A stretch of 64,000 nucleotides of DNA from Propionivibrio soli (GTDB taxonomy: Bacteria > Pseudomonadota > Gammaproteobacteria > Burkholderiales > Rhodocyclaceae), in NCBI RefSeq assembly GCF_025770765.1, contig NZ_JANZKY010000003.1, positions 186,001-250,000 of the forward strand, read 5' to 3'. A program made the translations under genes and the position numbers. Position 1 is the first letter of the stretch; every line of letters starts with the position of its first letter. Positions 1 through 64,000 of the stretch are shown here, in pieces. Under the pieces are notes generated by a model, which saw only the letters and a list, made by a program, of their open reading frames with translations, searched no databases and was not told the DNA's origin.

Positions 1-173
1 TTGAGCTGAAGGCCCCGGGGAGCAGCGCCGGCGTCAGCGTATCCGGCCTCGGATCCCTGTCGCTGCCATGGTCCATAGACAAGAGCACGCTGGTCAAGGT
101 CGGCGAAGCGACGGTCACGGCTCCTGAGTTCTATCAACGCCTGTTCGAGCTGATAAAGACGCTTGATGGCTGA
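1..173 (+). CDS. C-terminal end of an unrecognised protein (truncated by window edge)
   Basis: An open frame runs from base 3 to the TGA at 171-173 and gives about 56 residues, ending FELIKTLDG. The start lies outside the window. The visible part is mixed hydrophobic and polar, with no motif, membrane segment or cysteines that I can assign. The next gene starts inside its last codons (ATG at 166), which suggests the two are co-transcribed. I do not recognise the family. Confidence 0.5.
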   Translation, partial: ELKAPGSSAGVSVSGLGSLSLPWSIDKSTLVKVGEATVTAPEFYQRLFELIKTLDG

Positions 174-822
174 AACGGCAAAGATGTCTCTTAAATATCA
201 AATCGTCCCCGTTACTCCATTCGAACAGAATTGTTCGCTTGTCTGGTGCTCCGAGACTCAGCGCGCCGCCGTGATTGATCCTGGCGGTGATGTTTCGCGC
301 ATCGTGAACGCCGCGGCCAAGCTCTCGCTCACCATTGAAAAGGTTCTGCTTACGCACGGGCACATCGACCATGCGGGTGGCGCCGCCGAACTGGCGCAGC
401 GTCTTTCTGTGCCGATCGAGGGGCCGCATCGTGCCGATCAGTTCTGGATCGATGGCTTGCCTCAACAGAGCCGGATGTTCGGTTTCCCCCCAGTGCAGGC
501 CTTCGTGCCTGATCGCTGGCTGGAGCACGGCGACCACGTTACAGTCGGCAACCGAGAAATGTCCGTATTGCATTGCCCGGGCCACACGCCGGGTCACATC
601 GTTTTTCACGACGCCGGCGGTAAGCTGGCGTTCGTTGGTGATGTCCTTTTCAAGGGCTCGGTCGGCCGTACGGATTTCCCGCAAGGGGATTTCGATGCGC
701 TGATTTCGTCGATCCGTGAGCGCCTGTGGCCGCTCGGTGATGACGTGACTTTCGTTCCTGGCCATGGCCCGACCTCGACCTTCGGAACCGAGCGGCGCAC
801 AAACCCGTTCTGCGGCGACTGA
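166..822 (+). CDS. MBL-fold metallo-hydrolase, glyoxalase II-like (YcbL type)
   Basis: A small (about 212-218 residues) soluble metallo-beta-lactamase-fold hydrolase. Counting from the ATG at 184, the metal-binding motif THGHIDHAGG has His58, His60, Asp62 and His63. Further ligands are in CPGHTPGH, FVGDVLF and VPGHGP. The short length without a C-terminal substrate domain fits the YcbL-type glyoxalase II-like group, which hydrolyses thioesters, rather than classical GloB. The true substrate cannot be read from sequence. Two starts are possible: ATG 166, overlapping the previous stop, or ATG 184. The downstream DUF123 gene overlaps its 3' end by 59 bases. Confidence 0.85.
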   Translation: MAETAKMSLKYQIVPVTPFEQNCSLVWCSETQRAAVIDPGGDVSRIVNAAAKLSLTIEKVLLTHGHIDHAGGAAELAQRLSVPIEGPHRADQFWIDGLPQQSRMFGFPPVQAFVPDRWLEHGDHVTVGNREMSVLHCPGHTPGHIVFHDAGGKLAFVGDVLFKGSVGRTDFPQGDFDALISSIRERLWPLGDDVTFVPGHGPTSTFGTERRTNPFCGD

Positions 823-1174
823 TCCGGTCTCGCCGCGTACCTACCAGCTGTTGATCGAGGTCGCGGTCCCGGTGACGGTCCGCGTGGGGTGTTTTGGGAC
901 TTTCGAGTTTCCTGCCGGGCAATACGTCTATACCGGAAGCGCTATGCGGAATCTCGAGGCGCGGGTGAAACGCCATCTTGCAACGGAAAAGCGCCTCCGC
1001 TGGCACATCGATTTTCTGCTTGCGGCACCTGGCGTGCGCATTTGTGAGGTACGGCGTTTCGTAGAAGCCGAATGTACGGTAAACGAACGCACGAAGGGCG
1101 AGGTCGTTGTTGCGGGCTTCGGGGCCAGCGATTGCCGCCATCGGTGCGGCAGCCACCTCAAGCGAGTGCGTTGA
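764..1174 (+). CDS. DUF123 / GIY-YIG-like nuclease-family protein
   Basis: A 136-residue protein. After about 26 residues it shows the DUF123 pattern: YQLLIEV, then AGQYVYTGSAMRNLEARVKRH and RWHIDFLL, ending with a Cys/His stretch (ASDCRHRCGSHL). DUF123 is a GIY-YIG-related fold found in archaeal Nuc-like endonucleases and scattered bacteria; its biological role in bacteria is not settled. The GIY-YIG-like element is the YVYTGS segment. The ATG at 764 lies inside the preceding MBL gene, so translation may be coupled or the true start may be later. The conserved domain is intact from about base 842. Confidence 0.75.
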   Translation: MARPRPSEPSGAQTRSAATDPVSPRTYQLLIEVAVPVTVRVGCFGTFEFPAGQYVYTGSAMRNLEARVKRHLATEKRLRWHIDFLLAAPGVRICEVRRFVEAECTVNERTKGEVVVAGFGASDCRHRCGSHLKRVR

Positions 1175-1194
1175 TTGCACCCGCGCAGCAGGCC

Positions 1195-2412
1195 CTAATC
1201 CGAGTTCTCGATGTTGATCCGGCTCGCCCAGTGCAGTGCAGCTACTTGCGCTCGAGAATGCAGTTCGGGAGTGATGCCCAACTCTGCCAGCGCCCGTTCC
1301 GCCATGGCGAATTGACCCGCTTCACCGGCGGCGACAGCGGAAACAAGCCGGCCTAACGCCCCGCCAGTGTTCGGTGAACTGAGCGCCTCGATGACGGCCT
1401 CGTGGACCGGCAACTCCTTGACGATTTCGCTCATCGGCAGGTTGATGAGAACGTCGAGCAGCGAGAACAGTCCGGTGATGAAGGCATTGTCCGCGAGGTC
1501 TGGAACGCCGGGTTTGGGGTCGATCGCTCCGCAGATGAGTTCCATTTGGCGGCCGCGCGCCGCCGCGAGCTGCATCAGCGGGTTCGGCGCATGGCCGTCG
1601 GCCAGGTTGTTCGCGTAGACCAGTAGTTGTAGCCACCGTTGCAGTTGGCGTCTGCCGAGGATGGCAATGGCTTGCGAGAAACTGCTGATTTTCGTGCGAG
1701 CCCCGACGGCGACCGAATTGACGAGCCGCAGCAGATGGTACGAGAGCTTCGGTTCCTCGCGAAATACCGCTTCGATCTCGCGCGTATCGCCGTCGTTGCG
1801 CACGAGATTCAGAAGCTTGAGGAGCTTCAGGCGGGTAAGGTCCGGTTCCTTGCCCAAATTGGGATTGTGACCTGTCAGGAAATGGCTTGCGCTCCATTCC
1901 ACGCCGCGTCCGGCGAGCCATCCGAACATTTCGTACGAATCGACGTTCGCGGCGATCTTGAAAAATCCGGCATCGCGGAAGTAGGAGAGATCGGCCGTGG
2001 AGAATTCCTGACGCACGAAAGCCGCGTCAAAGCGCACGTGCGAGAAGGCATCGATCGGGATCCGCCGCAATATGGAAACGTCGTCCAGCTCGATGCCCAC
2101 CGGACATCCGCGCGCGCGCAACGCCTTGTAGCGCTCGACCGCATTGGTGTCTTGAAGCACGGACGACGGAGCAATGAAAACGACGTGCCGGGCGGCGAAC
2201 TCGTTTGTCTGCAGTTGTTCCTCGCGCCCGCTCGCTTGGGCGGGGCGCACGAGCGCCAAGAGGCCTGCCAGCGACGCTGCGTCCGAATCGGAATAGCAGG
2301 CGGCAAAGTCAGCGTCCGGGGCTGGGCTGAAAGTTCCAGGCTGCCAGTCGGCAGCCGCCCAGCTACGGTCAGCCGCCAGAATCGGACGGAAGAAGAAATA
2401 TGTCGACGGCAT
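1195..2412 (-). CDS. EAL-HDOD signalling protein with degenerate EAL domain
   Basis: A 405-residue cytoplasmic protein. The N-terminal half (about 1-200) resembles an EAL fold (PVGIELDDVS, FFKIAANVDSYEMF) but has no EAL catalytic tripeptide or the other usual metal residues. It is therefore probably not an active c-di-GMP phosphodiesterase. The C-terminal half (about 205-405) is an HDOD domain (EEPKLSYHLLRLVNS, ISSFSQAIAILGRRQLQRWL). The length matches the YuxH-type EAL-HDOD family, several of which act as scaffolds or receptors. It stands alone, convergent with the upstream DUF123 gene and divergent from the aminotransferase gene. Confidence 0.85.
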   Translation of the reverse strand: MPSTYFFFRPILAADRSWAAADWQPGTFSPAPDADFAACYSDSDAASLAGLLALVRPAQASGREEQLQTNEFAARHVVFIAPSSVLQDTNAVERYKALRARGCPVGIELDDVSILRRIPIDAFSHVRFDAAFVRQEFSTADLSYFRDAGFFKIAANVDSYEMFGWLAGRGVEWSASHFLTGHNPNLGKEPDLTRLKLLKLLNLVRNDGDTREIEAVFREEPKLSYHLLRLVNSVAVGARTKISSFSQAIAILGRRQLQRWLQLLVYANNLADGHAPNPLMQLAAARGRQMELICGAIDPKPGVPDLADNAFITGLFSLLDVLINLPMSEIVKELPVHEAVIEALSSPNTGGALGRLVSAVAAGEAGQFAMAERALAELGITPELHSRAQVAALHWASRINIENSD

Positions 2413-2701
2413 GGATCGGCCTTGGGCGACGTTTTTTTGCTTCGTGTTTGTTCTCGCAAGGCGCGAGAAGCGTCGATTCTATCGCAGTTCTCCGCAGGGC
2501 AGTACGCGAAACGAACGGACGCCGCGGTCCGAATACCCGGCAATTTCTGAGAAACGGCCATGGTCGCGGAACCCGATGGAGCAGTCTGCGACTCGATAGC
2601 GCTTCGAGACGGCCGCGTTTTCCCACTGCGTCATTTGGCGTAGACTTGTGACTTTGGCTGGAGGGGGTTCTGGCCATCCTGACGACGGAGTGGGCGCGCG
2701 C

Positions 2702-3934
2702 ATGAATTCAGCATCAAAAGGAGGAGCGGCAGAGGGCGGGACCGCTCAATTCGATCATCCCGATTTTCTCCATCTCTTTTCGGCGCGTGCGCGCGCTATT
2801 GAAAGCTCGGCGATCCGCGAAATTCTCAAGGTAACCGAGCGCCCGGAAGTGATTTCGTTCGCGGGCGGCCTGCCCGCGCCGGAAACCTTCCCCATTGCGG
2901 CGATGAATACGGCGATCGATCGGGTTCTTTCTTCTCGGGGTCGCGAGGCGCTGCAGTACAGCACAACGGAGGGCTTTGCCCCACTGCGCGAGTGGATCGC
3001 CCGCCGCCTGAGTACGTCGACAGCGCCTGTGTCTCCTGATCAGGTGCTAATGGTTTCGGGGTCGCAGCAGGGACTCGATCTGCTGGCTAAAGTGCTGATC
3101 GACCCAGGCGACACCGTACTTGTCGAAACGCCGACCTACCTTGGCGCCTTGCAGTCGTTTTCGCTCTTTTCCCCAAGATACGTGTCGGTCGCCTCGGATG
3201 ACGATGGGCTATTGCCGCAGGGCCTGACGGAGTCGATGCGGGGCGCGAAGTTCCTTTACTGCCTGCCCAATTTCCAGAATCCCACAGGGCGTCTGCTTTC
3301 CGAGGCGCGCCGCTACGAATTGGCGCGGCGGGCGCGCGAACTCAATCTGCTGATTCTCGAAGACGATCCCTACGGCGCGCTTTCGTACGACGGCGAGACG
3401 CCGCCGTCGATCCGCTCATTGGCGCCCGAACGAACCGTCTATATGGGCTCCTTCTCGAAAGTGTTGGCACCCGGTTTGCGTCTCGGCTATGTGGTCGCTC
3501 CGGCCATGCTGCGCGGAAAACTGGTGCAAGCGAAGCAGGCGACCGACTTGCACACGGCGACGCTGTCGCAAATGGCGGTCCATGAGGTAGTCAAAGACGG
3601 ATTCCTTGATACGCACATCCCCACGATTCGTTCGCTCTATCGCGAACAATGCGCGGCGATGCTTGGTGCGTTGCAGCGTCATATGCCGCAGGGCGTGCGT
3701 TGGAATGCGCCGCGCGGCGGCATGTTCCTGTGGGTCGAGCTGCCGAAGGGCATCGATGCGACGGCCATCCTGGAGAGGGCGATCGAGCGCAATGTCGCTT
3801 TCGTCCCGGGCGCGCCGTTCTTTGCCGGTTCGCCTGTCAAGGAGACTTTCCGACTGGCATTCGTCACCGTGCCGCCGCCGCGCATCGAGGAAGGAATTGA
3901 GCGCCTCGCTGCGGTAATTCGCGCGGCGCTCTGA
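2702..3934 (+). CDS. PLP-dependent class I/II aminotransferase (LysN/2-aminoadipate type)
   Basis: A 410-residue fold-type I aminotransferase of the MocR-related group, without the GntR DNA-binding domain. Visible motifs are ISFAGGLPAPETFP near the N-terminus, QYSTTEGFAPLREW, the PNFQNPTGR segment, EDDPYG, and the PLP lysine in MGSFSKVLAPGLRLGYV. Family members transaminate 2-aminoadipate, branched or aromatic amino acids; the substrate here is unknown. I chose the ATG at 2702 because an upstream GTG at 2648 would add a low-complexity Gly-rich leader. It is monocistronic, with more than 100 bases to the next gene. Confidence 0.88.
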   Translation: MNSASKGGAAEGGTAQFDHPDFLHLFSARARAIESSAIREILKVTERPEVISFAGGLPAPETFPIAAMNTAIDRVLSSRGREALQYSTTEGFAPLREWIARRLSTSTAPVSPDQVLMVSGSQQGLDLLAKVLIDPGDTVLVETPTYLGALQSFSLFSPRYVSVASDDDGLLPQGLTESMRGAKFLYCLPNFQNPTGRLLSEARRYELARRARELNLLILEDDPYGALSYDGETPPSIRSLAPERTVYMGSFSKVLAPGLRLGYVVAPAMLRGKLVQAKQATDLHTATLSQMAVHEVVKDGFLDTHIPTIRSLYREQCAAMLGALQRHMPQGVRWNAPRGGMFLWVELPKGIDATAILERAIERNVAFVPGAPFFAGSPVKETFRLAFVTVPPPRIEEGIERLAAVIRAAL

Positions 3935-4041
3935 GCGGTTTTTCCGTGCTTGCTACGGCAGGTGAGATCTGCCGTCGGCCTATGCCCCGAGGATAACCCT
4001 GGCGCTATCCCGGGCATTCCGGTTTTTTCGCCGGTCGCCGG

Positions 4042-4047
4042 TACAAT
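4042..4047 (+). promoter_or_regulatory. -10 box (TACAAT) giving a probable leaderless transcript
   Basis: TACAAT matches the sigma70 -10 consensus at five of six positions. It lies exactly seven bases before the ATG of the glycosylase gene at 4054, so transcription would begin at or next to the start codon. No good -35 box is visible at 16-18 bases, and no Shine-Dalgarno precedes the ATG. Confidence 0.4.
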
Positions 4048-4053
4048 GGCTTC

Positions 4054-4671
4054 ATGCTCCCAAGCTACTGGCAACAAGCCGCTTCCGAAATCTCGCGATC
4101 CGATCGCGTGATGGCCGAGATCGTTGCGCGTTACCCCGGTCGAGGGCTCATTTCGCGCGGCGACCCGTTTGGCACGCTCGCGCGCTCGATCGTCGGACAG
4201 CAGATTTCCGTGAAGGCTGCTGATAGCGTTTGGGCGCGCTTTGTCGCCGCTTTGCCCGCCGTGACGCCGGCTAACGTGCTCGCCTGCCAAACTGAAGTTT
4301 TGCGCGCCTGCGGGTTGTCGGCCCGCAAGGTCGAGTATATCGGCGACCTCGCGCGGCATTTCGCCGAGGGGCAGATTCACGTCGATCACTGGGCCTCGAT
4401 GAGCGATGCAGAAATCATCGCCGAACTGACGGCTGTCCGCGGTATCGGAGTGTGGACGGCCGAAATGTTCCTTATTTTCAATCAGCTTCGCCCGGACGTT
4501 TTTCCGGTGGACGACATCGGTCTGCAGAAGGCCGTCGCCCTGCATTATTTCGATGGGCAACGGCCGGCGCGGACAGCCTTGCTGGAGCATGGCGAGCGCT
4601 GGCGGCCATGGCGCTCGGTGGCCACGTGGTACCTCTGGCGCAGCCTCGATCCACTCCCGGTTGATTATTGA
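4054..4671 (+). CDS. DNA-3-methyladenine glycosylase II (AlkA-like, HhH-GPD)
   Basis: A 205-residue base-excision repair glycosylase that removes alkylated bases from DNA. QQISVKAADSVWARF begins the HhH-GPD fold. The helix-hairpin-helix VRGIGVWTAEMF and the downstream FPVDDIGLQKAV, carrying the catalytic Asp, are clear. The extra N-terminal domain of E. coli AlkA is absent, as is usual for short bacterial and yeast MAG1-type enzymes. There is no iron-sulfur cysteine cluster, which argues against an EndoIII/MutY assignment. It is convergent with the LysR gene and appears monocistronic. Confidence 0.9.
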   Translation: MLPSYWQQAASEISRSDRVMAEIVARYPGRGLISRGDPFGTLARSIVGQQISVKAADSVWARFVAALPAVTPANVLACQTEVLRACGLSARKVEYIGDLARHFAEGQIHVDHWASMSDAEIIAELTAVRGIGVWTAEMFLIFNQLRPDVFPVDDIGLQKAVALHYFDGQRPARTALLEHGERWRPWRSVATWYLWRSLDPLPVDY

Positions 4672-4701
4672 CTGGACGGGTTCGCCCACCGACCGTAAGC
4701 G

Positions 4702-5604
4702 CTAATTAGGCACTTTCGAAGAGGCGCGTATGCGCTCCAGCAAAGCGGCAACGGCGGCCGAACGTTCAAAGCGCCGATGGATCACGGCCAGTTGCGAACG
4801 CGCTTCGGTATCCTCGAGGGGGAGATAGCAGACGCCGGGCAATTGCAGATGACTGATCGTCTCGGCGACAAGACTTACGCCAAAGCCGGCACCGACGAGG
4901 CTGATCAGCGTACCGATTTCGCATACGCGTTGCGCGATCAGCGGCTCAAAGCCGGCGCCGCGGCACTCGCGCAGCAGTATCTCGCCCATCCCGGCGCCCG
5001 GTGGGTCCTCGAAAGCCACGAAGGTCTCCTCGGCCAGGTCGCGCAAGTGGATCGACGTCTCGTGGGCGAGCGGGTGAGTGGAAGGCAGAACTGCCACCGA
5101 CTTCTGGGTGGAGAGCGTGAAGCAGTCGAGGTTGTCCGGCATGTCGGAAGGCAGCGGCGTACGGATGATCGCCATGTCGAGTTGGCGGTTGTGCACCGCT
5201 TCGATCTGGGTCAGGATGCGCATTTCATGCAAGGACAGCTGAATCCCCGGGTGCTCATTGCGGTACTCGTTGAGCAGGTGCGGGAAGTCCGGGTCGAACA
5301 CCACTGAACCGACGATGCCGATGTCGATACGGCCGGCTTCGCCGCGTGCCGTATCGCGCGCGATCCGTTCTGCCTTGGCGGCGAGATCGATCGTCGCGCG
5401 CGCTTCGCGTAGGAAGGCGTTTCCCGCTTCCGTCAGTTCGACGCGGCGGTTGGCGCGATGAAACAGCCGCGCTCCTAAGCGCTCCTCAAGCGCTCTTATT
5501 TGCTGGCTCAGTGCCGGTTGGGCAATGCCGAGCCGCTCGGCCGCGCGGGCGAAATGCAATTCCTCGGCCGTGGTAACGAAATAGCGGAACTGCCTTAAGC
5601 TCAT
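4702..5604 (-). CDS. LysR-family transcriptional regulator
   Basis: A 300-residue LysR regulator. The N-terminal winged HTH (MSLRQFRYFVTTAEELHFARAA..., ALSQQIRALEERLGARLF) is complete, followed by a periplasmic-binding-like effector domain (about 90-295). The opening resembles the BenM/CatM-like subgroup, but the effector cannot be predicted. It is divergently transcribed from the DMT transporter with 77 bases between starts. This is the classic arrangement in which the LysR protein controls the neighbour and itself. An AT-rich inverted repeat lies in the gap. Confidence 0.92.
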   Translation of the reverse strand: MSLRQFRYFVTTAEELHFARAAERLGIAQPALSQQIRALEERLGARLFHRANRRVELTEAGNAFLREARATIDLAAKAERIARDTARGEAGRIDIGIVGSVVFDPDFPHLLNEYRNEHPGIQLSLHEMRILTQIEAVHNRQLDMAIIRTPLPSDMPDNLDCFTLSTQKSVAVLPSTHPLAHETSIHLRDLAEETFVAFEDPPGAGMGEILLRECRGAGFEPLIAQRVCEIGTLISLVGAGFGVSLVAETISHLQLPGVCYLPLEDTEARSQLAVIHRRFERSAAVAALLERIRASSKVPN

Positions 5605-5615
5605 GACGCACTTTC

Positions 5616-5632
5616 AATAAGAAAAACGTATT
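5616..5632. promoter_or_regulatory. Candidate LysR-type operator (inverted repeat)
   Basis: AATAAG-N5-CGTATT is an imperfect inverted repeat (one mismatch) in the AT-rich gap between the divergent lysR and DMT genes. It contains the T-N11-A spacing expected of LysR boxes and sits 12 bases upstream of the lysR start codon, fitting autoregulation. Evidence is positional and symmetry only. Confidence 0.4.
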
Positions 5633-5681
5633 AATTCTGTGGTGACGATAGGATTGATGCGGATTATAGACTGCGGCGACA

Positions 5682-6674
5682 ATGGCGCTTCAAAAAAAGC
5701 GTGTTCGGCGACGCCTTTTCTGGCCAAAGTCGCGAACACCGGTTTTCGGAGCAACTATCCTGGATTCGCATCCTTTTTTCTCCAACCGCAAGGCCTTGTT
5801 CGTCCTCGCGACGTTGTGCTGTGTCCTTTGGGGCAGTTCGTTCCCGGCGATCAAGGCAGGTTATGCGCTGTTCGACATCGTTCCCGGCGACATCGCCAGC
5901 AAATTCGTCTTCGCCGGGTGGCGCTTCACGCTGGCCGGCCTGGCGTTGGTCGCGTACACGGCTGCGTCGGGCAAGGTCAGCATTCGTATCGACCGGCGGA
6001 CCTTGGGTGAGGTGGCTTTGCTCGGCGTCCTGCAGACCTCGGTGATGTACACCTTCTTCTATCTCGGACTCGCCTATACCACGGGCGTAAAGGGTTCCGT
6101 GTTGAACGGGTCGGTGACGTTCTTCGGTGTGCTTCTGGCGCACTTTCTGTACCGGAACGACCGTTTGTCGTGGCGCAAGAGCGCCGGGTGCATCGTAGGC
6201 TTTGCCGGCGTGCTCGTTGTCAATTTCGGCAAGGATCTGCTCGACTTTTCGTTTACCTGGATCGGCGAGGGCAGCGTCATTCTTGCCGCGTTCCTGATGG
6301 CGGTCGGGATGGTCTATGGCAAAAACATTTCGCGGCGCATGGACGCGGCGCTGATGACCGGCTATCAGCTCGCCATCGGCGGGGCAGTCCTGCTCGTGGC
6401 CGGCTATGCGCTGGGCGGCGGCTTGGCCGCGCTCACGGTGAACTCGGCCCTGCTGATGACCTACATGATCTTCAATTCGTCGGCTGCCCAGGCGCTGTGG
6501 GGCGTTCTGCTCAAATACAACCGCGTGACGATGGTCAGCATCTTCAACTTTCTGGTGCCGATCTTCGGTGCTCTGTTGTCTGCCCTGTTCCTCGGCGAAA
6601 GCGTCTTCGAATGGAAGAACGTGCTGGCGCTGATCCTCGTCTGTTCGGGCATCTGGCTGGTGACCAAGGAGTAA
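5682..6674 (+). CDS. DMT-superfamily EamA transporter
   Basis: A 330-residue inner-membrane protein with about ten hydrophobic helices and two EamA repeats. The first starts at LFVLATLCCVLWGSSFPAIK and the second at about residue 185. It ends LALILVCSGIWLVTKE, as is typical of EamA exporters. Such proteins export amino acids or other small metabolites; no substrate is evident. The only ATG in frame is at 5682, leaving an unusual basic 35-residue N-terminal tail before the first helix, so the true start may be a later non-ATG codon. It is divergent from a LysR gene that probably regulates it. Confidence 0.85.
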   Translation: MALQKKRVRRRLFWPKSRTPVFGATILDSHPFFSNRKALFVLATLCCVLWGSSFPAIKAGYALFDIVPGDIASKFVFAGWRFTLAGLALVAYTAASGKVSIRIDRRTLGEVALLGVLQTSVMYTFFYLGLAYTTGVKGSVLNGSVTFFGVLLAHFLYRNDRLSWRKSAGCIVGFAGVLVVNFGKDLLDFSFTWIGEGSVILAAFLMAVGMVYGKNISRRMDAALMTGYQLAIGGAVLLVAGYALGGGLAALTVNSALLMTYMIFNSSAAQALWGVLLKYNRVTMVSIFNFLVPIFGALLSALFLGESVFEWKNVLALILVCSGIWLVTKE

Positions 6675-6804
6675 TGACGAAGGGGTAACCGGTACCTGAT
6701 TCAAGTAAAGGCTGAACGGGCCATCCCGTCCGTAATCGGCCCTCGGCGGCCGGTTTCCGGCTTTGGAGTAAAATGGCCGTCGATCCATTACCGGCCCACG
6801 CCTG

Positions 6805-7773
6805 ATGAAAACAAGCTTCCTCGACTTTGAGCAGCCGATTGCCGATCTGGAAAGCAAGATCGAAACGCTGCGCTTCGCTCAGGACGATTCGGCGGTCGAT
6901 ATTTCGGAAGAAATCGCCCGCCTGGAGAAAAAAGGCCAGACCCTGACCAAAGAGGTCTACGCCAAGCTGTCGCCGTGGCAGATCGCGCAAGTCGCGCGTC
7001 ATCCACAACGCCCCTACACCCTCGACTACGTACGGCTCATCTTCACCGATTTCGAAGAGTTGCATGGCGATCGCGCTTTCGCAGACGATCATGCGGTCGT
7101 CGGCGGGCTGGCGCGCTTCAACGGCCAGTCCGTGATGGTGATCGGGCACCAGAAGGGCAGCGACACCAAGGAGAAGATTTACCGTAACTTCGGCATGCCG
7201 CGCCCGGAAGGGTATCGCAAGGCGTTGCGTCTGATGCACCTTGCCGAGAAGTTTGGCATCCCGGTCATGACGTTCATCGATACGCCCGGTGCCTATCCGG
7301 GAATCGACGCCGAGGAACGTGGGCAGTCCGAAGCGATCGGACGCAACCTGTATGAGATGGCCGAGCTGAAGACGCCGATCATCGTCACCGTGATCGGCGA
7401 GGGAGGGTCCGGGGGGGCGCTGGCGATCGGCATCGGCGACGTGGTGCAGATGTTGCAGTACTCGACCTACTCGGTGATCTCGCCCGAAGGCTGCGCGTCC
7501 ATTCTGTGGAAGAGCGCCGAAAAGGCCAGTGAGGCGGCCGAGATCATGGGCATCACGGCGACCCGGCTGAAATCGCTCGGCTTGATCGACAAAGTCGTGA
7601 ACGAGCCGATTGGCGGCGCACATCGCGATCCTGCCGCGATGGCTCAGAATCTCAAGAAAGCTCTGCAGGATGCGTTGAAGAACGTTTCGGGGTTGTCCAC
7701 GAGCGAGCTTCTTGAAGCACGCTTCAAACGTCTGATGGCCTATGGCCGCGTCAAAGAACAACCACTGCCTTGA
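6805..7773 (+). CDS. accA: Acetyl-CoA carboxylase carboxyltransferase subunit alpha
   Basis: A 322-residue AccA. With AccD it forms the carboxyltransferase that moves CO2 from carboxybiotin to acetyl-CoA, giving malonyl-CoA for fatty acid synthesis. It opens with [20 protein letters not shown] and has the crotonase-like core: [28 protein letters not shown], the oxyanion loop [12 protein letters not shown] and [14 protein letters not shown]. The length equals the family norm. The stop lies 32 bases inside tilS, so the two are probably translated from one mRNA. TAAAAT at 6769 is a possible -10 box. Confidence 0.98.
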
Positions 7774-9160
7774 ATCTTCGCGCGCGCAGCCGGAAGGCTC
7801 GCCGTCCCTGATCGAATCCGTCGCCGCGTTCATCTCTCCGCGGCTTGTTCGTGGCCAACGGATATGCGTGGCGCTATCCGGCGGCCGGGATTCGGTCGTC
7901 CTGTTGCATGCGATGGCGCACATCGTCGCGCGCGACGACCGATGCTCGGCGCTTTCCGCGCTGCACGTTCACCATGGAATCAGCCCAAACGCAGACGAGT
8001 GGGCGCGTTTTTGCGCGGAACTGTGCGGCAATCTTGGCGTGCCGCTGTGCGTCGTGCACGTCGAAGTGCCGCGGGCGAGTCGCGAAGGCCTTGAGGGGGC
8101 CGCGAGGCGCCTCCGCCATGGAGAGTTTGCCAAGGCCGATGCCGAATGGCTGGCGCTCGGGCACCATCGCGACGACCAGGCGGAGACGGTTCTCCTCAAT
8201 CTGCTGCGCGGAGCGGGCGTCGCCGGTGCGGCGGGGATGCTGAGCGAGCGCACGCAGCAACGCGGGCCGACACTGGTGCGGCCGCTTCTCGGCGTTCCGC
8301 GTGACAGGATCGCCGCGTACGCCGCGGACCACGGATTGCGGTGGATCGATGACGAGAGCAATGACGACCATCGTTTCCGGCGCAACTATCTGCGTGGTGA
8401 AATCCTGCCCGCGCTTGAGCGCCACTTTCCCGGAGCAGGCCGGTCGCTGGCGCGGGCGGCCGGACACTTTGCCGAAGCGTCGACGCTGCTCGACGACCTG
8501 GCACAAATCGACCGTACGGCCGTTATCGCGCCGAGTGGCCGGCTCGGGCTTGCTGCCTTCAACGAATTGCCCGCTGCGCGTGCGCGAAATCTCCTACGTT
8601 ACGTCTGGGTGGCGGCGGGGTTGCGGGCTCCCGATACCGCCTGGCTGGACGAAGCGTTGCGGCAACTGACCCGGACCCGCCTCGGCGCCTCCACATGCGT
8701 CGCAACGCCCGAAGGTGCGTTGCGTGTTTATCGCGAGGAACTCTACGTCGTGCCGCGCGTCGAGAAGAGCGTAGAAGCGGTGCGTTGGCAGGGAGAAGCC
8801 ACATTGCCCTGGGGGGGAGGGTGCGTCCGCCTGGAACGTACGGAAGGCGCTGGGATCAGCGAAAGCGCGATCGCGGCAGATGCCGTGTGGTTGCGCCCGC
8901 GTCAAGGCGGGGAACATCTGCAGCCGCAGCTTGCACGGCCGCGCCGGAGCCTGCGCAACCTTCTTCAGGAAAGCGGCGTTCCTCCTTGGGAGCGCCCGCT
9001 TTTGCCGTACTTATGGTGCGGCGATCGCCTCGCCTGGGTCGGCGATCTCGGTGTCGACGCCGCGTTTGCCTGTGGGCCAGGCGAACCGGGTGTCTTGCCT
9101 GTCTGGGAGAGGGCAGGCCAGTTGTCGGCTACGGGTAGGGGCATCGAACAGCACGAGTGA
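7742..9160 (+). CDS. tilS: tRNA(Ile)-lysidine synthetase
   Basis: A 472-residue TilS, the essential enzyme that ligates lysine to C34 of tRNA-Ile(CAU) so that it decodes AUA. The N-type ATP pyrophosphatase PP-loop is SGGRDS (residues 46-51). [21 protein letters not shown] and the [14 protein letters not shown] segment are typical. The C-terminal domains (about 250-472) include [11 protein letters not shown]. The start at 7742 overlaps accA by 32 bases; the first about 20 residues are not conserved-looking, so a later start is possible. Confidence 0.95.
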
Positions 9161-9178
9161 CGCAAGTGCGCGATAAGG

Positions 9179-10090
9179 ATGGATGAGGGCAGAACGCCCG
9201 GAACGAGGCAACGTATGGCATACAGCAGATCGAGAACCGAGAAGGTCGACGTGCGTGGCGTCCGATACAACGTCCGTCACTGGGGACCGGCCGATGCGCC
9301 GGTGGTGTTTTTCCTGCACGGCTGGATGGATTGTTCGCCGACCTTTCAGTTTCTGGTGGATGCGTTGAGCCAACCGTGGCACGTCATCGCTCCCGACTGG
9401 CGCGGGTACGGCGAGTCCGAATGGCTCTCGCGTCCCTACTGGCACGCGGATTACTACGCCGACCTCGATTGTTTGCTCGACCACTACTCGCCCGGACGGC
9501 CGGCCCGGATCGTCGGCCACAGCATGGGTGCGAACATCTCTGCAGTTTATGCCGGCGTGCGCCCGCAGAGGGTCGCGCAACTCGTGATGCTCGATTTCCT
9601 CGGACTCAAACCGCCGGTGGATGACGATTCCCCGGCATTGATCAGCAAGTGGCTCCATAACGTCCAGGAACAACCGCGGCTGAGCGTCTTCAATAGCAGC
9701 GAGGCGCTTGCCGCTCGCCTGATGGATCTCAATCCGCGGCTTACCGAGAGCCGTGCGGCGTTTCTTTCGTGGAATGTCAGCCGGGTACGGATGGGCAACG
9801 TGGTCGAAATGGCGTGCGACCCGTGGCATCGAGTTCCGTCGCCGAACGTCTACCGGATCGAGGATGCGATGGCGAGTTGGAGCCGCATCGAAGCGCCGGT
9901 CTTACTCCTCGTCGCGACCCACGGCTTCGTCAATCGCCGATTCGGCAACGAGCCCGAAGAGTTCGCGCGGCGTACTGGCGCGTTCAAGTGCTTGGAGATC
10001 GTGAACATTCCCGATTCCGGCCATAACGTCCAGCACGATCAGCCGGAGCGTGTCGCGGAAGCCATCGAGGCATTCCTTGCCAGGGATTGA
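9179..10090 (+). CDS. Alpha/beta hydrolase
   Basis: A 303-residue alpha/beta-hydrolase-fold enzyme. The oxyanion segment FFLHGWMD, APDWRGYGES, the nucleophile elbow GHSMGAN (Ser about 115) and the C-terminal catalytic His in DSGHNVQHDQP are all present. The acid is likely in the LLVATHG region. The substrate is unknown; no signal peptide is seen, so it is probably cytoplasmic. ATGs at 9179 and 9215 are both possible; the second is preceded by GAGGC. It follows tilS after 18 bases and may be co-transcribed with accA-tilS. Confidence 0.85.
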   Translation: MDEGRTPGTRQRMAYSRSRTEKVDVRGVRYNVRHWGPADAPVVFFLHGWMDCSPTFQFLVDALSQPWHVIAPDWRGYGESEWLSRPYWHADYYADLDCLLDHYSPGRPARIVGHSMGANISAVYAGVRPQRVAQLVMLDFLGLKPPVDDDSPALISKWLHNVQEQPRLSVFNSSEALAARLMDLNPRLTESRAAFLSWNVSRVRMGNVVEMACDPWHRVPSPNVYRIEDAMASWSRIEAPVLLLVATHGFVNRRFGNEPEEFARRTGAFKCLEIVNIPDSGHNVQHDQPERVAEAIEAFLARD

Positions 10091-10321
10091 GCGCAGCCAC
10101 CACTCACGCCCAGGGAAAGGAACGCGACCGCCAAACGCGGTGCTGCGCGTCTCGTCCTCGCCGTTAGGGCATGTAGTCCATCTATCGTCGCCAGTCGGCA
10201 GATGAACGGTCACTGTTGTACAGCGGTCTATGTGGAGTGACGGCACGCCGAAATCCTTGCCCGTGGGCCGCGCCGACTTATCCGTATCCTGCCTGATTCT
10301 CTCAATAGAGTTCTTACCCCA

Positions 10322-11488
10322 ATGCCTCCTCGACGTTTCATTCTCTTTGCCACTTCGCTGATCGCCGTTTTGCACGCCTACATCGGATTGCGCATCTTGC
10401 CCGACGCCCGAGTCGGCCTTGCCGCCACGGCGGCGGGGATCTTTTTCCTTGTCCTCTCCGCGCTGCTGATTCCTGTCGGGCTGCTGGCACGGGCGTTGCC
10501 GAGCCGGCTCGGAAAACAATACGGAAAGCTGGTGGGGTTGCTCGTCTGGCCGGGTTTGATCGCCATCGGGCTTTTCTCTTCGCTATTCGTCCTAACCCTC
10601 TTACGTGATGTAGCGCTCGTTCCGGCGCTGGTGTTCGTCGATGAGCCGACGCTATCCGCCTTTGTGCTGTACTCCGCCCGCACCGTCCCAGTATTAGCGT
10701 TGCTGCTCACTTCGATCGGCCTCTACAACGCGCGCCGTACGCCGGGCGTTGTTCATGTCGATATTCGTGTGCCACGTCTGCATGCATCGTTGCATGGGCT
10801 GACGATTACGCAGCTCTCCGATATTCACGTCGGCCCGACGATCGGGCGCCGCTTCATCGAGCGGATCGTCGAAAAGGTGAATGGAATCGAGAGCGACCTG
10901 ATCGCGATTACCGGTGACCTCGTGGACGGCAGCGTCCGGGATCTGGCGGCGCATGTCGAGCCGTTGTCGGCGTTGAAGGCCAAGCACGGAACATATTTCG
11001 TGACGGGCAATCACGAGTACTACTCCGGTGCGGCGGCATGGGTGACCGAATTGCGGCGGCTCGGCCTACGGGTGTTGGAAAATGAGCATGTTGTGCTCGA
11101 ACATCGCGGTGCGCCGCTGGTCGTTGCCGGCGTGACGGATTTCAGCGCACATCAATTCGACGAGCGCAAGCGCAGCGATCCGGCCGTCGCATTGCATGGG
11201 GCGCCGGAGGATGCCGTACTCCGCATTTTGTTGGCGCATCAGCCGCGCTCGGCGGACGCGGCCGAACGTGCTGGGTTCGATCTGCAGTTATCCGGCCATA
11301 CCCATGGGGGACAGTTCCTGCCCTGGAACTTCTTCGTCCGCTTCCAGCAACCCTATGTTGCCGGCCTGCATCGGCTGCGCAACATGTGGATCTATATCAG
11401 CCGGGGAACCGGCTACTGGGGACCGCCGAAACGTCTGGGCGCCCCCGCCGAAATCACTCGGTTGCGCCTGCTTGCTGTTGATGCCTGA
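10322..11488 (+). CDS. Membrane-anchored metallophosphoesterase
   Basis: A 388-residue protein with two parts. Residues 1-140 hold about four transmembrane helices. Residues about 155-385 form a calcineurin-like phosphoesterase with all metal motifs: SDIHVG, GDLVDG, GNHEYY, LAHQP and SGHTHGGQ. The layout resembles the YkuE/YaeI-type family, some of which act on lipid-linked phosphates such as UDP-diacylglucosamine; the substrate here is not determined. The 231-base gap upstream holds no gene that I can support. It is convergent with truC. Confidence 0.88.
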   Translation: MPPRRFILFATSLIAVLHAYIGLRILPDARVGLAATAAGIFFLVLSALLIPVGLLARALPSRLGKQYGKLVGLLVWPGLIAIGLFSSLFVLTLLRDVALVPALVFVDEPTLSAFVLYSARTVPVLALLLTSIGLYNARRTPGVVHVDIRVPRLHASLHGLTITQLSDIHVGPTIGRRFIERIVEKVNGIESDLIAITGDLVDGSVRDLAAHVEPLSALKAKHGTYFVTGNHEYYSGAAAWVTELRRLGLRVLENEHVVLEHRGAPLVVAGVTDFSAHQFDERKRSDPAVALHGAPEDAVLRILLAHQPRSADAAERAGFDLQLSGHTHGGQFLPWNFFVRFQQPYVAGLHRLRNMWIYISRGTGYWGPPKRLGAPAEITRLRLLAVDA

Positions 11489-11525
11489 TTCGCGGGGCGT
11501 GTTGCCACAAAACCGCAGCGCTGAG

Positions 11526-12266
11526 TCAGTCGCCCGGCGGCATCACACTTTTCCAGCCCAGTTGATCGGCAACCAAGGAGAAATCGGGTGTCAGCGCGGC
11601 GCGCAGTTCGAGCGGCCGGCCCGTTACCGGGTGGGATAGGCGAATGGAGGTGCAGGCGAGAAGGAGCCGGCGGCAACCGAACAGATCCTGGAACAATCGA
11701 TTGTGCCGCCCCTTGCCGTAAGTGGCATCGCCAATGATCGGGTGGGAAATGAACTTCATGTGTCGGCGCAATTGATGTCGGCGGCCTGTTTCGGGCAGGA
11801 GTTCGACCAGCGCATAGCGGCTCGTGGAATATGCGTCGACGCGATACGGCAACTCGACGGTGGCCAGGCGGCGAAAGCCCGTGGCCGCCGGTTGCGCGGC
11901 GCCAGGCCCGCCGATGGGGGCATCGTACTCGTCGACGACGCGGGTAAGCGCATGGTTGATACGGCCTGCTTCGTCCGGGTATCCACGCACGATGGCTAAG
12001 TAGCGCTTCTCGACCTTCTGCGCGGTGAGCTGCCCTCCCAGTTGGGCATTGACCTCCGGGGTCAAGGCGAAGAGAAGCACGCCGGACGTTCCCCGGTCGA
12101 GACGATGGGCAGGGTACACCCGGCGTCCGATCTGGTCGCGCAGCATCTGTACAGCGAAGCGCGTTTCCCGGCGGTCGATGGAGCTGCGATGGACTAGCAG
12201 GCCGGAGGGCTTGTTGACCGCGATCAGGTATTCGTCTCGGTAGATGACGATCAGTTCGTCTTTCAC
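11526..12266 (-). CDS. truC: tRNA pseudouridine(65) synthase
   Basis: A 246-residue RluA-family pseudouridine synthase. The catalytic motif is [13 protein letters not shown], with the conserved Asp. The N-terminus ([39 protein letters not shown]) and the length match TruC, which makes pseudouridine 65 in tRNA-Ile and tRNA-Asp, better than RluA/C/D. No S4 domain is present. Its GTG start overlaps the ychJ stop in a GTGA arrangement, so the two are translationally coupled. The gene is convergent with the metallophosphoesterase gene. Confidence 0.88.
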
Positions 12267-12709
12267 TCTTGCTCCGCCGTTCGCGGTGCGGCGTGCATGT
12301 CGCCCTCAACGTAGCACCAACAGCCCCCCTCGCGCACGAAACGGCTGGTCTCATGCATACGATGTGCTCGGCCGCCAACCTTGTAGCGGGCCACGAACTC
12401 GACAATGGCGGTATCGGGGGTCGCGGACTCCGTTCGCTTTATTTCAAGCCCAAGCCAGCGCGTACCGTCAGCAGAAAGGCCGAGCGACGTTGGGCGGGTG
12501 TTCGGATGCCACGTGGAGAGTAGATACGGTTCCAATTGCAGCACGTAGCCGCTGTAGCGCGACCGCATCAAGGCTTCGGCGTCGGGTGCCAAGGCTCCGG
12601 CGTGATAACGCCCGCAACACGCGGCATACTTCGTGCGCCCGCAAGGACAAGGATCGTCGGGAGACGGCAAGAGGCCGTCGTTCGGCGCACTTTTAGAGCG
12701 GCGACTCAA
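12263..12709 (-). CDS. ychJ: YchJ-family protein with SEC-C-like metal-binding motif
   Basis: A 148-residue YchJ/UPF0225 protein. The N-terminal Cys cluster [17 protein letters not shown] resembles the zinc-binding SEC-C motif. The rest, including [19 protein letters not shown] and [20 protein letters not shown], is the NTF2-like YchJ middle domain. Function is unknown. The start is TTG at 12709, overlapping the upstream GntR stop by four bases (TTGA) with AGGA just before it. Upstream and downstream four-base overlaps make this the middle of a tightly coupled set. Confidence 0.85.
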
Positions 12710-13419
12710 GGTTCCTGCCAGTTGGAAACGAAGCGGGTGCGCACATTCTTCAAGTGTCTATGCATTGCGGCGCGCGCGGCCTTCGTGTCGCCGGCCTTGA
12801 TTGCTTCGAGAATCTCCCGGTGCTCGAGGATCGCACGCTGCCATACATGCTCATTATGGAAGTGGTCTTCCAGGCACAGGTAGAGCGGTTGCTCGCGCGT
12901 CGTCCAGAGCGCCTGCATGACAAGAGCTAGGGCACTGTTGCCTGACGCCTCGGCGATGGCGAAGTGGAATTGGCGGTCATATTGCAGCCGCCGATTGTCT
13001 CCTGCCGAGCAGACGACCATGTCAGACAGGGCGTCGGCAATCGCGGTGATCTTCGCCGGCGTCGCATTCTTCGCGGCGAGTGCAGCGACATCGGGTTCGA
13101 TCAAATCGCGGGCAGCAAGGATCTCGAATGGCCCTGGCATGGGCGTGACGCTCGTGCCATTGATTCCGGAGGAGGTATGCTCGCTTGCCCGTTCAAGGAC
13201 GAACACCCCGGCACCGCCGCGGATTTCCACACGCCCCTCGACTTCAAGCGCGATCAGCGCTTCCCGTACCGTTGGCCGGCTGACACTGAGTTGGTCGGCG
13301 AGCGCGCGTTCGGCGGGCAGCCGTTCACCCGGGCGGTATTCTCCCGAGTCGATGACGCGGGCAATCTGGTCCGCGATCTGGCGGTACAGGCGACGGGTTT
13401 CGATCGATTGGATGGGCAC
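12706..13419 (-). CDS. FadR-subfamily GntR regulator, downstream tandem copy
   Basis: A 237-residue regulator with an N-terminal winged HTH ([40 protein letters not shown]) and a C-terminal FCD ligand domain. The FCD His residues are in [11 protein letters not shown] and AAMHRHLKN. It is clearly a paralogue of the gene just upstream (13428-14156), with about two thirds of residues identical by eye and the same ending, SNWQE. The start is GTG with GAGGAAG upstream. Regulators of this subfamily usually sense organic or sugar acids; no such catabolic genes adjoin it. Confidence 0.9.
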
Positions 13420-13427
13420 GGTCTTCC

Positions 13428-14156
13428 TCAGGACTCTTGCCAGTTGGATATGTAGCGGCGGCGAGCGTTGTTCAGATGCCGGTGCATCGCGGCGCGAGCC
13501 GCCTTGGCGTCACCGCGTTTGACCGCTTCGAGAATCTCGCGGTGCTCGATGATGGCGCGCTGCCAGACGGCTTCGTTATGAAAGTGGTCCTGCAGACGAA
13601 TGTACAGAGGGTCCGCCCGCATCACCCAGAGAATCTCTACAGTATGGACAAGCGCCGTGTTGCCGGTGGCTTCGGCGAGACTGAAATGGAACTGGTGGTC
13701 GAGTTCAAGGTGTTTCGGATCGCCGGCGGAGCAGCAGACCATGTCGCCTAACGCACGTGCCATTACCGATATCGATTCGGGTGTCGCGTGCTTGGCGGCC
13801 AACGATGCGACCTCCTGTTCGATCAGGTCGCGCGCATACAGGACCTCGAGCGGGCCTGGGGGCGGAAGGTTACCGAGTCGCGACGAAAACGACGAAGGCG
13901 CTTTGTCCTCCGGATGCGGATCGCTACGTTCCGCGACAAAAACGCCTGTGCCGCCACGGATGTCGACCCATCCCTCGACTTCCAAGGCGATCAGTGCTTC
14001 ACGTACGCTCGGTCGGCTGACGCTGAACTGTGCCGCGAGCAGGCGTTCCGGGGGAAGGCGCTCGCCGGGCTTGTACTCGCCAGCCTCGATCAGCCGGCTG
14101 ATCTGGTCGGCGATCTGCCGATACAGGCGTCTGCTTTCAATGGTTTCGATCGGCAT
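13428..14156 (-). CDS. FadR-subfamily GntR regulator, upstream tandem copy
   Basis: A 242-residue GntR/FadR-type regulator with winged HTH ([18 protein letters not shown]) and an all-helical FCD domain (HQFHFSLAEATGN, AAMHRHLNN). It is the first of two adjacent paralogues separated by eight bases, differing mainly in the linker at about residues 78-95. It is probably the first gene of a run GntR-GntR-ychJ-truC on the minus strand. Target genes are unknown. Tandem retention of two regulators suggests different ligands or heterodimers, which is inference. Confidence 0.9.
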   Translation of the reverse strand: MPIETIESRRLYRQIADQISRLIEAGEYKPGERLPPERLLAAQFSVSRPSVREALIALEVEGWVDIRGGTGVFVAERSDPHPEDKAPSSFSSRLGNLPPPGPLEVLYARDLIEQEVASLAAKHATPESISVMARALGDMVCCSAGDPKHLELDHQFHFSLAEATGNTALVHTVEILWVMRADPLYIRLQDHFHNEAVWQRAIIEHREILEAVKRGDAKAARAAMHRHLNNARRRYISNWQES

Positions 14157-14222
14157 GATGGGTGCAACTTATTGTTCTGGTCTTCGATTCGTTAGGGAAC
14201 GATCCGTCAAGCACCAGGAAAC

Positions 14223-14702
14223 TCAGTGCTTCATTCCTCCGTGCGCCGCGGCAGGCATCGCAGGTGCTGACTGTATGCGGCGGACAGGAGCGGCAATGTG
14301 CTGGGTCGAGCCGTCATCAAACGTGAGATCGATCGGCACTTCGTCGCCTTCCTGAAGCGGCTTCGTCATGTCAATCAGCATGACATGGTAGCTGCCTGGC
14401 TTGAGTTCGGTGCGGCCACCCGCCTTGATCTCGATGTCCGGGACGGGGCGCATTTTCATGACGCCGTTTTCATTGAGATGGGTATGCAACTCGACGGTCT
14501 TGGCGGCAGGGCTTGCGGCACGGATGAGCTTGCGATCAGCGGCGCTACTGTTGGAAATGACCATGAACGCGCCGGTGGTCGGCGCGCCGGGCGGCACGAG
14601 ACGAACATAGGGATCCTGGACCGCGATGCCGTCATCGGCATAGGTCGTGGGCGGCAATGTCGCGCACAGCAGCAGGCTCAGACCAATCAGTACTCGGCGC
14701 AT
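14223..14702 (-). CDS. Periplasmic copper chaperone PCu(A)C
   Basis: A 159-residue exported protein of the PCu(A)C family, which binds Cu(I) in the periplasm and passes it to the CuA site of cytochrome oxidase. After the signal peptide (MRRVLIGLSLLLCATLPPTTYA) comes the cupredoxin-like domain, with the HxnM...HxM site visible as ELHTHLNENGVMKM and SYHVMLID. A His/Met-rich tail (AAAHGGMKH) may add copper ligands. I chose the start at 14702 because TAGGAGGAA precedes it at ideal distance. It is the last gene of a three-gene copper operon with SCO1. Confidence 0.92.
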   Translation of the reverse strand: MRRVLIGLSLLLCATLPPTTYADDGIAVQDPYVRLVPPGAPTTGAFMVISNSSAADRKLIRAASPAAKTVELHTHLNENGVMKMRPVPDIEIKAGGRTELKPGSYHVMLIDMTKPLQEGDEVPIDLTFDDGSTQHIAAPVRRIQSAPAMPAAAHGGMKH

Positions 14703-14759
14703 CGTATTCCTCCTAGGAAACGTCACGGAGGACTTGGCCATGCTGCCTGACCGGTTTGC

Positions 14760-15380
14760 TCACTTCCGCAACGTACGGATCATATCAATGATCGCTTGGG
14801 GTGGCGAGCCGTGCGGCAACTGTGCAATCAGCTTCCCGCTGGCATCGATGACGTAGGTGAACGACGTGTGGTCGACGGAATACGGCTTGCCGTCGTCCGC
14901 CTTCTGTTTCATGTACCGAACGCCGTATTGCCGGGCTACCCGCGCGATATCGTCCACCGACCCCGTGACACCGACGATTTGAGGGTGAAAGAAGGGCGCA
15001 TAGGCTTTCAACACGTCGGTCGTGTCGCGCTCAGGATCGACAGAGACGAATACGCCGGCGACACCGGCCTGCTCTTCCGGAGTCAGCATCGAAAACGCTT
15101 GTCCCATGGCCGACAAGGCCGTTGGGCAGACATCGGGACAGAACGTGTAGCCAAAATAGACCAGCACGATGCGGCCGCGATAATCGGCGAGCGATAACGG
15201 TCCTTGGGGTCCTTGCAAGGAAAAATCTCCACCGGGAGGCAGGGAGGGGGCATGAGACCCCGGCGTGTCGTTCGATGCGCGGTTAGCGGTATCCGTTGCC
15301 GGCGGTTGCCAGAAAAAGGCAAGCCAGACGAGTAGGACCCCCAGGATCAGCGCGCTCGCAATCAGGATACGCTGCTTCAT
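14760..15380 (-). CDS. SCO1/SenC family copper-delivery protein
   Basis: A 206-residue membrane-anchored periplasmic thioredoxin-fold protein. The N-terminal helix (MKQRILIASALILGVLLVW) is followed by the copper site CPDVC and the distal His in SVDHTSFTYVID. SCO proteins help to load copper into the CuA centre of cytochrome c oxidase, in concert with PCu(A)C encoded next. The ATG at 15380 matches a standard start; a further 13 codons upstream are open but unlikely. It sits between the PCu(A)C gene and a small membrane protein gene on one transcript. Confidence 0.93.
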   Translation of the reverse strand: MKQRILIASALILGVLLVWLAFFWQPPATDTANRASNDTPGSHAPSLPPGGDFSLQGPQGPLSLADYRGRIVLVYFGYTFCPDVCPTALSAMGQAFSMLTPEEQAGVAGVFVSVDPERDTTDVLKAYAPFFHPQIVGVTGSVDDIARVARQYGVRYMKQKADDGKPYSVDHTSFTYVIDASGKLIAQLPHGSPPQAIIDMIRTLRK

Positions 15381-15393
15381 TGATGAGCCCTTG

Positions 15394-15867
15394 TCAGGAA
15401 CCGCCGTGCGCTGCAACATCGAAGTGGAAAGGCACGGCGAGGCGCTTCCCGTTTCGGGTAATGATGAACGTTGCTGCCCATTTCATCCTTCCCGTCACGC
15501 ATACCGGGAGCATCGCTTGGCCCGTGAATCGCGAGCCGTTTGCCGTCAGCGGAGTTCGGTTATAGCCCATGTCCATGTCGACACCCTGAAAATCGACTTC
15601 CAATTTCTCCGCTTGGGTGTCGGATAGCTTTACTGATACAGCCAAGGGTTTGACAGCCGGGATTGGGCGCGGGGTGATGTCGACGACGATTTCGCCCGCT
15701 TCCGGCAGAGGCACCGTGCAAGTACTATTGTTCAGATCGCAGGCCGCCACCGGAAGCTCTAGATCAGGTGTCGGATGGGCGGCCTTCCAGTACTTGTAGG
15801 CGATAACAGTGATGACGGCGAGCGCTAAAACGGCAACGATGCAGACAAGGAATATCGGTTTGCGCAT
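15394..15867 (-). CDS. Membrane-anchored periplasmic protein of unknown function in copper operon
   Basis: A 157-residue protein with an N-terminal transmembrane helix (PIFLVCIVAVLALAVITVIAYKYW) and a periplasmic domain predicted to be beta-rich. Cys43 and Cys50 (AACDLNNSTC) and a third Cys (MLPVCVTG) are visible, as is a Met-rich VDMDMGYNRT. It is the first gene before SCO1 and PCu(A)C with a 13-base gap, so a role in copper handling or oxidase assembly is likely from context. The shape resembles FixH/YtkA-like domains, but I cannot confirm a family. Confidence 0.75.
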   Translation of the reverse strand: MRKPIFLVCIVAVLALAVITVIAYKYWKAAHPTPDLELPVAACDLNNSTCTVPLPEAGEIVVDITPRPIPAVKPLAVSVKLSDTQAEKLEVDFQGVDMDMGYNRTPLTANGSRFTGQAMLPVCVTGRMKWAATFIITRNGKRLAVPFHFDVAAHGGS

Positions 15868-16252
15868 GCAGGTTAGTCAGCGTCGGTGGAATTTCAGGTA
15901 ATTACGGGCTGGCGTATCGCCGATTTTCTATACAAATTCGGTTATGGGCGTTGTTTCGGATGGTCTCCATGTCCGAATCTAGAAGCGTGTACCCCTTAAG
16001 TCAACGACTCCGAGGTATATAGCGGAAGGCGGGCGAGAGGCCGCACGAACAGGTGCTTCGCCCCGGCTAACGGCGGTTGTTCTTATCCGATAGGCATGGA
16101 ACTTGCGGCAGACGTGACGCGAACGGGTTGTTCGTCTACGATACTCGCCGCTTTCACGCGAAACTGACGTCGGCTGGCGGATGAGGATTGGGTTTGGCGG
16201 CTTCCGCTTCGATGTTGCGACGTTGCACCGAGGAAACGAAATCCAGCTATTC
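15868..16252. other. Divergent intergenic region, no gene supported
   Basis: These 385 bases separate the minus-strand copper operon from the plus-strand NirDL-type gene and must hold both promoters. I see AT-rich patches (near 15930-15945, and TATATA near 16016). I find no clean FNR/ANR box, terminator or open frame with protein-like composition. Confidence 0.3.
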
Positions 16253-17224
16253 ATGGAAAACGCACTCGACTCTCATCTGCTGAACGATTTTCAACGCGAT
16301 TTTCCGCTTTGCCCGGCTCCTTTTGCCGAGTTGGCGGCGAAGCTCGGTGTGGCGGAGAAAGCGGTTCTCGCGATGCTTGAGCAATTGCGCCGAGACGGCA
16401 AGATTTCGCGAGTAGGCGCCGTTTTTGCGCCAAAGCGGATCGGCGCCTCAACCTTGGTGGCGATGGCCGTGCCGGAAGAGAAAGCGGGCATCGTCAAGGA
16501 CGCAGTCAATCGTTTCCCTGAAGTCACGCACAACTACGAACGCGAGCATCGCTACAACCTCTGGTTCGTGGTGACCGCCGGGTCGGACGGCAGGCTACAA
16601 GCCGCGCTTGGGGCAATTGCCCGTGCCGCCGGTTATCCGCTCGTTGCGCTGCCTTTGGTTCAGGAATACCAGGTTGAACCCGAATCCGTGACCGAACCGC
16701 CCGCTACGGCGGCGAATACGGGGACCCCGCACGTGCGGGCCGAAACCTTCTCGCCGCCCCGGCCTCTGGACGAATTGGATCGCCGGCTGGTCGTGGCTTT
16801 GCAGGAGGGTATCCCGCTCTTCATCCGGCCGTTCTCGGTGCTTGCCAGCCGGGTCGGCTGTGACGAGAGCGAGGTCATCGAACGGGTACGCAGTTGGAGC
16901 GATGAGGGGTTGATTAAGCGTTTCGGGGTGGTCGTGCGCCAGCCCGAGCCAGCCGTCGGCGTGGACGCGCTCCTTGTGCATGACGTGCCGGATCAGGAGG
17001 CGGAGGTCATCGGTGAAAGGTTGGCCGCCGAACCCGGCGTATCCCTTTGTGCGCAACGTCAACGCGCTTTACCCGGCTGGCCTTACAACCTTTTCTGCAT
17101 GGTTCACGGAAGCTCGCGGGATGAGGTCATGGACAAGATTGCCGGCCTCCGCGATCGCCTGGCGCTTTCGCGCTATCCGAGCGACGTTCTGTTCTCGCGC
17201 GAGCGGCGAAAATCCGCACGGTGA
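16253..17224 (+). CDS. Fused NirDL-type siroheme decarboxylase (Lrp/AsnC-like)
   Basis: A 323-residue protein made of two Lrp/AsnC-like modules (about 1-150 and 170-320). Each has an HTH-like part and a RAM-like part with the signature of heme d1/alternative heme enzymes: HNYEREHRYNLWFVV in the first half and CAQRQRALPGWPYNLFCMVHG in the second. NirDL and AhbAB decarboxylate siroheme to 12,18-didecarboxysiroheme on the way to heme d1 or to heme by the siroheme route. No nirS, nirF or nirJ gene is nearby. The alternative reading, an AsnC transcription factor, is less likely given these motifs. I chose the ATG at 16253; an upstream start at 16181 would add 24 residues. Confidence 0.8.
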   Translation: MENALDSHLLNDFQRDFPLCPAPFAELAAKLGVAEKAVLAMLEQLRRDGKISRVGAVFAPKRIGASTLVAMAVPEEKAGIVKDAVNRFPEVTHNYEREHRYNLWFVVTAGSDGRLQAALGAIARAAGYPLVALPLVQEYQVEPESVTEPPATAANTGTPHVRAETFSPPRPLDELDRRLVVALQEGIPLFIRPFSVLASRVGCDESEVIERVRSWSDEGLIKRFGVVVRQPEPAVGVDALLVHDVPDQEAEVIGERLAAEPGVSLCAQRQRALPGWPYNLFCMVHGSSRDEVMDKIAGLRDRLALSRYPSDVLFSRERRKSAR

Positions 17225-17310
17225 TCGATGGTCAGTTGTGAACTTTTTCCTTGCCGGTCATCGCGTCGCGCCCTACAGTAACGTATCGCGTTAGGACCGG
17301 ATGCAGACCG

Positions 17311-17508
17311 ATGTCCGCAGGCAATGATTCTCTGGAATTGATTGACGATCTCGAACACTGCGCGGTCTGCCAGCACAGTGTCGACGTCCGGGGAATGGCC
17401 CAGATCGTTTGCTTGGCGCACTTGGATATCCGGCAACCTACGCAAACCTCGGTTTGCAGCGAGTTCGAGCCGAAGCGAGGGAAAAAGCCGGCTATTCGGC
17501 TTGATTGA
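17311..17508 (+). CDS. Small cysteine-containing protein, unrecognised
   Basis: A 65-residue open frame 86 bases downstream of the NirDL-type gene on the same strand. It is hydrophilic, with four cysteines spaced C17xxC20-x13-C34-x14-C49 and nearby histidines (H16, H22, H37), which would suit a small metal site. Codon composition and the acidic start (SLELIDDLEHCAVCQ) look protein-like. No strong Shine-Dalgarno is present. It fills most of the otherwise empty gap of about 380 bases before the cphA end. I do not recognise it, and it may be spurious. Confidence 0.4.
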   Translation: MSAGNDSLELIDDLEHCAVCQHSVDVRGMAQIVCLAHLDIRQPTQTSVCSEFEPKRGKKPAIRLD

Positions 17509-17603
17509 TCCCGGGGCGTCAAGCTCGCCCGCCGTCCCCGCGGCAATTGACCCGACGGCCGAAAGACGATGGTCGCGCGGACTCGGATCCGGCGGCTCTT
17601 CCT

Positions 17604-20186
17604 TCAGGATTCAGCGACCCGCTTGGCAATGTGCGCGAGGGCTTCCTCCACCTGGTCGATGAGAATCAGGCAAATATCGTTGGGTTGTAGCGCCGCCATC
17701 GCTGTGTCGATCGCCACAAACTCGCCACGGATTTCTTGCACGTCCTTGGCTCGTTTTGCGTTTGCCAGCCCCTCGCGCAATAAGGCAAGCACCTCGCCGT
17801 CGGCGCGCCCGCGCTGGCATTGATCCTGATAGAGCACGATGCTGTCGAATGCGTCACCGAGGATTTCAGTCTGTTGGCGGATGTCCTCATCGCGCCGATC
17901 GCCAGCACCGCTGATGACAACTGAACGCCGGGCGCCAGCTTGCGTGGGCATAGCGTCAATCGCCTGCACGAGCGCGCGGATGGCGTCCGGGTTGTGCCCA
18001 TAGTCGGCGATCAGCGTGGCTCCGCGGTACTGGAACAGGTTGAAGCGCCCAGGGGCCGATTGCGCGTCATTGACGAAGCCGGCGAGCCCGGCGCGGATTG
18101 CCGCCCATTCGAAGCCAAGCGCCCAGCCGGCGCCAATAGCCGCCATGGCATTCTCGATCTGGAAGCCGATGGTTCCGTTGGCGGTCACCGGAATGTGGGA
18201 AAGCGGCAGGCGTTCGGAGAATGAGCCTTCGGCGGCGACGATATCGTTGCCATCGAGGTAGATGATGCGCTTGCCCTGAGCGCGGTGCATCGCCATGACG
18301 GGATGGCTACGGTCCCGGGCGAAGAACGTTACCTTGCCGGGACAGGAGTCGGCCATGCGCGCAACCATCGGGTCGGCGGCGTTGAGTACCGCGACGCCGA
18401 CATCTGGTTTCACGTTCTGCACGATGACGCGCTTAACGACCGAGAGGTCCTCGACCGTGCTGATGTAGGAAAGCCCGAGATGGTCGCCGGCGCCGATGTT
18501 GGTCACCACGGCGACGTCGCAGCGATCGAAGCCCAAGCCTTCGCGAAGTACGCCGCCGCGCGCCGTTTCAAGCACCGCCGCATCGACGTCCGGGTGAAAG
18601 AGAACGTTGCGCGCGCTTTTCGGGCCGCTGCAGTCGCCGGTGTCGATGCGCCGACCAGCGATGTAGACGCCGTCGGTGCTTGTCATCCCGACGCGCAGTC
18701 CGGTGTTGGCGAGAATGCTGGCGATCAGGCGCACGGTCGTTGTTTTTCCGTTGGTACCTGCCACGGCAACGAGTGGAATGCGGGCGTCGTCGCCCTCTTC
18801 GAACATGTTGGCGATGATCGCTTCGCCGACCGGTCGCCCCTTGCCGAACGATGGCTGCAGGTGCATGCGCAGCCCGGGGGCGGCATTCAGTTCGACGATT
18901 CCGCCGCCTTGCTCTTCGAGTGGGCGCAAGACGTTGTTGCAGACGATATCGACCCCGGCGATATCGAGACCGACCATCTGTGCCGCGGCTACGGCGCGAG
19001 CAGCAAAGTCCGGATGAACGTCGTCGGTCACGTCAGTGGCGGTACCGCCGGTCGAGAGATTGGCATTGTTGCGCAGGATGACGCGCTGTCCCTTGGCGGG
19101 TATCGAGTCCGCCGTCAGTCCGTCCTCGGCGAGGCGGGCGAGGGCGATGTCGTCGAAACGGATTTTCGTCAGCGAGGTGGCGTGGCCTGTACCCCGTCGC
19201 GGGTCCTTGTTGACCTGTTCGACGAGTTCGCGAACCGTGTGGACGCCGTCGCCGATGACCATCGGCGGTTCGCGGCGCGCCGCCGCGATGACTTTATCGC
19301 CGACAACGAGGATGCGGTGATCGTGGCCCTGGAGGTAGCGCTCGACGAGCACCTCGTCGCTGATCTTGAAGGCGGCCGCATAAGCCCTTTCGATTTGCTC
19401 GCGCGTCGTGAGGTTTACGGTGACCCCTTTGCCCTGGTTGCCATCCTGTGGCTTGACGACAATCGCGCCGCCGATTTCGCCGGCGGCCGCCCAGGCGTCT
19501 TCGGCGCTTGAGACCGGGCGGCCGACGGGAACAGGGACGCCGGCCGATTGCAGCAGCGTCTTCGTCAGTTCTTTATCTTGCGCAATCGATTCGGCAACGG
19601 CGCTTGTGCGATCGGTTTCCGCCGCCTGAATGCGCCGCTGTTTGCTGCCCCACCCGAACTGCACCATGCTGCCTTCGGTGAGGCGGCGGTAAGGAATGCC
19701 GCGGGCTACCGCCGCATAGACGATCGATCCGGTGCTCGGGCCGAGGCGGACATCTTCGTCGAGCTCGCGCAAGCGGGTCAGGGCCGATGCCACGTCGAAA
19801 GGCGCGTCGTCGACGGCGGCCTGGCACAGCTCGCGGGCAAGCTCGAACGCCAGCCGGCCGACGGCCTCTTCGCTGTACTCGACGACCACCTGATAGACGC
19901 CAGGCTCGGTCGTCTGCGCGGTGCGACTGAACGTTACCGGGCATCCCGCCTGAGCTTCAAGGCCCAGTGTCGCAAATTCGAGCGCGTGCGCCATTGAAAC
20001 GACATCGCCGCTCGCGACGGGCTGCAGTAGGGCGATCTCTGGGAAGCGTTCGCGCAGGCGTGCTTCGAATCCCGGGATATTGCTGATGTCGCGTTCGTCT
20101 TCCGCGCATGAAACGATGGCTTCGATGGCGGTGTGGCGGCTCCACAGGTTTGGGCCGCGCAGCGCCCGAATGCGTGATACGTCCAT
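17604..20186 (-). CDS. cphA: Cyanophycin synthetase, full-length
   Basis: An 860-residue CphA, which builds the storage polymer cyanophycin (an Asp backbone with Arg side chains) without ribosomes. An N-terminal domain (about 1-160) is followed by an ATP-grasp domain (about 195-460; VVKPQDGNQGKGV, IVELNAAPGLRMHL). A Mur-ligase half then has P-loop GTNGKTTT (about 477-484) and a complete C-terminal lobe (SAPGRFNLFQ, IADYGHNPDAI, ISGAGDRRDEDI). The length fits the family. It is the last gene of a minus-strand cluster after the shorter paralogue, 73 bases away. Confidence 0.95.
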   Translation of the reverse strand: MDVSRIRALRGPNLWSRHTAIEAIVSCAEDERDISNIPGFEARLRERFPEIALLQPVASGDVVSMAHALEFATLGLEAQAGCPVTFSRTAQTTEPGVYQVVVEYSEEAVGRLAFELARELCQAAVDDAPFDVASALTRLRELDEDVRLGPSTGSIVYAAVARGIPYRRLTEGSMVQFGWGSKQRRIQAAETDRTSAVAESIAQDKELTKTLLQSAGVPVPVGRPVSSAEDAWAAAGEIGGAIVVKPQDGNQGKGVTVNLTTREQIERAYAAAFKISDEVLVERYLQGHDHRILVVGDKVIAAARREPPMVIGDGVHTVRELVEQVNKDPRRGTGHATSLTKIRFDDIALARLAEDGLTADSIPAKGQRVILRNNANLSTGGTATDVTDDVHPDFAARAVAAAQMVGLDIAGVDIVCNNVLRPLEEQGGGIVELNAAPGLRMHLQPSFGKGRPVGEAIIANMFEEGDDARIPLVAVAGTNGKTTTVRLIASILANTGLRVGMTSTDGVYIAGRRIDTGDCSGPKSARNVLFHPDVDAAVLETARGGVLREGLGFDRCDVAVVTNIGAGDHLGLSYISTVEDLSVVKRVIVQNVKPDVGVAVLNAADPMVARMADSCPGKVTFFARDRSHPVMAMHRAQGKRIIYLDGNDIVAAEGSFSERLPLSHIPVTANGTIGFQIENAMAAIGAGWALGFEWAAIRAGLAGFVNDAQSAPGRFNLFQYRGATLIADYGHNPDAIRALVQAIDAMPTQAGARRSVVISGAGDRRDEDIRQQTEILGDAFDSIVLYQDQCQRGRADGEVLALLREGLANAKRAKDVQEIRGEFVAIDTAMAALQPNDICLILIDQVEEALAHIAKRVAES

Positions 20187-20259
20187 ATCCGATTTCCTTG
20201 TGTCTTTCGGTTACTCCGGATGTCGGTCATCCGTGTTCTGGCTCATGCCGGCGCGGATT

Positions 20260-22431
20260 TCAGTCGGCGAAGAAGGTTTCGATTCCGGTGCGCATGACGT
20301 CGAGCGAAACGTCCAGCGCCCAGGCGGCGGCTACGGCCGCCAGCACGTTCTCGATCTGGGCCTTGTCGTTTCCGCCGCCGGTCAGCGGAATGTCGGCAAG
20401 CCGCGCCAACGATTGTTCCCCTTGGCCGCTGGCGAGCATGACGTGTCCGTAACGCACGATCACGGCCCGCTTGCCCTGTTCGCGGTGCGCCGCGATGGCC
20501 GGCAAGTCCGGGTCGGCGGCGAAGTAGATTACCTCGCCATCGCACAACGATGCCATTTCGACGAGCATGGGCTCGCGGGCGTTGAGCACTGCGGCACCGC
20601 CAGGCAGCACGAGATCCACCTGTGTCCGCAAGACCGTGAATACGTTTTCCGGGGTTTCGACGTAGAAGCGGCCGGTATGGCGGGCGACGTCAACGTTCGT
20701 AACGATGCCGATCTGGCAGCGATCGTATGCGAGGCCCTTGCCGAGAATCTCATCCGTGCCGTTTTCAAAAACCGCGGCCTCGATCGCGCGGTTCATCAGA
20801 ATGCGATGAGCGGCTTCCCATGTTGCGCGGTCTCCGGACTCCGAGCGGCGGCGATCCAGGTACAAGCCGTCGCTGCAAGCAAGCCCCGTGTGCTTTCCGG
20901 ACAGCGTAAGCAGGCGAGCGACGAGGCGAGCGACCGTCGTCTTGCCGCAGCTCCCGGTAATACCGATGACGGGAACCCGGCCGTTGTCGCCGTTGGGGAA
21001 CAGGTGATCGATGATGGCGCGCCCCACCGGGCGTGCTTCGCCCGTCGCCGGCTTGATGTGCATGAGCAAGCCTGGACCTGCGTTGACTTCGACGATGGCG
21101 CCGCGCTGTTCTTCGAGCGGGCGGGAGATGTCTTCACACACCAGATCGACACCGGCGATATCGAGGCCGACGATGCGCGCCGCCAGCGAAGCGGTTTCGG
21201 CCACGCTCGGGTGCACGGAGTCGGTGATGTCGCAGGTGTGATTTCCGGTGCGGATGATGAGCACTTCGCGTCCGGCCGGGGGGATCGAATCCGGCGTGAA
21301 ACCCTGGCGCGTGACTTCATGCAGGGCAACGGGGTTCTCGCTGAGGACGACCACGTCGAGCGGAAACTCCTCGGCCGCACCTCGCCGCGGGTCGGAGTTG
21401 ATTTGCAGGTCGATGAGTTCGTTGATGGTCGATTTGCCGTCGCCGACTACGGCCGCGGTTTCTCCGCGCGCGGCCGCGATCATGCGGCCGCCGACGATGA
21501 GCAGGCGATGCTCCGAGCCGCGAATGAAACGTTCAACGATGACGCCGCTGCCTTCTTCCAGGGCAGCGGCGTAGGCGCTTTCGACTTCCTCGCGCGTCAT
21601 CAGATTGGTGAACACGCCACGTCCGTGATTGCCGTCGGTCGGTTTGACGACGACCGGCAGGCCGATATCCTCGGCAGCCGCCCACGCATCTTCGGCGCTG
21701 TCGACAATGCGGCCCTCGGGAATCGGCACGCCGCAAGATTGGAGCAGGTTTTTCGTCAGATCTTTGTCGCGGGAGATCGTCTCGGCGATCGCGCTCGTGC
21801 GGTCGGTTTCTGCGGTCCAGATGCGCCGGCTGCGGACGCCGTAGCCGAGCTGGACGAGGTTCCCGTCAGCGAGGAGGCGGATGGCGGGGATACGCCGTTC
21901 CTTGCTGGTCGCCGCCTCGACAATGCAGCCGGTGCTGGGACCCAGCAGCTTGCGCTCGGCCATATCGCGCAAACGCTCCACCGTCGCAGGAACGTCGAAG
22001 GGGCGGTCCTCGATGGCCGCCATGACGAGTTCGCGACCCGCTTCCAGGCAGGCGCGCGTGACTTCCTCGTGCCAGGCGCGGATGACGACCTTGTACACAC
22101 CGGTCAGATGCGTCTGCCGCGCCTTGCCGAAGCCGCCCGGCATGCCGGCGAGGTTCTGCAGTTCGAGCGAAACGTGTTCCATGATATGCGCCGGCCACGT
22201 GCCTTCTTCCAAGCGACGCAGGAAACCGCCGCGCTCACCGTAGCTGCAACGGTGCTCGATCAGGGTGGGCAGAAAGGCTTTCAGCCGGTCGACAAAACCG
22301 GGCAGGACATTCGACGGGCAGTCTTCCAGCGCGCCGATGTCGACCACGGCCTCGATGACTGGCCGGTACGTCCAAATATTCGGTCCGCGCAGGTAGCGGA
22401 CTTCGAGAAACTTGATGTCTTTCGTTTTCAT
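20260..22431 (-). CDS. CphA-like cyanophycin synthetase lacking the C-terminal Mur-ligase lobe
   Basis: A 723-residue paralogue of CphA. N-terminal (GPNIWTYRPVIEAVV) and ATP-grasp (VVKPTDGNHGRGVF, IVEVNAGPGLLMHI) regions and the Mur central domain with intact P-loop GSCGKTT are present. It stops at DVMRTGIETFFAD, about 137 residues short of CphA, so the Rossmann-like lobe that contacts the amino acid is absent. Paired long and short genes (cphA and cphA') are known in betaproteobacteria. The short form may need CphA as partner or use another substrate; both are inference. It precedes cphA in the cluster. Confidence 0.9.
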   Translation of the reverse strand: MKTKDIKFLEVRYLRGPNIWTYRPVIEAVVDIGALEDCPSNVLPGFVDRLKAFLPTLIEHRCSYGERGGFLRRLEEGTWPAHIMEHVSLELQNLAGMPGGFGKARQTHLTGVYKVVIRAWHEEVTRACLEAGRELVMAAIEDRPFDVPATVERLRDMAERKLLGPSTGCIVEAATSKERRIPAIRLLADGNLVQLGYGVRSRRIWTAETDRTSAIAETISRDKDLTKNLLQSCGVPIPEGRIVDSAEDAWAAAEDIGLPVVVKPTDGNHGRGVFTNLMTREEVESAYAAALEEGSGVIVERFIRGSEHRLLIVGGRMIAAARGETAAVVGDGKSTINELIDLQINSDPRRGAAEEFPLDVVVLSENPVALHEVTRQGFTPDSIPPAGREVLIIRTGNHTCDITDSVHPSVAETASLAARIVGLDIAGVDLVCEDISRPLEEQRGAIVEVNAGPGLLMHIKPATGEARPVGRAIIDHLFPNGDNGRVPVIGITGSCGKTTVARLVARLLTLSGKHTGLACSDGLYLDRRRSESGDRATWEAAHRILMNRAIEAAVFENGTDEILGKGLAYDRCQIGIVTNVDVARHTGRFYVETPENVFTVLRTQVDLVLPGGAAVLNAREPMLVEMASLCDGEVIYFAADPDLPAIAAHREQGKRAVIVRYGHVMLASGQGEQSLARLADIPLTGGGNDKAQIENVLAAVAAAWALDVSLDVMRTGIETFFAD

Positions 22432-22560
22432 CGTCGATGGGGTGGCGAAGGGCGCCGGAAAGGGCTGATCAGGGGTTGTCTATTGACCCAATAACGCGGG
22501 TCGGCGGATTCGGCTGACGCTTGACCTTTGGACAGCCGATGACGGGGGAACATTCGAGGT

Positions 22561-23034
22561 TCAAAGGAAACGATCCAGGATCTTGCGGCTCTGCGTATCC
22601 AGCGCATACCGGTCGCGGATCAGGTAATGGATACCGTTGCTGTCGGCAATGAGCAATCCCGGCGAGGTAAGGCGGCGGATATCCTCTTCGCCCTTGAGCA
22701 CGAGGTCGGTATCCCCATGATTCGTTTTGACCTTCCAGGTACTCGGTGTGGCAAAGCTCGAAACACTGAAGATGCACTCGATGACCGGCATGAATTCGCG
22801 GGCAGCAAGTTCGCTGGCAACGAGATCGCGCAAAGGCGAGGGAAGGTCGTCGAGCCGGTCGATCCACGCTAACTCATGGCCGTGCGGATCGACGAGGGCA
22901 ATACCCTGGTCCGGGGCGCCGATCGGGAAAGCGCGTACCGGAACCACGCCCTCGTGCCGTTCGCCGTCCTCGGTGGTCAGCACGAGACGGCCGAAGGCAT
23001 CGCGTTCGAGGCGGTAATCGGGCAAACCGGTCAT
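22561..23034 (-). CDS. DUF1854 protein of the cyanophycin locus
   Basis: A 157-residue soluble protein with no signal peptide or membrane segment. Recognisable features are LPDYRLERDAFGRLVLTTEDG at the start, an acidic middle (ALVDPHGHELAWIDRLDDLP) and a C-terminal WKVKTNHGDTDLVLKGEEDIRRL segment. This matches my knowledge of DUF1854 proteins encoded beside cphA in betaproteobacteria; their function is unknown. Its start overlaps the ABC transporter stop by four bases (ATGA), so the two proteins are probably made in fixed proportion. The gap of about 130 bases to the next cphA-like gene shows no gene. Confidence 0.85.
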   Translation of the reverse strand: MTGLPDYRLERDAFGRLVLTTEDGERHEGVVPVRAFPIGAPDQGIALVDPHGHELAWIDRLDDLPSPLRDLVASELAAREFMPVIECIFSVSSFATPSTWKVKTNHGDTDLVLKGEEDIRRLTSPGLLIADSNGIHYLIRDRYALDTQSRKILDRFL

Positions 23035-25382
23035 TCGCGATCTCCTTCGTCCTTGCCGACGATTACCGGCGGGCGGGATTCGCCTTCGGAATCGACGTTG
23101 CGCGCCTGCGCCTGATAGAGGCGGTAGTAGTGGCCCTCACACGCCATCAATTCGTCGTGCGTGCCAACCTCGACGACGCTGCCACGATCGAGCACTACGA
23201 GCCGGTTGGCTTCACGCAAGGTGGACAGCCGGTGGGCGATGGCGATTGTCGTGCGTCCGCGCACAAGATTGTCGAGGGCCTTCTGAATTTCTTTCTCGGT
23301 CGTCGTATCGACCGACGATGTGGCTTCGTCGAGAATCAGGATCTTCGGGTCGATGAGTAGCGCGCGCGCGATTGAGATGCGTTGGCGTTCGCCGCCCGAT
23401 AACGCCTGCCCGCGTTCGCCAACCAGCGAATCGTAACCGTGCGGCAGGCGCAGAATGAACTCATGGGCGTGCGCGGCACGCGCGGCGGCGACAATCTCCT
23501 CGCGTGTCGCATCCGGTTTGCCGTAGGCAATGTTCTCCGCGATGGTACCGAAAAACAGGAAGGGTTCCTGCAGCACGAGCCCGATGTGCCGACGGTACTC
23601 GGCGACGGGCAGCGAGCGGATATCCACGCCGTCGATCAGGATCGCGCCCTCGGTCACGTCGTAGAAACGGCAGATCAGGTTGACCATCGTGCTCTTGCCC
23701 GAGCCGCTATGGCCGACGAGGCCAACCATTTCGCCCGGCTCAATGGTCAGGCTGACATCGCGGGTGACGCTGCGCGTCCCGTAGCGGAAACCGACGCCGC
23801 GCAACTCGATGCGGCCGGTAACCGACGACAGATGCACGGGGTTGGCCGGTTCCGGCACGCTGGAAACATGATCGAGGACGTCGAAAATGCGCTTGGCGCC
23901 GGCGGCGGCCTTCTGGGTTACCGAGACAATCCTGCTCATCGAATCGAGGCGTGTATAGAAGCGTCCGATGTAGGCGAGGAAGGCGGTCAGCACGCCGACC
24001 GAAATGTCGTTTTGCGAGATCTGCCAGATGCCGAACGCCCAGATGATGAGCAGGCCGATCTCGGTGAGCAGCGTCACCGTCGGGCCAAAGAGCGACCAGA
24101 CTTTGTTGACTTTGTCATTGACTTCCAGATTGTGCGCATTGGCGGCGCGGAAGCGGGCGGCTTCCCGCTGTTCCTGTGCGAAGGCCTTGACGACCCGGAT
24201 GCCGGGGATCGTATCGGCTAGCACGTTGGTAACCTCGGCCCAGATGCGGTCGACGCGTTCGAAACCGGTGCGCAGCTTCTCGCGCACGGTATGGATCAGG
24301 AAGGCGATAACGGGCAGGGGCAGGAGCGTGACGAGCGCGAGCCAGTGGTTGATCGATGCCAGGATCACCGTGGTCATGGTGATCATCAACACGTCGGTGG
24401 CGAAATCGAGGAAGTGTAGTGAGATGAAGATGTTGATACGGTCGGTTTCCGAACCGATGCGCGCCATCAGGTCCCCCGTCCGCTTGCCACCGAAATACTC
24501 CTGCGACAGTTTCAGCAGGTGTTCGTAGGTAGTTGTGCGCAGGTCGGCACCGATGCGCTCCGAAACCAGCGCCAGGATGTACGTGCGTGCCCAACCGAGC
24601 ACCCAGGCGAGAAGTGCGGCGCCGAGCAGCCCCGAAAGGTAGAGCGTGACGCGCCCGCGGTCGATCGGCATACCGTTTTGATAAGGGATCAACACCTTGT
24701 CCATCAACGGCATGGTCAGATACGGCGGCACCAGCGTCGCGGCTGTCGAAGCGAGCGAGAGCAGGAAACCGGCCAGCAAACGCCAACGGTACGGGCGGGC
24801 GAAGCGCCAAAGGCGGAACAGTGTCCAGGTCGAGGGCGGTGTGTGAATTTCCTTGCTGCATACAGGGCATTCCTCCTGCCCGGCGAGCAGCGGCGTTTCG
24901 CAGTTCGGGCACAGCGCCTGGGCCGGAGGAGGCGGCATTTGCTTCGTCAGCACGTAGGTAAGCTGACGGTCGAAATGCTCGATGAGTCGCCCGGCGGCGA
25001 TATCGCTCCCAAGGGTATAGCGCCAGTGGGCGAGCCGCGAGGAGATGTCGAAAAGCTCCAGGGTACCGACACCCGCATGGTCACGTCGGGTGAGCCTCAG
25101 ACCATCGCGAAAAGAGAAGCTCTGCCAGCCCTGTCCATGGGTACTCGCTTCGCCCGTATTTGAATTCCCGGGGGCGGCCAGCAAGCGGCGATCGGTCAGG
25201 ACAACGATGCTTGAGGTGAAATGAAGCTGGGCGTCGAGGTCGATCTCCAGCCACGAAAGGATGCGCTCATCGGCCTCGAGTTGCGTGTCCACTTCCGTCC
25301 GCCAGTGCTCCGGAAACGGAAGGCTGGAAGCGTTGACGGCAGGCGGCGGTAGGGTTGAGGACGACGGGGAGCGGACAGTCAT
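23031..25382 (-). CDS. ABC exporter with PH-like and zinc-ribbon N-terminal extension (cyanophycin-associated)
   Basis: A fusion-type ABC half-transporter of 783 residues. Residues about 20-150 form a soluble domain with FTSSIVVLTDRRLLAAPG, typical of bacterial PH-like folds. Residues about 158-175 form a CxxC-x10-CxxC zinc ribbon (CPNC, CPVC). Six transmembrane helices follow (about 200-485), then the nucleotide-binding domain: Walker A GHSGSGKST (about 556), signature LSGGERQ (about 660), Walker B ILILDEATSS. The start at 25382 is preferred over an upstream GTG. It opens the cluster leading to DUF1854 and the two CphA genes; the cargo is unknown. Confidence 0.9.
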   Translation of the reverse strand: MTVRSPSSSTLPPPAVNASSLPFPEHWRTEVDTQLEADERILSWLEIDLDAQLHFTSSIVVLTDRRLLAAPGNSNTGEASTHGQGWQSFSFRDGLRLTRRDHAGVGTLELFDISSRLAHWRYTLGSDIAAGRLIEHFDRQLTYVLTKQMPPPPAQALCPNCETPLLAGQEECPVCSKEIHTPPSTWTLFRLWRFARPYRWRLLAGFLLSLASTAATLVPPYLTMPLMDKVLIPYQNGMPIDRGRVTLYLSGLLGAALLAWVLGWARTYILALVSERIGADLRTTTYEHLLKLSQEYFGGKRTGDLMARIGSETDRINIFISLHFLDFATDVLMITMTTVILASINHWLALVTLLPLPVIAFLIHTVREKLRTGFERVDRIWAEVTNVLADTIPGIRVVKAFAQEQREAARFRAANAHNLEVNDKVNKVWSLFGPTVTLLTEIGLLIIWAFGIWQISQNDISVGVLTAFLAYIGRFYTRLDSMSRIVSVTQKAAAGAKRIFDVLDHVSSVPEPANPVHLSSVTGRIELRGVGFRYGTRSVTRDVSLTIEPGEMVGLVGHSGSGKSTMVNLICRFYDVTEGAILIDGVDIRSLPVAEYRRHIGLVLQEPFLFFGTIAENIAYGKPDATREEIVAAARAAHAHEFILRLPHGYDSLVGERGQALSGGERQRISIARALLIDPKILILDEATSSVDTTTEKEIQKALDNLVRGRTTIAIAHRLSTLREANRLVVLDRGSVVEVGTHDELMACEGHYYRLYQAQARNVDSEGESRPPVIVGKDEGDRE

Positions 25383-25576
25383 TATTCGCGTGTTATACAG
25401 GCGGCCCGATGCCACCGAAGGACGCGAGTATACCGCCTTGGCGCAAGGACCGCGAAGCGCGCGGAAGTCCCCGGCTTCTGCTTTCTCCTAACGCATGTCA
25501 GGTACGCCGGATGACAAACGGTACCGGCTGGGCGTCCTGGCACAAAGAATCGATGTCAAGACGCCTGCCAACCGGG

Positions 25577-26035
25577 TCAGGGCTTGAAAGGTTCGATATC
25601 ACCCGGCTTGCGCAGCATCTTGTTGACCTCGTCGAGATGCATTTCCTCTTCGACGATCAGTTCGCGGGCATATTCCTCTATCAGCACTGAGTGGCCTTCC
25701 GCCTCGCCGAGCAGTTCGTAGTAGGCCTCGAGCGCGGCTTTCTCGTGATCGAGGCTTTCGCGGAGGATGTCGCCGATGTCATGTTTGCGCGATTCGAGCA
25801 ACTGCCCGATCTTCAGCGACGGATGGCCGCCGAGCAACGTTACGAGTTCACCCGCCCGGCGCGCGTGCATCAGGCTCTCGTCGGCGTTCTCCTTGAGCCA
25901 GCCGACGATCGGGATGCGGTTGTAGCCATAGACCATCAGCGCGTAATGCGTGTAGCGCACGACCCCGGCGAGTTCGGCTTCCAGGATGCGGTTGAGGATC
26001 GCGATGAGGGAATTCGTCTTCTCTGCATTCGGCAT
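25577..26035 (-). CDS. bfr: Bacterioferritin-like ferroxidase
   Basis: A 152-residue four-helix ferritin-like protein. Putative di-iron ligands fall on the expected helices: Glu in LEAELAGVVRY, Glu/His in ENADESLMHARRAGE, Glu in ESLDHEKAAL, Glu/His in IVEEEMHLDEV. This pattern fits bacterioferritin, which oxidises and stores iron. No clear heme-ligand Met in the family position can be confirmed by eye. GAGGAGAG lies just upstream of the ATG. It is divergent from the iron-uptake genes on the other side of a 199-base regulatory gap that carries Fur-like palindromes. Confidence 0.85.
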   Translation of the reverse strand: MPNAEKTNSLIAILNRILEAELAGVVRYTHYALMVYGYNRIPIVGWLKENADESLMHARRAGELVTLLGGHPSLKIGQLLESRKHDIGDILRESLDHEKAALEAYYELLGEAEGHSVLIEEYARELIVEEEMHLDEVNKMLRKPGDIEPFKP

Positions 26036-26162
26036 GATGGTCTCTCCTCTGATGCCCCGACCACGGCGCGGGTGAATCCATCTGACCTACACAATCGGCG
26101 ACGGTTCCGGCTCGCTTTGCGCAGCATCCGGTTGTGCGTCGATATCGATCGGGAAAAATATA

Positions 26163-26190
26163 TTGATAGTGAGAATGGTTCTCATATAAG
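26163..26190 (+). promoter_or_regulatory. sigma70-type promoter of the barrel-feoA-feoB operon
   Basis: TTGATA (26163-26168), a 16-base spacer and TATAAG (26185-26190) match the -35 and -10 consensus at five of six positions each. The promoter faces the 26235 gene and is overlapped almost completely by a Fur-like palindrome, so iron repression by occlusion is expected. Confidence 0.7.
26165..26183. promoter_or_regulatory. Fur box 1
   Basis: Nineteen bases beginning GATAGTGAGAATGG match the Fur consensus (GATAATGATAATCATTATC) at 14 of 19 positions. They hold the perfect inverted repeat GAGAA-N3-TTCTC. The box lies across the -35 to -10 interval of the iron-uptake promoter. Confidence 0.75.
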
Positions 26191-26192
26191 AT

Positions 26193-26205
26193 GCGAACCG
26201 TTCTC
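26193..26205. promoter_or_regulatory. Second Fur-like palindrome
   Basis: GCGAA-CCG-TTCTC repeats the architecture of box 1 with one mismatch in the arms, centred 22 bases downstream, about two helical turns away. Tandem Fur dimers would fit; evidence is symmetry and spacing only. Confidence 0.5.
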
Positions 26206-26234
26206 AAAATTTAAACTGTGAAGGAATCTCGATC

Positions 26235-27050
26235 GTGTCGTTTACTTGCCTATCGCCGTCTTTTCGAAAACATGCCGCCCGCGCGGCCACTTTTTCCGTC
26301 GCCGCGTGTTCGGCCGCGACTGTGTTCGCTTTGCAACCATTGATTACCGACGATACCGGAACGCAAGGCGCTGGCGGCAATCAGCTTGAATTCTCTCTGA
26401 CCCGCGATCGTGCCAAGGTGGCGGGTGACACCGAACGTACGCATTCGCTCGACGGTACGTATACGAGGGGAGTCAGCGAAACAGTTGATGTCTTTGCCGG
26501 TGTCGGATACTCGAGAATCCGTGCCAGCGGACCCGGCGGTGACGCAAGCGGCCTCGGCAATCCTTCGCTGGGTTTGAAGTGGCGGTTTTTCGACAACGCG
26601 GACAGCGGCACCAGCCTGGCCGTCAAGCCCGAAGTCCTGTTCCCGGTCAGTTCCTCGAGGGAGAGTGAAGGGCTAGGCACCGGGAGAACGTCCGGCAACC
26701 TTACGTTGATTCTGTCGCAGGAACTGCCGTTTGGTGCCTTGCATGTCAACCTGGGAACCGGGCGCGAGCGCTTCCGTGACACAGCGTCCAACCCGAATAC
26801 GACGACGCACCGTGCATCGCTTGCGCCCGTTTGGAATGTCAGCGAAGGGTGGATCCTGGCCGCCGATTTCGGCCTCGAATCGGCCCGTTCGGCGGGGAGC
26901 CGGGTCAATACCAAGTATGCCGAGCTGGCAGCGATCCATTCTTTGAACAAAGACGTTGATCTGGCGTTCGGCCTGATGCGTGCCAGAGACGACGAGCATC
27001 CGCGCACGACGACGAGTACCGCGACCGCGGGCGTCACGTGGCGTTTCTAG
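26235..27050 (+). CDS. Predicted outer-membrane beta-barrel upstream of feoAB
   Basis: A 271-residue exported protein. A signal-like N-terminus (to about residue 33) is followed by alternating amphipathic beta strands with Gly/aromatic turns, and the last residue is Phe (GVTWRF). This is the usual outer-membrane barrel signature. The pattern resembles the MetA-pathway/phenol-degradation-type transporter family, whose members are poorly characterised. The start is GTG at 26235 with AAGGAA upstream. It sits first in a Fur-type-regulated operon with feoA and feoB, so a role in iron passage across the outer membrane is inferred. Confidence 0.75.
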   Translation: MSFTCLSPSFRKHAARAATFSVAACSAATVFALQPLITDDTGTQGAGGNQLEFSLTRDRAKVAGDTERTHSLDGTYTRGVSETVDVFAGVGYSRIRASGPGGDASGLGNPSLGLKWRFFDNADSGTSLAVKPEVLFPVSSSRESEGLGTGRTSGNLTLILSQELPFGALHVNLGTGRERFRDTASNPNTTTHRASLAPVWNVSEGWILAADFGLESARSAGSRVNTKYAELAAIHSLNKDVDLAFGLMRARDDEHPRTTTSTATAGVTWRF

Positions 27051-27074
27051 TGTTGAGGGTGAAGGAGTTACGCG

Positions 27075-27374
27075 ATGAGGGGTGAAAAAGGAAAAAGGGG
27101 TGGGACGCTGGATGGCGCCACGATCGGACAGGTATTGACGGTGCAGTGCATCGAAGCTCCCGCCGGGGCCCCGGAATGGGGGCGTTGGCTGGAAGAGATC
27201 GGCTTCGTCGTCGGCGAACGCGTGATGCTGATGGCCCGGGCGTTACCGGGAGGCGACCCGTTGGTCGTTCGCGTCGGCCAGTCGACGTTTGCGTTGCGGT
27301 GCGCGGAAGCCGCGTGTATCGCGGTAAGTCCTGAACAGGCGTTGGAACTACAGCTTGAAGGGAGCCCGGCATGA
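27075..27374 (+). CDS. feoA: FeoA-domain protein
   Basis: A 99-residue protein with the SH3-like FeoA core: WLEEIGFVVGERVMLMARALPGGDPLVVRVGQSTFALRCAEAA. The conserved ending, in which a basic/hydrophobic strand is followed by Ala-rich residues, is normal for FeoA. FeoA binds FeoB and supports ferrous iron uptake. A charged N-terminal extension (MRGEKGKRGG) precedes the domain. AAGGAG lies before the ATG at 27075. The stop overlaps the feoB start by four bases. Confidence 0.9.
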   Translation: MRGEKGKRGGTLDGATIGQVLTVQCIEAPAGAPEWGRWLEEIGFVVGERVMLMARALPGGDPLVVRVGQSTFALRCAEAACIAVSPEQALELQLEGSPA

Positions 27375-29251
27375 ACCAGGCTGTCATTCACGTCCATCCT
27401 TCTGGGCCGCTGCTGGCCTTGGTCGGCAATCCGAACTGCGGTAAGACGGCGCTTTTCAATCTCTTGACTGGCAGCCGGCAAAAGGTCGCGAATTACGCCG
27501 GTGTCACGGTTGAACGCAAGGAAGGGCGGTTCACGACGCCCGCCGGAAAAACCTTGCGCGTGCTCGATCTTCCCGGCGCCTACAGCCTTTACCCGCGTTC
27601 GCCCGACGAACGTGTCACGTGCGATGTGCTGTTCGGTCGGGCCACGGGAGAGAAACGTCCGGATCTCGTGGTCTGCGTCGTTGATGCGACCAACCTGCGC
27701 CGCAATCTTCGCCTCGCGCTTGCCGTCAAGCGACTCGGCCTTCCGTGCGTGGTGGCCCTCAATATGGCAGACCTTGCGGAGAGCCGCGGCATCCGGATCG
27801 ATCCGGATGCGCTGGCCGCCGAACTCGGCATGCCGGTCGTGAGCACGGTAGCCATCAAACGTGCGGGGGTTGAGTCGCTGCTCGAGTTATTCGACGACCA
27901 GGCCGTGTGGCGCACCGCGTCTCCCGCGTCGCCCAGTGTTCATGACGCGGGCGATCACGTGGCCGTACGGAACATTCTGCAGCGTCTCGGTCTGGACGAC
28001 GTTGTTCCTCATACGCCGAGCGACCGTATCGACGCCGTCGTTCTACATCCCGTCGTTGGGCCGGTGCTGCTGGCGTTTGTCCTCTTCCTTATCTTTCAGG
28101 CCGTCTTTGCCTGGGCGGAAGTACCGATGACCATGATCGAGGACGCGACCACGGGTCTCGGCCAACTCGTGTCAAGCGCGCTGCCGGACGGCATGCTACG
28201 CAGCCTGCTGGTTGACGGAGTGATCGCCGGTGCCGGAGGCGTCCTCGTCTTCCTGCCGCAGATTGTGATCCTCTACTTCTTTATCCTCGTTCTCGAAGAA
28301 TCGGGTTATCTGCCGCGTGCGGCCTTTCTGCTCGATCGTTTGATGGGTAGCGTCGGTTTGAGCGGGCGTTCCTTTATCCCGTTGCTTTCGAGTTTCGCAT
28401 GCGCGATTCCGGGCATCATGGCCGCCCGCACCATCGCCAACCCACGCGACCGGCTAGTGACGATTATGATCGCGCCGCTGATGACCTGCTCGGCGCGACT
28501 TCCGGTATATGCACTCTTGATCGGGGCTTTTGTTCCCCAACGCGAGCTCTGGGGCGTGCTCGAACTGCAGGGCGTGGTGCTGCTCGGGCTTTATTTCGCT
28601 GGCATTGTCGGTGCGATGGCCGTGGCTTGGATACTGAAGCATTTCACGAGCGCCGGACGGCAGGTCCGCCCGCTGATGATGGAGTTGCCGAGCTACCACG
28701 TGCCAACCGTGCGTAACGTTGCCATTGGTATCTGGCAGCGCATCACGATCTTCGTTAAGCGTGTCGGCGGCATCATTCTTTTCCTCACGGTTGCGCTTTG
28801 GGTGTTGGCGACTTTTCCCTCGCCGCCTGATGGCGCTACCGAACCGGCTATTGAATACAGCTATGCAGGACGTATGGGCAAGGCGCTCTCGACGGTATTC
28901 GAACCCATCGGTTTCAACTGGCAAATCAGTGTCGCGCTGGTTCCCGGCCTTGCCGCCCGTGAGGTGGCCGTCAGTGCGCTGGGGACTGTCTATTCACTTT
29001 CCGCCGAAGATGAGGAAGAGGCGGCCAAGGAGTTGACGCCCGTCATTTCCCAAACCTGGAGTCTGGCGACGGCATTCTCCCTGCTTGCCTGGTACGTCTT
29101 TGCACCCCAATGCCTGGCTACTTTAGCCGCGGTGAAACGCGAGACCGGGGGCTGGAAGATGCCGATCATCATGGCGGTGTATCTGTTCGGGCTGGCCTAC
29201 CTAGCGTCATTCCTCACGTACCGTGCGGCGGTATGGCTTGGTTTGGGGTAG
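27371..29251 (+). CDS. feoB: Ferrous iron transporter FeoB
   Basis: A 626-residue inner-membrane Fe(II) transporter with a cytosolic G-protein domain: G1 GNPNCGKT (residues 19-26), G2 in GVTVERKEG, G3 DLPGAYSL, G4 NMAD. Gate and core membrane regions follow (FIPLLSSFACAIPGIMAART, TCSARLPVYALL). At 626 residues it is shorter than E. coli FeoB (773). The linker between G domain and membrane part is compact and there is no FeoC-like tail. It is coupled to feoA by ATGA overlap and is probably controlled by the Fur-like boxes at 26165-26205. Confidence 0.95.
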   Translation: MNQAVIHVHPSGPLLALVGNPNCGKTALFNLLTGSRQKVANYAGVTVERKEGRFTTPAGKTLRVLDLPGAYSLYPRSPDERVTCDVLFGRATGEKRPDLVVCVVDATNLRRNLRLALAVKRLGLPCVVALNMADLAESRGIRIDPDALAAELGMPVVSTVAIKRAGVESLLELFDDQAVWRTASPASPSVHDAGDHVAVRNILQRLGLDDVVPHTPSDRIDAVVLHPVVGPVLLAFVLFLIFQAVFAWAEVPMTMIEDATTGLGQLVSSALPDGMLRSLLVDGVIAGAGGVLVFLPQIVILYFFILVLEESGYLPRAAFLLDRLMGSVGLSGRSFIPLLSSFACAIPGIMAARTIANPRDRLVTIMIAPLMTCSARLPVYALLIGAFVPQRELWGVLELQGVVLLGLYFAGIVGAMAVAWILKHFTSAGRQVRPLMMELPSYHVPTVRNVAIGIWQRITIFVKRVGGIILFLTVALWVLATFPSPPDGATEPAIEYSYAGRMGKALSTVFEPIGFNWQISVALVPGLAAREVAVSALGTVYSLSAEDEEEAAKELTPVISQTWSLATAFSLLAWYVFAPQCLATLAAVKRETGGWKMPIIMAVYLFGLAYLASFLTYRAAVWLGLG

Positions 29252-29264
29252 ACGGCTGAGACGC

Positions 29265-29321
29265 GGAAAAGAAGGGCCGGACTTCCCGGGGCGGCCTTTG
29301 CAACGCCTCAGGAGTCCGGCC
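29265..29321 (-). terminator. Second hairpin of a tandem terminator (minus strand)
   Basis: GGCCGGACT (29275-29283) pairs with AGTCCGGCC (29313-29321). Read on the minus strand the hairpin is followed by CTTCTTTT. The long loop makes it weaker than the adjacent one. Confidence 0.45.
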
Positions 29322-29355
29322 AAAAAAAGCGCCTCTCGTATTTCTGCGAGAGGCG
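29322..29355 (-). terminator. Rho-independent terminator after the CitMHS gene
   Basis: CGCCTCTCG (29330-29338) pairs with CGAGAGGCG (29347-29355), a nine-base stem with an eight-base loop. On the minus strand it is followed by seven T. It lies 43 bases past the transporter stop codon. Confidence 0.85.
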
Positions 29356-29397
29356 AACCACCACAACGAGGGAAGGTAACTTTTGTAGCGGTATCGG

Positions 29398-30708
29398 CTA
29401 GAAGTGGATGTAGCCGAGCGACATCGCGGTTGCCAGCCAGACAAGGGAAATGCCGATGGCGGGCAGTAGCGCAAAGCGCTGCAAGTCGCCGAACTCAACC
29501 TTATTGAGGCCGACTAACAGGTAGGTGGAAGGCACCAGCGGGCTGAGCAGGTGCGCGCCTTGGCCGATCAGCGCTGCACGGCCCATTTCCGCCGCATCGA
29601 TGCCATAGGTAGCGGCCGCCTTCGCCAACACGGGCAGAACGCCGAAGTAGAAGGCATCGTTGGTCATGAAGAAGGTGCCGGGCAGGCTGATCAGCGACGT
29701 GATGAAGGCGAAGTGCGGGCCCATCGACTCGGGAACCCCGGCGATGATCATCTTCGCCATGGCGTCGACCATCTTGGTGTCGGCGAGGATGCCCATGAAG
29801 ATGCCGGCGGCAAAGACCATGGCGACGACGGGCATGGCGTTGGCGCCGTTGGCCGCGATACGGGCTTGCTGATCCTTGTTCCGGTAGTTGATCAGCAGGG
29901 CCAGTGCGGTGCCGATGATGAACAGGATGGCAAGGGGCAGTACTTCCTTGATCAGGCAGAACATCAAAACCACGACCAACGCTGCGTTGATCCAGAATTT
30001 CTCCGGCCGCTTGAGGCTTTCGGCATCGGGATCTTCGGATACCGACGCGTGGCTTCCGTCATGCATGATGTCTACAACGCCGAGACGCGCGCGTTCCTTG
30101 ACGCCCCAGCGGTACGCCATAAAGCACACGAACAAGGTTCCGAGCACCATGCCTGGGACCATCGGCACGAACACCTGCGAAGCTTCCACATTGAGCGAAG
30201 CAAGAACGCGTCCCGTCGGACCTCCCCACGGAATGATGTTCATGACGCTGTTTTCCATGAGCGCCAGCGCCGGGAGGATGATCGGGTTGATGCCCAGCCG
30301 GCGATGCACGGCGAGGAGCGCGGAGCACGTCACGAGGTAGGTTGTCGAACCGTCGCCGTCGAGCGAGATGAAGGCCGCGAGAATGGCTGTGCCCACGCAC
30401 ACTTTCATCGGATCGCCGTGTACGGCGCGCAGGATGCGCCCGATGATCGGGTCGAATAATCCTGCGTCGATCATGATGCCGAAGAAGAGGATGGCGAAGC
30501 AGATCATGATGCCAGTCGGCGCCACCTTCTTGACGCCGTCGAACATCATCTTGCCCAGTTTCGCGTCATAGAAGCCCAGCCCAATGGCGAAAACGATTGG
30601 AATCAGAATCAAGGCGTTCATGGCCGACATGCGCTTCGACATGATGAGGTACATGAACACGATGATCATCGTGAAGCCGGCCAGGGCCAGCGTGGTTGGA
30701 TCTGTCAT
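29398..30708 (-). CDS. CitMHS-family carboxylate transporter
   Basis: A 436-residue inner-membrane protein with about 11-12 helices and the CitMHS pattern (MSAMNALILIPIVFAIGLG, SLDGDGSTTYLVTCSALL, IIPWGGPTGRVLASL). The family takes up citrate-metal complexes or related di- and tricarboxylates with protons. A hydrophilic loop (about 220-245) splits the two halves. GGGAG precedes the ATG. It is divergent from a TctD/TctE-like two-component system, known in other bacteria to switch on tricarboxylate transport, so citrate or a related acid is the likely substrate and inducer. Confidence 0.85.
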   Translation of the reverse strand: MTDPTTLALAGFTMIIVFMYLIMSKRMSAMNALILIPIVFAIGLGFYDAKLGKMMFDGVKKVAPTGIMICFAILFFGIMIDAGLFDPIIGRILRAVHGDPMKVCVGTAILAAFISLDGDGSTTYLVTCSALLAVHRRLGINPIILPALALMENSVMNIIPWGGPTGRVLASLNVEASQVFVPMVPGMVLGTLFVCFMAYRWGVKERARLGVVDIMHDGSHASVSEDPDAESLKRPEKFWINAALVVVLMFCLIKEVLPLAILFIIGTALALLINYRNKDQQARIAANGANAMPVVAMVFAAGIFMGILADTKMVDAMAKMIIAGVPESMGPHFAFITSLISLPGTFFMTNDAFYFGVLPVLAKAAATYGIDAAEMGRAALIGQGAHLLSPLVPSTYLLVGLNKVEFGDLQRFALLPAIGISLVWLATAMSLGYIHF

Positions 30709-30978
30709 GACAACTCCCGTTTTATATGAATGACCAATGCGTTGAGCAGCGGAATTGCCCTCCGTCGCCGTCAGCGCCGGAGAACCGCCTTGCTATCAAG
30801 AAGTATTGGGTGGTGGGGACGGACCGGTTCTTGTTGTTCGAGCGGTTTCTGTGCCGTCACCCCTTGTTTCCCCTCATCCCGGAGTCAATCTACAAAACGT
30901 TTCCCTTCTGTTAGCCTTCAATGCGGAAGTTTTTTCGCTGCGAGTCAGGTTACCCTGCAGGCTTGATAAACTCATGCC

Positions 30979-31650
30979 ATGAAGCTGCTGTTTGTTGAAG
31001 ACAACCGCGAGTTGTCGCTGTGGACGACGAGACTGCTTACCCAGTCGGGGTACGCGGTCGAACAGGCGTTTACCGGCAAGGAAGCACAGCATCTGTTACT
31101 TACAGAGACCTTCGATGCAATCCTGCTCGATCTCATGCTTCCGGACACAAAGGGCGAGGTCCTGCTGAGGCAACTGCGAGAGAAGAACAACAACGTGCCG
31201 GTGCTGATCATCAGTGCTCAGGACCAATTGCAGGACATCATTGGCCACCTAGACCTCGGTGCCGACGACTATCTCGTGAAGCCGTTCAACATGCTTGAAC
31301 TCGAGGCCCGTCTGCGCTCCCTGCTCAGACGTTCGACAGGTAGAACCAGCCCCGTCCTCAGTTGCGGGGCACTGCACTACGACACCAATTCGAAACTCTT
31401 TTCCTGTGAAGGCAAGACGATTCAAGTGACACCGCGTGAGCACGCCGTGCTCGAAGCCTTGGTGCGGCGGCCGGGGAAAACGGTGTCCAAGAAAGAGCTG
31501 CAGGAAAGCCTGTTCACGCTCGATGACACGGTGTCCGAAAAGGCGTTGGAGATATACATCGTCCGTGTGCGCAAGAAGATCGAGAACACGGGCGCGCAAA
31601 TTGTTACGTTACGTGGCCTCGGCTACATGCTGACGTCGTCGAACGAATGA
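30979..31650 (+). CDS. OmpR-family response regulator, TctD-like
   Basis: A 223-residue response regulator. The receiver domain has acidic residues near EDN, phospho-acceptor Asp51 in DAILLDLMLPD and Lys in DDYLVKPF. The C-terminal winged HTH (VTPREHAVLEALVRRPGKTVSKKEL, LEIYIVRVRKKIE) is of the OmpR type. TctD in Salmonella activates tricarboxylate transport. It overlaps the sensor kinase gene by four bases. Its divergent neighbour, a CitMHS transporter, is the most likely target. Confidence 0.9.
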   Translation: MKLLFVEDNRELSLWTTRLLTQSGYAVEQAFTGKEAQHLLLTETFDAILLDLMLPDTKGEVLLRQLREKNNNVPVLIISAQDQLQDIIGHLDLGADDYLVKPFNMLELEARLRSLLRRSTGRTSPVLSCGALHYDTNSKLFSCEGKTIQVTPREHAVLEALVRRPGKTVSKKELQESLFTLDDTVSEKALEIYIVRVRKKIENTGAQIVTLRGLGYMLTSSNE

Positions 31651-33053
31651 AGCTCTTTCAGTTGCGCAGTCTAAAAAGCCGGCTCGCCGTATGGGTCTTG
31701 TTGCCGTCGTTGGCTGTCATTGCGATCGACCTCCTGGTCGCCTGGCGAGGTAGCGAACAGATCGCTACGCTGGTTCAGCAACAGTTGCTGCATGGCGCGG
31801 CGACAATGATCTCGGAGCAGGTGGTGTTGATCGATGGCGAGTACGAGGTGAGCGTTCCGCCGGCTGCTTTCGACCTGCTTAGGAACCGTTTCAAAGACAG
31901 AGTGTTTTATGCCGTTTACGATCGAAGCGGCGAACTCATTGCCGGTGACGACAGCATTTCGCCCTATCAAGGCAGCCTGGCAGCAGAGAGTGAAGCCTTT
32001 TTCCTGGGCCAAGTGCGGGGCGAACCGGTACGCCTGATCGCTTACGCGCATCTCGTCCCCACGTCGGAAAGCGGTGACTTCGTCGTTACCCAAGTGGCGC
32101 AAACACTTCGGGGACACGAAGCGCTGCAGGAAGAGCTTTTGCAATCGACGGTGCGGCGGCACTTGTTGCTGACGGTCATTACGGCTGTTTTCTTGGTTGC
32201 GGCCTTTCGTTGGATGTTGAAGCCTATCGTTGAGTTCGGCCGTGCCCTCGCATCACGGCAACCGGGTTCGCTGATCCGCATTCAGGAGTCTCAGGCACCC
32301 AGCGAACTACGCCCCTTCGCGGAGGCGCTGAACGATTATGTCGAACGGCTCGACCGCACCCTTACGGCATACGAGAAATTCGTTGCCAATACGGCGCACC
32401 ATTTGCGGAACTCGTTCGCCGTCATCGGAGCGCAGGTCAATTTTGGAAAACGCAGGGCTCGTGAGGATGCCGAGCAGCTTGAGGTTTTTCGCGCACTGGA
32501 AAAGGCCACCGGCAAGTGCACGCGGATTATCAACCAGCTGCTCATGCTGGCGACGTTGGACCAGCCGAGCGCGGCCTCTTCCGGAGGCGAACTCACGGTT
32601 ATGGGCTCTGTCGTGACCTCCGTAATCGAGGAACTCGCGCCGCTTGCGCAGCAGAAAGGCATCGAACTGGGAGTCGATGCGCTCGACGAGAAAGCGATCG
32701 TCGCGGCTTCACCGCGATTCTTGCGTGAAGTGGCGACCAATCTCATCGGCAACGCCATCGTGCACATGAAGCGACCCGGTGAGGTGACGGTTGCCGTTTC
32801 CTGTCGAAACGAGGCCGTCTGCTTGTCGGTCGTCGATAACGGCGTCGGGATCCCTGAGGATCAGCGCGAGAAGGTGTTCGAGCGCTTTTACCGTATTGAC
32901 GAAGCGGATTCGGAGGGAACCGGTCTCGGCCTTGCGATCGTGCGGGAGATTTGTGACGCCCTTGGAGCAACGATTTCACTCTCTGCGCCACCCGACGGAA
33001 TTGGACTTCGCGTGGACGTCGTCTTTCCTCGGGTGCCGGCAAGCTTGCTTTGA
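31647..33053 (+). CDS. Sensor histidine kinase, TctE-like
   Basis: A 468-residue membrane kinase. TM1 lies at about 13-32, a periplasmic sensor loop at about 35-170, TM2 at about 172-190, followed by a short linker. The H-box is AHHLRNSFAVI with phospho-His about 251; the position after LR is Asn-Ser rather than the usual Thr/Ser-Pro. The ATPase domain shows NLIGNAIVHM, VVDNGVGIPEDQREKVFERFYR and GTGLGLAIV. The periplasmic loop resembles the TctE N-terminal sensor type. It is coupled to the regulator gene by an ATGA overlap. Confidence 0.9.
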   Translation: MKLFQLRSLKSRLAVWVLLPSLAVIAIDLLVAWRGSEQIATLVQQQLLHGAATMISEQVVLIDGEYEVSVPPAAFDLLRNRFKDRVFYAVYDRSGELIAGDDSISPYQGSLAAESEAFFLGQVRGEPVRLIAYAHLVPTSESGDFVVTQVAQTLRGHEALQEELLQSTVRRHLLLTVITAVFLVAAFRWMLKPIVEFGRALASRQPGSLIRIQESQAPSELRPFAEALNDYVERLDRTLTAYEKFVANTAHHLRNSFAVIGAQVNFGKRRAREDAEQLEVFRALEKATGKCTRIINQLLMLATLDQPSAASSGGELTVMGSVVTSVIEELAPLAQQKGIELGVDALDEKAIVAASPRFLREVATNLIGNAIVHMKRPGEVTVAVSCRNEAVCLSVVDNGVGIPEDQREKVFERFYRIDEADSEGTGLGLAIVREICDALGATISLSAPPDGIGLRVDVVFPRVPASLL

Positions 33054-33071
33054 GTTACGCCGTGTTCGGCT

Positions 33072-34076
33072 TTAGCGGGCCGCTGGAGCTACAAAACGGT
33101 TGGTATAGGTATTGGCGAGGTTGACGGGTTTTGTCTGCACCGACTTCTCTGATGTCTTGAGCACCTCAAGGACGGTAGCGGGTCCGCCGTCGGGCATGAG
33201 TCCGTCCGGCGAGAACATGGGCTTGCTTGCCTCCAGTACGCGTACATAGAGTGCGCGATCATTTCCGAAGAAGGATTCCGGCAACTGCGCAGCGACTTCC
33301 TCTGCCGTGTGTTCGTGGATATAGCGCAAGGATTTCACCAGCGCGCCGGTGATCTTGCGTACTTTATCCTCGTTCTTCCCGACCCAACTCGTTGGCATGT
33401 AGAGACAGGCCCCAGGGTAGGGCCCTCCGAGTGCCGCACTGGTGGCAGCCGCCGTCCGCAAGTCGACGAGAAGACTCGCCGTGCCGGCGGCAAGCAACCT
33501 CGAGACCGTCGGCTCCGTCGTCATCCCCGCGTCGATTTCGCTTTTGGAGATGGCGGCGGAGAACGAAGAACCTCCACCGACTGGAATGATGCGGTAATCA
33601 GTTGGTTTGAGGCCGGCTTTCGCCACGATGTGGCGCGTCAAATGATAAGTAGAGGAACCAAGCCCCGTGACGCCGACCACTTTCTTGTTGAGGTCGGCGA
33701 CGGAGCGTATTTCAGTTGCGGCCTTTTGCGAAACGAGGATGGCCTCGCCTGGCGTCAACGTGAGCTGGATGACCGACTGTACGGGCTTGCCACGTGCTTG
33801 CAGGCTGATCGTGTGGTCGTAGAAACCGATGACTCCTTGCGCCACGCCGGAAAGCATTTCGGTCTCCGCGTTACTTCCTGCCGCCTCGCTGAGAAGTTCA
33901 ACGTCGAGCCCGGTCTCCTTGAGATAACCGAGACGGTCGGCGAGCTTGGCCGGCAAATAGATCAGCTTGTCGATTCCGCTGACCATGATCGTGATTTTGT
34001 CCGCCGCCAACAGGCTCGAACTCAATCCCGCCATGAACAAACAAGCTAGCGCTGCACGCTTCCAGCCAGATCTCAC
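33072..34076 (-). CDS. Orphan ABC solute-binding protein, NMT1/SsuA-like
   Basis: A 334-residue exported protein with signal peptide (AALACLFMAGLSSSLLAAD). The periplasmic binding fold is of the NitT/TauT type: YLPAKLADRLGYLKETGLDVELL, GVTGLGSSTYHLTRHIVAKAGL, DAGMTTEPTVSRL. These bind nitrate, sulfonates, thiamine precursors or aromatic acids; the ligand here is unknown. No ABC permease or ATPase gene lies beside it, and it is convergent with the TctE-like kinase gene (18-base gap), so it is either an orphan or a co-receptor. Confidence 0.85.
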   Translation of the reverse strand: MRSGWKRAALACLFMAGLSSSLLAADKITIMVSGIDKLIYLPAKLADRLGYLKETGLDVELLSEAAGSNAETEMLSGVAQGVIGFYDHTISLQARGKPVQSVIQLTLTPGEAILVSQKAATEIRSVADLNKKVVGVTGLGSSTYHLTRHIVAKAGLKPTDYRIIPVGGGSSFSAAISKSEIDAGMTTEPTVSRLLAAGTASLLVDLRTAAATSAALGGPYPGACLYMPTSWVGKNEDKVRKITGALVKSLRYIHEHTAEEVAAQLPESFFGNDRALYVRVLEASKPMFSPDGLMPDGGPATVLEVLKTSEKSVQTKPVNLANTYTNRFVAPAAR

Positions 34077-34273
34077 TGTTGGTTCCTCCCCTTTTTTGCG
34101 ACACTATTCTATTCCCAAGAGGGCTTGCAAACCGTTAATGCCAAGCGAGGGGCTGTCGTTGTTGGTTGTTTCGCCTCGGATTGTATCTGTCTTGCGGCAG
34201 TTTCTTGGTGACTTCCTAATCCACCGCCTGCGGGCCTCTGCGTGCCGCTTACTTTCATTCGTATGTCTCAATC

Positions 34274-34984
34274 ATGTCGTCGCTCGTTGAACCCGCCGTT
34301 CTGAAATGCACCGATGACGGTACGCCGTTTTCTGAACGTTACGGCGACGTCTACCATTCGTCTGCAGGGGCACACGCGCAGGCGCGCCACGTCTTTCTCG
34401 CAGGCAATGGTTTGCCGGAACGCTGGCGGGGTCGCGATCATTTTACGGTGCTGGAAACCGGGTTCGGGCTCGGTGTGAATTTTCTGGCCACTTGGCTGGC
34501 ATGGAGAGAAGACCCTCGCCGCTGCAGTAATCTGGAATTCATCTCCGTCGAAAAGCACCCGTTTTCGATTGCCGACCTGACTATTGCGCAAGCAACATGG
34601 CCCGAATTTGCCGATGTCGCAGCGGAGCTTCGTGCGCAATGGCCCCTCCTTGTGCCAGGCGAGCACCGTCTGTGCTTAGCCGGTGGCGCGGTTTCCTTGA
34701 GACTGATTTTTGGCGACGCGCTTATCGAATTACCCAAGCTCCAGGTCGCCTGTGACGCCCTTTACCTCGATGGGTTTTCGCCGGCCTGCAACCCTGAGCT
34801 CTGGTCTCTCGAGTTATGCCAGATACTCGCGCGATTGAGTGCGCCCGCCGCAACGCTGGCAACATGGACGGTAGCCGGGCATGTTCGCCGGGCTTTGAGG
34901 GAGGCCGGATTCTCCGTGGAGAAGCGGCCCGGTTTCGCCGGCAAGCGGCAAATGCTTGCCGGTACGCGCGATTTACCCCTGTAG
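34274..34984 (+). CDS. mnmD: tRNA U34 methyltransferase domain protein (MnmD, stand-alone)
   Basis: A 236-residue SAM-dependent methyltransferase equivalent to the N-terminal MnmC2/MnmD half of E. coli MnmC. The SAM site is [18 protein letters not shown]. Further motifs are [27 protein letters not shown] and the closing segment [16 protein letters not shown]. It methylates 5-aminomethyl-2-thiouridine at the wobble base. The FAD oxidoreductase half of MnmC is not fused, and none is seen in the window. The ATG at 34274 is accepted. It lies 76 bases before rlmD. Confidence 0.9.
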
Positions 34985-35007
34985 ATCGAATGCGGGAAGG
35001 TTAGAGA

Positions 35008-35049
35008 TTCACCATCCGGTTCAACACCGCTAGAATCAGCGGTTTTTTT
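35008..35049 (+). promoter_or_regulatory. rlmD promoter overlapping a small hairpin with T-run
   Basis: TTCACC (35008) and TAGAAT (35031) with a 17-base spacer form a plausible sigma70 promoter. The -10 lies inside CCGCT-N6-AGCGG followed by seven T (35043-35049), which could end mnmD transcripts, although a five-base stem is weak. The rlmD ATG is at 35061. Confidence 0.5.
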
Positions 35050-35060
35050 GAGGTTCAACC

Positions 35061-36359
35061 ATGCCGACGGGCGTCATCGAATCGCTGGATCACGAAGCGC
35101 GGGGAATCACGCGGCTTGAGGGCAAGACCGTGTTCGTAGAGGGGGCGTTGCCAGGCGAGCGCGTGGAATACGTCGCGTTCCGTAAGAAGCCGACCTTCGA
35201 TGTGGCTCATACGACCAGGGTTCTCAAGCCCTCGCCGAGCCGGGTTGAACCACGATGCCCGCATTTCGGTGTCTGCGGTGGCTGCAGCATGCAGCATCTG
35301 GAGCCGGCGGCGCAGGTGGCCGCCAAGCAGCGCGTGCTCGAATCAAACCTCTGGCATCTCGGCCGGATAGAGCCGGAACAGATCTATGCGCCAATTTACG
35401 GGCCGGCATGGGGCTATCGGCATCGCGCGCGTCTGTCTGCCCGGCTGGTGCCGAAGAAAGGCGGCATGTTGGTCGGCTTCCACGAACGCAAGAGCAGCTA
35501 CGTAGCCGACATGCGCCGGTGCGAGAACTTGCCCCCCCGCGTGTCGGCACTTCTTGTCCCTCTGCGTGAACTGATCGGTGCTCTGTCGATTGCTGACGCC
35601 ATGCCGCAAATAGAGGTGGCGGTCGGGGACCATGTTACGGCCCTCGTTTTGCGGATTCTGGCGCCGCTCAATAGCGCGGATGAGGGGCTCGTACGAGCGT
35701 TCGCCGATACGCACGGCGTGGTGTTCTACCTGCAGCCGAAGGGACCCGCTTCGGTCTATCGCTTCTATCCTGTCGAAGGCCCGCAACTCTCGTATCGTTT
35801 GCCGGACTACGACATCGAACACTTCTTTTCGCCGACTGAATTCACGCAGGTAAACCACGCCGTGAACCGCGTGCTTGTACGTCGTGCGATCGAATTGCTT
35901 GCTCCGCAAGCGGGCGAGCGCATCGCGGACATGTTCTGCGGTCTGGGCAACTTCACGTTGCCGATTGCTCGTAGCGGGGCTTATGTTGTTGGTATCGAGG
36001 GGAGTGCCGAATTGGTCCGCCGCGCGGGCGAAAATGCCGCTGCCAACAGGCTTGCCGACCGAGTGGAGTACGGCGTCGCGAATCTCTTCGAGGCGACGCC
36101 AGAAAGCCTTTCGGCCCTCGGGCATTTCGACAAGATGCTTATCGACCCACCGCGTGAAGGCGCCGTAGAACTCGTGAAGGCCATCGGCCCGGACGGCCCC
36201 CGGCGTATCGTTTATGTCTCGTGCAACCCCGCGACGTTAGCGCGCGACGCCGCTATCCTCGTCACGCAGCGTGGTTACCGCTTGCGTGGGACGGGTGTCG
36301 TCAATATGTTTCCGAACACGTCGCACGTCGAATCGATCGCCCTGTTCGAAGCCCAATAG
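35061..36359 (+). CDS. rlmD: 23S rRNA (uracil-1939-C5) methyltransferase
   Basis: A 432-residue TrmA/RlmD-family enzyme. It has a short TRAM-like N-terminus and a 4Fe-4S site ([10 protein letters not shown] plus a later Cys in MRRCENLP). The SAM domain has [14 protein letters not shown] and DPPREGA, and the catalytic Cys is in [13 protein letters not shown]. RlmD makes m5U1939 in 23S rRNA. The length and presence of the Fe-S cluster separate it from TrmA. The start at 35061 ([15 protein letters not shown]) is typical. It is probably transcribed from its own promoter just upstream. Confidence 0.95.
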
Positions 36360-36661
36360 GCCCGTCGAAGCGCTGACCTCAACGCCGGAAACTTCCGAGC
36401 TGGTTCTCTGCGGTTCCCCTGAAGGCGGGGCCGCAGGTAGACGTCCTTAAGTGCGTGATCCTCCTTTGGGTCACCTCCCCCGGAGTGTGTAGTTCTACTT
36501 GGTCAGGCCACTTGACACAAATCTGCGGGTAAGTATCCTCTGCGCGAGGTTTCGCGGTCTGGTAGCCAAGAGAGTATATTTGTACTGCCCGCCGTGGTGA
36601 TCTTGACGACGAGGAAGCCGGTTTACCGGTGAATTCAAAAATATCGACAGGAGAGGGATCA
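36360..36661 (+). promoter_or_regulatory. Leader and promoter region of the TRAP operon
   Basis: These 302 bases hold no gene that I can support. TTGACA (36512-36517), a 16-base spacer and TATCCT (36534-36539) make a plausible promoter, leaving a 5' leader of about 115 bases. GGAGAGGG lies just before the dctP ATG at 36662. I could not identify an operator. Confidence 0.45.
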
Positions 36662-37639
36662 ATGAAGAAAGTCGCAGTCGCGCTCATGCTGGCGTTCGGC
36701 TCGAACTGGGCCATGGCCGCCGTGGAACTCAAGCTCGGTCATTTTGCTTCGGATACGCATCCTTGCGGAATCGCCGCGGTTCAGTTCAAGAATAACGTCG
36801 AGAAACGTACCAACGGCGAAGTGAAGATTTCGCTTTTCGGTAACAATATTCTTGGTTCGCCCCCCGAAGTGCTGGAACAGGTCATGCTCGGTGCCGTGGA
36901 CATGAGTCTTTCCGGTCAGGACCAACTCGCGAAGCACTTGCCCTTCTACGACGTCATCAGCACGCCGTTTGCGTTCAAGGATTACGCGATGGCGGACAAG
37001 GTCATCGACGGCGAATTCAAAACCTGGGCCAGTGCCGAGTTGTTGAAGAAGAACCTCGTGCACCTGTCCGACTGGGAGTGGGGGTTCCGCCAACTCACCA
37101 ACTCGAAGAGACCGGTCGTTGTACCGGCCGACCTGAAGGGCATGAAGATCCGCACACCGCCGGCTTTCGCGTATCAGGCGTTTGTCGAGGCGGCGGGTGG
37201 TAATGCGGTGACGATCGCCTTTGCCGAACTCGTGCTGGCGATGAAGCAGGGCGTGGTCGATGGTCAGGAAAACCCGGTTGGGACGATCTATGACCTTAAG
37301 TTGTACGAGACGCAAAAGTACATGTCGATCCTGAACTATACCTATAGCTCGATGGTTCACGTGGTCAACAAGAAGAGTTGGGACAAGCTCACGCCGGACC
37401 AACAGAAGATCGTGACCGAGGAATCGATTGCTGCGGCCAAGCTGGCTCGCAAAACGTTGCGTGATAACGAAGCCGTGCAGCTGAAGGACCTCGAGACGAA
37501 CAAGGGAATCGTCGTTGCCCGGCCGGACCTCGGGCCGTGGAAGGCGGCGATGGGCCCGGCTTGGGATAAGGTGAAGGCCCGCGTTGGTGCTGACAACTTC
37601 AAGCGCTTCATGGACATTGTCGAGAAGAGCAGCAAGTAA
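36662..37639 (+). CDS. TRAP transporter solute-binding protein (DctP family)
   Basis: A 325-residue periplasmic receptor of a TRAP transporter. Signal peptide MKKVAVALMLAFGSNWAMA is followed by the DctP fold: KLGHFASDTHP, VEKRTNGEVKISLFG, MKIRTPPAFAYQAFVEAAGG, ELVLAMKQGVVDGQENPVGTI. An Arg in the MKIRTPP segment usually pairs with a carboxylate, so an organic acid is likely, but the ligand is not certain. I chose the ATG at 36662 for its Shine-Dalgarno and clean signal peptide. The permease genes follow in the order M then Q. Confidence 0.92.
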   Translation: MKKVAVALMLAFGSNWAMAAVELKLGHFASDTHPCGIAAVQFKNNVEKRTNGEVKISLFGNNILGSPPEVLEQVMLGAVDMSLSGQDQLAKHLPFYDVISTPFAFKDYAMADKVIDGEFKTWASAELLKKNLVHLSDWEWGFRQLTNSKRPVVVPADLKGMKIRTPPAFAYQAFVEAAGGNAVTIAFAELVLAMKQGVVDGQENPVGTIYDLKLYETQKYMSILNYTYSSMVHVVNKKSWDKLTPDQQKIVTEESIAAAKLARKTLRDNEAVQLKDLETNKGIVVARPDLGPWKAAMGPAWDKVKARVGADNFKRFMDIVEKSSK

Positions 37640-37755
37640 GGCTCGTTCGAATCGATTGTCATGATGCCTGGCGGGACCGTTCGCGGTCCCGTCAGTATGT
37701 TCGTACGCGGGAAATGCCGACCAGGCTGTCCCCGCCATCTCGTACCGAGGTTCCC

Positions 37756-39045
37756 ATGCTTACCCTAGCAATATTCGGGACGCTGCTCGTGATGTTGATG
37801 CTTGACGTGCCCATAGCGGTGGCGATCGGGCTCACGGCCGTCATTTTCTTCGTCGGTCAGGGGCAGACGGGTTTTCTGACGATGCTGCCGCAACGTATGT
37901 ATTCCGGTACCACGGGATTTACGTTGCTGGCGATTCCTTTCTTCATCCTTGCCGGCAATTTGATGAATACCGGCGGCACGACACAACGATTGTTCCGGTT
38001 CGCGCGCGCGCTGGTCGGCCACGTACCGGGCGGGCTTGGGCAAGTCAGCGTCGTGTCTTCAATGATATTTTCGGGTATGTCAGGCTCTGCTGTTGCCGAT
38101 GCAGCAGGCCTTGGTCAGATTCAGCACCGAGCAATGGTCGATGCTGGTTATAAGCCCACGATTTCCGCCGCGATCGTCGCCGGGGCGTCCACGATCGGGC
38201 CGGTCATTCCGCCGTCAATCCCGTTCGTGCTCTACGGCGCGATTACATCAGTGTCGGTAAGCCGTTTGTTTCTGGCCGGTGCCGTACCTGGTGTGGTCAT
38301 GGGGGTGGCGATGATGATCGCTATCTGGATCATGGCCAAGCCGCGGGAACTACCGAATGATCCGCGCGCCAACCTGCGCGAAATCCTCGACAGCACGTAC
38401 GCAGCCTTCCTGCCCTTGATGGCCCCGGTGATCATTATCGGCGGCATCACCACGGGATTTTTTACTCCGACTGAGGCCTCTGTGATCGCGTCGCTTTATG
38501 CCGCAGGGCTGGGCTTCCTGTACAAGGATTTGCGTATAAAGGATCTACCGGCGATCCTTTTCGCGTCCCTGAAGCAGACGTGCGGCCTGATGTTCATTAT
38601 CGCCACGGCGAATTTCTTCGGGTGGTTCACGATCTTCGAACGCATCCCGGACGCCCTCATCATGCAGCTGACATCGGTCGGCGCCTCGGCCACGGCTTTC
38701 CTGTGGATCGTGATCGGAATCATCCTTGTTCTCGGCTGCTTCTTGGACGGAAACGCGATCTTTCTCATCACCCTGCCGATTTTCATGAAGATCTGCCCGT
38801 TGTTCGGCATCGATATGGTGAATTTCGGGGTCGTGATGACGCTGCTGATCATGATCGGCAATTTGACGCCTCCTGTGGGCATGTGCCTCTTCGCGGTCGA
38901 AAGCTTCGCCAAGGTCGGACTTTGGAATCTGGCTTACGAATGCCTGCCCTATCTGGTCGCCATTCTGGTGGTGACGATCTTGTGCGCGTTTGTTCCGGAA
39001 ATCGCCTTGTGGCTACCAAACTACGTGATGGGGGCAGGGAGCTGA
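37756..39045 (+). CDS. TRAP transporter large permease (DctM family)
   Basis: A 429-residue membrane protein with about 12 helices. Typical DctM segments are LDVPIAVAIGLTAVIFF, FILAGNLMNTGGTTQRLFRFA, SGMSGSAVADAAGLG, IVAGASTIGPVIPPSIPFVLYG and TLLIMIGNLTPPVGMCLF. It forms the Na+-driven translocation subunit. The start at 37756 removes a non-conserved 14-residue leader. Unlike the usual order P-Q-M, the small permease gene comes after it, 40 bases downstream. Confidence 0.93.
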   Translation: MLTLAIFGTLLVMLMLDVPIAVAIGLTAVIFFVGQGQTGFLTMLPQRMYSGTTGFTLLAIPFFILAGNLMNTGGTTQRLFRFARALVGHVPGGLGQVSVVSSMIFSGMSGSAVADAAGLGQIQHRAMVDAGYKPTISAAIVAGASTIGPVIPPSIPFVLYGAITSVSVSRLFLAGAVPGVVMGVAMMIAIWIMAKPRELPNDPRANLREILDSTYAAFLPLMAPVIIIGGITTGFFTPTEASVIASLYAAGLGFLYKDLRIKDLPAILFASLKQTCGLMFIIATANFFGWFTIFERIPDALIMQLTSVGASATAFLWIVIGIILVLGCFLDGNAIFLITLPIFMKICPLFGIDMVNFGVVMTLLIMIGNLTPPVGMCLFAVESFAKVGLWNLAYECLPYLVAILVVTILCAFVPEIALWLPNYVMGAGS

Positions 39046-39085
39046 GTATGCCAAACGGAAATCAGGAAACCAGGGAGAACAAGTC

Positions 39086-39625
39086 ATGAAGAATTCGGCA
39101 CTTCTTGTGATGAATCGTATCGACAAGGGATTGTTGCTGGTTCTCGAATGGGTGTGCATTGCACTCTTTGCGGCGATCACCGCGATTCTTACCCTTAATA
39201 TCATCGTTCGCTTTGTTCCAGTGATGTCGATGCACTGGTTTGACGAGATTCTCGAACTCTTGTACGGGGCGCTCATTTTCTATGGCGCGGCAGCCGTATG
39301 GGTAAGCCATAGCCACTTTAGCGTTGGAGATTGGATCTCGAAATATTTGCCTGGGGTGCGCGCTCGGTTCGTCTATCGCTTTGTGGTCGAGTTAGCCTCG
39401 CTGGTTTTTATCGCCATCTTTTTCTGGTATGCGGTGGAATTGATGATGCATACCGAAGAGCAGACTACGGCCTTTGCGATGTCAAAGAAATGGTTGTATG
39501 CCTGTATGCCGATCACGGGCGCAATCATGGTCTTGTACAGCGTGAAGAACATGTATCTTCAACTCGCGAAGGTAATCAATCCCGCGTCGAGTATTGAAGT
39601 GACCAAGGAAGATCTCAATCACTGA
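39086..39625 (+). CDS. TRAP transporter small permease (DctQ family)
   Basis: A 179-residue protein with four transmembrane helices (about 15-40, 58-78, 98-120, 138-158). WFDEILELLYGALIFYGAAAVWV and SHFSVGDW fit DctQ. The subunit pairs with DctM to form the membrane complex. GGGAGAAC precedes the ATG. It closes the P-M-Q operon; a strong hairpin terminator follows 240 bases later. The intervening bases carry no gene that I can support. Confidence 0.9.
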   Translation: MKNSALLVMNRIDKGLLLVLEWVCIALFAAITAILTLNIIVRFVPVMSMHWFDEILELLYGALIFYGAAAVWVSHSHFSVGDWISKYLPGVRARFVYRFVVELASLVFIAIFFWYAVELMMHTEEQTTAFAMSKKWLYACMPITGAIMVLYSVKNMYLQLAKVINPASSIEVTKEDLNH

Positions 39626-39860
39626 AAAGGTCTCATGAAGGCAACGATCGGGTTGCTTCGCGACAGCGGGATACGGCCCGATCTTTCGTTAGCGATGAGA
39701 TCGGCTGCAGGTACGGTTGCCAAGCAGGGCCCTCGGCGGGGCGAGTCACGAGAAGCAAGACCGGCTGGTGGTCCGACAGCCGCGCAGCGCGTCGGTGATG
39801 GTGGCAACCTGAGTGAATCAAGCGCTGAGTCGGTAACCCAATGCCAACTCACAAATAAGA

Positions 39861-39887
39861 AAGCCCCGGACAAACCGGGGCTTTTTG
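39861..39887. terminator. Bidirectional rho-independent terminator
   Basis: AAGCCCCGG (39861-39869) pairs with CCGGGGCTT (39875-39883) across a five-base loop. T-tracts lie on the plus side (CTTTTTG), and a T-rich run lies on the minus side. It separates the TRAP operon from the convergent mutarotase gene. Confidence 0.85.
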
Positions 39888-39896
39888 CTGGACGTA

Positions 39897-41087
39897 TTAT
39901 TTCTTTGCCGTAGAGAACTTGTAGACGATCTTGCCGCTATACCATTCGCCCGGATTGACTTCCGTCGTCGGGAACCCCGGATGATTCGGCGAATCCGGGA
40001 AGCGCGACGGCTCGAGGCAGAACGCGCTGCGGAAAGGATAAACCGTGGAGCCTTTGCCGAGATCGCGAGGTACCTTCCCTTCGAGGAAGTTTCCAGAATA
40101 AACCTGTATTCCGGGCTCGGTCGACCAGACCTCCATCACACGACCCGATTTCGGGTCCATGATTCTAGCATTGAACGCCAACTCGGATGGCTGCTTCATG
40201 CTCAATACGTAATGGTTGTCGTACCCATTGCCGGCTTTCAGCAAGTCATAATCCGCTTTGATGTCCTTTCCGATAGCTTTCGGCTTGCGGAAATCCATCG
40301 GCGTTCCTTCCACATCGCGTAGTTTGCCGTTTGGCACGAGTGCTGGGGAAACTTCGAGGACGCGGTCCGAGTTCACCGTCAGGATGTGGTCCTCGATCGA
40401 ACTACCGAGGTCTCCAGAGAGGTTAAAGAATGTGTGGCCCGTGAAATTTGCGACTGTCTTCTTGTTCGCCGCGACAGCGTCGTAGGCGACGACAAGCTCG
40501 TTGTTGTCGGTCACGCTATAGACGACACGCACCGGAAGATCGCCCGGGAAGCCTTCCTCGCCGTCCTTGAACAGGATCGTCATCTGCACCGAACTGTCGG
40601 ATAGGGGCTTGGCATCGAAGACGACGAAACGCGAGCCTTTCTTGCCTCCGTGAAGGGTATTCTGCCGGGGCGGTGCGGGCGGCGTGGAAAGGTCGTTGAT
40701 GGCAAGCTTGTACTCTGTTCCATCGAGCGTGAATGTGCCGTTGCCGATTCGGTTGGCGTAGCGGCCGACGAAAGCCCCCATCGAACCCTGCCCCCCCATT
40801 ACCTGGTCGATTGTCTCGTAGCCCTGGGCAACGTCTCCGAGTTTGCCGTTGCGATCGGGAACCAGAATCTGTTCGATGCGCGCTCCGTAGTTGGTGATCT
40901 TGACGACCATTCCCTTCTTGTTCTTGATCGTGTAAAGATCGACCTTCTTGCCGTCGACATCTTTCTGAAAATCAACCGCGCGCAATTCGGCGTACGGCGG
41001 CTGTGCGGGAGCCGCTGTTGCGGCTTGCGGACTGATGGCCGTGACCGCTGCCGCCAACAAGGTCATCATTCCAGGTGCTTTTCTCAT
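39897..41087 (-). CDS. Exported aldose 1-epimerase (mutarotase)
   Basis: A 396-residue GalM-family protein that interconverts alpha and beta sugar anomers. It carries a signal peptide (MMTLLAAAVTAISPQAATAAPAQ), so it acts in the periplasm, unlike E. coli GalM. Family signatures are YGARIEQILVPDRNG, FVGRYANRIGNGTF, the catalytic His in FTGHTFFNLSGD, NGYDNHYVL and the catalytic Glu region CLEPSRFPDSPNH. AAGGAGGG precedes the ATG. It is a single gene with no sugar-metabolism neighbours. Confidence 0.9.
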   Translation of the reverse strand: MRKAPGMMTLLAAAVTAISPQAATAAPAQPPYAELRAVDFQKDVDGKKVDLYTIKNKKGMVVKITNYGARIEQILVPDRNGKLGDVAQGYETIDQVMGGQGSMGAFVGRYANRIGNGTFTLDGTEYKLAINDLSTPPAPPRQNTLHGGKKGSRFVVFDAKPLSDSSVQMTILFKDGEEGFPGDLPVRVVYSVTDNNELVVAYDAVAANKKTVANFTGHTFFNLSGDLGSSIEDHILTVNSDRVLEVSPALVPNGKLRDVEGTPMDFRKPKAIGKDIKADYDLLKAGNGYDNHYVLSMKQPSELAFNARIMDPKSGRVMEVWSTEPGIQVYSGNFLEGKVPRDLGKGSTVYPFRSAFCLEPSRFPDSPNHPGFPTTEVNPGEWYSGKIVYKFSTAKK

Positions 41088-41212
41088 ACGAACCCTCCTT
41101 GTGGTCTATGTAACCTGCGGATGAAGGCCAAGAAAATTGGCCTTACCACCCGACAAAAAGTATAGGCGGATTTTGCCATTTGGGTAAAGCGTTTTTGCCA
41201 AGGGCCCTCAGT

Positions 41213-41218
41213 TATAAT
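41213..41218 (+). promoter_or_regulatory. -10 box of the surE-pcm-nlpD-rpoS operon
   Basis: TATAAT is a perfect -10 hexamer about 150 bases before the surE start. No good -35 is seen at the right distance (the nearest T-rich run is GTTTTTG). The assignment is by position only. Confidence 0.4.
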
Positions 41219-41367
41219 TCGTCTCGTAAACCCAGGCAGGGAAGGGAATGCGGCAAAAGGCCGACGGCCTTGCCGTGGGCGTGTTTCCGCCGATTTGCAG
41301 GGCAACTTTCCCCGCAGGTTGGCCTTGTCGGCCGACCTCAACTACATCGAATTGCACAGGTGAAGAT

Positions 41368-42111
41368 TTGCGGATACTTCTGAGTAACGACGACGGTTAT
41401 TTTTCCCCGGGGATCGATTGTCTGGCCAACGCGCTGAAAGCGGTGGCTGAAGTGACCGTGGTTGCTCCTGAGCGTGACCGCAGTGGGGCGAGCAATTCGC
41501 TGACCCTTGATCGACCGTTGTCTTTGAAACGCGCGGCGAACGGTTATTACTACGTGAACGGCACGCCGACCGATTGCGTGCATCTGGCCGTAACCGGCAT
41601 GTTGGAAGAAGTACCGGACATGGTCGTTTCGGGAATCAATCTCGGTGCGAACATGGGTGACGACACCATTTATTCGGGAACGGTCGCTGCCGCCACCGAA
41701 GGTTTTTTGTTAGGCGTGCCTTCTCTTGCCGTATCGCTGTGCAGCAAGGTCGGTGCCCACTTCGACACCGCGGCGCGAATTGCCTTGGAGACGGTGAGGA
41801 TGATCCAGGCGCGACCGATCCGTGAGCCGTTGCTGCTCAACATCAACGTGCCGGACGTCCCTTATGAGGAATTGCGCGGTAGGGCCGCTACCCGGCTCGG
41901 CAAACGTCACAAGGCTGAGGCCGTCGTGCGTACGGTGACTCCGCGTGGGGAGACCGTGTACTGGGTAGGAGCGGCAGGCGCAGCGCAAGACGCTGGCGCC
42001 GGTACCGATTTCCACGCCGTGCAGAACAACCTGGTTTCCATCACGCCGCTACAGATCGATCTCACACATGGTGGACAACTGCCTCTCATCAAGGAATGGC
42101 TGAAGTCATGA
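41368..42111 (+). CDS. surE: 5'/3'-nucleotidase SurE
   Basis: A 247-residue stationary-phase survival protein, a metal-dependent nucleotidase that dephosphorylates nucleoside monophosphates. The metal site [13 protein letters not shown] is at the very N-terminus; [29 protein letters not shown] and the closing [13 protein letters not shown] are typical. The only start that fits the family is TTG at 41368 with AGGTG just before it; the longer upstream frame is not protein-like. The stop overlaps the pcm ATG by four bases. Confidence 0.95.
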
Positions 42112-42764
42112 GCCGGGGAGTTGCCGGGATTGGGATGACGTCGCAGCGTACGCGTGCGCGGATGATCGAGCGTCTGCGCGAGAAAGGCATTCGCGATGAG
42201 CGCGTGTTGGCCGCGATCGCCGCCGTCCCTCGCCACGTATTCGTCGAGGAAGCACTGGCTTCGCGTGCATATGAGGACACGGCTTTACCGCTCGGTTTTT
42301 CGCAAACCATCTCGCAACCTTTCATCGTCGCACGCATGATCGAAGTGCTTCGTGAAGGTCGGGAATTGGGGAAAACGCTGGAGGTGGGGGCGGGATGTGG
42401 CTACCAGGCCGCTGTGCTGGCTCAGCTCACCGACGAAGTTTACGCCGTCGAACGTATCGAACCGCTGCTCGCGCGCGCGAAGCAGAACATGCGCACGATC
42501 CAGGAATTCAAGGTCCGCTTGAAGTACGCCGATGGACAATTGGGGTTGCCGGAGGCCGCTCCTTTCGACACGATCATCGTCGCGGCGGCCGCCAACCGCG
42601 TGCCACCGTCGCTTTTGCAGCAACTGGCGCTTGGTGGCAGAATGCTGTTGCCCTTGGGGACGGGGGAGCAGTACCTTCTCTTGATCGAGCGTAGGCCCGA
42701 GGGCTTGGTGGAAACCCGTCTGGATGCCGTTCGCTTCGTGCCGTTACTCTCAGGACTCGAATGA
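42108..42764 (+). CDS. pcm: Protein-L-isoaspartate O-methyltransferase
   Basis: A 218-residue SAM-dependent enzyme that methylates isoaspartyl residues so that damaged proteins can be repaired. Motifs are [32 protein letters not shown] motif [26 protein letters not shown] and GRMLLPLG. The ATG at 42108 is preferred over 42096 because it overlaps the surE stop as ATGA with AAGGA upstream. The downstream nlpD gene again overlaps by four bases. Confidence 0.95.
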
Positions 42765-43690
42765 AAAATAGTTGCCGCTTCGCCAAGTTCGGCTCCGGCA
42801 TGATCGCCGTTGTCACGCTCGCCGTCGCAGGATGTGCGAGCAAGGCGCCCGCCCCGGTTGAGGAACGCGGTGCGCCCCGTGCCGCCGCTACCGCACCGGC
42901 TTCCAAGGATACTTACGTGGTAAAGAGCGGTGACACGCTCTACAGCATCGCGCGTGATCACAACATGGATTTTCGCGAACTGATCGCCCTGAACGGTATC
43001 GACAGCCCGAACCGGATCACCCCGGGAAAGGTCCTCAAAGTCAGGCCACCGGTTGATCCGAATGCCGCCGGCTCGGCGGTCGCGTCGACAGCGCCTGTGA
43101 CGTCGGACGTCGTCGTTTCAAGGCCGATCGGCGACACGAGTGCTGTCCCGGCGCCACCGGCGAGCACCAACAACGAACTCCTGAAACGTACACCGAAGGC
43201 GGGGAAAGAGCCGTACTCCGATCAGGCCCTGGCGCAAGCGCAAGGGCAAAGTAAACCGGCCGAAACCCCTGCGCCCCAGCCTGCTCCTGAACCTCGACCA
43301 GCGGACGCTGTCCCCGCCAATGACGAATTGAGCCTGATCTGGCCGGCAAGCGGGAAGGTCATTGGCTCCTATTCCGAGGCAGGCAACAAAGGGATCGATA
43401 TTGCCGGCAAGACGGGCGACCCCGTCATCGCGGCAAGCGCGGGTCGTGTGCTCATTGCCAACAACGCGCTGCGCGGTTATGGCAACATGGTGATCGTCAA
43501 GGTAAATAACGAATTCGTCACCGTGTACGCGCACAACAGCAAGCTGCTCGTCAAAGAAGGCCAGAGTGTTACCAAGGGCCAGAAGATTGCCGAAATGGGC
43601 AGCAGCGATGCCGACCAGGTGAAGTTGCATTTCGAGGTCCGGCGCCAAGGGAAGCCGGTGGATCCGACCAAATATCTTCCGCAACGTTGA
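42761..43690 (+). CDS. nlpD: NlpD lipoprotein, LysM plus M23 peptidase domain
   Basis: A 309-residue outer-membrane lipoprotein with lipobox LAVAGC (Cys about 26). Next come a LysM domain (YVVKSGDTLYSIARDHNMDFRELIALNG), a long Pro/Ala linker and a C-terminal M23-type domain (GKVIGSYSEAGNKGIDIAGKTGDPVIAASAG). NlpD activates amidase during cell separation; its M23 domain is degenerate, and the lack of a full HxxxD/HxH set here agrees with that. The gene sits between pcm and rpoS, where the rpoS promoter often lies within nlpD. Confidence 0.93.
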   Translation: MKNSCRFAKFGSGMIAVVTLAVAGCASKAPAPVEERGAPRAAATAPASKDTYVVKSGDTLYSIARDHNMDFRELIALNGIDSPNRITPGKVLKVRPPVDPNAAGSAVASTAPVTSDVVVSRPIGDTSAVPAPPASTNNELLKRTPKAGKEPYSDQALAQAQGQSKPAETPAPQPAPEPRPADAVPANDELSLIWPASGKVIGSYSEAGNKGIDIAGKTGDPVIAASAGRVLIANNALRGYGNMVIVKVNNEFVTVYAHNSKLLVKEGQSVTKGQKIAEMGSSDADQVKLHFEVRRQGKPVDPTKYLPQR

Positions 43691-43692
43691 TC

Positions 43693-44652
43693 ATGGGCGA
43701 GGACGCTGAGTCGGAATCCGAGTTTGCCGAGGGCGATCTGCCCGACGAGGCGACTTCGGCGGAAGAAGGGTTCCTGGCAGAGCGGGAGGAAGAGGCCGTT
43801 GCCACGACGCCAGAAGTCGAACTGCTCAACGACGTCACGCAGCATTATCTGAACGAAATTGGTGCCAAGCCCTTGTTCTCCCCCAAGGAGGAGTTCGAAT
43901 GGGCGTGCCGGGCAAGGAACGGCGAGTTCATCGCTCGGCAGAAGATGATCGAGCACAACCTTCGACTCGTAGTGAATATTGCGAAGCACTACCTGAATCG
44001 GGGGATTCCGCTGCTCGATCTGATCGAAGAGGGGAACCTCGGCTTGATCCATGCGATCGAAAAGTTCGATCCAGATCGCGGTTTCCGTTTTTCGACCTAT
44101 GCCACCTGGTGGATTAGGCAGAGCATCGAGCGCGCGATCATGAACCAGTCGCGGACGATCCGGCTACCGGTTCATGTGGTCAAGGACATCAACATCATTC
44201 TGCGCGCCGTGCGACACCTTGAGGCAGCGAACGGGAAGGAAACCCGTCTCGAACAGATTGCGCATCTGATCGACCGCCCGGTCAGCGAGGTGCGGCAGGC
44301 GCTTGCGCTCAACGAACACATCGCTTCGCTGGATGCGCCGTTGGAAATCGATCCCAACCATACGGTGGCCGACGCCATCCCGGACGACGGTGCCATCGAC
44401 CCTGAGAATCTGTTGCAGTCGAACGAGGTCGGCGAACTCATCAGTCGCTGGGTCGAGCAATTGCCGGAGAAGCAGCGGCGCGTACTGGAGCGGCGTTACG
44501 GCCTCGGCGGTTGCGATATCAATACGCTCGAAGAGGTCGCCGCGGACCTCAATCTCACGCGTGAGCGTGTACGCCAGATCCAGATTGAGGCGCTCGACCA
44601 GCTACGCCGCGTCATCAAGCGCGGTGGCATGCAGCGGGATAGTCTCCTGTAA
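43693..44652 (+). CDS. rpoS: RNA polymerase sigma factor RpoS
   Basis: A 319-residue stationary-phase/general-stress sigma factor. An acidic N-terminal region is followed by sigma1.2 (VTQHYLNEIGAKPLFSP), sigma2 (RQKMIEHNLRLVVNIAKHYLNRG, FSTYATWWIRQSIERAI), sigma3 and sigma4 (LGGCDINTLEEVAADLNLTRERVRQIQ). Regions and length match RpoS rather than RpoH or RpoD. The ATG at 43693 follows the nlpD stop by two bases; an in-frame TTG at 43687 is less likely. Confidence 0.95.
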   Translation: MGEDAESESEFAEGDLPDEATSAEEGFLAEREEEAVATTPEVELLNDVTQHYLNEIGAKPLFSPKEEFEWACRARNGEFIARQKMIEHNLRLVVNIAKHYLNRGIPLLDLIEEGNLGLIHAIEKFDPDRGFRFSTYATWWIRQSIERAIMNQSRTIRLPVHVVKDINIILRAVRHLEAANGKETRLEQIAHLIDRPVSEVRQALALNEHIASLDAPLEIDPNHTVADAIPDDGAIDPENLLQSNEVGELISRWVEQLPEKQRRVLERRYGLGGCDINTLEEVAADLNLTRERVRQIQIEALDQLRRVIKRGGMQRDSLL

Positions 44653-44714
44653 CGCCCCTTCCGTTGGCGACCGCGCCAGCGGCGCGGGGCAGCGAAAATC
44701 ACGAGGACGTTTAG

Positions 44715-46301
44715 ATGGGCAATAAAGTCGCGATATTCGATTCGTCGCTCCGAGACGGGGCGCAAGCCGAAGGCATTTCCTTTTCGGTCGCCGACAAACT
44801 TCGCATTCTCGAACTTCTCGACAGCCACGGTGTGGATTACGTGGAGGCCGGAAACCCGGGTTCGAACCCGAAGGATCTCGAGTTCTTCGCGCTCGCCAGA
44901 AAGATCGCGCTCCGACATACGAAGCTCGCGGCCTTCGGCAGCACCCGTCGCCGCGGCGTAAAGGTCGAAGACGACGATAACGTCCAGTCCTTGTTGCTGG
45001 CCGATACGCCGGTCATTGTCATTTTCGGCAAGAGTTGGGATTTCCATGTGACGGAGATCATCCGCACCACGCTTGAAGAAAACCTGAGCATGATTCGCGA
45101 CACGGTGGCTTTCTTCAAGGCCAAAGGCAAGGAAGTCATCTACGACGCTGAGCATTTTTTCGACGGCTATAAACACAACCCGAAGTACGCTGTCGACTCG
45201 CTGCGCGCAGCGGCCGAGGGCGGCGCCGACTGCCTGGTGCTTTGCGACACCAACGGCGGCACTTTCCCCACCGAAATCGGCATCATCGTCAAGAAGGTTG
45301 TCTCACTGTTCGACATTCCGCTCGGCATGCATGCGCATAACGATTGCGGCATGGCTGTGGCGAATAGCGTAGCGGCCGTGGAGAACGGCGCTCGTCACGT
45401 GCAGGGTACCTACATCGGGTTCGGCGAACGCTGTGGCAACGCAAACCTTTCGACGATCATCGCCAACCTCGGCGTGAAACGCGATTACGAGTGCCTGCCG
45501 GCCGAGCAGTATCGCAACATCACCACGATAGCGCGTCATATCGCGGCGATTTCCAATGTGGCGCTCAACGAGCGGGATCCCTACGTGGGCAATTGCGCGT
45601 TCGCCCATAAGGGCGGTATGCACATCGACGGGGTAAACAAGGCCGCGAGTTCATTCGAGCACATCAACCCCGAACTTGTCGGTGGGCGCCGGCGCTTCCT
45701 CGTCAGCGAGGTCTCGGGGCGCAGCATGATCCTGGACAAGATCCGCGAGGTCGATCCGAGCATTACGAAGGATGACGCGGTGACCGACCGTATCGTCAGA
45801 CGGCTCAAGGAGATGGAACATGAGGGTTATCAGTTCGAGGGCGCGGAAAGCACTTTCGAACTGGTGATCCGCAAGCAGCTCGGCAAGTACCGCTCGTTCT
45901 TTGAGCTGGAACACTTCAAGATCATCGGCGAGCAGCCGGCGAACGGCGAATACGGATCGTCGGCGATCATCAAGGTCAAGGTAGACGGCAAAGACGAGAT
46001 CACCGCCGCCGAGGGCGACGGTCCGGTTCATGCACTCGACCGCGCCCTGCGCAAGGTGCTCGATTCGTTCTACCCGGAGCTGTCGAACGTTCACCTCACC
46101 GACTACAAGGTACGTGTGATCAACGGCCGCGATGCGACCGGCGCCAAAGTCCGCGTGCTATTGCAATCGACCGACGGAGAATCGATCTGGACGACGGTCG
46201 GTGTGTCCACCGACATCATCGAAGCCAGCTGGCTGGCGCTCGTCGACTCGATCGAGTACAAGCTCCTCAAACTCGAAGAAGAGAAGATCCTGGCACTCTA
46301 G
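44715..46301 (+). CDS. cimA: (R)-citramalate synthase
   Basis: A 528-residue enzyme that condenses pyruvate and acetyl-CoA to citramalate, a threonine-independent route to 2-oxobutyrate and isoleucine. The TIM-barrel opens with FDSSLRDGAQAEGISFSV; metal-binding MHAHNDCGMAVANS and NCAFAHKGGMHIDGV follow. The C-terminal LeuA dimer/regulatory domain (about 390-528) is complete. The length and QAEGISFS motif favour CimA over 2-isopropylmalate synthase. It is a single gene after rpoS. Confidence 0.9.
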   Translation: MGNKVAIFDSSLRDGAQAEGISFSVADKLRILELLDSHGVDYVEAGNPGSNPKDLEFFALARKIALRHTKLAAFGSTRRRGVKVEDDDNVQSLLLADTPVIVIFGKSWDFHVTEIIRTTLEENLSMIRDTVAFFKAKGKEVIYDAEHFFDGYKHNPKYAVDSLRAAAEGGADCLVLCDTNGGTFPTEIGIIVKKVVSLFDIPLGMHAHNDCGMAVANSVAAVENGARHVQGTYIGFGERCGNANLSTIIANLGVKRDYECLPAEQYRNITTIARHIAAISNVALNERDPYVGNCAFAHKGGMHIDGVNKAASSFEHINPELVGGRRRFLVSEVSGRSMILDKIREVDPSITKDDAVTDRIVRRLKEMEHEGYQFEGAESTFELVIRKQLGKYRSFFELEHFKIIGEQPANGEYGSSAIIKVKVDGKDEITAAEGDGPVHALDRALRKVLDSFYPELSNVHLTDYKVRVINGRDATGAKVRVLLQSTDGESIWTTVGVSTDIIEASWLALVDSIEYKLLKLEEEKILAL

Positions 46302-46388
46302 CCGGACAAAATCTGCACGGGGCACATGAGTGGAGCGCTTGCCCCGGGCGGCTCTTCGTCCTGGCAGAAGGTGGAGCTCGTCCGGTCG

Positions 46389-47426
46389 CTACTTTCCGTT
46401 GCTGTCGATTCCCCGGGTGTTCTTGATCGCCTCCGCAAGCTGGAACACCGACATCGCGTAGAAAGAAGACCGGTTGTAGCGGGTGATCACGTAGAAATTG
46501 TCGAAACCGAGCCAGTATTCGGTCGGAAGCCCGGGCGTTACGAGATCGATCAGGGCGCTCGGTCGTGACGGCAATTCTTCGACACCGCCGTTGACCGTCA
46601 CACCGTTCCGCGCCAGGTCTTCGGCGGCGAGATTCGGCTTGACGCCTGCAGCGACGAGGTTTGCCGGCTCGCCGGATACAGCGGCAGGGCTCGCAACCGG
46701 CGCATCCTCTTGCCACCCATGCCTTTGCAGGAAATGCCCGACACTGCCGATGGCGTCTGCCACGCTGCCGCGCAGATCAATGCGTCCGTCGCCGTCAAAA
46801 TCGACCGCGAAGCGACGCAGGCTGCTCGGCATGAACTGGGGAATGCCGATCGCTCCTGCATACGACCCTTTCACGTCGAGCGGTCCCTGATCGTTCTCTC
46901 GAGTCAAGAGCAGGAACTGCTCCAATTCGGCCCGGAAAAAGTCCGCACGCGGCGGATAGCTGAACGCGAGCGAAGCGAGCGCCTCCAGGACGCTGAAGCG
47001 GCCCATGTTCTGCCCGTACTCAGTCTCGACTCCAATGATGGCGACGATGATCTCTGCTGGAACACCATAGAGCGCCTGGGCCCGCATCAACTCAACGCCG
47101 TTTTCGTTCCAGAATGCGACACCATTGTCGATGCGCCGCGAGTTGACGAAGCGATCCCGGTAGCGTTGCCAGGAACGCTGCTGTTCGGGCACGGCCGCCG
47201 GCTGGATGGCCTTCAGAACCGCCTGATTGGGGCGCACCCGCGCGAACTGCGCCGTCAGGCGGTCAACGTCGAACCCGTGTTGTTCGTGCATGCTTCGGAT
47301 GAAATCGCGAACCGCCGGCATCGTCTCGTAGGTCGGTGCGCGCGCCGCAGGCTTGCCCGCGTAACTGGCCAATGGCAAGGCGGCCAAAATCAGGCCGCAG
47401 AAGAAGGCGGTGATCCGCCTCGGCAC
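46389..47426 (-). CDS. mltB: Lytic murein transglycosylase B
   Basis: A 345-residue periplasmic peptidoglycan-cleaving enzyme of the MltB family. The signal peptide is ITAFFCGLILAALPLASYA and the catalytic Glu is in IIGVETEYGQNMG. SYAGAIGIPQFMPSS and DFDGDGRIDLRGSVADAIGSVGHFL are family hallmarks. I chose GTG at 47426 because AAAGGAAA lies just upstream and this removes an overlap with the tgpA gene; an ATG at 47480 is the alternative. No lipobox Cys is seen, so it may be soluble like Slt35. Confidence 0.92.
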   Translation of the reverse strand: MPRRITAFFCGLILAALPLASYAGKPAARAPTYETMPAVRDFIRSMHEQHGFDVDRLTAQFARVRPNQAVLKAIQPAAVPEQQRSWQRYRDRFVNSRRIDNGVAFWNENGVELMRAQALYGVPAEIIVAIIGVETEYGQNMGRFSVLEALASLAFSYPPRADFFRAELEQFLLLTRENDQGPLDVKGSYAGAIGIPQFMPSSLRRFAVDFDGDGRIDLRGSVADAIGSVGHFLQRHGWQEDAPVASPAAVSGEPANLVAAGVKPNLAAEDLARNGVTVNGGVEELPSRPSALIDLVTPGLPTEYWLGFDNFYVITRYNRSSFYAMSVFQLAEAIKNTRGIDSNGK

Positions 47427-47437
47427 TCGATTTCCTT

Positions 47438-49423
47438 TCAATTCGTCTTTCTCCAGCGGGAGGGTAGGCGACGGCAGCATGCGCGCAGTCGTTTCAGTTC
47501 ATCAGGTCCGCCGGCGCCATAGCGTATCGCGGCAAAGTTTTTCGCTGCTTCATGCGTCAGCGGACCGAGTTCCGGCCGCTCGTGAGAAACCCTCTGCGCA
47601 AAAGCCTGCGGCCCTTCCCATTCGGCACGCACGACTCCGAGTCGGGCCAGGCGCTGACAAAACTGCCGCCAGGCAAGCTGTTCAGGCAACTCCGCTCGTC
47701 GTGGGCGCAACATGCCGAAGCTCAGCACCAGCAGCACGATCGCCGTCAGTCCGGCAAGCCAGGCCGTCATCTTGCGCCAATCAGGTTCTTCCAGCCCGAG
47801 CCGCGTCAGCAGTTCGTACTGCCGGTCGGGATTGTACCCGAGCACCCACTGGTTCCAGGCATTCCCGGCCGCTTCCCAACGGTACCGCAAAGCGCGCAAC
47901 CACGGGTTGTCGAAGCGTAGCAGGCCGGGCAAGGGCTCGGCCGCTGGCAGCGCGGAGGCGACGCCGCTTTCGATACGGGATGGTGCGACCGCGGCCGTGG
48001 GGTCGACCCGTAGCCAGCCGCGGCCCGCCACCCAAATCTCCGCCCAGGCATGGGCGTCCGATTGTCGAACGGTGAGGTAGCCGTCCACCGGGTTCACTTC
48101 CCCACCCATATAGCCGGTGACTACGCGGGCCGGAACGCCCGCCGCGCGCATAAGAAAAACGTACGCCGAGGCGAAGTGCTCGCAGAAACCCCGGCGGGTC
48201 GAGAAAAGGAATTCGTCGACCGCATTGGCTCCAAGCAACGGGGGCTGCAAGGTGTATACAAAATCCTCGCGGCGGAAAAGTGCCAGAGCACGGTCCGAAA
48301 TGCGCTCAGGAGTTTCGAGTTCCGCTGCCCAACTCCGCGCTAGTTCGCGCGTCCTCGGATTGACGGAGGGCGGCAAGCGCAATGCCCGCTGCAGTGTCTG
48401 GCGGGCTTCCTGAGCATTGACCGTATAGGCCGTTGTCGAGGCGAGCGCGTAACGACGCCGTTGAACAATCGGTTCCCGCGACACGGCGACGAAAGCCGGC
48501 GAGAGCGCGCTATCGCGGGGTAGCGAAACAGGGAGGTCGAGCGCCAGGAGCCAACGCTTGCCGTGGGGTTCGAGGGTCGAAACATAATCGATTCGCTCGC
48601 CGCGCATTTCGATATCGGGCGGCAGGGCCGCTGAACGTGGCAAGCCCCCGCGCCAGGTTTGGCCATCGTAATCATCGAGAACCGGCCCCCGCCAATAGAG
48701 CGAAGACTTTTTCGGGATTTCGGCGACGAAGCGGACGCGGAAAGCGATCTCGCCTGACTGGATCAGATTATTGATCGATCCGGGGGCCATTGTGTCGGAC
48801 AGTCCCGTAAGCCCCGCGTGGGCGTCGCGTGGCAACCCCCAGAGCGGTCCTTCCACGCGCGGGAAGAGGACGAACAGGACGATCATGAGGGGAGCGGCTT
48901 GCGCCAGCAGGCGGGCGGCGTACCCAAGGATTTCCCGCGCGGGTTGATGGCCGCCATATAGCCTGAGCAGAGTCCCGGTGACCAGTGTGGCGGCAGCCAA
49001 CATCCATAGCGCGGTCGGGATGCTCTCCGAGTAGAAGTAATGGGTGAGCAACAGAAAGTACCCGAGCATCACAACCACGAGCGCATCACGCCGGGTATGG
49101 ATTTCCATCGGTTTCAGCGCGACAAAGAAGACGAGCAAAGCCACGCCGGCATCGCGCCCGAGCAATGTTCGAAACTGCCAACCGATGGCCGTAACACCGA
49201 CCACGGCAAAGATTGAGAGCAGCCAGCGCGGAGGCAAGCGCGCGTTGCGTTGCCAGGACCAGAGGCGCCCGAGCATTGCGGCGGCTGCCAGAGCCGTTAG
49301 CCAGGCGGGTAAGTGTGCGGCGTGCGGAACGGAGGTTGCCGCCGCGACGGCAATCAGCCAGGGCACATCGCCGCGTTCGATCAATACCTGCGGCCGCAGG
49401 CGTTCAGTTCGGTTCTTCGCCAT
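47438..49423 (-). CDS. TgpA-type membrane transglutaminase (DUF3488/DUF4129)
   Basis: A 661-residue protein with about seven N-terminal helices (DUF3488, about 15-200). A periplasmic transglutaminase core follows, with Cys in RRGFCEHFASAYV, His in SDAHAWAEIW and Asp in RVDPTAAV. One more helix (about 570) and a cytosolic DUF4129 tail complete it. Homologues such as P. aeruginosa TgpA are important for viability, but the substrate is unknown. The ATG at 49423 fits the family and overlaps the DUF58 gene by 20 bases. It forms an operon with MoxR and DUF58 genes. Confidence 0.9.
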   Translation of the reverse strand: MAKNRTERLRPQVLIERGDVPWLIAVAAATSVPHAAHLPAWLTALAAAAMLGRLWSWQRNARLPPRWLLSIFAVVGVTAIGWQFRTLLGRDAGVALLVFFVALKPMEIHTRRDALVVVMLGYFLLLTHYFYSESIPTALWMLAAATLVTGTLLRLYGGHQPAREILGYAARLLAQAAPLMIVLFVLFPRVEGPLWGLPRDAHAGLTGLSDTMAPGSINNLIQSGEIAFRVRFVAEIPKKSSLYWRGPVLDDYDGQTWRGGLPRSAALPPDIEMRGERIDYVSTLEPHGKRWLLALDLPVSLPRDSALSPAFVAVSREPIVQRRRYALASTTAYTVNAQEARQTLQRALRLPPSVNPRTRELARSWAAELETPERISDRALALFRREDFVYTLQPPLLGANAVDEFLFSTRRGFCEHFASAYVFLMRAAGVPARVVTGYMGGEVNPVDGYLTVRQSDAHAWAEIWVAGRGWLRVDPTAAVAPSRIESGVASALPAAEPLPGLLRFDNPWLRALRYRWEAAGNAWNQWVLGYNPDRQYELLTRLGLEEPDWRKMTAWLAGLTAIVLLVLSFGMLRPRRAELPEQLAWRQFCQRLARLGVVRAEWEGPQAFAQRVSHERPELGPLTHEAAKNFAAIRYGAGGPDELKRLRACCRRLPSRWRKTN

Positions 49424-50369
49424 ACAGCGCGAGTGCCTCGAGGCAGACGTCCCGATGCGAGGGGCCTTGTTCCGGCAGTACCCTCCGACCCGGGAGGCGT
49501 ACCCCGTAGCGCAGTTGGACCTGTTCTGCCGCCAGCACCCAGCCGGTGAGTACTGACAGTCGGGTTTCAAGAGGCATGTCGGGTGAAGTTTGATCCAGAT
49601 CGAACCACAGCTCTTCGGCCGCTCCACCCGCGAACTGCTTGGTGAGCAAGGGGCGCTGCTCCATATCGCGTGCAACGGCTTTCCAAGCGATATGCCGCGG
49701 CGAATCGCTCGGCTGCCGCTCGCGTAATCCGGTGAAATCTTCCTGTCCGCTGCCGCCATGGTGCTGGCCCGCATGCGATACGGCAAGCGGGGTCGGCAGC
49801 GGCGTCTCGATGGGTTTCGGATAGACAAGGCATTCGAGGCGAGGATGCGGATAAGCCCAAGCGCGGAACAGTCCCAGCGGGTAGCGGGTAGACAAGGTCA
49901 GGCGACCCGGGCGTAAGCGGCCACGTCGCGGCGCCGGATAGGGGACTTCGATGACGGCCCGTTCTCCCGGTGGGATGCTGGCAAAAGCGCCGTCATGGGT
50001 TCCGAAGGCAAGCTCAAGCGAACGGCGCCAGTGCGCGCTGTGCGAATCCAAGACGAGCGGAAAGCGCGCGGTTTCGCCAGCGAATACCGGGTCCGGATGC
50101 CCGGGCGTAATGTGCAGGCCCGCGAGGTTGCGAAACGTGTGAACCATGGTGACCAGTCCGAGACTGGCGAGAAGAAAAACAAGCGCATGGCCAAGACTCA
50201 GGGTGTAGTTGATCGCACCGAGCAGCATGGCGGCGAGAACGATCGCAAAGAGCAGGCCGCCGCGCGAGGGCACGATGAAGACGCGGCGCTGCGTAAGCAC
50301 AATCGGCGTCTGCTCGTCCACGCCGAACCGAAAGAGCCATTGTCGAAATGGCTTCAAGAGAGCGATCAC
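49404..50369 (-). CDS. DUF58 domain protein
   Basis: A 321-residue protein with two N-terminal membrane helices (about 32-75) and a C-terminal DUF58 segment, HGGSGQEDFTGLRERQPSDSPRHIAWKAVAR. DUF58 proteins are vWA-related and usually act with MoxR ATPases. The start is GTG at 50369, overlapping the moxR-like stop (GTGA); an upstream ATG would add an unlikely Gln/His-rich leader. It is the middle gene of the MoxR-DUF58-TgpA operon. Confidence 0.9.
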   Translation of the reverse strand: MIALLKPFRQWLFRFGVDEQTPIVLTQRRVFIVPSRGGLLFAIVLAAMLLGAINYTLSLGHALVFLLASLGLVTMVHTFRNLAGLHITPGHPDPVFAGETARFPLVLDSHSAHWRRSLELAFGTHDGAFASIPPGERAVIEVPYPAPRRGRLRPGRLTLSTRYPLGLFRAWAYPHPRLECLVYPKPIETPLPTPLAVSHAGQHHGGSGQEDFTGLRERQPSDSPRHIAWKAVARDMEQRPLLTKQFAGGAAEELWFDLDQTSPDMPLETRLSVLTGWVLAAEQVQLRYGVRLPGRRVLPEQGPSHRDVCLEALALYGEEPN

Positions 50370-51307
50370 GGCAAAGGCGTCGTCTTGATGAGTTTGACGA
50401 TGTCCTCCGGCCGCGCGTGGCTGGCGCTGTTGATGAGCCGCAATCGGTGACACGCTACGCTCGGCAGGATGGCCTGAACGTCCTCCGGAAGCACCATTTT
50501 TCGCCCGTGAATGAAAGCCCAGGCGCGCGCAACAGCGAGTACGCCAAGGGCCGCTCGCGGACTCAGACCGTGCACAAATGCCGGGTGGCCGCGGGTCGCT
50601 TCGGTCAATGCCTGCACATAATCGAGGAGCGCCGGCGAGGTATGGACGGCCGCGGCCTCTCGTTGCAGCATGACGAGTTGATCCGGCTCAAAGCAGGCGG
50701 CCAGAGCGGGCAGTTTCTCCTTGCGCCCGCCGCTCTCGAGCAAGGCGCGTTCGGCATTCCGATCTGGATAGCCTAGCTCGATACGCAGCAGAAAACGGTC
50801 GAGTTGCGATTCGGGCAATGGAAACGTGCCGATCTGGCCGGATGGATTCTGCGTGGCGATGACGAAGAACGGCTCGGGAAGCGCGCGCGTCTCGCCTTCG
50901 GCCGTTACCTGACGTTCTTCCATCGCCTCGAGCAGGGCACTCTGCGTTTTCGGTGTAGCGCGGTTGATCTCATCGGCGAGCAGGACTTGGGCAAACAGTG
51001 GCCCCGGGAGAAAACGGAAGCTGCTGCGCTCGCGATCGAATATCGATACGCCGATGATGTCCGCCGGCAGCATGTCGCTTGTAAACTGGACGCGCGAGAA
51101 TTCGAGGCCGAGCAGGCGCGCCAGCGTGTGTGCGAGTGTCGTTTTGCCCACACCGGGCAGATCTTCGATGAGGAGGTGGCCGCGCGCCAGCAAACAGGCT
51201 AGCGCCAGGCGTATCTGGGTGTCCTTGCCGAGAATGACGCGATTGGCCGCCGCGATGAGTGATTCGATAGCCGAGGCGGACAGGTTGGGGGCAGCAGTTG
51301 TAGTCAT
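50366..51307 (-). CDS. MoxR-family AAA+ ATPase
   Basis: A 313-residue AAA+ ATPase. Walker A is GVGKTTLAHTLA, Walker B LLADEINRA; SALLEAMEERQVT, ATQNPSGQIGTFPLPESQLDRF and the lid RAALGVLAVARAWA follow. MoxR proteins act as chaperones for vWA/DUF58 partners, and the next gene encodes one. The start at 51307 (MTTTAAPNLSAS) gives the standard length. The operon MoxR-DUF58-TgpA is conserved in proteobacteria; its target complex is unknown. Confidence 0.92.
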   Translation of the reverse strand: MTTTAAPNLSASAIESLIAAANRVILGKDTQIRLALACLLARGHLLIEDLPGVGKTTLAHTLARLLGLEFSRVQFTSDMLPADIIGVSIFDRERSSFRFLPGPLFAQVLLADEINRATPKTQSALLEAMEERQVTAEGETRALPEPFFVIATQNPSGQIGTFPLPESQLDRFLLRIELGYPDRNAERALLESGGRKEKLPALAACFEPDQLVMLQREAAAVHTSPALLDYVQALTEATRGHPAFVHGLSPRAALGVLAVARAWAFIHGRKMVLPEDVQAILPSVACHRLRLINSASHARPEDIVKLIKTTPLP

Positions 51308-51407
51308 GAAGGCGTTGGGTCGATAATGGCCGGCGAGGCCGGCGCTTTGTCCGGCCCCTTCTCGATTGTAGCCGCATTCCGCGGCCCGGATCGAAGCGAG
51401 GGCAGCC

Positions 51408-52334
51408 ATGATGAGCACCGCATTCATTTCGCACCGGGAATGCGCCTTGCATGACATGGGCGCGTACCATCCGGAATGTCCGGCCCGCCTCGGGGCCATC
51501 AACGATCACCTAATCGCCCAAGGGCTCGACCACTACTTCGCGCACTACGATGCTCCGCTCGCAACATTCGAGCAGTTGCTGCGCGTGCATTCAGCCTCGC
51601 ATCTGGAGCGAATCAAACGCAACTTGCCGCAGGCCGGCATCGTGCACCTCGACCCGGATACAGCGATGAACCCGCACACCTGGCAGGCGGCTTTGCGGGC
51701 CGCCGGTGCCGGCGTCATGGCTGTCGATCTCCTGATGACCGGCGAAGCATCAAATGCGTTTTGCGCGATCCGGCCGCCCGGCCACCACGCGGAGCGGGCG
51801 ACCGCGATGGGTTTCTGCTTTTTCAACAACATCGCGGTCGCCGCGATGCACGCTATCAAAGTCCACGGCCTCCAGCGGGTAGCGATCGTCGACTTCGATG
51901 TCCATCACGGCAATGGAACGGAGGACTGCCTCCGGGGTGACGAGCGGGTGTTGATGGTGAGCTTTTTCCAGCACCCGTTTTATCCGTACAGCGGTACGGA
52001 GAGTTCGGCGCCGAACATGGTCAACATCCCTCTCCCGGGCGGTACGGATGGAGAGGAGGTCCGCCGGACGGTAACCGACCTTTGGTTGCCGCGCCTGCGT
52101 GAGTTCGCTCCCGAGATGGTTTTCATTTCCGCTGGGTTCGACGCACATTACGAAGATGATCTCGGAGGCATGAAGCTGTTCGAGAACGATTTCGCTTGGC
52201 TCACAGAGCAGATGAAGCAAATTGCCGAAACCTCTGGTCACGGGCGGATCGTTTCAATGCTCGAAGGTGGCTACGTGCTTTCGGCCTTGGCCCGCAGCGT
52301 AACGGCACATCTGAGAGTGCTCGCCGGCCTTTGA
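51408..52334 (+). CDS. Histone deacetylase-family (HDAC-like) amidohydrolase
   Basis: A 308-residue zinc-dependent deacetylase-fold enzyme. Active-site segments are RPPGHHAERATAMGFCFFNN, DFDVHHGNGTED (Asp/His zinc ligands), FISAGFDAHYEDDLGGM and the C-terminal LEGGYVL. Bacterial members act on acetylated polyamines, acetoin-related or other amide substrates; the substrate is not evident. ATGs at 51408 and 51411 are equivalent. The gene is divergent from the MoxR operon by 100 bases and lies upstream of dapA. Confidence 0.88.
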   Translation: MMSTAFISHRECALHDMGAYHPECPARLGAINDHLIAQGLDHYFAHYDAPLATFEQLLRVHSASHLERIKRNLPQAGIVHLDPDTAMNPHTWQAALRAAGAGVMAVDLLMTGEASNAFCAIRPPGHHAERATAMGFCFFNNIAVAAMHAIKVHGLQRVAIVDFDVHHGNGTEDCLRGDERVLMVSFFQHPFYPYSGTESSAPNMVNIPLPGGTDGEEVRRTVTDLWLPRLREFAPEMVFISAGFDAHYEDDLGGMKLFENDFAWLTEQMKQIAETSGHGRIVSMLEGGYVLSALARSVTAHLRVLAGL

Positions 52335-52441
52335 CAAAAGAGCAGCCGCTCTTGTCAGCCGAACGGCCCCGGCCGCGTTTCCCATGGTGGGCCTACGCGC
52401 CTTTCGGTTAAAATCCAACAATTAACTTCGGGTAGCCACTC

Positions 52442-53323
52442 ATGAACATGATTACCGGATCTCTGGTCGCTCTCGTCACGCCGATGCACGCGGACGGAAG
52501 CCTCGATTTCGAAGGACTGCGCCGCTTGGTGGACTTCCACGTCAAGGAAGGAACCGACGCCATCGTGGTCGTCGGCACGACGGGCGAATCGCCTACGGTC
52601 AGCGTGGATGAACACCATCAATTGATCGAAGCTGTCGTCAAACAAGCGGCTGGCCGAATCGCGATCATTGCGGGGGCGGGGGCGAATTCGACATCCGAGG
52701 CGATCGAGATGACGAAGTTCGCGAAGGAAGCCGGCGCCGACGCGGCCTTGTCCGTCGTTCCGTACTACAACAAGCCGACGCAGGAAGGTCTTTACCGACA
52801 TTTTCGCGCGATTGCGGAGGCGGTCGACATCCCCGTCATCCTGTACAACGTACCTGGCCGGACCGTTGCCGATTTAAGCAACGAAACGACTTTGCGCTTG
52901 GCCCAAATCCCGAACATTGTCGGCATCAAAGACGCAACCGGCAACATTGACCGCGGCAGCGAATTGATCGCGAAAGCACCCGAAGGCTTTGCGGTCTACA
53001 GCGGTGACGACCAGAGTGCGTGCTCGCTGTTGCTGATGGGGGGCAAGGGCAATATTTCGGTCGTTGCCAACGTCGCTCCACGCATGATGCACGACATGTG
53101 CGCTGCGGCCCTCGCCGGTGATTTGAAGAAGGCGCGCGAGTTGAACTTCCGCATGTTGGGACTGCATCGCAGCTTGTTCTGCGAGGCCAACCCGATCCCC
53201 GTCAAGTGGGCGTGCCAACAACTTGGCCTGATCGGCGAAGGCATCCGTCTGCCGCTTACCCCGTTGTCGCCGGAGTGCCACGAGCGTGTCCGGGCCGCCA
53301 TGCGACAGGCCGGGCTGCTCTAG
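52442..53323 (+). CDS. dapA: 4-hydroxy-tetrahydrodipicolinate synthase
   Basis: A 293-residue DapA, the first committed enzyme of lysine and diaminopimelate synthesis, joining pyruvate and aspartate semialdehyde. Schiff-base Lys163 is in [32 protein letters not shown] and YNVPGRT complete the active site. The length is standard. TAAAAT at 52409 is a likely -10 box about 33 bases before the ATG. It is followed by bamC and an MBL gene, a common betaproteobacterial arrangement. Confidence 0.97.
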
Positions 53324-53353
53324 CCGGACGCTCCAGATTTTCAGGACTAATCA

Positions 53354-54490
53354 ATGAAACTTGTTTCGCGTCTTAGTTTGTACGCCATCATCGTCGCGAT
53401 AGCGGCGTGCAATTCGTTGTCGCTCGAATCGAAAAAGATCGATTACAAATCGGCCTCGGCAGGGAAGCCTCCTTCACTTGAGGTCCCGCCCGACCTGACC
53501 TCGCCGACGCGCGACAACCGCTTCGCCGTACCCGATGCGGTGGGCAAGGGAACTGCGACGTTCTCGGCCTACGCCGAGGAGCGCTCGCCGTTGGCGAAAG
53601 GACAGCAACAGAGCGATATCTTGCCGCAAGTCGACAAGATACGTGTGGAACGTTCCGGTAGTCAGCGCTGGCTAGTGGTCGCCGAGACGCCCGACAAATT
53701 GTGGGGGCCTATCAAGGATTTCTGGCAAGAGACCGGTTTCCTGGTCAAGATCGAGCGTCCGGAAGCCGGCGTGATGGAGACCGATTGGGCGGAGGATAGG
53801 GCGAAGCTGGGAGACGGCTTCGTGCGGAACATTCTCGGCAAGGTCCTTGACTCATTGTATTCGACGTCCGAACGCGACAAGTTCAGAACGCGTCTCGAAC
53901 CGGGGGCAACTCCCGGGACAACGGATATTTTCATCAGCCACCGCGGCATGTACGAGATCTACACGACTGAGCGCAGGGACGAGACGCGGTGGCAGCCGCG
54001 TGACCCGGACCCGGAACTCGAGGCCGAGATGTTGCGGCGCTTGATGGTTCACCTTGGTTCCGATCAGAAGCAAGCGGCGGCGGCGCTCGCCGAAGCGAAG
54101 GCGAAACCAGCCGACCGAGCCAAGCTGGCTCGCGGAAGCGACGGAGCGGGGGCTCTGGAAGTTCAGGAGTCGTTCGACCGGGCATGGCGGCGCGTCGGTC
54201 TGGCGCTTGACCGTGTCGGATTTACGGTCGAAGACCGGGATCGGTCGAAAGGTCTCTATTACGTGCGCTATGTCGACCCGGAAACCGACGGACAGAAGAA
54301 AGACGCCGGGTTGATGTCGAAACTCGCGTTCTGGCGGGGCTCTCAGCCGGAGCAGAACACCAAGTACCGGATTTTCGTCAAGGACGGCGGTTCGGCGACC
54401 TCCGTGCAAGTCTTAACCCTTGAAGGCGGCGTCGACCAGTCGGATACCGCGAAGAAGATTCTGGGCCTGTTGTACGATCAATTGAAGTGA
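53354..54490 (+). CDS. bamC: Outer-membrane assembly lipoprotein BamC/NlpB
   Basis: A 378-residue lipoprotein with lipobox in AIIVAIAAC (Cys about 19). An unstructured region follows (PPSLEVPPDLTSPTRDNRFAVP), the stretch that wraps BamD in the Bam complex. Two helix-grip domains come next (about 105-225 and 260-378). It is part of the BAM machinery that inserts beta-barrels. It lies 30 bases after dapA, as in many proteobacteria. The MBL gene start overlaps its stop. Confidence 0.92.
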   Translation: MKLVSRLSLYAIIVAIAACNSLSLESKKIDYKSASAGKPPSLEVPPDLTSPTRDNRFAVPDAVGKGTATFSAYAEERSPLAKGQQQSDILPQVDKIRVERSGSQRWLVVAETPDKLWGPIKDFWQETGFLVKIERPEAGVMETDWAEDRAKLGDGFVRNILGKVLDSLYSTSERDKFRTRLEPGATPGTTDIFISHRGMYEIYTTERRDETRWQPRDPDPELEAEMLRRLMVHLGSDQKQAAAALAEAKAKPADRAKLARGSDGAGALEVQESFDRAWRRVGLALDRVGFTVEDRDRSKGLYYVRYVDPETDGQKKDAGLMSKLAFWRGSQPEQNTKYRIFVKDGGSATSVQVLTLEGGVDQSDTAKKILGLLYDQLK

Positions 54491-55257
54491 TTCGGTTTGC
54501 TTCGCTTGGCAGCGGCAGTCAGGGAAATGCCCTGATTGTCGATGCCGGCGAGACCAAGCTTCTGCTGGATTGTGGCTTTTCAGTTCGCGCCACAAGCGAG
54601 CGGCTTGGCCGATTGGGCGTTTCCAGCGACGAGATCACGGCCCTTCTTGTCACCCACGAACACAGCGATCACGTAGCCGGTGTGTGCCGATTTGCCGGTC
54701 GTCATGGCATTCCGGTATTTCTTACCCACGGTACCTACATTGCCTTGTCGCGCGGGCAATCGCCGTTACCGGAATGCAAAATCGTCGATAGCCATTTGCC
54801 CTTTTCGATAGGCAGTATCGAGATTCAGCCCTTCCCTGTGCCTCACGACGCACGGGAACCCGTGCAGTATGTCTTCGGTGACGGCAAACGTCGGTTGGGT
54901 GTGCTGACGGACACCGGGACAATCACGCCGCATATCGTGGAGCGGCTGAACGGTTGCGACGCGCTCGTGCTCGAATGCAATCATGACCCGGATATGCTTG
55001 CGTCCTCAACCTATCCGTATGCGCTCAAACAAAGGATTGCCGGCTCGTACGGCCATCTGGGTAACGAGCAGGCCGCGTCGTTATTCGCGCTGATCAAAAC
55101 AACATGTTTGCAGCACGTGGTCGCGGCTCATCTGAGCGAGCAGAACAACCGGCCCGCGCTTGCACGCCACGCGCTGTCGCGTGCGCTCGATTGCGGTGAG
55201 GATTGGGTGTGCGTTGCCGACCAGGAGAATGGCTTCGCCTGGCGCGAGCTCGGCTGA
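54487..55257 (+). CDS. MBL-fold hydrolase, WalJ/YycJ-like
   Basis: A 256-residue metallo-beta-lactamase-fold protein: ASLGSGSQGNALIVDAGETKLLLDCGFS at the start, metal motif VTHEHSDHVAGV, then DTGTITPHIVE and ECNHDPDML. This matches the WalJ/YycJ-like group, linked in Bacillus to cell-wall or DNA-repair functions; the role in proteobacteria is unclear. The start is GTG, overlapping the bamC stop (GTGA). It is the last gene of the dapA-bamC operon. Confidence 0.88.
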   Translation: MIRFASLGSGSQGNALIVDAGETKLLLDCGFSVRATSERLGRLGVSSDEITALLVTHEHSDHVAGVCRFAGRHGIPVFLTHGTYIALSRGQSPLPECKIVDSHLPFSIGSIEIQPFPVPHDAREPVQYVFGDGKRRLGVLTDTGTITPHIVERLNGCDALVLECNHDPDMLASSTYPYALKQRIAGSYGHLGNEQAASLFALIKTTCLQHVVAAHLSEQNNRPALARHALSRALDCGEDWVCVADQENGFAWRELG

Positions 55258-55333
55258 TATTACTCCTCACTGCTGGCGAGCGACATTTCGAAGGCGTTGC
55301 GAAAGCTAGGCCCTGGCATCCTTCGGTAAAGTG

Positions 55334-55360
55334 AAAAAAAAGCCGGCCCGCGGGCCGGCT
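55334..55360 (-). terminator. Rho-independent terminator of the Ala/Pro lipoprotein gene
   Basis: GCCGGCCC (55342-55349) pairs with GGGCCGGC (55352-55359), a nearly loopless GC stem. On the minus strand it is followed by eight T. It lies 21 bases past the lipoprotein stop codon. Confidence 0.85.
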
Positions 55361-55381
55361 TATTACTCAAGAAGAAATCAA

Positions 55382-55678
55382 TTACTTCTTGGCTTCCCCG
55401 GCAGGAGCGGGAGCGGCGGCAGCATCAGCGGGCTTGGCAGCGTCGGCCGGGGCAGCAGCGGGAGCTGCAGCCGGAGCGGCGGCATCAGCGGGCTTGGCAG
55501 CGTCGGCCGGAGCTGCAGCCGGGGCGGCCGGAGCAGGAGCGGCTTCAGGTGCGGGAGCCGGAGCAGCGGCGGGAGCCGGAGCAGCAGCCGGGGCAGCAGC
55601 CGGGGCAGCGGGTTCCTGTTTGCCACATGCAGTAAGGGTCAAAGCAACAAGGGCGGCAACGAGGAGAGAGTTTTTCAT
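55382..55678 (-). CDS. Ala/Pro-rich small lipoprotein
   Basis: A 98-residue lipoprotein. The signal MKNSLLVAALVALTLTAC has a lipobox (LTAC, Cys18). The rest is almost wholly Ala and Pro with a repeated ADAAKPADAA unit, ending GEAKK. It is probably a disordered envelope spacer; no enzyme domain fits. A 60-base internal repeat makes it prone to length change. It has its own terminator and an AT-rich upstream region that could hold the promoter. Function is unknown. Confidence 0.8.
   Translation of the reverse strand: MKNSLLVAALVALTLTACGKQEPAAPAAAPAAAPAPAAAPAPAPEAAPAPAAPAAAPADAAKPADAAAPAAAPAAAPADAAKPADAAAAPAPAGEAKK
55422..55510 (-). repeat. 60-base-period direct repeat inside the lipoprotein gene
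   Basis: A 29-base unit (55422-55450) recurs identically at 55482-55510, exactly 60 bases later. It encodes a repeated 20-residue module in frame. The flanking bases are also GC-rich and partly repeated. Confidence 0.85.
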
Positions 55679-55882
55679 TTTTGAGGGTCCTATACGATAG
55701 AAAATTACAACAACGTACCAAAAGTGAATTTGGTTGACTGGCCGATACGCCGGTCGAGTGATGCCTACAACAACCAGAAACTACTTGTTCCGTTGACCGG
55801 CGCATGCGCCAATCAACGCGAAATTATAACAGCTGCGCGGACACATGGCAGCTTAAAGAGATCATTTCATCTGTTTCGCATA

Positions 55883-56359
55883 TTACAGACCGAGCGTCGT
55901 TGCGCTGACGATGTCGCCGCCCTCGTTCGCGACGTCGTCGATACGCCTGAGGTATGGGCCGACTTCGGCCGCGTTGTCGGTGAGCAGTTTGGCGCGCGGC
56001 TGGCTCTGGTCAAACCGAACCAGTGCGTGCACATCGTCCACGATCAGCAGGCAATCGCGCAACGACGAGAGATGCGGTGGCGATTGGCGAATTTCCATGC
56101 GGTGCGCGTAGGTTGTTAACAGACCGAGGATCCGCGGGCTATTCCGCTGTAATGGCTCGGCGTTTCTTACGAAAATACTGATTGCGCTGCGCGGTTCTTC
56201 AGCGAGCAGTCGGCGTAACGATTCGGCATTCTCCGGTCGTTCGAGTTTGAGCCGAGACAGGTCGTCATCGAAGACCCGCACGGAACGCCTTGCTGCGGCG
56301 AGGAGGGCCACGACGCCTTCGTCGTGGCGTGTCCAATCGGTAATCAACTCATAATCCAT
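55883..56359 (-). CDS. Conserved-looking hypothetical protein, possibly PLD-like
   Basis: A 158-residue soluble protein. It starts MDYELITDWTRHDEGVVALL and has SVRVFDDDLSRLKLERPENAESLRRLL, PRSAISIFVRNAEPL and a C-terminal SSLRDCLLIVDDVHALVRFDQSQPRAKL. The arrangement of an 'acting on a remembered site' fold is reminiscent of one half of a phospholipase D-like domain (DUF7931 group), but no HKD motif is present, so catalysis is unlikely. I cannot assign a function. It is a single gene between the lipoprotein and helicase genes. Confidence 0.65.
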   Translation of the reverse strand: MDYELITDWTRHDEGVVALLAAARRSVRVFDDDLSRLKLERPENAESLRRLLAEEPRSAISIFVRNAEPLQRNSPRILGLLTTYAHRMEIRQSPPHLSSLRDCLLIVDDVHALVRFDQSQPRAKLLTDNAAEVGPYLRRIDDVANEGGDIVSATTLGL

Positions 56360-56472
56360 GGGCGCCTTTGTCTGTTAGGAAAACCCTTAGATTCTTCCGC
56401 AACGCCGCCGCCAATGCAAAGACAGGAGACGACGTTATGGGAAGCTGACGCGGCACACCGCGCCAGCATTTC

Positions 56473-57960
56473 TCACCGACTGGCGCTGCTGCGATAAGTC
56501 CGTTCCGACGTGCGTCGCTGCTTGTCAGCGGAGCCGCCGTGACGACCGGGTTTGGTCACGCGATCCCGGCTTTCATTGGAACTACCCTTTGTCGACTGAC
56601 CCTGTCGCTGATCTCGCCAATGCCCGGTGCTCTTCCCAGAAGCGTTACCTGGAGCGGCGGCTCCCGACCGAGGCTTACCATACGATCTCGGTTTGCCGGC
56701 GGAAGTCTTTTCGGCCGGCTGCCGTTTCGGTTCATGGCCGGGGACTACGGCGACCGGGATCGCTTGCCGAGTGAATCGCTCGATCTTGCGCACAGCGTGG
56801 CGTTCGGAGTGGTTGGCGAGTGAGACGGCCAAACCGTCACGTCCAGCTCGGCCCGTGCGCCCAATGCGGTGGACGTAGTCCTCGGCGAACTTCGGTAAAT
56901 CGTAGTTGAATACGTGCGTGATCGTCGGAACGTCGATACCCCGGGCCGCGACGTCGGTGGCGACGAGGATGCGCACCTGACCACGGCGCATGGCGTTCAG
57001 TGTCCGGTTGCGAGCCCCCTGCGGCATGTCGCCGTGCAGGGGGGCGGCGTGGAATCCGGCGACGTTGAGGCGATCGGATAGACCGTCGGCATCGCGTTTC
57101 GTCGCCGTGAAGACTACGGCCTGGTTGATCGCCGTGTCGCGTAGCAGGTGGTCGAGCAGGCGGTTTTTGTGTGACAAATCGTCGACGAAATGCAGACGCT
57201 GCTCGATGTTCTCATGCTGTACCGTGGCACCGGCGACGCGAATCGTTTCGGCGTTGCGGGTGACGCGCTGAGCGATGTGGCCGACGGCTCCCTCCAAGGT
57301 GGCCGAGAAAAGCATCGTCTGGCGCGATACAGGCGTGGCTGCAATGATCTTCTCGATGTCTTCGATGAAGCCCATGTCCAGCATCCGATCCGCTTCGTCG
57401 AGGACGAGGATCTCCAAGCGCGAGAAGTCGATCTTGCGCGATTCCATGTGATCGATGAGCCGGCCCGGTGTGGCGACGAGAATCTCCGGGTTGCGCGAGA
57501 GCAACTCCATCTGCTTCGGATACGGCATGCCGCCGAGAATCGCCACCGCCTTCAGGCGACGTAGTGCGCTGCCATATTTGTCCGTCGCGGCGGTGACCTG
57601 TATGGCGAGTTCGCGAGTGGGGGCGAGGACCAGCATACGCGGTTGCGCGGGCTGGAAACGCCGGTTGTCCTTTGCGCGGGAAGGCTTGAACTTACAGCCG
57701 CTTTCCGGCGCACGGAGGGGCGTTTCGATCGGCGTATCGTTGCCGGTGACGCCGGGGCGTGGCTGCGTTGCAAAACGATGCAACGCGGGCAACATGAAAG
57801 CCGCAGTTTTTCCGGAACCCGTCTGCGACGATACGAGCAGGTCCGCGCCTCGAAGCGCGGCGGGAATTGCGAGGGCCTGGACCGGCGTGGGTTCGGTGTA
57901 GCCCGATTTGGTCAGAGCGGATAACAATGCCTCATGGAGGCCGAGTTCAGCAAACGTCAT
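56473..57960 (-). CDS. rhlE: DEAD-box RNA helicase, RhlE type
   Basis: A 495-residue ATP-dependent RNA helicase. Motifs in order are PTPVQALAIP (Q), SQTGSGKTAAF (I), APTRELAIQ (Ia), TPGRL (Ib), LDEADRMLDMGF (II), FSATL (III), ARGIDVP and HRIGRTGRAG (VI). An extra insert of about 40 residues (GVTGNDTPIETPL...) follows motif I. The C-terminal 90 residues are basic, Gly/Ser-rich, as in RhlE. The ATG at 57960 matches the family N-terminus MTFAELGLHE. A leader of about 350 bases with inverted repeats lies upstream. Confidence 0.9.
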   Translation of the reverse strand: MTFAELGLHEALLSALTKSGYTEPTPVQALAIPAALRGADLLVSSQTGSGKTAAFMLPALHRFATQPRPGVTGNDTPIETPLRAPESGCKFKPSRAKDNRRFQPAQPRMLVLAPTRELAIQVTAATDKYGSALRRLKAVAILGGMPYPKQMELLSRNPEILVATPGRLIDHMESRKIDFSRLEILVLDEADRMLDMGFIEDIEKIIAATPVSRQTMLFSATLEGAVGHIAQRVTRNAETIRVAGATVQHENIEQRLHFVDDLSHKNRLLDHLLRDTAINQAVVFTATKRDADGLSDRLNVAGFHAAPLHGDMPQGARNRTLNAMRRGQVRILVATDVAARGIDVPTITHVFNYDLPKFAEDYVHRIGRTGRAGRDGLAVSLANHSERHAVRKIERFTRQAIPVAVVPGHEPKRQPAEKTSAGKPRSYGKPRSGAAAPGNASGKSTGHWRDQRQGQSTKGSSNESRDRVTKPGRHGGSADKQRRTSERTYRSSASR

Positions 57961-58307
57961 CAATTTCTTTCGTGGGTAATGGCCCCGCGGTCGGCGCCAA
58001 TAGGGGCGAATTCCGACGTCATGCGGGCAACAAAGATGCAACGCCAACCCAACGAAAAGGCAGGGAAACGCTCGCTTGAAGGCGAAGTGTCCGGTGCGTT
58101 TCGGCACGAAAGCTTTGTGCCGGAACGGTGTTCAGTCTTAAGACACCAGGGGCAGGAGGGCTTTTGAAAATGCGGTGAGGTTCGCGTGGCGCGTCGCGTT
58201 TTTGGAGCCAAAGGCTTCTAGAACGCGGGGCGCATTGTATCGGCTTCGGAACGCCGCGTCGAGCGAATTATTTCGGGAAATCAATAAGCAACGATGGATA
58301 GGCTATT
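57961..58307 (-). other. Gene-free leader region upstream of rhlE with inverted repeats
   Basis: These 347 bases lie between ubiC and rhlE, both on the minus strand. They hold a 26-base imperfect palindrome at 58100-58125 (arms CGGCAC and GTGCCG) and GTCTTAAGAC at 58135-58144. I see no open frame with protein-like composition and no clear ubiC terminator. A structured 5' leader for the helicase mRNA is possible. Confidence 0.4.
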
Positions 58308-58925
58308 TCATCCGAAGGGTTTTACCCGCGTAACCCCTCGATACATGGCGCACTGTTCACGAAAAATCACTGGTGAGAATACTTCGGTGACTAGCAATGA
58401 TTGCCGACCAAATGTGAACCGGGAGCGCCGCGCCCAGAGCTCCGGTGCAGCCGTTTGCTCAACCCCCAATGCTGCGAGCGCACGCCCATACAGAGGATGG
58501 CGGCCATCGAGCCGCCGGCAGTGCAGGGGGCCGCGCACGATACGCGGGACGGAGAAGAGAAGGGCACCGAGCGAGCGTCTGCCCAAGCGTTTTAGCCAAG
58601 GCGTTAACGGACCACGTGGGGAGAGCGGAAGCACCGTGTGCGCGAAGACGACCGGGATTCCATCCAGATAGAGGGCTACCTCCCGGGTACGCAGTAACTC
58701 GTGATGCCGGAGACCGAGTACGGCGGCCTCGTCGCGCGTCGGGCGTGCGATTGTCTGTCGGAGCGGGCGTACAGCGAAGTTTCCGAGAGACTGCAAGCGG
58801 GCTGTCAGAGACCCCGGGTCGAAGAGCCACGAGGCAAGCTCATGCGTACCGGCAACCTCGCTGCAAGTCGTCCGCCACGCCAAGCGGCCGCGTTCCCGCG
58901 TCTGTCCAGTTGCGGGCGGCCTCAC
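58308..58925 (-). CDS. ubiC: Chorismate--pyruvate lyase
   Basis: A 205-residue UbiC that splits chorismate to 4-hydroxybenzoate and pyruvate, the first step of ubiquinone synthesis. Family segments are LASWLFDPGSLTARLQSLG, TREVALYLDGIPVVFAHTVLP, LGRRSLGALLF, ELWARRSRF and LLVTEVFSP. The best start is GTG at 58925, which overlaps the DUF192 stop as GTGA; the N-terminus is about 25 residues longer than the usual start, so a later TTG is possible. The neighbouring genes are not ubiquinone genes. Confidence 0.85.
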   Translation of the reverse strand: MRPPATGQTRERGRLAWRTTCSEVAGTHELASWLFDPGSLTARLQSLGNFAVRPLRQTIARPTRDEAAVLGLRHHELLRTREVALYLDGIPVVFAHTVLPLSPRGPLTPWLKRLGRRSLGALLFSVPRIVRGPLHCRRLDGRHPLYGRALAALGVEQTAAPELWARRSRFTFGRQSLLVTEVFSPVIFREQCAMYRGVTRVKPFG

Positions 58926-59380
58926 CGAGGACGCGGCGATTTTTCCAGTCCGCCGAGTTGCAAGCCTTTCTTGAGTCCCTTGGCAGAGAACCATCCTTTG
59001 TTCATCTCGAGGGCGAAGCGCGCAGGGCCGGCCGCACAGTGGCTGGTGTCGGTTTGCGGTTCCATATCCTCAATGTTCAGAACGCGGCCGTCATTGTCGA
59101 GAAAAGCGACGGACAGCGGCAGGAAGGTGTTGCGCATCCACATGCAGTGGCGTTCCGCCTCAGGAAAAACGAACAGCATGCCGTGGTTGGCGGCCATGCT
59201 GCGGCGGTTCATCAAGCCTTGCACACGGTCCGTCTGAGTGGCAGCGACTTCGGCTTCAATCCGATAGAAACCCGCGGTCAATTCGACTTGAGGCATCTCC
59301 GCCAAAGCCGTGGATGCTGCAACGGCAGGGATTACCGCGGTAAATAAAAGGGCGAGGGAGAGAGCGGGAGAGCGGCGCAT
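58922..59380 (-). CDS. Exported DUF192 protein
   Basis: A 152-residue protein with signal peptide (LSLALLFTAVIPAVAASTALA) and a DUF192 domain: RVQGLMNRRSMAANHGMLFVFPEAERHCMWMRNTFLPLSVAFLDNDGRVLNIEDMEP. DUF192 proteins are periplasmic or secreted with unknown function; the QGLM...GMLF...MWMRNT pattern is diagnostic. The start at 59380 gives the standard length. It is co-transcribed with ubiC by four-base overlap. Confidence 0.85.
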   Translation of the reverse strand: MRRSPALSLALLFTAVIPAVAASTALAEMPQVELTAGFYRIEAEVAATQTDRVQGLMNRRSMAANHGMLFVFPEAERHCMWMRNTFLPLSVAFLDNDGRVLNIEDMEPQTDTSHCAAGPARFALEMNKGWFSAKGLKKGLQLGGLEKSPRPR

Positions 59381-59442
59381 CGGACGATCAGGGGCGGTAG
59401 TCAGGCAGTTCGGAAAGAGGGCTTGTCGTACTGGACGATGCG

Positions 59443-59733
59443 CTAGCGCTTTTTGCGTGCCGCAACTTTCTTGGCATGCGCTCCGGTCTTCTTTGCGCGC
59501 GAGCTCTTTGCCGTACGGGACGCGTGAGCCGTCGTTTTTCTCTTCGTTCCAGCCTTTGCCACGGGGGCTTTCGTCCGGTTCTTCGGCGGTGCCACATGTG
59601 GGCCGGACGTTACGGCGGCGCTCTCGTTTTCGGCCGCTTTCGGGACAGCGTTCGCCTGGGGAATGGAAGCGAAACCGAGGGCTGCGGTTGTCAGCACAGC
59701 GAGCAGGCAAGCTTTTGTGGAAAGACGTTTCAT
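59443..59733 (-). CDS. Small exported Lys/Ala-rich basic protein
   Basis: A 96-residue protein with a clean signal peptide (MKRLSTKACLLAVLTTAALGF...ANA). The mature part of about 65 residues becomes strongly basic (RTKAPVAKAGTKRKTTAHASRTAKSSRAKKTGAHAKKVAARKKR). The composition resembles histone H1-like tails, but the signal peptide would send it to the periplasm, where it could bind polyanions such as lipopolysaccharide or DNA. No known domain. It lies between DUF192 and MCP genes, 62 bases from the former. Confidence 0.65.
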   Translation of the reverse strand: MKRLSTKACLLAVLTTAALGFASIPQANAVPKAAENESAAVTSGPHVAPPKNRTKAPVAKAGTKRKTTAHASRTAKSSRAKKTGAHAKKVAARKKR

Positions 59734-59819
59734 ATCCGGCTACCAAACACTGAAAGCGCGAGTATACGTCGGCCGCCGCAAAGAGTGAAAGGCGACTGTT
59801 CACAGGGGCTGCGGTCCGC

Positions 59820-61445
59820 CTAAAGCTTATAGGCGCTGACGCTGTGTTTCATTTCGCTGGCGAGTTCGTCGAGCTCGCGGGCCGAATCGGCGCTTCGCGC
59901 GGCGGCCGCGCTGCTTTCCTCCGACATCTGTGCAACGCGTTCGATATGGATCGCAATGTTTGTCGCGGCCGTGCTTTGCTCGCGGATAGCGGACGAGATT
60001 TCGTCGACGATCGCGGTAGTGTTGCTGGTGCTTTCGCCAATCCGTTTGATCGCGCTATCGGCTTCCCGGGCGCGGGCTACGCCGAGACCGACCTTTTCGA
60101 CAATCTGCTGCATGCCGGCGGCAACCTCGCCCGTACTGGCCCGCATGCTACCGATCGTATCGGTGATTTCGCGCGTCGATGCCGACGTCCGCTCGGCGAG
60201 CTTGCGAACCTCGTCGGCGACGACGGCAAAACCACGTCCCTGCTCGCCGGCGCGTGCTGCCTCGATCGCAGCATTCAAGGCGAGCAAGTTCGTCTGGTCG
60301 GCCACTTCCTTGATTACGGCGACGACATGGGCAATGCGACGGCTGTGCTCCTCCAGACTGCGCATGCGATCGGACGCCGAGTTGACCGTCGTTGCAATAT
60401 CTTCGATATCGCTCACCGTCTGCCGGATCGTTTCAACCCCGGTGGTCGCAAGTGCGCCTGCCTCGCTCGATATCCGGTCGGCCTCTTGCGCGCGATCGTC
60501 AATGTGATTGATGCTGACGGTCATCTCTTCGATCGTCGCCGCCATGGCGGACGCGGCCTCGCTTTGTTGGTTCGAGGCCTTGGCGACCTCTTCCGACGAC
60601 GCGGTAACCCGGTCGGCGGCGCCGGAAACGGCTAAGGTCCCATCAGCAATCGATTTGAGGTTCTTCTGCAGTTTGTCGAGCAGGCGATTCAGGGCCAGCG
60701 TCGTACGGCCGATTTCGTCTTCCCTCTGCACGCTGGCCCGCACTGAAAAATCGAGGTCGCTTTCGATGCGGTGCACCATCTCTTCGACCCGACTCAGCGA
60801 AACGTTGATGCTGCGCGAGAGGAAGAAACCCAACAAACCCACAGCGACTGCACCCGTCAAGATAACGGTCAGGGCCACGGCTTTGCCGCGCTCCGCGTTC
60901 GTCAGGGCAGAACCGGCAGCTTCCTGCGCCTGCTTGTCGTTGTAGGCGATATGGTCGTCAAAGGCTTTCAGCGTCTTCTCGCCGTACGAGGCGGCGCGCT
61001 TGGTGAGGACATTGCGCGCGGCATCCTTCTCGTCCATGTCGGACTTCGGCAGCACCTGCGTCTTGATCACATTGACGTACTCGGCGAGGCTCGCCTTGTC
61101 GGCTTCGAGCATCTTGCGGTCTTCGTCGCCCGACAAGAGCTTTTCGTAGCTTGCCAATTGATCCGATAAACGCCGCGAGCTTGCGTCGATTCTCGCCTCA
61201 AGTTCCTTCATCGCGCCGGCGACCGGCGTGTTGACGTGTGCGTAGGCACTGACGGTGATTTCCATGAAGGTCTGGCGGGCGGCACTCAGTACCTGAATGC
61301 TGGAGAGACTGACGTCGTTGATCTGCCCGATGCTCGCGGCGCTACGGTTGGCAACCGACAGGCCTACAAATCCGACAATAAGCAGGGCGGCCTGTGACGC
61401 GAGAATCATCAGCGCGAGGCGCTTGGCGATGGATAGGTTTTTCAT
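59820..61445 (-). CDS. Methyl-accepting chemotaxis protein
   Basis: A 541-residue chemoreceptor. TM1 is at about 11-30, a four-helix-bundle-like periplasmic sensor at about 35-185 and TM2 at about 188-208. A HAMP domain (about 210-265) precedes the signalling domain with hairpin tip [40 protein letters not shown]. No C-terminal CheR-tether pentapeptide is seen (it ends SVSAYKL). The ATG at 61445 has GGGAG upstream. The ligand is unknown. Confidence 0.93.
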
Positions 61446-61757
61446 GCCCACTCCCGATCAAACACGAAATCGTTGACGACATTGCGGTTATCAGGGACGA
61501 CGATGAAGCAACAGCCACCTCTTACGCCAATATTAAGCGCTGGCAGCGATTTGTGGAACGTAGCCCGAAGGGTCGCGAAGCCATGCGGTGCCTGCATTCC
61601 AAATGGGATGGTTTCTGCCGGTTTACGTAAAAACGAATTGTCCCTGGTGCTTGTTTGGACTTTTTCGTCGTTGTGCCGCCGAGAACCAGGGAATTCCTGC
61701 GCCAGTACTGGTCTACACTGCCCGTGATCCGATCGACGATTCAAAAGGAATACTTCG
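61446..61757. other. Divergent intergenic region, no gene supported
   Basis: These 312 bases lie between the MCP start and the beta-helix gene start and must carry both promoters. AAAAGGAAT lies before the 61758 ATG. I looked for a c-di-GMP riboswitch pattern here and found none; short frames in it are not protein-like. Confidence 0.3.
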
Positions 61758-63041
61758 ATGCGCAAGAAGCAGATCGTCTGTTTTTTTCTTGGTTGTTTAC
61801 TGGAGAGCGCCTTTTCCCTGGCCATTGCCCAGAACGTAGGCGACCTCCCTGCGTCGCCGGAGTACAAAGGTGAAATCCGGCGCGGGCCGGACGGCAAGCT
61901 GACCGTCCAGAGTCCGGAGCACGAAGCCGTGGTGCAAGGAGTCGAACAACGCGAGCCGAGGATCCTGGTCGTCGGAGAGGGAGAAAAGGTGAGCACGATT
62001 TCCGACGCGGCTCGCTTGGCTCGTGACGGCGATGTGGTCGAGATTCGCTCGGGCGAGTACCGTGGGCAGCCGGCGGTTTGGACGCAGAACAAGCTCACGA
62101 TCCGCGGAACAGGGAAACGCCCCGTAATGCTTGCCGACGGGCGGAACGCGGAAGGCAAGGCGATCTGGGTGATTCGGGGCGGCGACATCCGCATCGAGAA
62201 CATCGAGTTTCGCGGGGCGCGCGTACCGGTGGGCAACGGCGCGGGCATTCGTTTCGAGCGCGGGCACCTTACCGTCGACCGCTGCGCCTTTTTCGACAAC
62301 GAGATGGGCATCCTGACCGCCAATTTCCCCGAACTCGCGCTTGATGTCCTCAACAGCGAATTCGGCGCGGCACCGCAACATGCCGGGCAACTTCATCACC
62401 TGTTGTATGTCGGTTCTATCGGACGGTTCTCGGTACGGGGCAGCCGCTTCGAACAAGGGTACCTTGGCCACCTGCTGAAATCGCGGGCGCGGGAGAACGA
62501 CGTACGTTACAACTTCCTTGTCGACGGCGAAGGCGGGCGTGCGTCCTACGAGCTGGAGTTTCCGAATGGAGGCCTGGCGTACGTGATTGGCAACGTCATC
62601 GAACAGGCCGCTGGCACGGATAACCCCGTCCTCGTCTCATATGGCGCGGAAGGTCCGCGCTGGCAGGACAATGCCCTCTATTTTGCCCACAACACGATGG
62701 TGAACGATTTTCATGCGGGGACGTTTCTCAAGATCTGGAACGAGAAATTTCCCGATGGCATCGAGGCGTGGGTCATCAACAACCTGACGGTCGGCGACGG
62801 TGACTTGTTTCGCCCGGCTCAGGGACGTTTCGAAGGCAACATGACGGCGCAGCGTCGTGACCTGCTGGTTTACGGCGGCATTCCGTCCCGACCGAACAAC
62901 GGCTCGCCGTTGCGAGGAGCAGTACGTATTCCCGGCGCGGCGCGAGGTGTCGATCTGCTGCCGGACGCCGAGTTTATGTTTCCCGCGGGCGTTCATCCCA
63001 TCCGCCGGGGCAACGCCATCACGCCGGGTGCTTTTCAGTAG
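61758..63041 (+). CDS. Exported right-handed parallel beta-helix protein
   Basis: A 427-residue protein with signal peptide (FFLGCLLESAFSLAIA). A pectate-lyase-like beta-helix covers about residues 75-380: ISDAARLARDGDVVEIRSGEYRG, IWVIRGGDIRIENIEFRGARV, HLTVDRCAFFDNEMGI, SNRF-like coils such as FSVRGSRFEQGYLGHL. No catalytic residues of known lyases can be assigned by eye. It may act on or bind a polysaccharide. AAAAGGAAT precedes the ATG. It is convergent with a PEP-CTERM gene, whose terminator lies between them. Confidence 0.8.
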   Translation: MRKKQIVCFFLGCLLESAFSLAIAQNVGDLPASPEYKGEIRRGPDGKLTVQSPEHEAVVQGVEQREPRILVVGEGEKVSTISDAARLARDGDVVEIRSGEYRGQPAVWTQNKLTIRGTGKRPVMLADGRNAEGKAIWVIRGGDIRIENIEFRGARVPVGNGAGIRFERGHLTVDRCAFFDNEMGILTANFPELALDVLNSEFGAAPQHAGQLHHLLYVGSIGRFSVRGSRFEQGYLGHLLKSRARENDVRYNFLVDGEGGRASYELEFPNGGLAYVIGNVIEQAAGTDNPVLVSYGAEGPRWQDNALYFAHNTMVNDFHAGTFLKIWNEKFPDGIEAWVINNLTVGDGDLFRPAQGRFEGNMTAQRRDLLVYGGIPSRPNNGSPLRGAVRIPGAARGVDLLPDAEFMFPAGVHPIRRGNAITPGAFQ

Positions 63042-63044
63042 AAC

Positions 63045-63085
63045 AAAAAGCAAAGGCCGCACCACGCATCCTGCGTCGAGCGGCC
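63045..63085 (-). terminator. Terminator of the PEP-CTERM gene
   Basis: On the minus strand GGCCGC and GCGGCC (63055-63060 with 63080-63085) form the outer stem. An inner ACGCA/TGCGT stem extends it, followed by TTTGCTTTTTG. It lies about 30 bases past the stop codon. Confidence 0.75.
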
Positions 63086-63117
63086 CCGGTGGGACCAATG
63101 CCGATCGGTTGCGGAAG

Positions 63118-63957
63118 TCAGCGCGGCGCTCGCCGACGACGACCGATGCCGAGCAGGCCGAAGAGTCCCGCCCCGACCAGCGCGAGCGACGTTGGTTCGG
63201 GTACCGTAGACGGGAATCCCGGGTCGGTGATGATACTGTCGTTGGCGCAATTCTGCGTCCAGTGAATATTGAACGCCGAACCGTCCCAGCCCGCTTGGTA
63301 CAGCAGTCCAAGGTCAACGCTCATCTCATAGAAATAGTGCAGGTCGCCTTCCTTCTGCCCATAACCGCCGACCCCGTTCGTCGTATAGACAAGATCGGCG
63401 CGACCGATTTGCGTGCCGTTAAGGAGAGACGTCGGATGCAGCTTGTCGGGGCGCGTACTGGTCTGCGACCCGTCAGGGGCCCATAGCCCGTAGGACCACG
63501 TGGGGTTTGCATAAACGCCGCCCAAGATGCCGAAGGTCTCGTAGGTGTACTTACCCTTCGAGAGAGCCGTGGCGTAAAGCATGTTGATGCCCAGCTCATA
63601 CGTTCCGTTTTTGCCGAAGTCGATCGCAAAATCGCCCGCTCCGAAACTGCTTGCGCTTGGTTTGTTCAGCGTGCGCGGGTCGTGCCCAGTGGCCAGGGCG
63701 ATAAACAACTTGCCGTCGGTAATGGTCGCGTACATGGCTTCGGCGTCGTACGCTTGGCCGCCCCAGCCCGGATTCAGCCAGTAAGCGCCGGTCCCCGTCG
63801 AGTCTTCAACCGAGTAATGGATTCCCGAAGCAGGGGCCCAGGTGTTCTTGTTGATACCCCAGTCGGAAAGATTGCCATCGACCACGATGGAGGCGGCGGC
63901 TGTACCGGAAAAGGCGGCGAGCAACGCGGTGGCGAGCAGAGTACGTGATGAAGTCAT
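63118..63957 (-). CDS. PEP-CTERM sorting-domain protein
   Basis: A 279-residue exported protein. The signal peptide ends near AAFSGTAAASIVVDG. The middle part resembles a beta-sandwich with an opening DGNLSDWGINKNTW (a DUF-like 'dockerin-adjacent' DNLSDW pattern common in secreted binding proteins). The C-terminus is a textbook PEP-CTERM sorting signal: VPEPTSLALVGAGLFGLLGIG followed by RRRRAPR. Such signals are processed by exosortase, usually linked to exopolysaccharide export; no exosortase gene is in the window. The start is at 63957. Confidence 0.9.
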   Translation of the reverse strand: MTSSRTLLATALLAAFSGTAAASIVVDGNLSDWGINKNTWAPASGIHYSVEDSTGTGAYWLNPGWGGQAYDAEAMYATITDGKLFIALATGHDPRTLNKPSASSFGAGDFAIDFGKNGTYELGINMLYATALSKGKYTYETFGILGGVYANPTWSYGLWAPDGSQTSTRPDKLHPTSLLNGTQIGRADLVYTTNGVGGYGQKEGDLHYFYEMSVDLGLLYQAGWDGSAFNIHWTQNCANDSIITDPGFPSTVPEPTSLALVGAGLFGLLGIGRRRRAPR

Positions 63958-64000
63958 GGCTTTACCCGGAACGATTGGCGTAGAACTAAATTTACGCGAG

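Follow-up and report, generated by a model that had tools for sequence, protein, structure and literature searches.

The cyanophycin gene cluster of the window

The window, a stretch of 64,000 nucleotides from Propionivibrio soli (contig NZ_JANZKY010000003.1, positions 186,001 to 250,000), carries four genes on the minus strand, transcribed in the order ABC half-transporter, DUF1854 protein, short CphA and full CphA, an arrangement that the initial annotation had proposed and that reading frames and family scores bear out. The ABC gene (23031..25415, minus strand) codes for 794 aa from a GTG start; its end had been placed at 25382, where an in-frame ATG does stand at residue 12 (783 aa), but the longer call starts at 25415. 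It overlaps the DUF1854 gene (22561..23034, minus strand, 157 aa) by four bases at 23031-23034, just as had been described. CphA-short (20260..22431, minus strand, 723 aa) is a CphA-like protein without a Mur_ligase_C match, followed by CphA-full (17604..20186, minus strand, 860 aa). The ABC protein passes the curated cut-off of NF052233 CphA_assoc_ABC (1423.8 bits, cut-off 880), as does the DUF1854 protein for NF052234 CphA_assoc_prot (233.9 bits, cut-off 150), the latter also matching PF08909 (169.9 bits, cut-off 26.8). With TIGR02068, whose curated cut-off is 850, CphA-full reaches 973.6 bits and passes, and CphA-short stays under it at 761.8 bits while passing the subfamily model NF010623 (1069.1 bits, cut-off 877).

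The association of the ABC transporter and the DUF1854 protein with cyanophycin is already known. In fact, NCBIfam names the two families as “cyanophycin metabolism-associated” ABC transporter and DUF1854 family protein, which describes the same partnership and gives no mechanism, and a “Group 1” cluster with two cphA genes, an ABC transporter gene and no cphB was reported from activated sludge in 2023 (PMC10687191; here and below, published statements are those of the consulted sections of the papers cited). Calling the ABC transporter uncharacterised therefore holds for its function, not for its association. The consulted part of PMC10687191 mentions neither DUF1854 nor an active-site split in that cluster, and our search found no open-licence paper treating cyanophycin, ABC transporter and DUF1854 together, nor one on DUF1854. 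What is new here is the co-occurrence pattern of the ABC and DUF1854 genes including its alternation with cyanophycinase, the complementary sites of the two CphAs, the ABC motifs with the PH-like domain, and the rare pairs without CphA.

Co-occurrence with CphA and with cyanophycinase

In a sample of 250 genomes from the order to which the window belongs, with the ABC family called at E<=1e-250, ABC and DUF1854 genes were found in an identical set of 85 genomes, and CphA in every one of these (85/85). For DUF1854 with CphA, Fisher's test over the 250 genomes gave p 5e-57, a value not corrected for relatedness; the association of ABC, DUF1854 and CphA is far beyond chance. It persists in three genomes that carry the module halves at places unlinked to each other (G388, G366 and G329), and the stable partnership asserted by the initial annotation is supported. 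Joint travel as a composite transposon, in which case linkage would say little on function, was suggested for the Group 1 cluster by its two flanking insertion sequences (PMC10687191). For the present module this is a very improbable explanation; the window shows no sign of such a transposon, long repeats flanking the cluster were not found between 12000 and 31000, no neighbour family besides the module is shared by more than 5 of the 32 loci (a family-level count, shadow frames aside), and the pair still co-occurs with cphA when unlinked from it.

An ABC-DUF1854 pair common without cphA had been named beforehand as an observation that would speak against a cyanophycin function, and it was encountered only weakly: two intact distant pairs (G001 and G184) and a DUF1854 fragment in one genome, against 85/85 genomes with CphA in the order. 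CphA-less pairs do occur, though seldom among the genomes sampled. Scanning contigs with both CphA-less DUF1854 sequences returned three MAG loci, all in the same genomes as before, whose neighbours seemed uninformative (10 proteins scanned, seven at L070, two at L071 and one at L072). No plasmid copy of DUF1854 was detected with either of two queries. Since G001 and G184 keep a distant pair without CphA, the substrate of the pair may not be cyanophycin.

The distribution of cyanophycinase gives the ABC and DUF1854 genes a context reaching past their gene neighbourhood. Taking a TIGR02069 match of 233 bits or more as a strong cyanophycinase, 84 of the 94 CphA-positive genomes have the pair without it, seven have it without the pair, two MAGs (79% and 86% complete) have neither, and a single genome, G239, has both, at separate loci; it is thereby the only one of the eight strong-cyanophycinase genomes in which the pair is present. 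In these counts, made with TIGR02069 and without separate models for other types such as CphE and CphI, the lack of cyanophycinase means none strong by TIGR02069. TIGR02069 matches of any kind (E<=1e-3) occur in 9 of the 85 module genomes, namely the strong one of G239, four above the cut-off (G396, G285, G251 and G205) and four under it (G295, G366, G258 and G189). At E<=1e-3, TIGR02069 finds nothing in the window genome, which by this model does not classify as a cphA-cphB system. It does encode an isoaspartyl-peptidase family protein (PF01112), without evident signal peptide, which would serve the last breakdown step.

Active sites divided between the two CphAs

Residues were counted in 31 CphA-short and 46 CphA-full rows, with the G-site histidine position placed by alignment to 7lg5 and the functions of the scored residues taken from PMC9262961 and PMC9427784. 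CphA-full of L118 (two overlapping frames) and of L122 (gene cut by the contig end) were excluded by length, six duplicate genomes were also left out, and the CphAs of G225, G269, G296, G310, G348, G382, G603 and the second locus of G239 were set apart as “other”. In the tree, CphA-short and CphA-full form one branch each (SH-aLRT 100).

The complete N-domain endo-cyanophycinase motif, Cx19HxxEH, is present in all 31 CphA-short rows (C62-x19-H82xxE85H86 in the window) and in none of the 46 CphA-full rows, where the window protein reads PHEF at this position and three rows keep HxxEH with only the cysteine missing. The reverse is seen for the aspartate pocket (NLSTGG loop, R323 and R458), found in 46/46 CphA-full and 0/31 CphA-short rows, and for the M site, the arginine ligase, at which every CphA-full row has the P-loop KTT, ETARGG and DH (the residue preceding ARGG varying in two), against ARGG in 0/31 and DH in 4/31 CphA-short rows. 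The window CphA-short has lost both ARGG and DH while retaining the P-loop KTT, and CphA-short proteins have at most 22 residues beyond the start of the M lid in 27 of 31 rows, and 92-152 in the other four. The initial description of a truncated CphA undersells a protein that keeps the hydrolase motif which its full-length neighbour is without.

CphA-full shares the aspartate pocket and the M site with CphA1 (TIGR02068; SuCphA1, TeCphA1), and CphA-short is built like CphA1 as far as the M domain; the difference from CphA1 is that the N site on one side, and the M site and aspartate pocket on the other, lie here in two different proteins. The full N motif occurs in 83% of CphA1 (PMC9262961), so it is not essential for membership in that family. 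The cphA plus cyanophycinase systems (TIGR02069) are an alternative within the same order, and in six of the seven strong-cyanophycinase genomes without the pair (G412 being left out) N motif, H267 and M site are joined in one chain, in contrast to the split seen here. A split of tasks between CphA-short and CphA-full is, in our view, probable.

The G site complicates this picture. At the position of SuCphA1 H267, CphA-short has histidine in 30/31 rows (His269 in the window), whereas CphA-full has glutamine in 45/46 (Gln251 in the window). As the H267A exchange leaves SuCphA1 with an inactive G domain (PMC9262961, PMC9427784), the aspartate-adding activity of CphA-full is not certain, and the G reaction could be shared out otherwise given the histidine retained in CphA-short. 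By score, CphA-full is a CphA1, one with an altered G site. Glutamine at this position is also found in the two CphAs of the second G239 locus, which are without N motif and lie next to a cyanophycinase. In G603, a genome outside the order with ABC and DUF1854 genes, one CphA has N motif, glutamine and M site; no short partner was seen on its contig, which ends within that CphA.

Perhaps CphA-short acts like the cyanobacterial dipeptide polymerase CphA2, its G site repolymerising beta-Asp-Arg dipeptides that the ABC transporter moves or recovers. Its M site is broken and its M lid mostly missing, traits given for CphA2 in PMC9427784, with KTT of the P-loop still in place in the window copy; it retains H267 and R309 with the free-aspartate pocket gone, and PMC5178258 names neighbouring genes CphA1 and CphA2. 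Nonetheless, CphA2 is without the N motif in the consulted account of PMC9262961, and the presence of this motif in 31/31 CphA-short rows led us to reject a simple equation of the two; CphA-short is also nearer to CphA1 in sequence (best CphA1 in the PDB 516 bits, CphA2 182 bits), and the ABC transporter is of exporter type with no solute-binding protein recurring in the module. A CphA2-like function thus seems to us improbable. R. eutropha, too, is said to possess two cphA homologues, yet no cyanophycin was seen in the wild type according to the consulted part of PMC11362209.

The ABC-DUF1854 pair and a proposed module

The ABC protein is composed of a cytosolic PH-like domain with a putative zinc ribbon (about residues 1-192), a transmembrane domain (213-486) and an ATPase domain (552-700) (PF00664, PF00005). 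Residues 28-192 of the N-terminal part (24840..25334, minus strand) combine the PH-like fold with CxxC...CxxC, a putative zinc ribbon; the two CxxC are found in 29 of 35 homologous rows, and the domain model (pLDDT 91.1) has PH domains as its Foldseek matches (probability about 1, best E 1.6e-3). Fused transmembrane and nucleotide-binding domains with all ATPase motifs intact identify the window protein as an exporter-type half-transporter. Across the family, the Walker A lysine, the catalytic (Walker B) glutamate and the H-loop are kept in 34/34 readable rows and the signature in 33/34, one further row being cut by a contig end.

The DUF1854 protein is read as cytosolic. Its model (pLDDT 90.7, pTM 0.59) suggests two beta6-alpha halves, a description drawn solely from predicted secondary structure because hhalign of the two halves returned a probability of 4%, by which an internal repeat in sequence was rejected. 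The best Foldseek match, a Plk4 polo box (E 4.9e-4, TM 0.20), is weak, and no solved relative was found by sequence at E<=10. Long open frames that resembled ABC-DUF1854 fusions (G370, G285 and G258) were discarded, as the matches sit in separate, overlapping frames.

A cytosolic PH-like domain on the transporter, a beta-rich partner and strict co-occurrence with the synthetases would also fit a pair that anchors or senses. Such a pair would hold the synthetase or the granules at the membrane, or tie the amount of polymer to the ATP or substrate state, and would transport no cyanophycin peptides. The ATPase residues, kept in all readable rows, go beyond the needs of an anchor and argue against a purely passive one, and G001 and G184 have the pair without CphA; this role is accordingly one we regard as unlikely, if less so than the CphA2-like one. 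Equally, the pair could export a lipid, a drug or another peptide and have been recruited beside cphA through shared regulation or physiology, as exporters of the MsbA/MDR type have similar transmembrane and ATPase domains, relatives without CphA exist, and the control Sulfolobus acidocaldarius has PF08909 above the cut-off with no match to NF052233. Against such a foreign cargo stand the 85/85 co-occurrence in the order, unlinked cases included, and 31 polar or aromatic transmembrane positions that are conserved in CphA-type ABCs and changed in both CphA-less ones, and we judge it as improbable as a CphA2-like CphA-short.

The overall best explanation, to which we give a probability of roughly 0.45, is that the four genes of the window are one instance of a cyanophycin module that is conserved and does without CphB (“system II”). 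From the residues described, CphA-full would be the polymerase, its N-domain hydrolase activity presumably lost with the motif, and CphA-short a diverged paralogue, most likely the cutter of cyanophycin chains. Its cutting would create primers for CphA-full and probably also mobilise the store where no cyanophycinase gene is found, and the two proteins probably form mixed oligomers. That CphA-short replaces CphB is possible at somewhat less than even odds; as SuCphA1 has a slow N domain (PMC9262961), CphA-short may make primers only. The ABC protein would work as an exporter-type half-transporter, active and presumably a homodimer, with DUF1854 as constant partner, whose likeliest cargo may be a beta-Asp-Arg oligopeptide derived from cyanophycin and moved across the inner membrane; DUF1854 and the PH-like domain would dock the synthetase pair or gate the pump. 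Export of a cyanophycin peptide is, even so, rather doubtful, and quite unlikely is the complete two-subunit machine, in which a cutter paralogue replaces cyanophycinase beside the polymerase while an ABC-DUF1854 pump exports beta-Asp-Arg oligomers.

How CphB-less bacteria handle cyanophycin was left open in the consulted parts of PMC5178258 (2016) and PMC10687191 (2023), and the residue split offers a direct and cheap test, in which the short CphA would be the cutter. Moreover, making and cutting cannot be balanced through expression when they reside in one enzyme (PMC9262961); here the two activities would lie on two genes, which bears on cyanophycin production. If the export machine is true, cyanophycin would be a secreted or exchanged product, and not just an internal store.

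The four-gene cluster and its distribution in the order

The four cyanophycin genes of the initial annotation, a cluster at 17604-25382 on the minus strand, were confirmed, and so was the four-base overlap of its first two genes: an ABC half-transporter (25415-23031), a DUF1854 protein (23034-22561) and two cyanophycin synthetases, CphA-short (22431-20260, 723 aa) and CphA-full (20186-17604, 860 aa). The first two match the NCBIfam "cyanophycin metabolism-associated ABC transporter" (1423.8 bits, cut-off 880) and "cyanophycin metabolism-associated DUF1854 family protein" (233.9 bits, cut-off 150), names that show their association with cyanophycin to be already known. CphA-full exceeds the TIGR02068 cut-off (973.6 bits vs 850), whereas CphA-short falls under it (761.8 bits vs 850), is still named cyanophycin synthetase by NCBIfam and gave no Mur_ligase_C match in the family search. 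The cluster is flanked upstream by a ferritin-like gene (25577-26035, minus strand; family match) and downstream by a fused siroheme decarboxylase AhbA-AhbB (16181-17224, plus strand), whose alpha and beta NCBIfam families lie in one open frame. Two direct copies of 205 nt, 73% identical and spaced by 722 nt (12705-12909 and 13427-13631), are perhaps tandem paralogous genes.

Earlier reports describe a cluster of two cphA genes and an ABC transporter without cphB (PMC10687191), cphA1 and cphA2 as neighbours (PMC5178258), and two cphA homologues in R. eutropha, where cyanophycin was not observed (PMC11362209). Our search of the open-licence literature found no paper on DUF1854 or on the active-site split described below.

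The stable partnership claimed for these genes was borne out by a co-occurrence survey, in which 250 genomes of the order were searched for four families. DUF1854 (PF08909) was found in 85/250 genomes and the ABC family NF052233, at E<=1e-250, in the identical 85. True CphA, taken as TIGR02068 at E <1e-100 (a cut inside the gap between the weakest match kept, 3.8e-173, and the next, 7.1e-95), was present in 94/250, including 85/85 of those with DUF1854. Fisher's test gives p = 5e-57 for DUF1854 with CphA, a value that overstates the evidence because the species are related; the 85 genomes are spread over 48 of the 121 genera. Nine genomes carry CphA without DUF1854: six of one genus (G225, G269, G310, G348, G382, G412), G296, and two incomplete metagenome-assembled genomes (MAGs), G305 (86%) and G319 (79%). 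As the ABC gene of G305, adjoining two cphAs, runs past the contig end, its missing DUF1854 match is probably due to the assembly edge.

Forty regions were fetched, mostly loci with all four genes (the module), some being picked for CphA alone, unlinked halves or ABC-DUF1854 pairs lacking CphA. Of the 29 fetched loci with ABC as well as CphA, 28 have the ABC gene transcribed divergently from the cphAs; all genes are co-directional in one locus (L133, G294) and in the window. Three genomes (G388, G366, G329) retain the pair as well as the cphAs, although at distant positions. Clustering the neighbours in 31 loci and the window revealed no further family recurring in more than 5 loci, the larger clusters being the four module genes and presumed shadow frames of them.

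The ABC-DUF1854 pair elsewhere and its predicted features

Beyond the order, the samples taken, all within its phylum, rarely contain the pair: of 185 genomes in the class sample, four with DUF1854 belong to other orders (G001, G043, G091, G184), and of 349 in the phylum sample, one with DUF1854 belongs to another class (G603). CphA is present in G091 and G603. G001 and G184 carry an ABC of the same layout (37-39% identity) with DUF1854 and no CphA, their best TIGR02068 matches being Mur-ligase-like (E 7e-33 or weaker); in G043, which likewise lacks CphA, DUF1854 is a fragment. In the orders of these CphA-less genomes, themselves counted in, 2/4 and 1/3 genomes gave matches, and 1/48 in the class of G603. 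Thus, the pair is not tied to CphA by necessity. Moreover, DUF1854 scores above cut-off in the control archaeon Sulfolobus acidocaldarius, which indicates a domain older or wider than cyanophycin metabolism. The G043 fragment is a 110-aa remnant (L072, 9944-10276), and no ABC match was found in its vicinity. Since NnrS genes are close both to this remnant and to the intact pair of G184, G043 may hold a CphA-less pair in decay.

The ABC alignment comprised 35 rows (33 CphA-type, 2 CphA-less), one of them truncated where its contig stops. All 34 readable rows retain Walker A Lys, catalytic Glu and H-loop, and 33/34 the ABC signature (one reads LSGVERQ). The N-terminal cytosolic domain, predicted with pLDDT 91.1, has PH domains as best Foldseek matches (probability ~1, best E 1.6e-3, none at 0.001), and is followed by a CxxC...CxxC stretch in 29/35 rows. 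DUF1854 is predicted to be beta-rich, with two beta6-alpha halves (pLDDT 90.7, pTM 0.59); neither a convincing structural relative by Foldseek nor a PDB relative by sequence was found. Our best guess is that ABC-DUF1854 transports a cyanophycin peptide.

Active sites of the two synthetases

In CphA1, the N domain is an endo-cyanophycinase with the motif Cx19HxxEH, H267A kills G domain (aspartate-adding) activity and D585A H586A kills M domain (arginine-adding) activity (PMC9262961). The incoming aspartate is contacted by N394, R323 and R458, an Ala change at each impairing activity, and H267 and R309 presumably stabilise the acyl phosphate (PMC9427784). We aligned 31 CphA-short and 46 CphA-full rows (52 less 6 duplicate genomes), numbering set by alignment to 7lg5. 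Assignment was by best BLAST match, and regrouping on the ARGG motif gave identical sets. The 46 take in G305 and G091; two CphA-full genes were excluded for length, one meeting a contig end (L122) and one lying in two overlapping open frames (L118, 10267-12850, G195), a frameshift or assembly error.

The complete N motif is present in 31/31 CphA-short and 0/46 CphA-full rows, three of the latter retaining HxxEH and missing the Cys alone (RHEH twice, NHEH once). Conversely, the NLSTGG loop, R323 and R458 are found in 46/46 CphA-full and 0/31 CphA-short, as is the M-site ARGG; the M-site DH is in 46/46 and 4/31. R309 is kept in every row, and H267 in 30/31 CphA-short and 1/46 CphA-full, 45/46 carrying Gln. 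CphA-short extends at most 22 residues beyond the start of the Mur_ligase_C region in 27/31 rows and 92-152 in four. Among the 31 genomes in which CphA-short was read, the ABC is present in 31/31 (truncated in G305) and DUF1854 is missing from G305 alone.

In a quick IQ-TREE tree, the 31 short and 46 full rows each form one branch (SH-aLRT 100), with two CphA-short rows on long branches. We read this tree as pointing to a single old split, maintained since. An exception to the residue pattern is G603, where the CphA accompanying ABC and DUF1854 combines the N motif with Gln at 267 and an M site; no CphA-short was found on the contig, which ends within that CphA (MAG contamination 8).

Cyanophycinase and the proposed division of labour

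Matches to cyanophycinase (TIGR02069) at E<=1e-3 occur in 39/250 genomes, 17 exceeding its cut-off. The 2016 statement that Betaproteobacteria lack cyanophycinase (PMC5178258) is therefore no longer true throughout, if this order is betaproteobacterial, as we infer. Strong cyanophycinases (at least 233 bits) were found in the seven CphA-only genomes at least 93% complete (G225, G269, G310, G348, G382, G412, G296) and in G239, which has both systems. Accordingly, the CphA-positive genomes comprise 84 with the module and no strong cyanophycinase, 7 with strong cyanophycinase only, 1 with both and 2 with neither. Cyanophycinase lies a few kilobases from cphA in G225, G310, G348, G382, G296 and G239, and on a separate contig in G269. 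In G225, G269, G310, G348, G382 and G296, a single CphA chain bears N motif, H267 and M site.

G239 departs from this pattern: its two systems lie ~1.9 Mb apart, the module at 3.39 Mb and, at 5.34 Mb, a cyanophycinase adjoining two other, diverged CphAs (L129, 5693-9082, plus, and 10214-12847, minus), both lacking the N motif, with Gln at 267 and an intact M site. Counting against a clean split between the two systems, 9/85 module genomes have some TIGR02069 match (E<=1e-3), G239 itself being one, at 136-172 bits in G396, G285, G251 and G205 and under cut-off in G295, G366, G258 and G189; the weaker ones are probably other S51-type peptidases. The window genome has no match at E<=1e-3, and absence in many genomes was already known, a recognisable cyanophycinase being reported in 658/1614 CphA1 genomes (PMC10206079).

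Near cphA and cyanophycinase, a second Mur-ligase-like protein was observed in G225 (L084, 11686-13443) and G296 (L083, 5566-7728), resembling the CphA M domain (TIGR02068 positions 474-860, 326 bits, and 478-759, 275 bits, respectively). Possible identities are a stand-alone Arg ligase and a different peptide ligase.

Judged by its residues, the module would divide labour between its synthetases. CphA-full should be able to bind aspartate and add Arg, and unable to generate primers for itself along the known pathway; the main uncertainty is its Gln at 267, which may lower G activity or change its function. CphA-short should be able to cut cyanophycin, and unable to add Arg or, by the known mode, to bind free aspartate. 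Analogues of cphB have been called for (PMC10687191). Being the sole module protein with a known cyanophycin-cutting motif, in a genome without a recognised cyanophycinase, CphA-short would be the best candidate for both the breakdown step and the making of primers.
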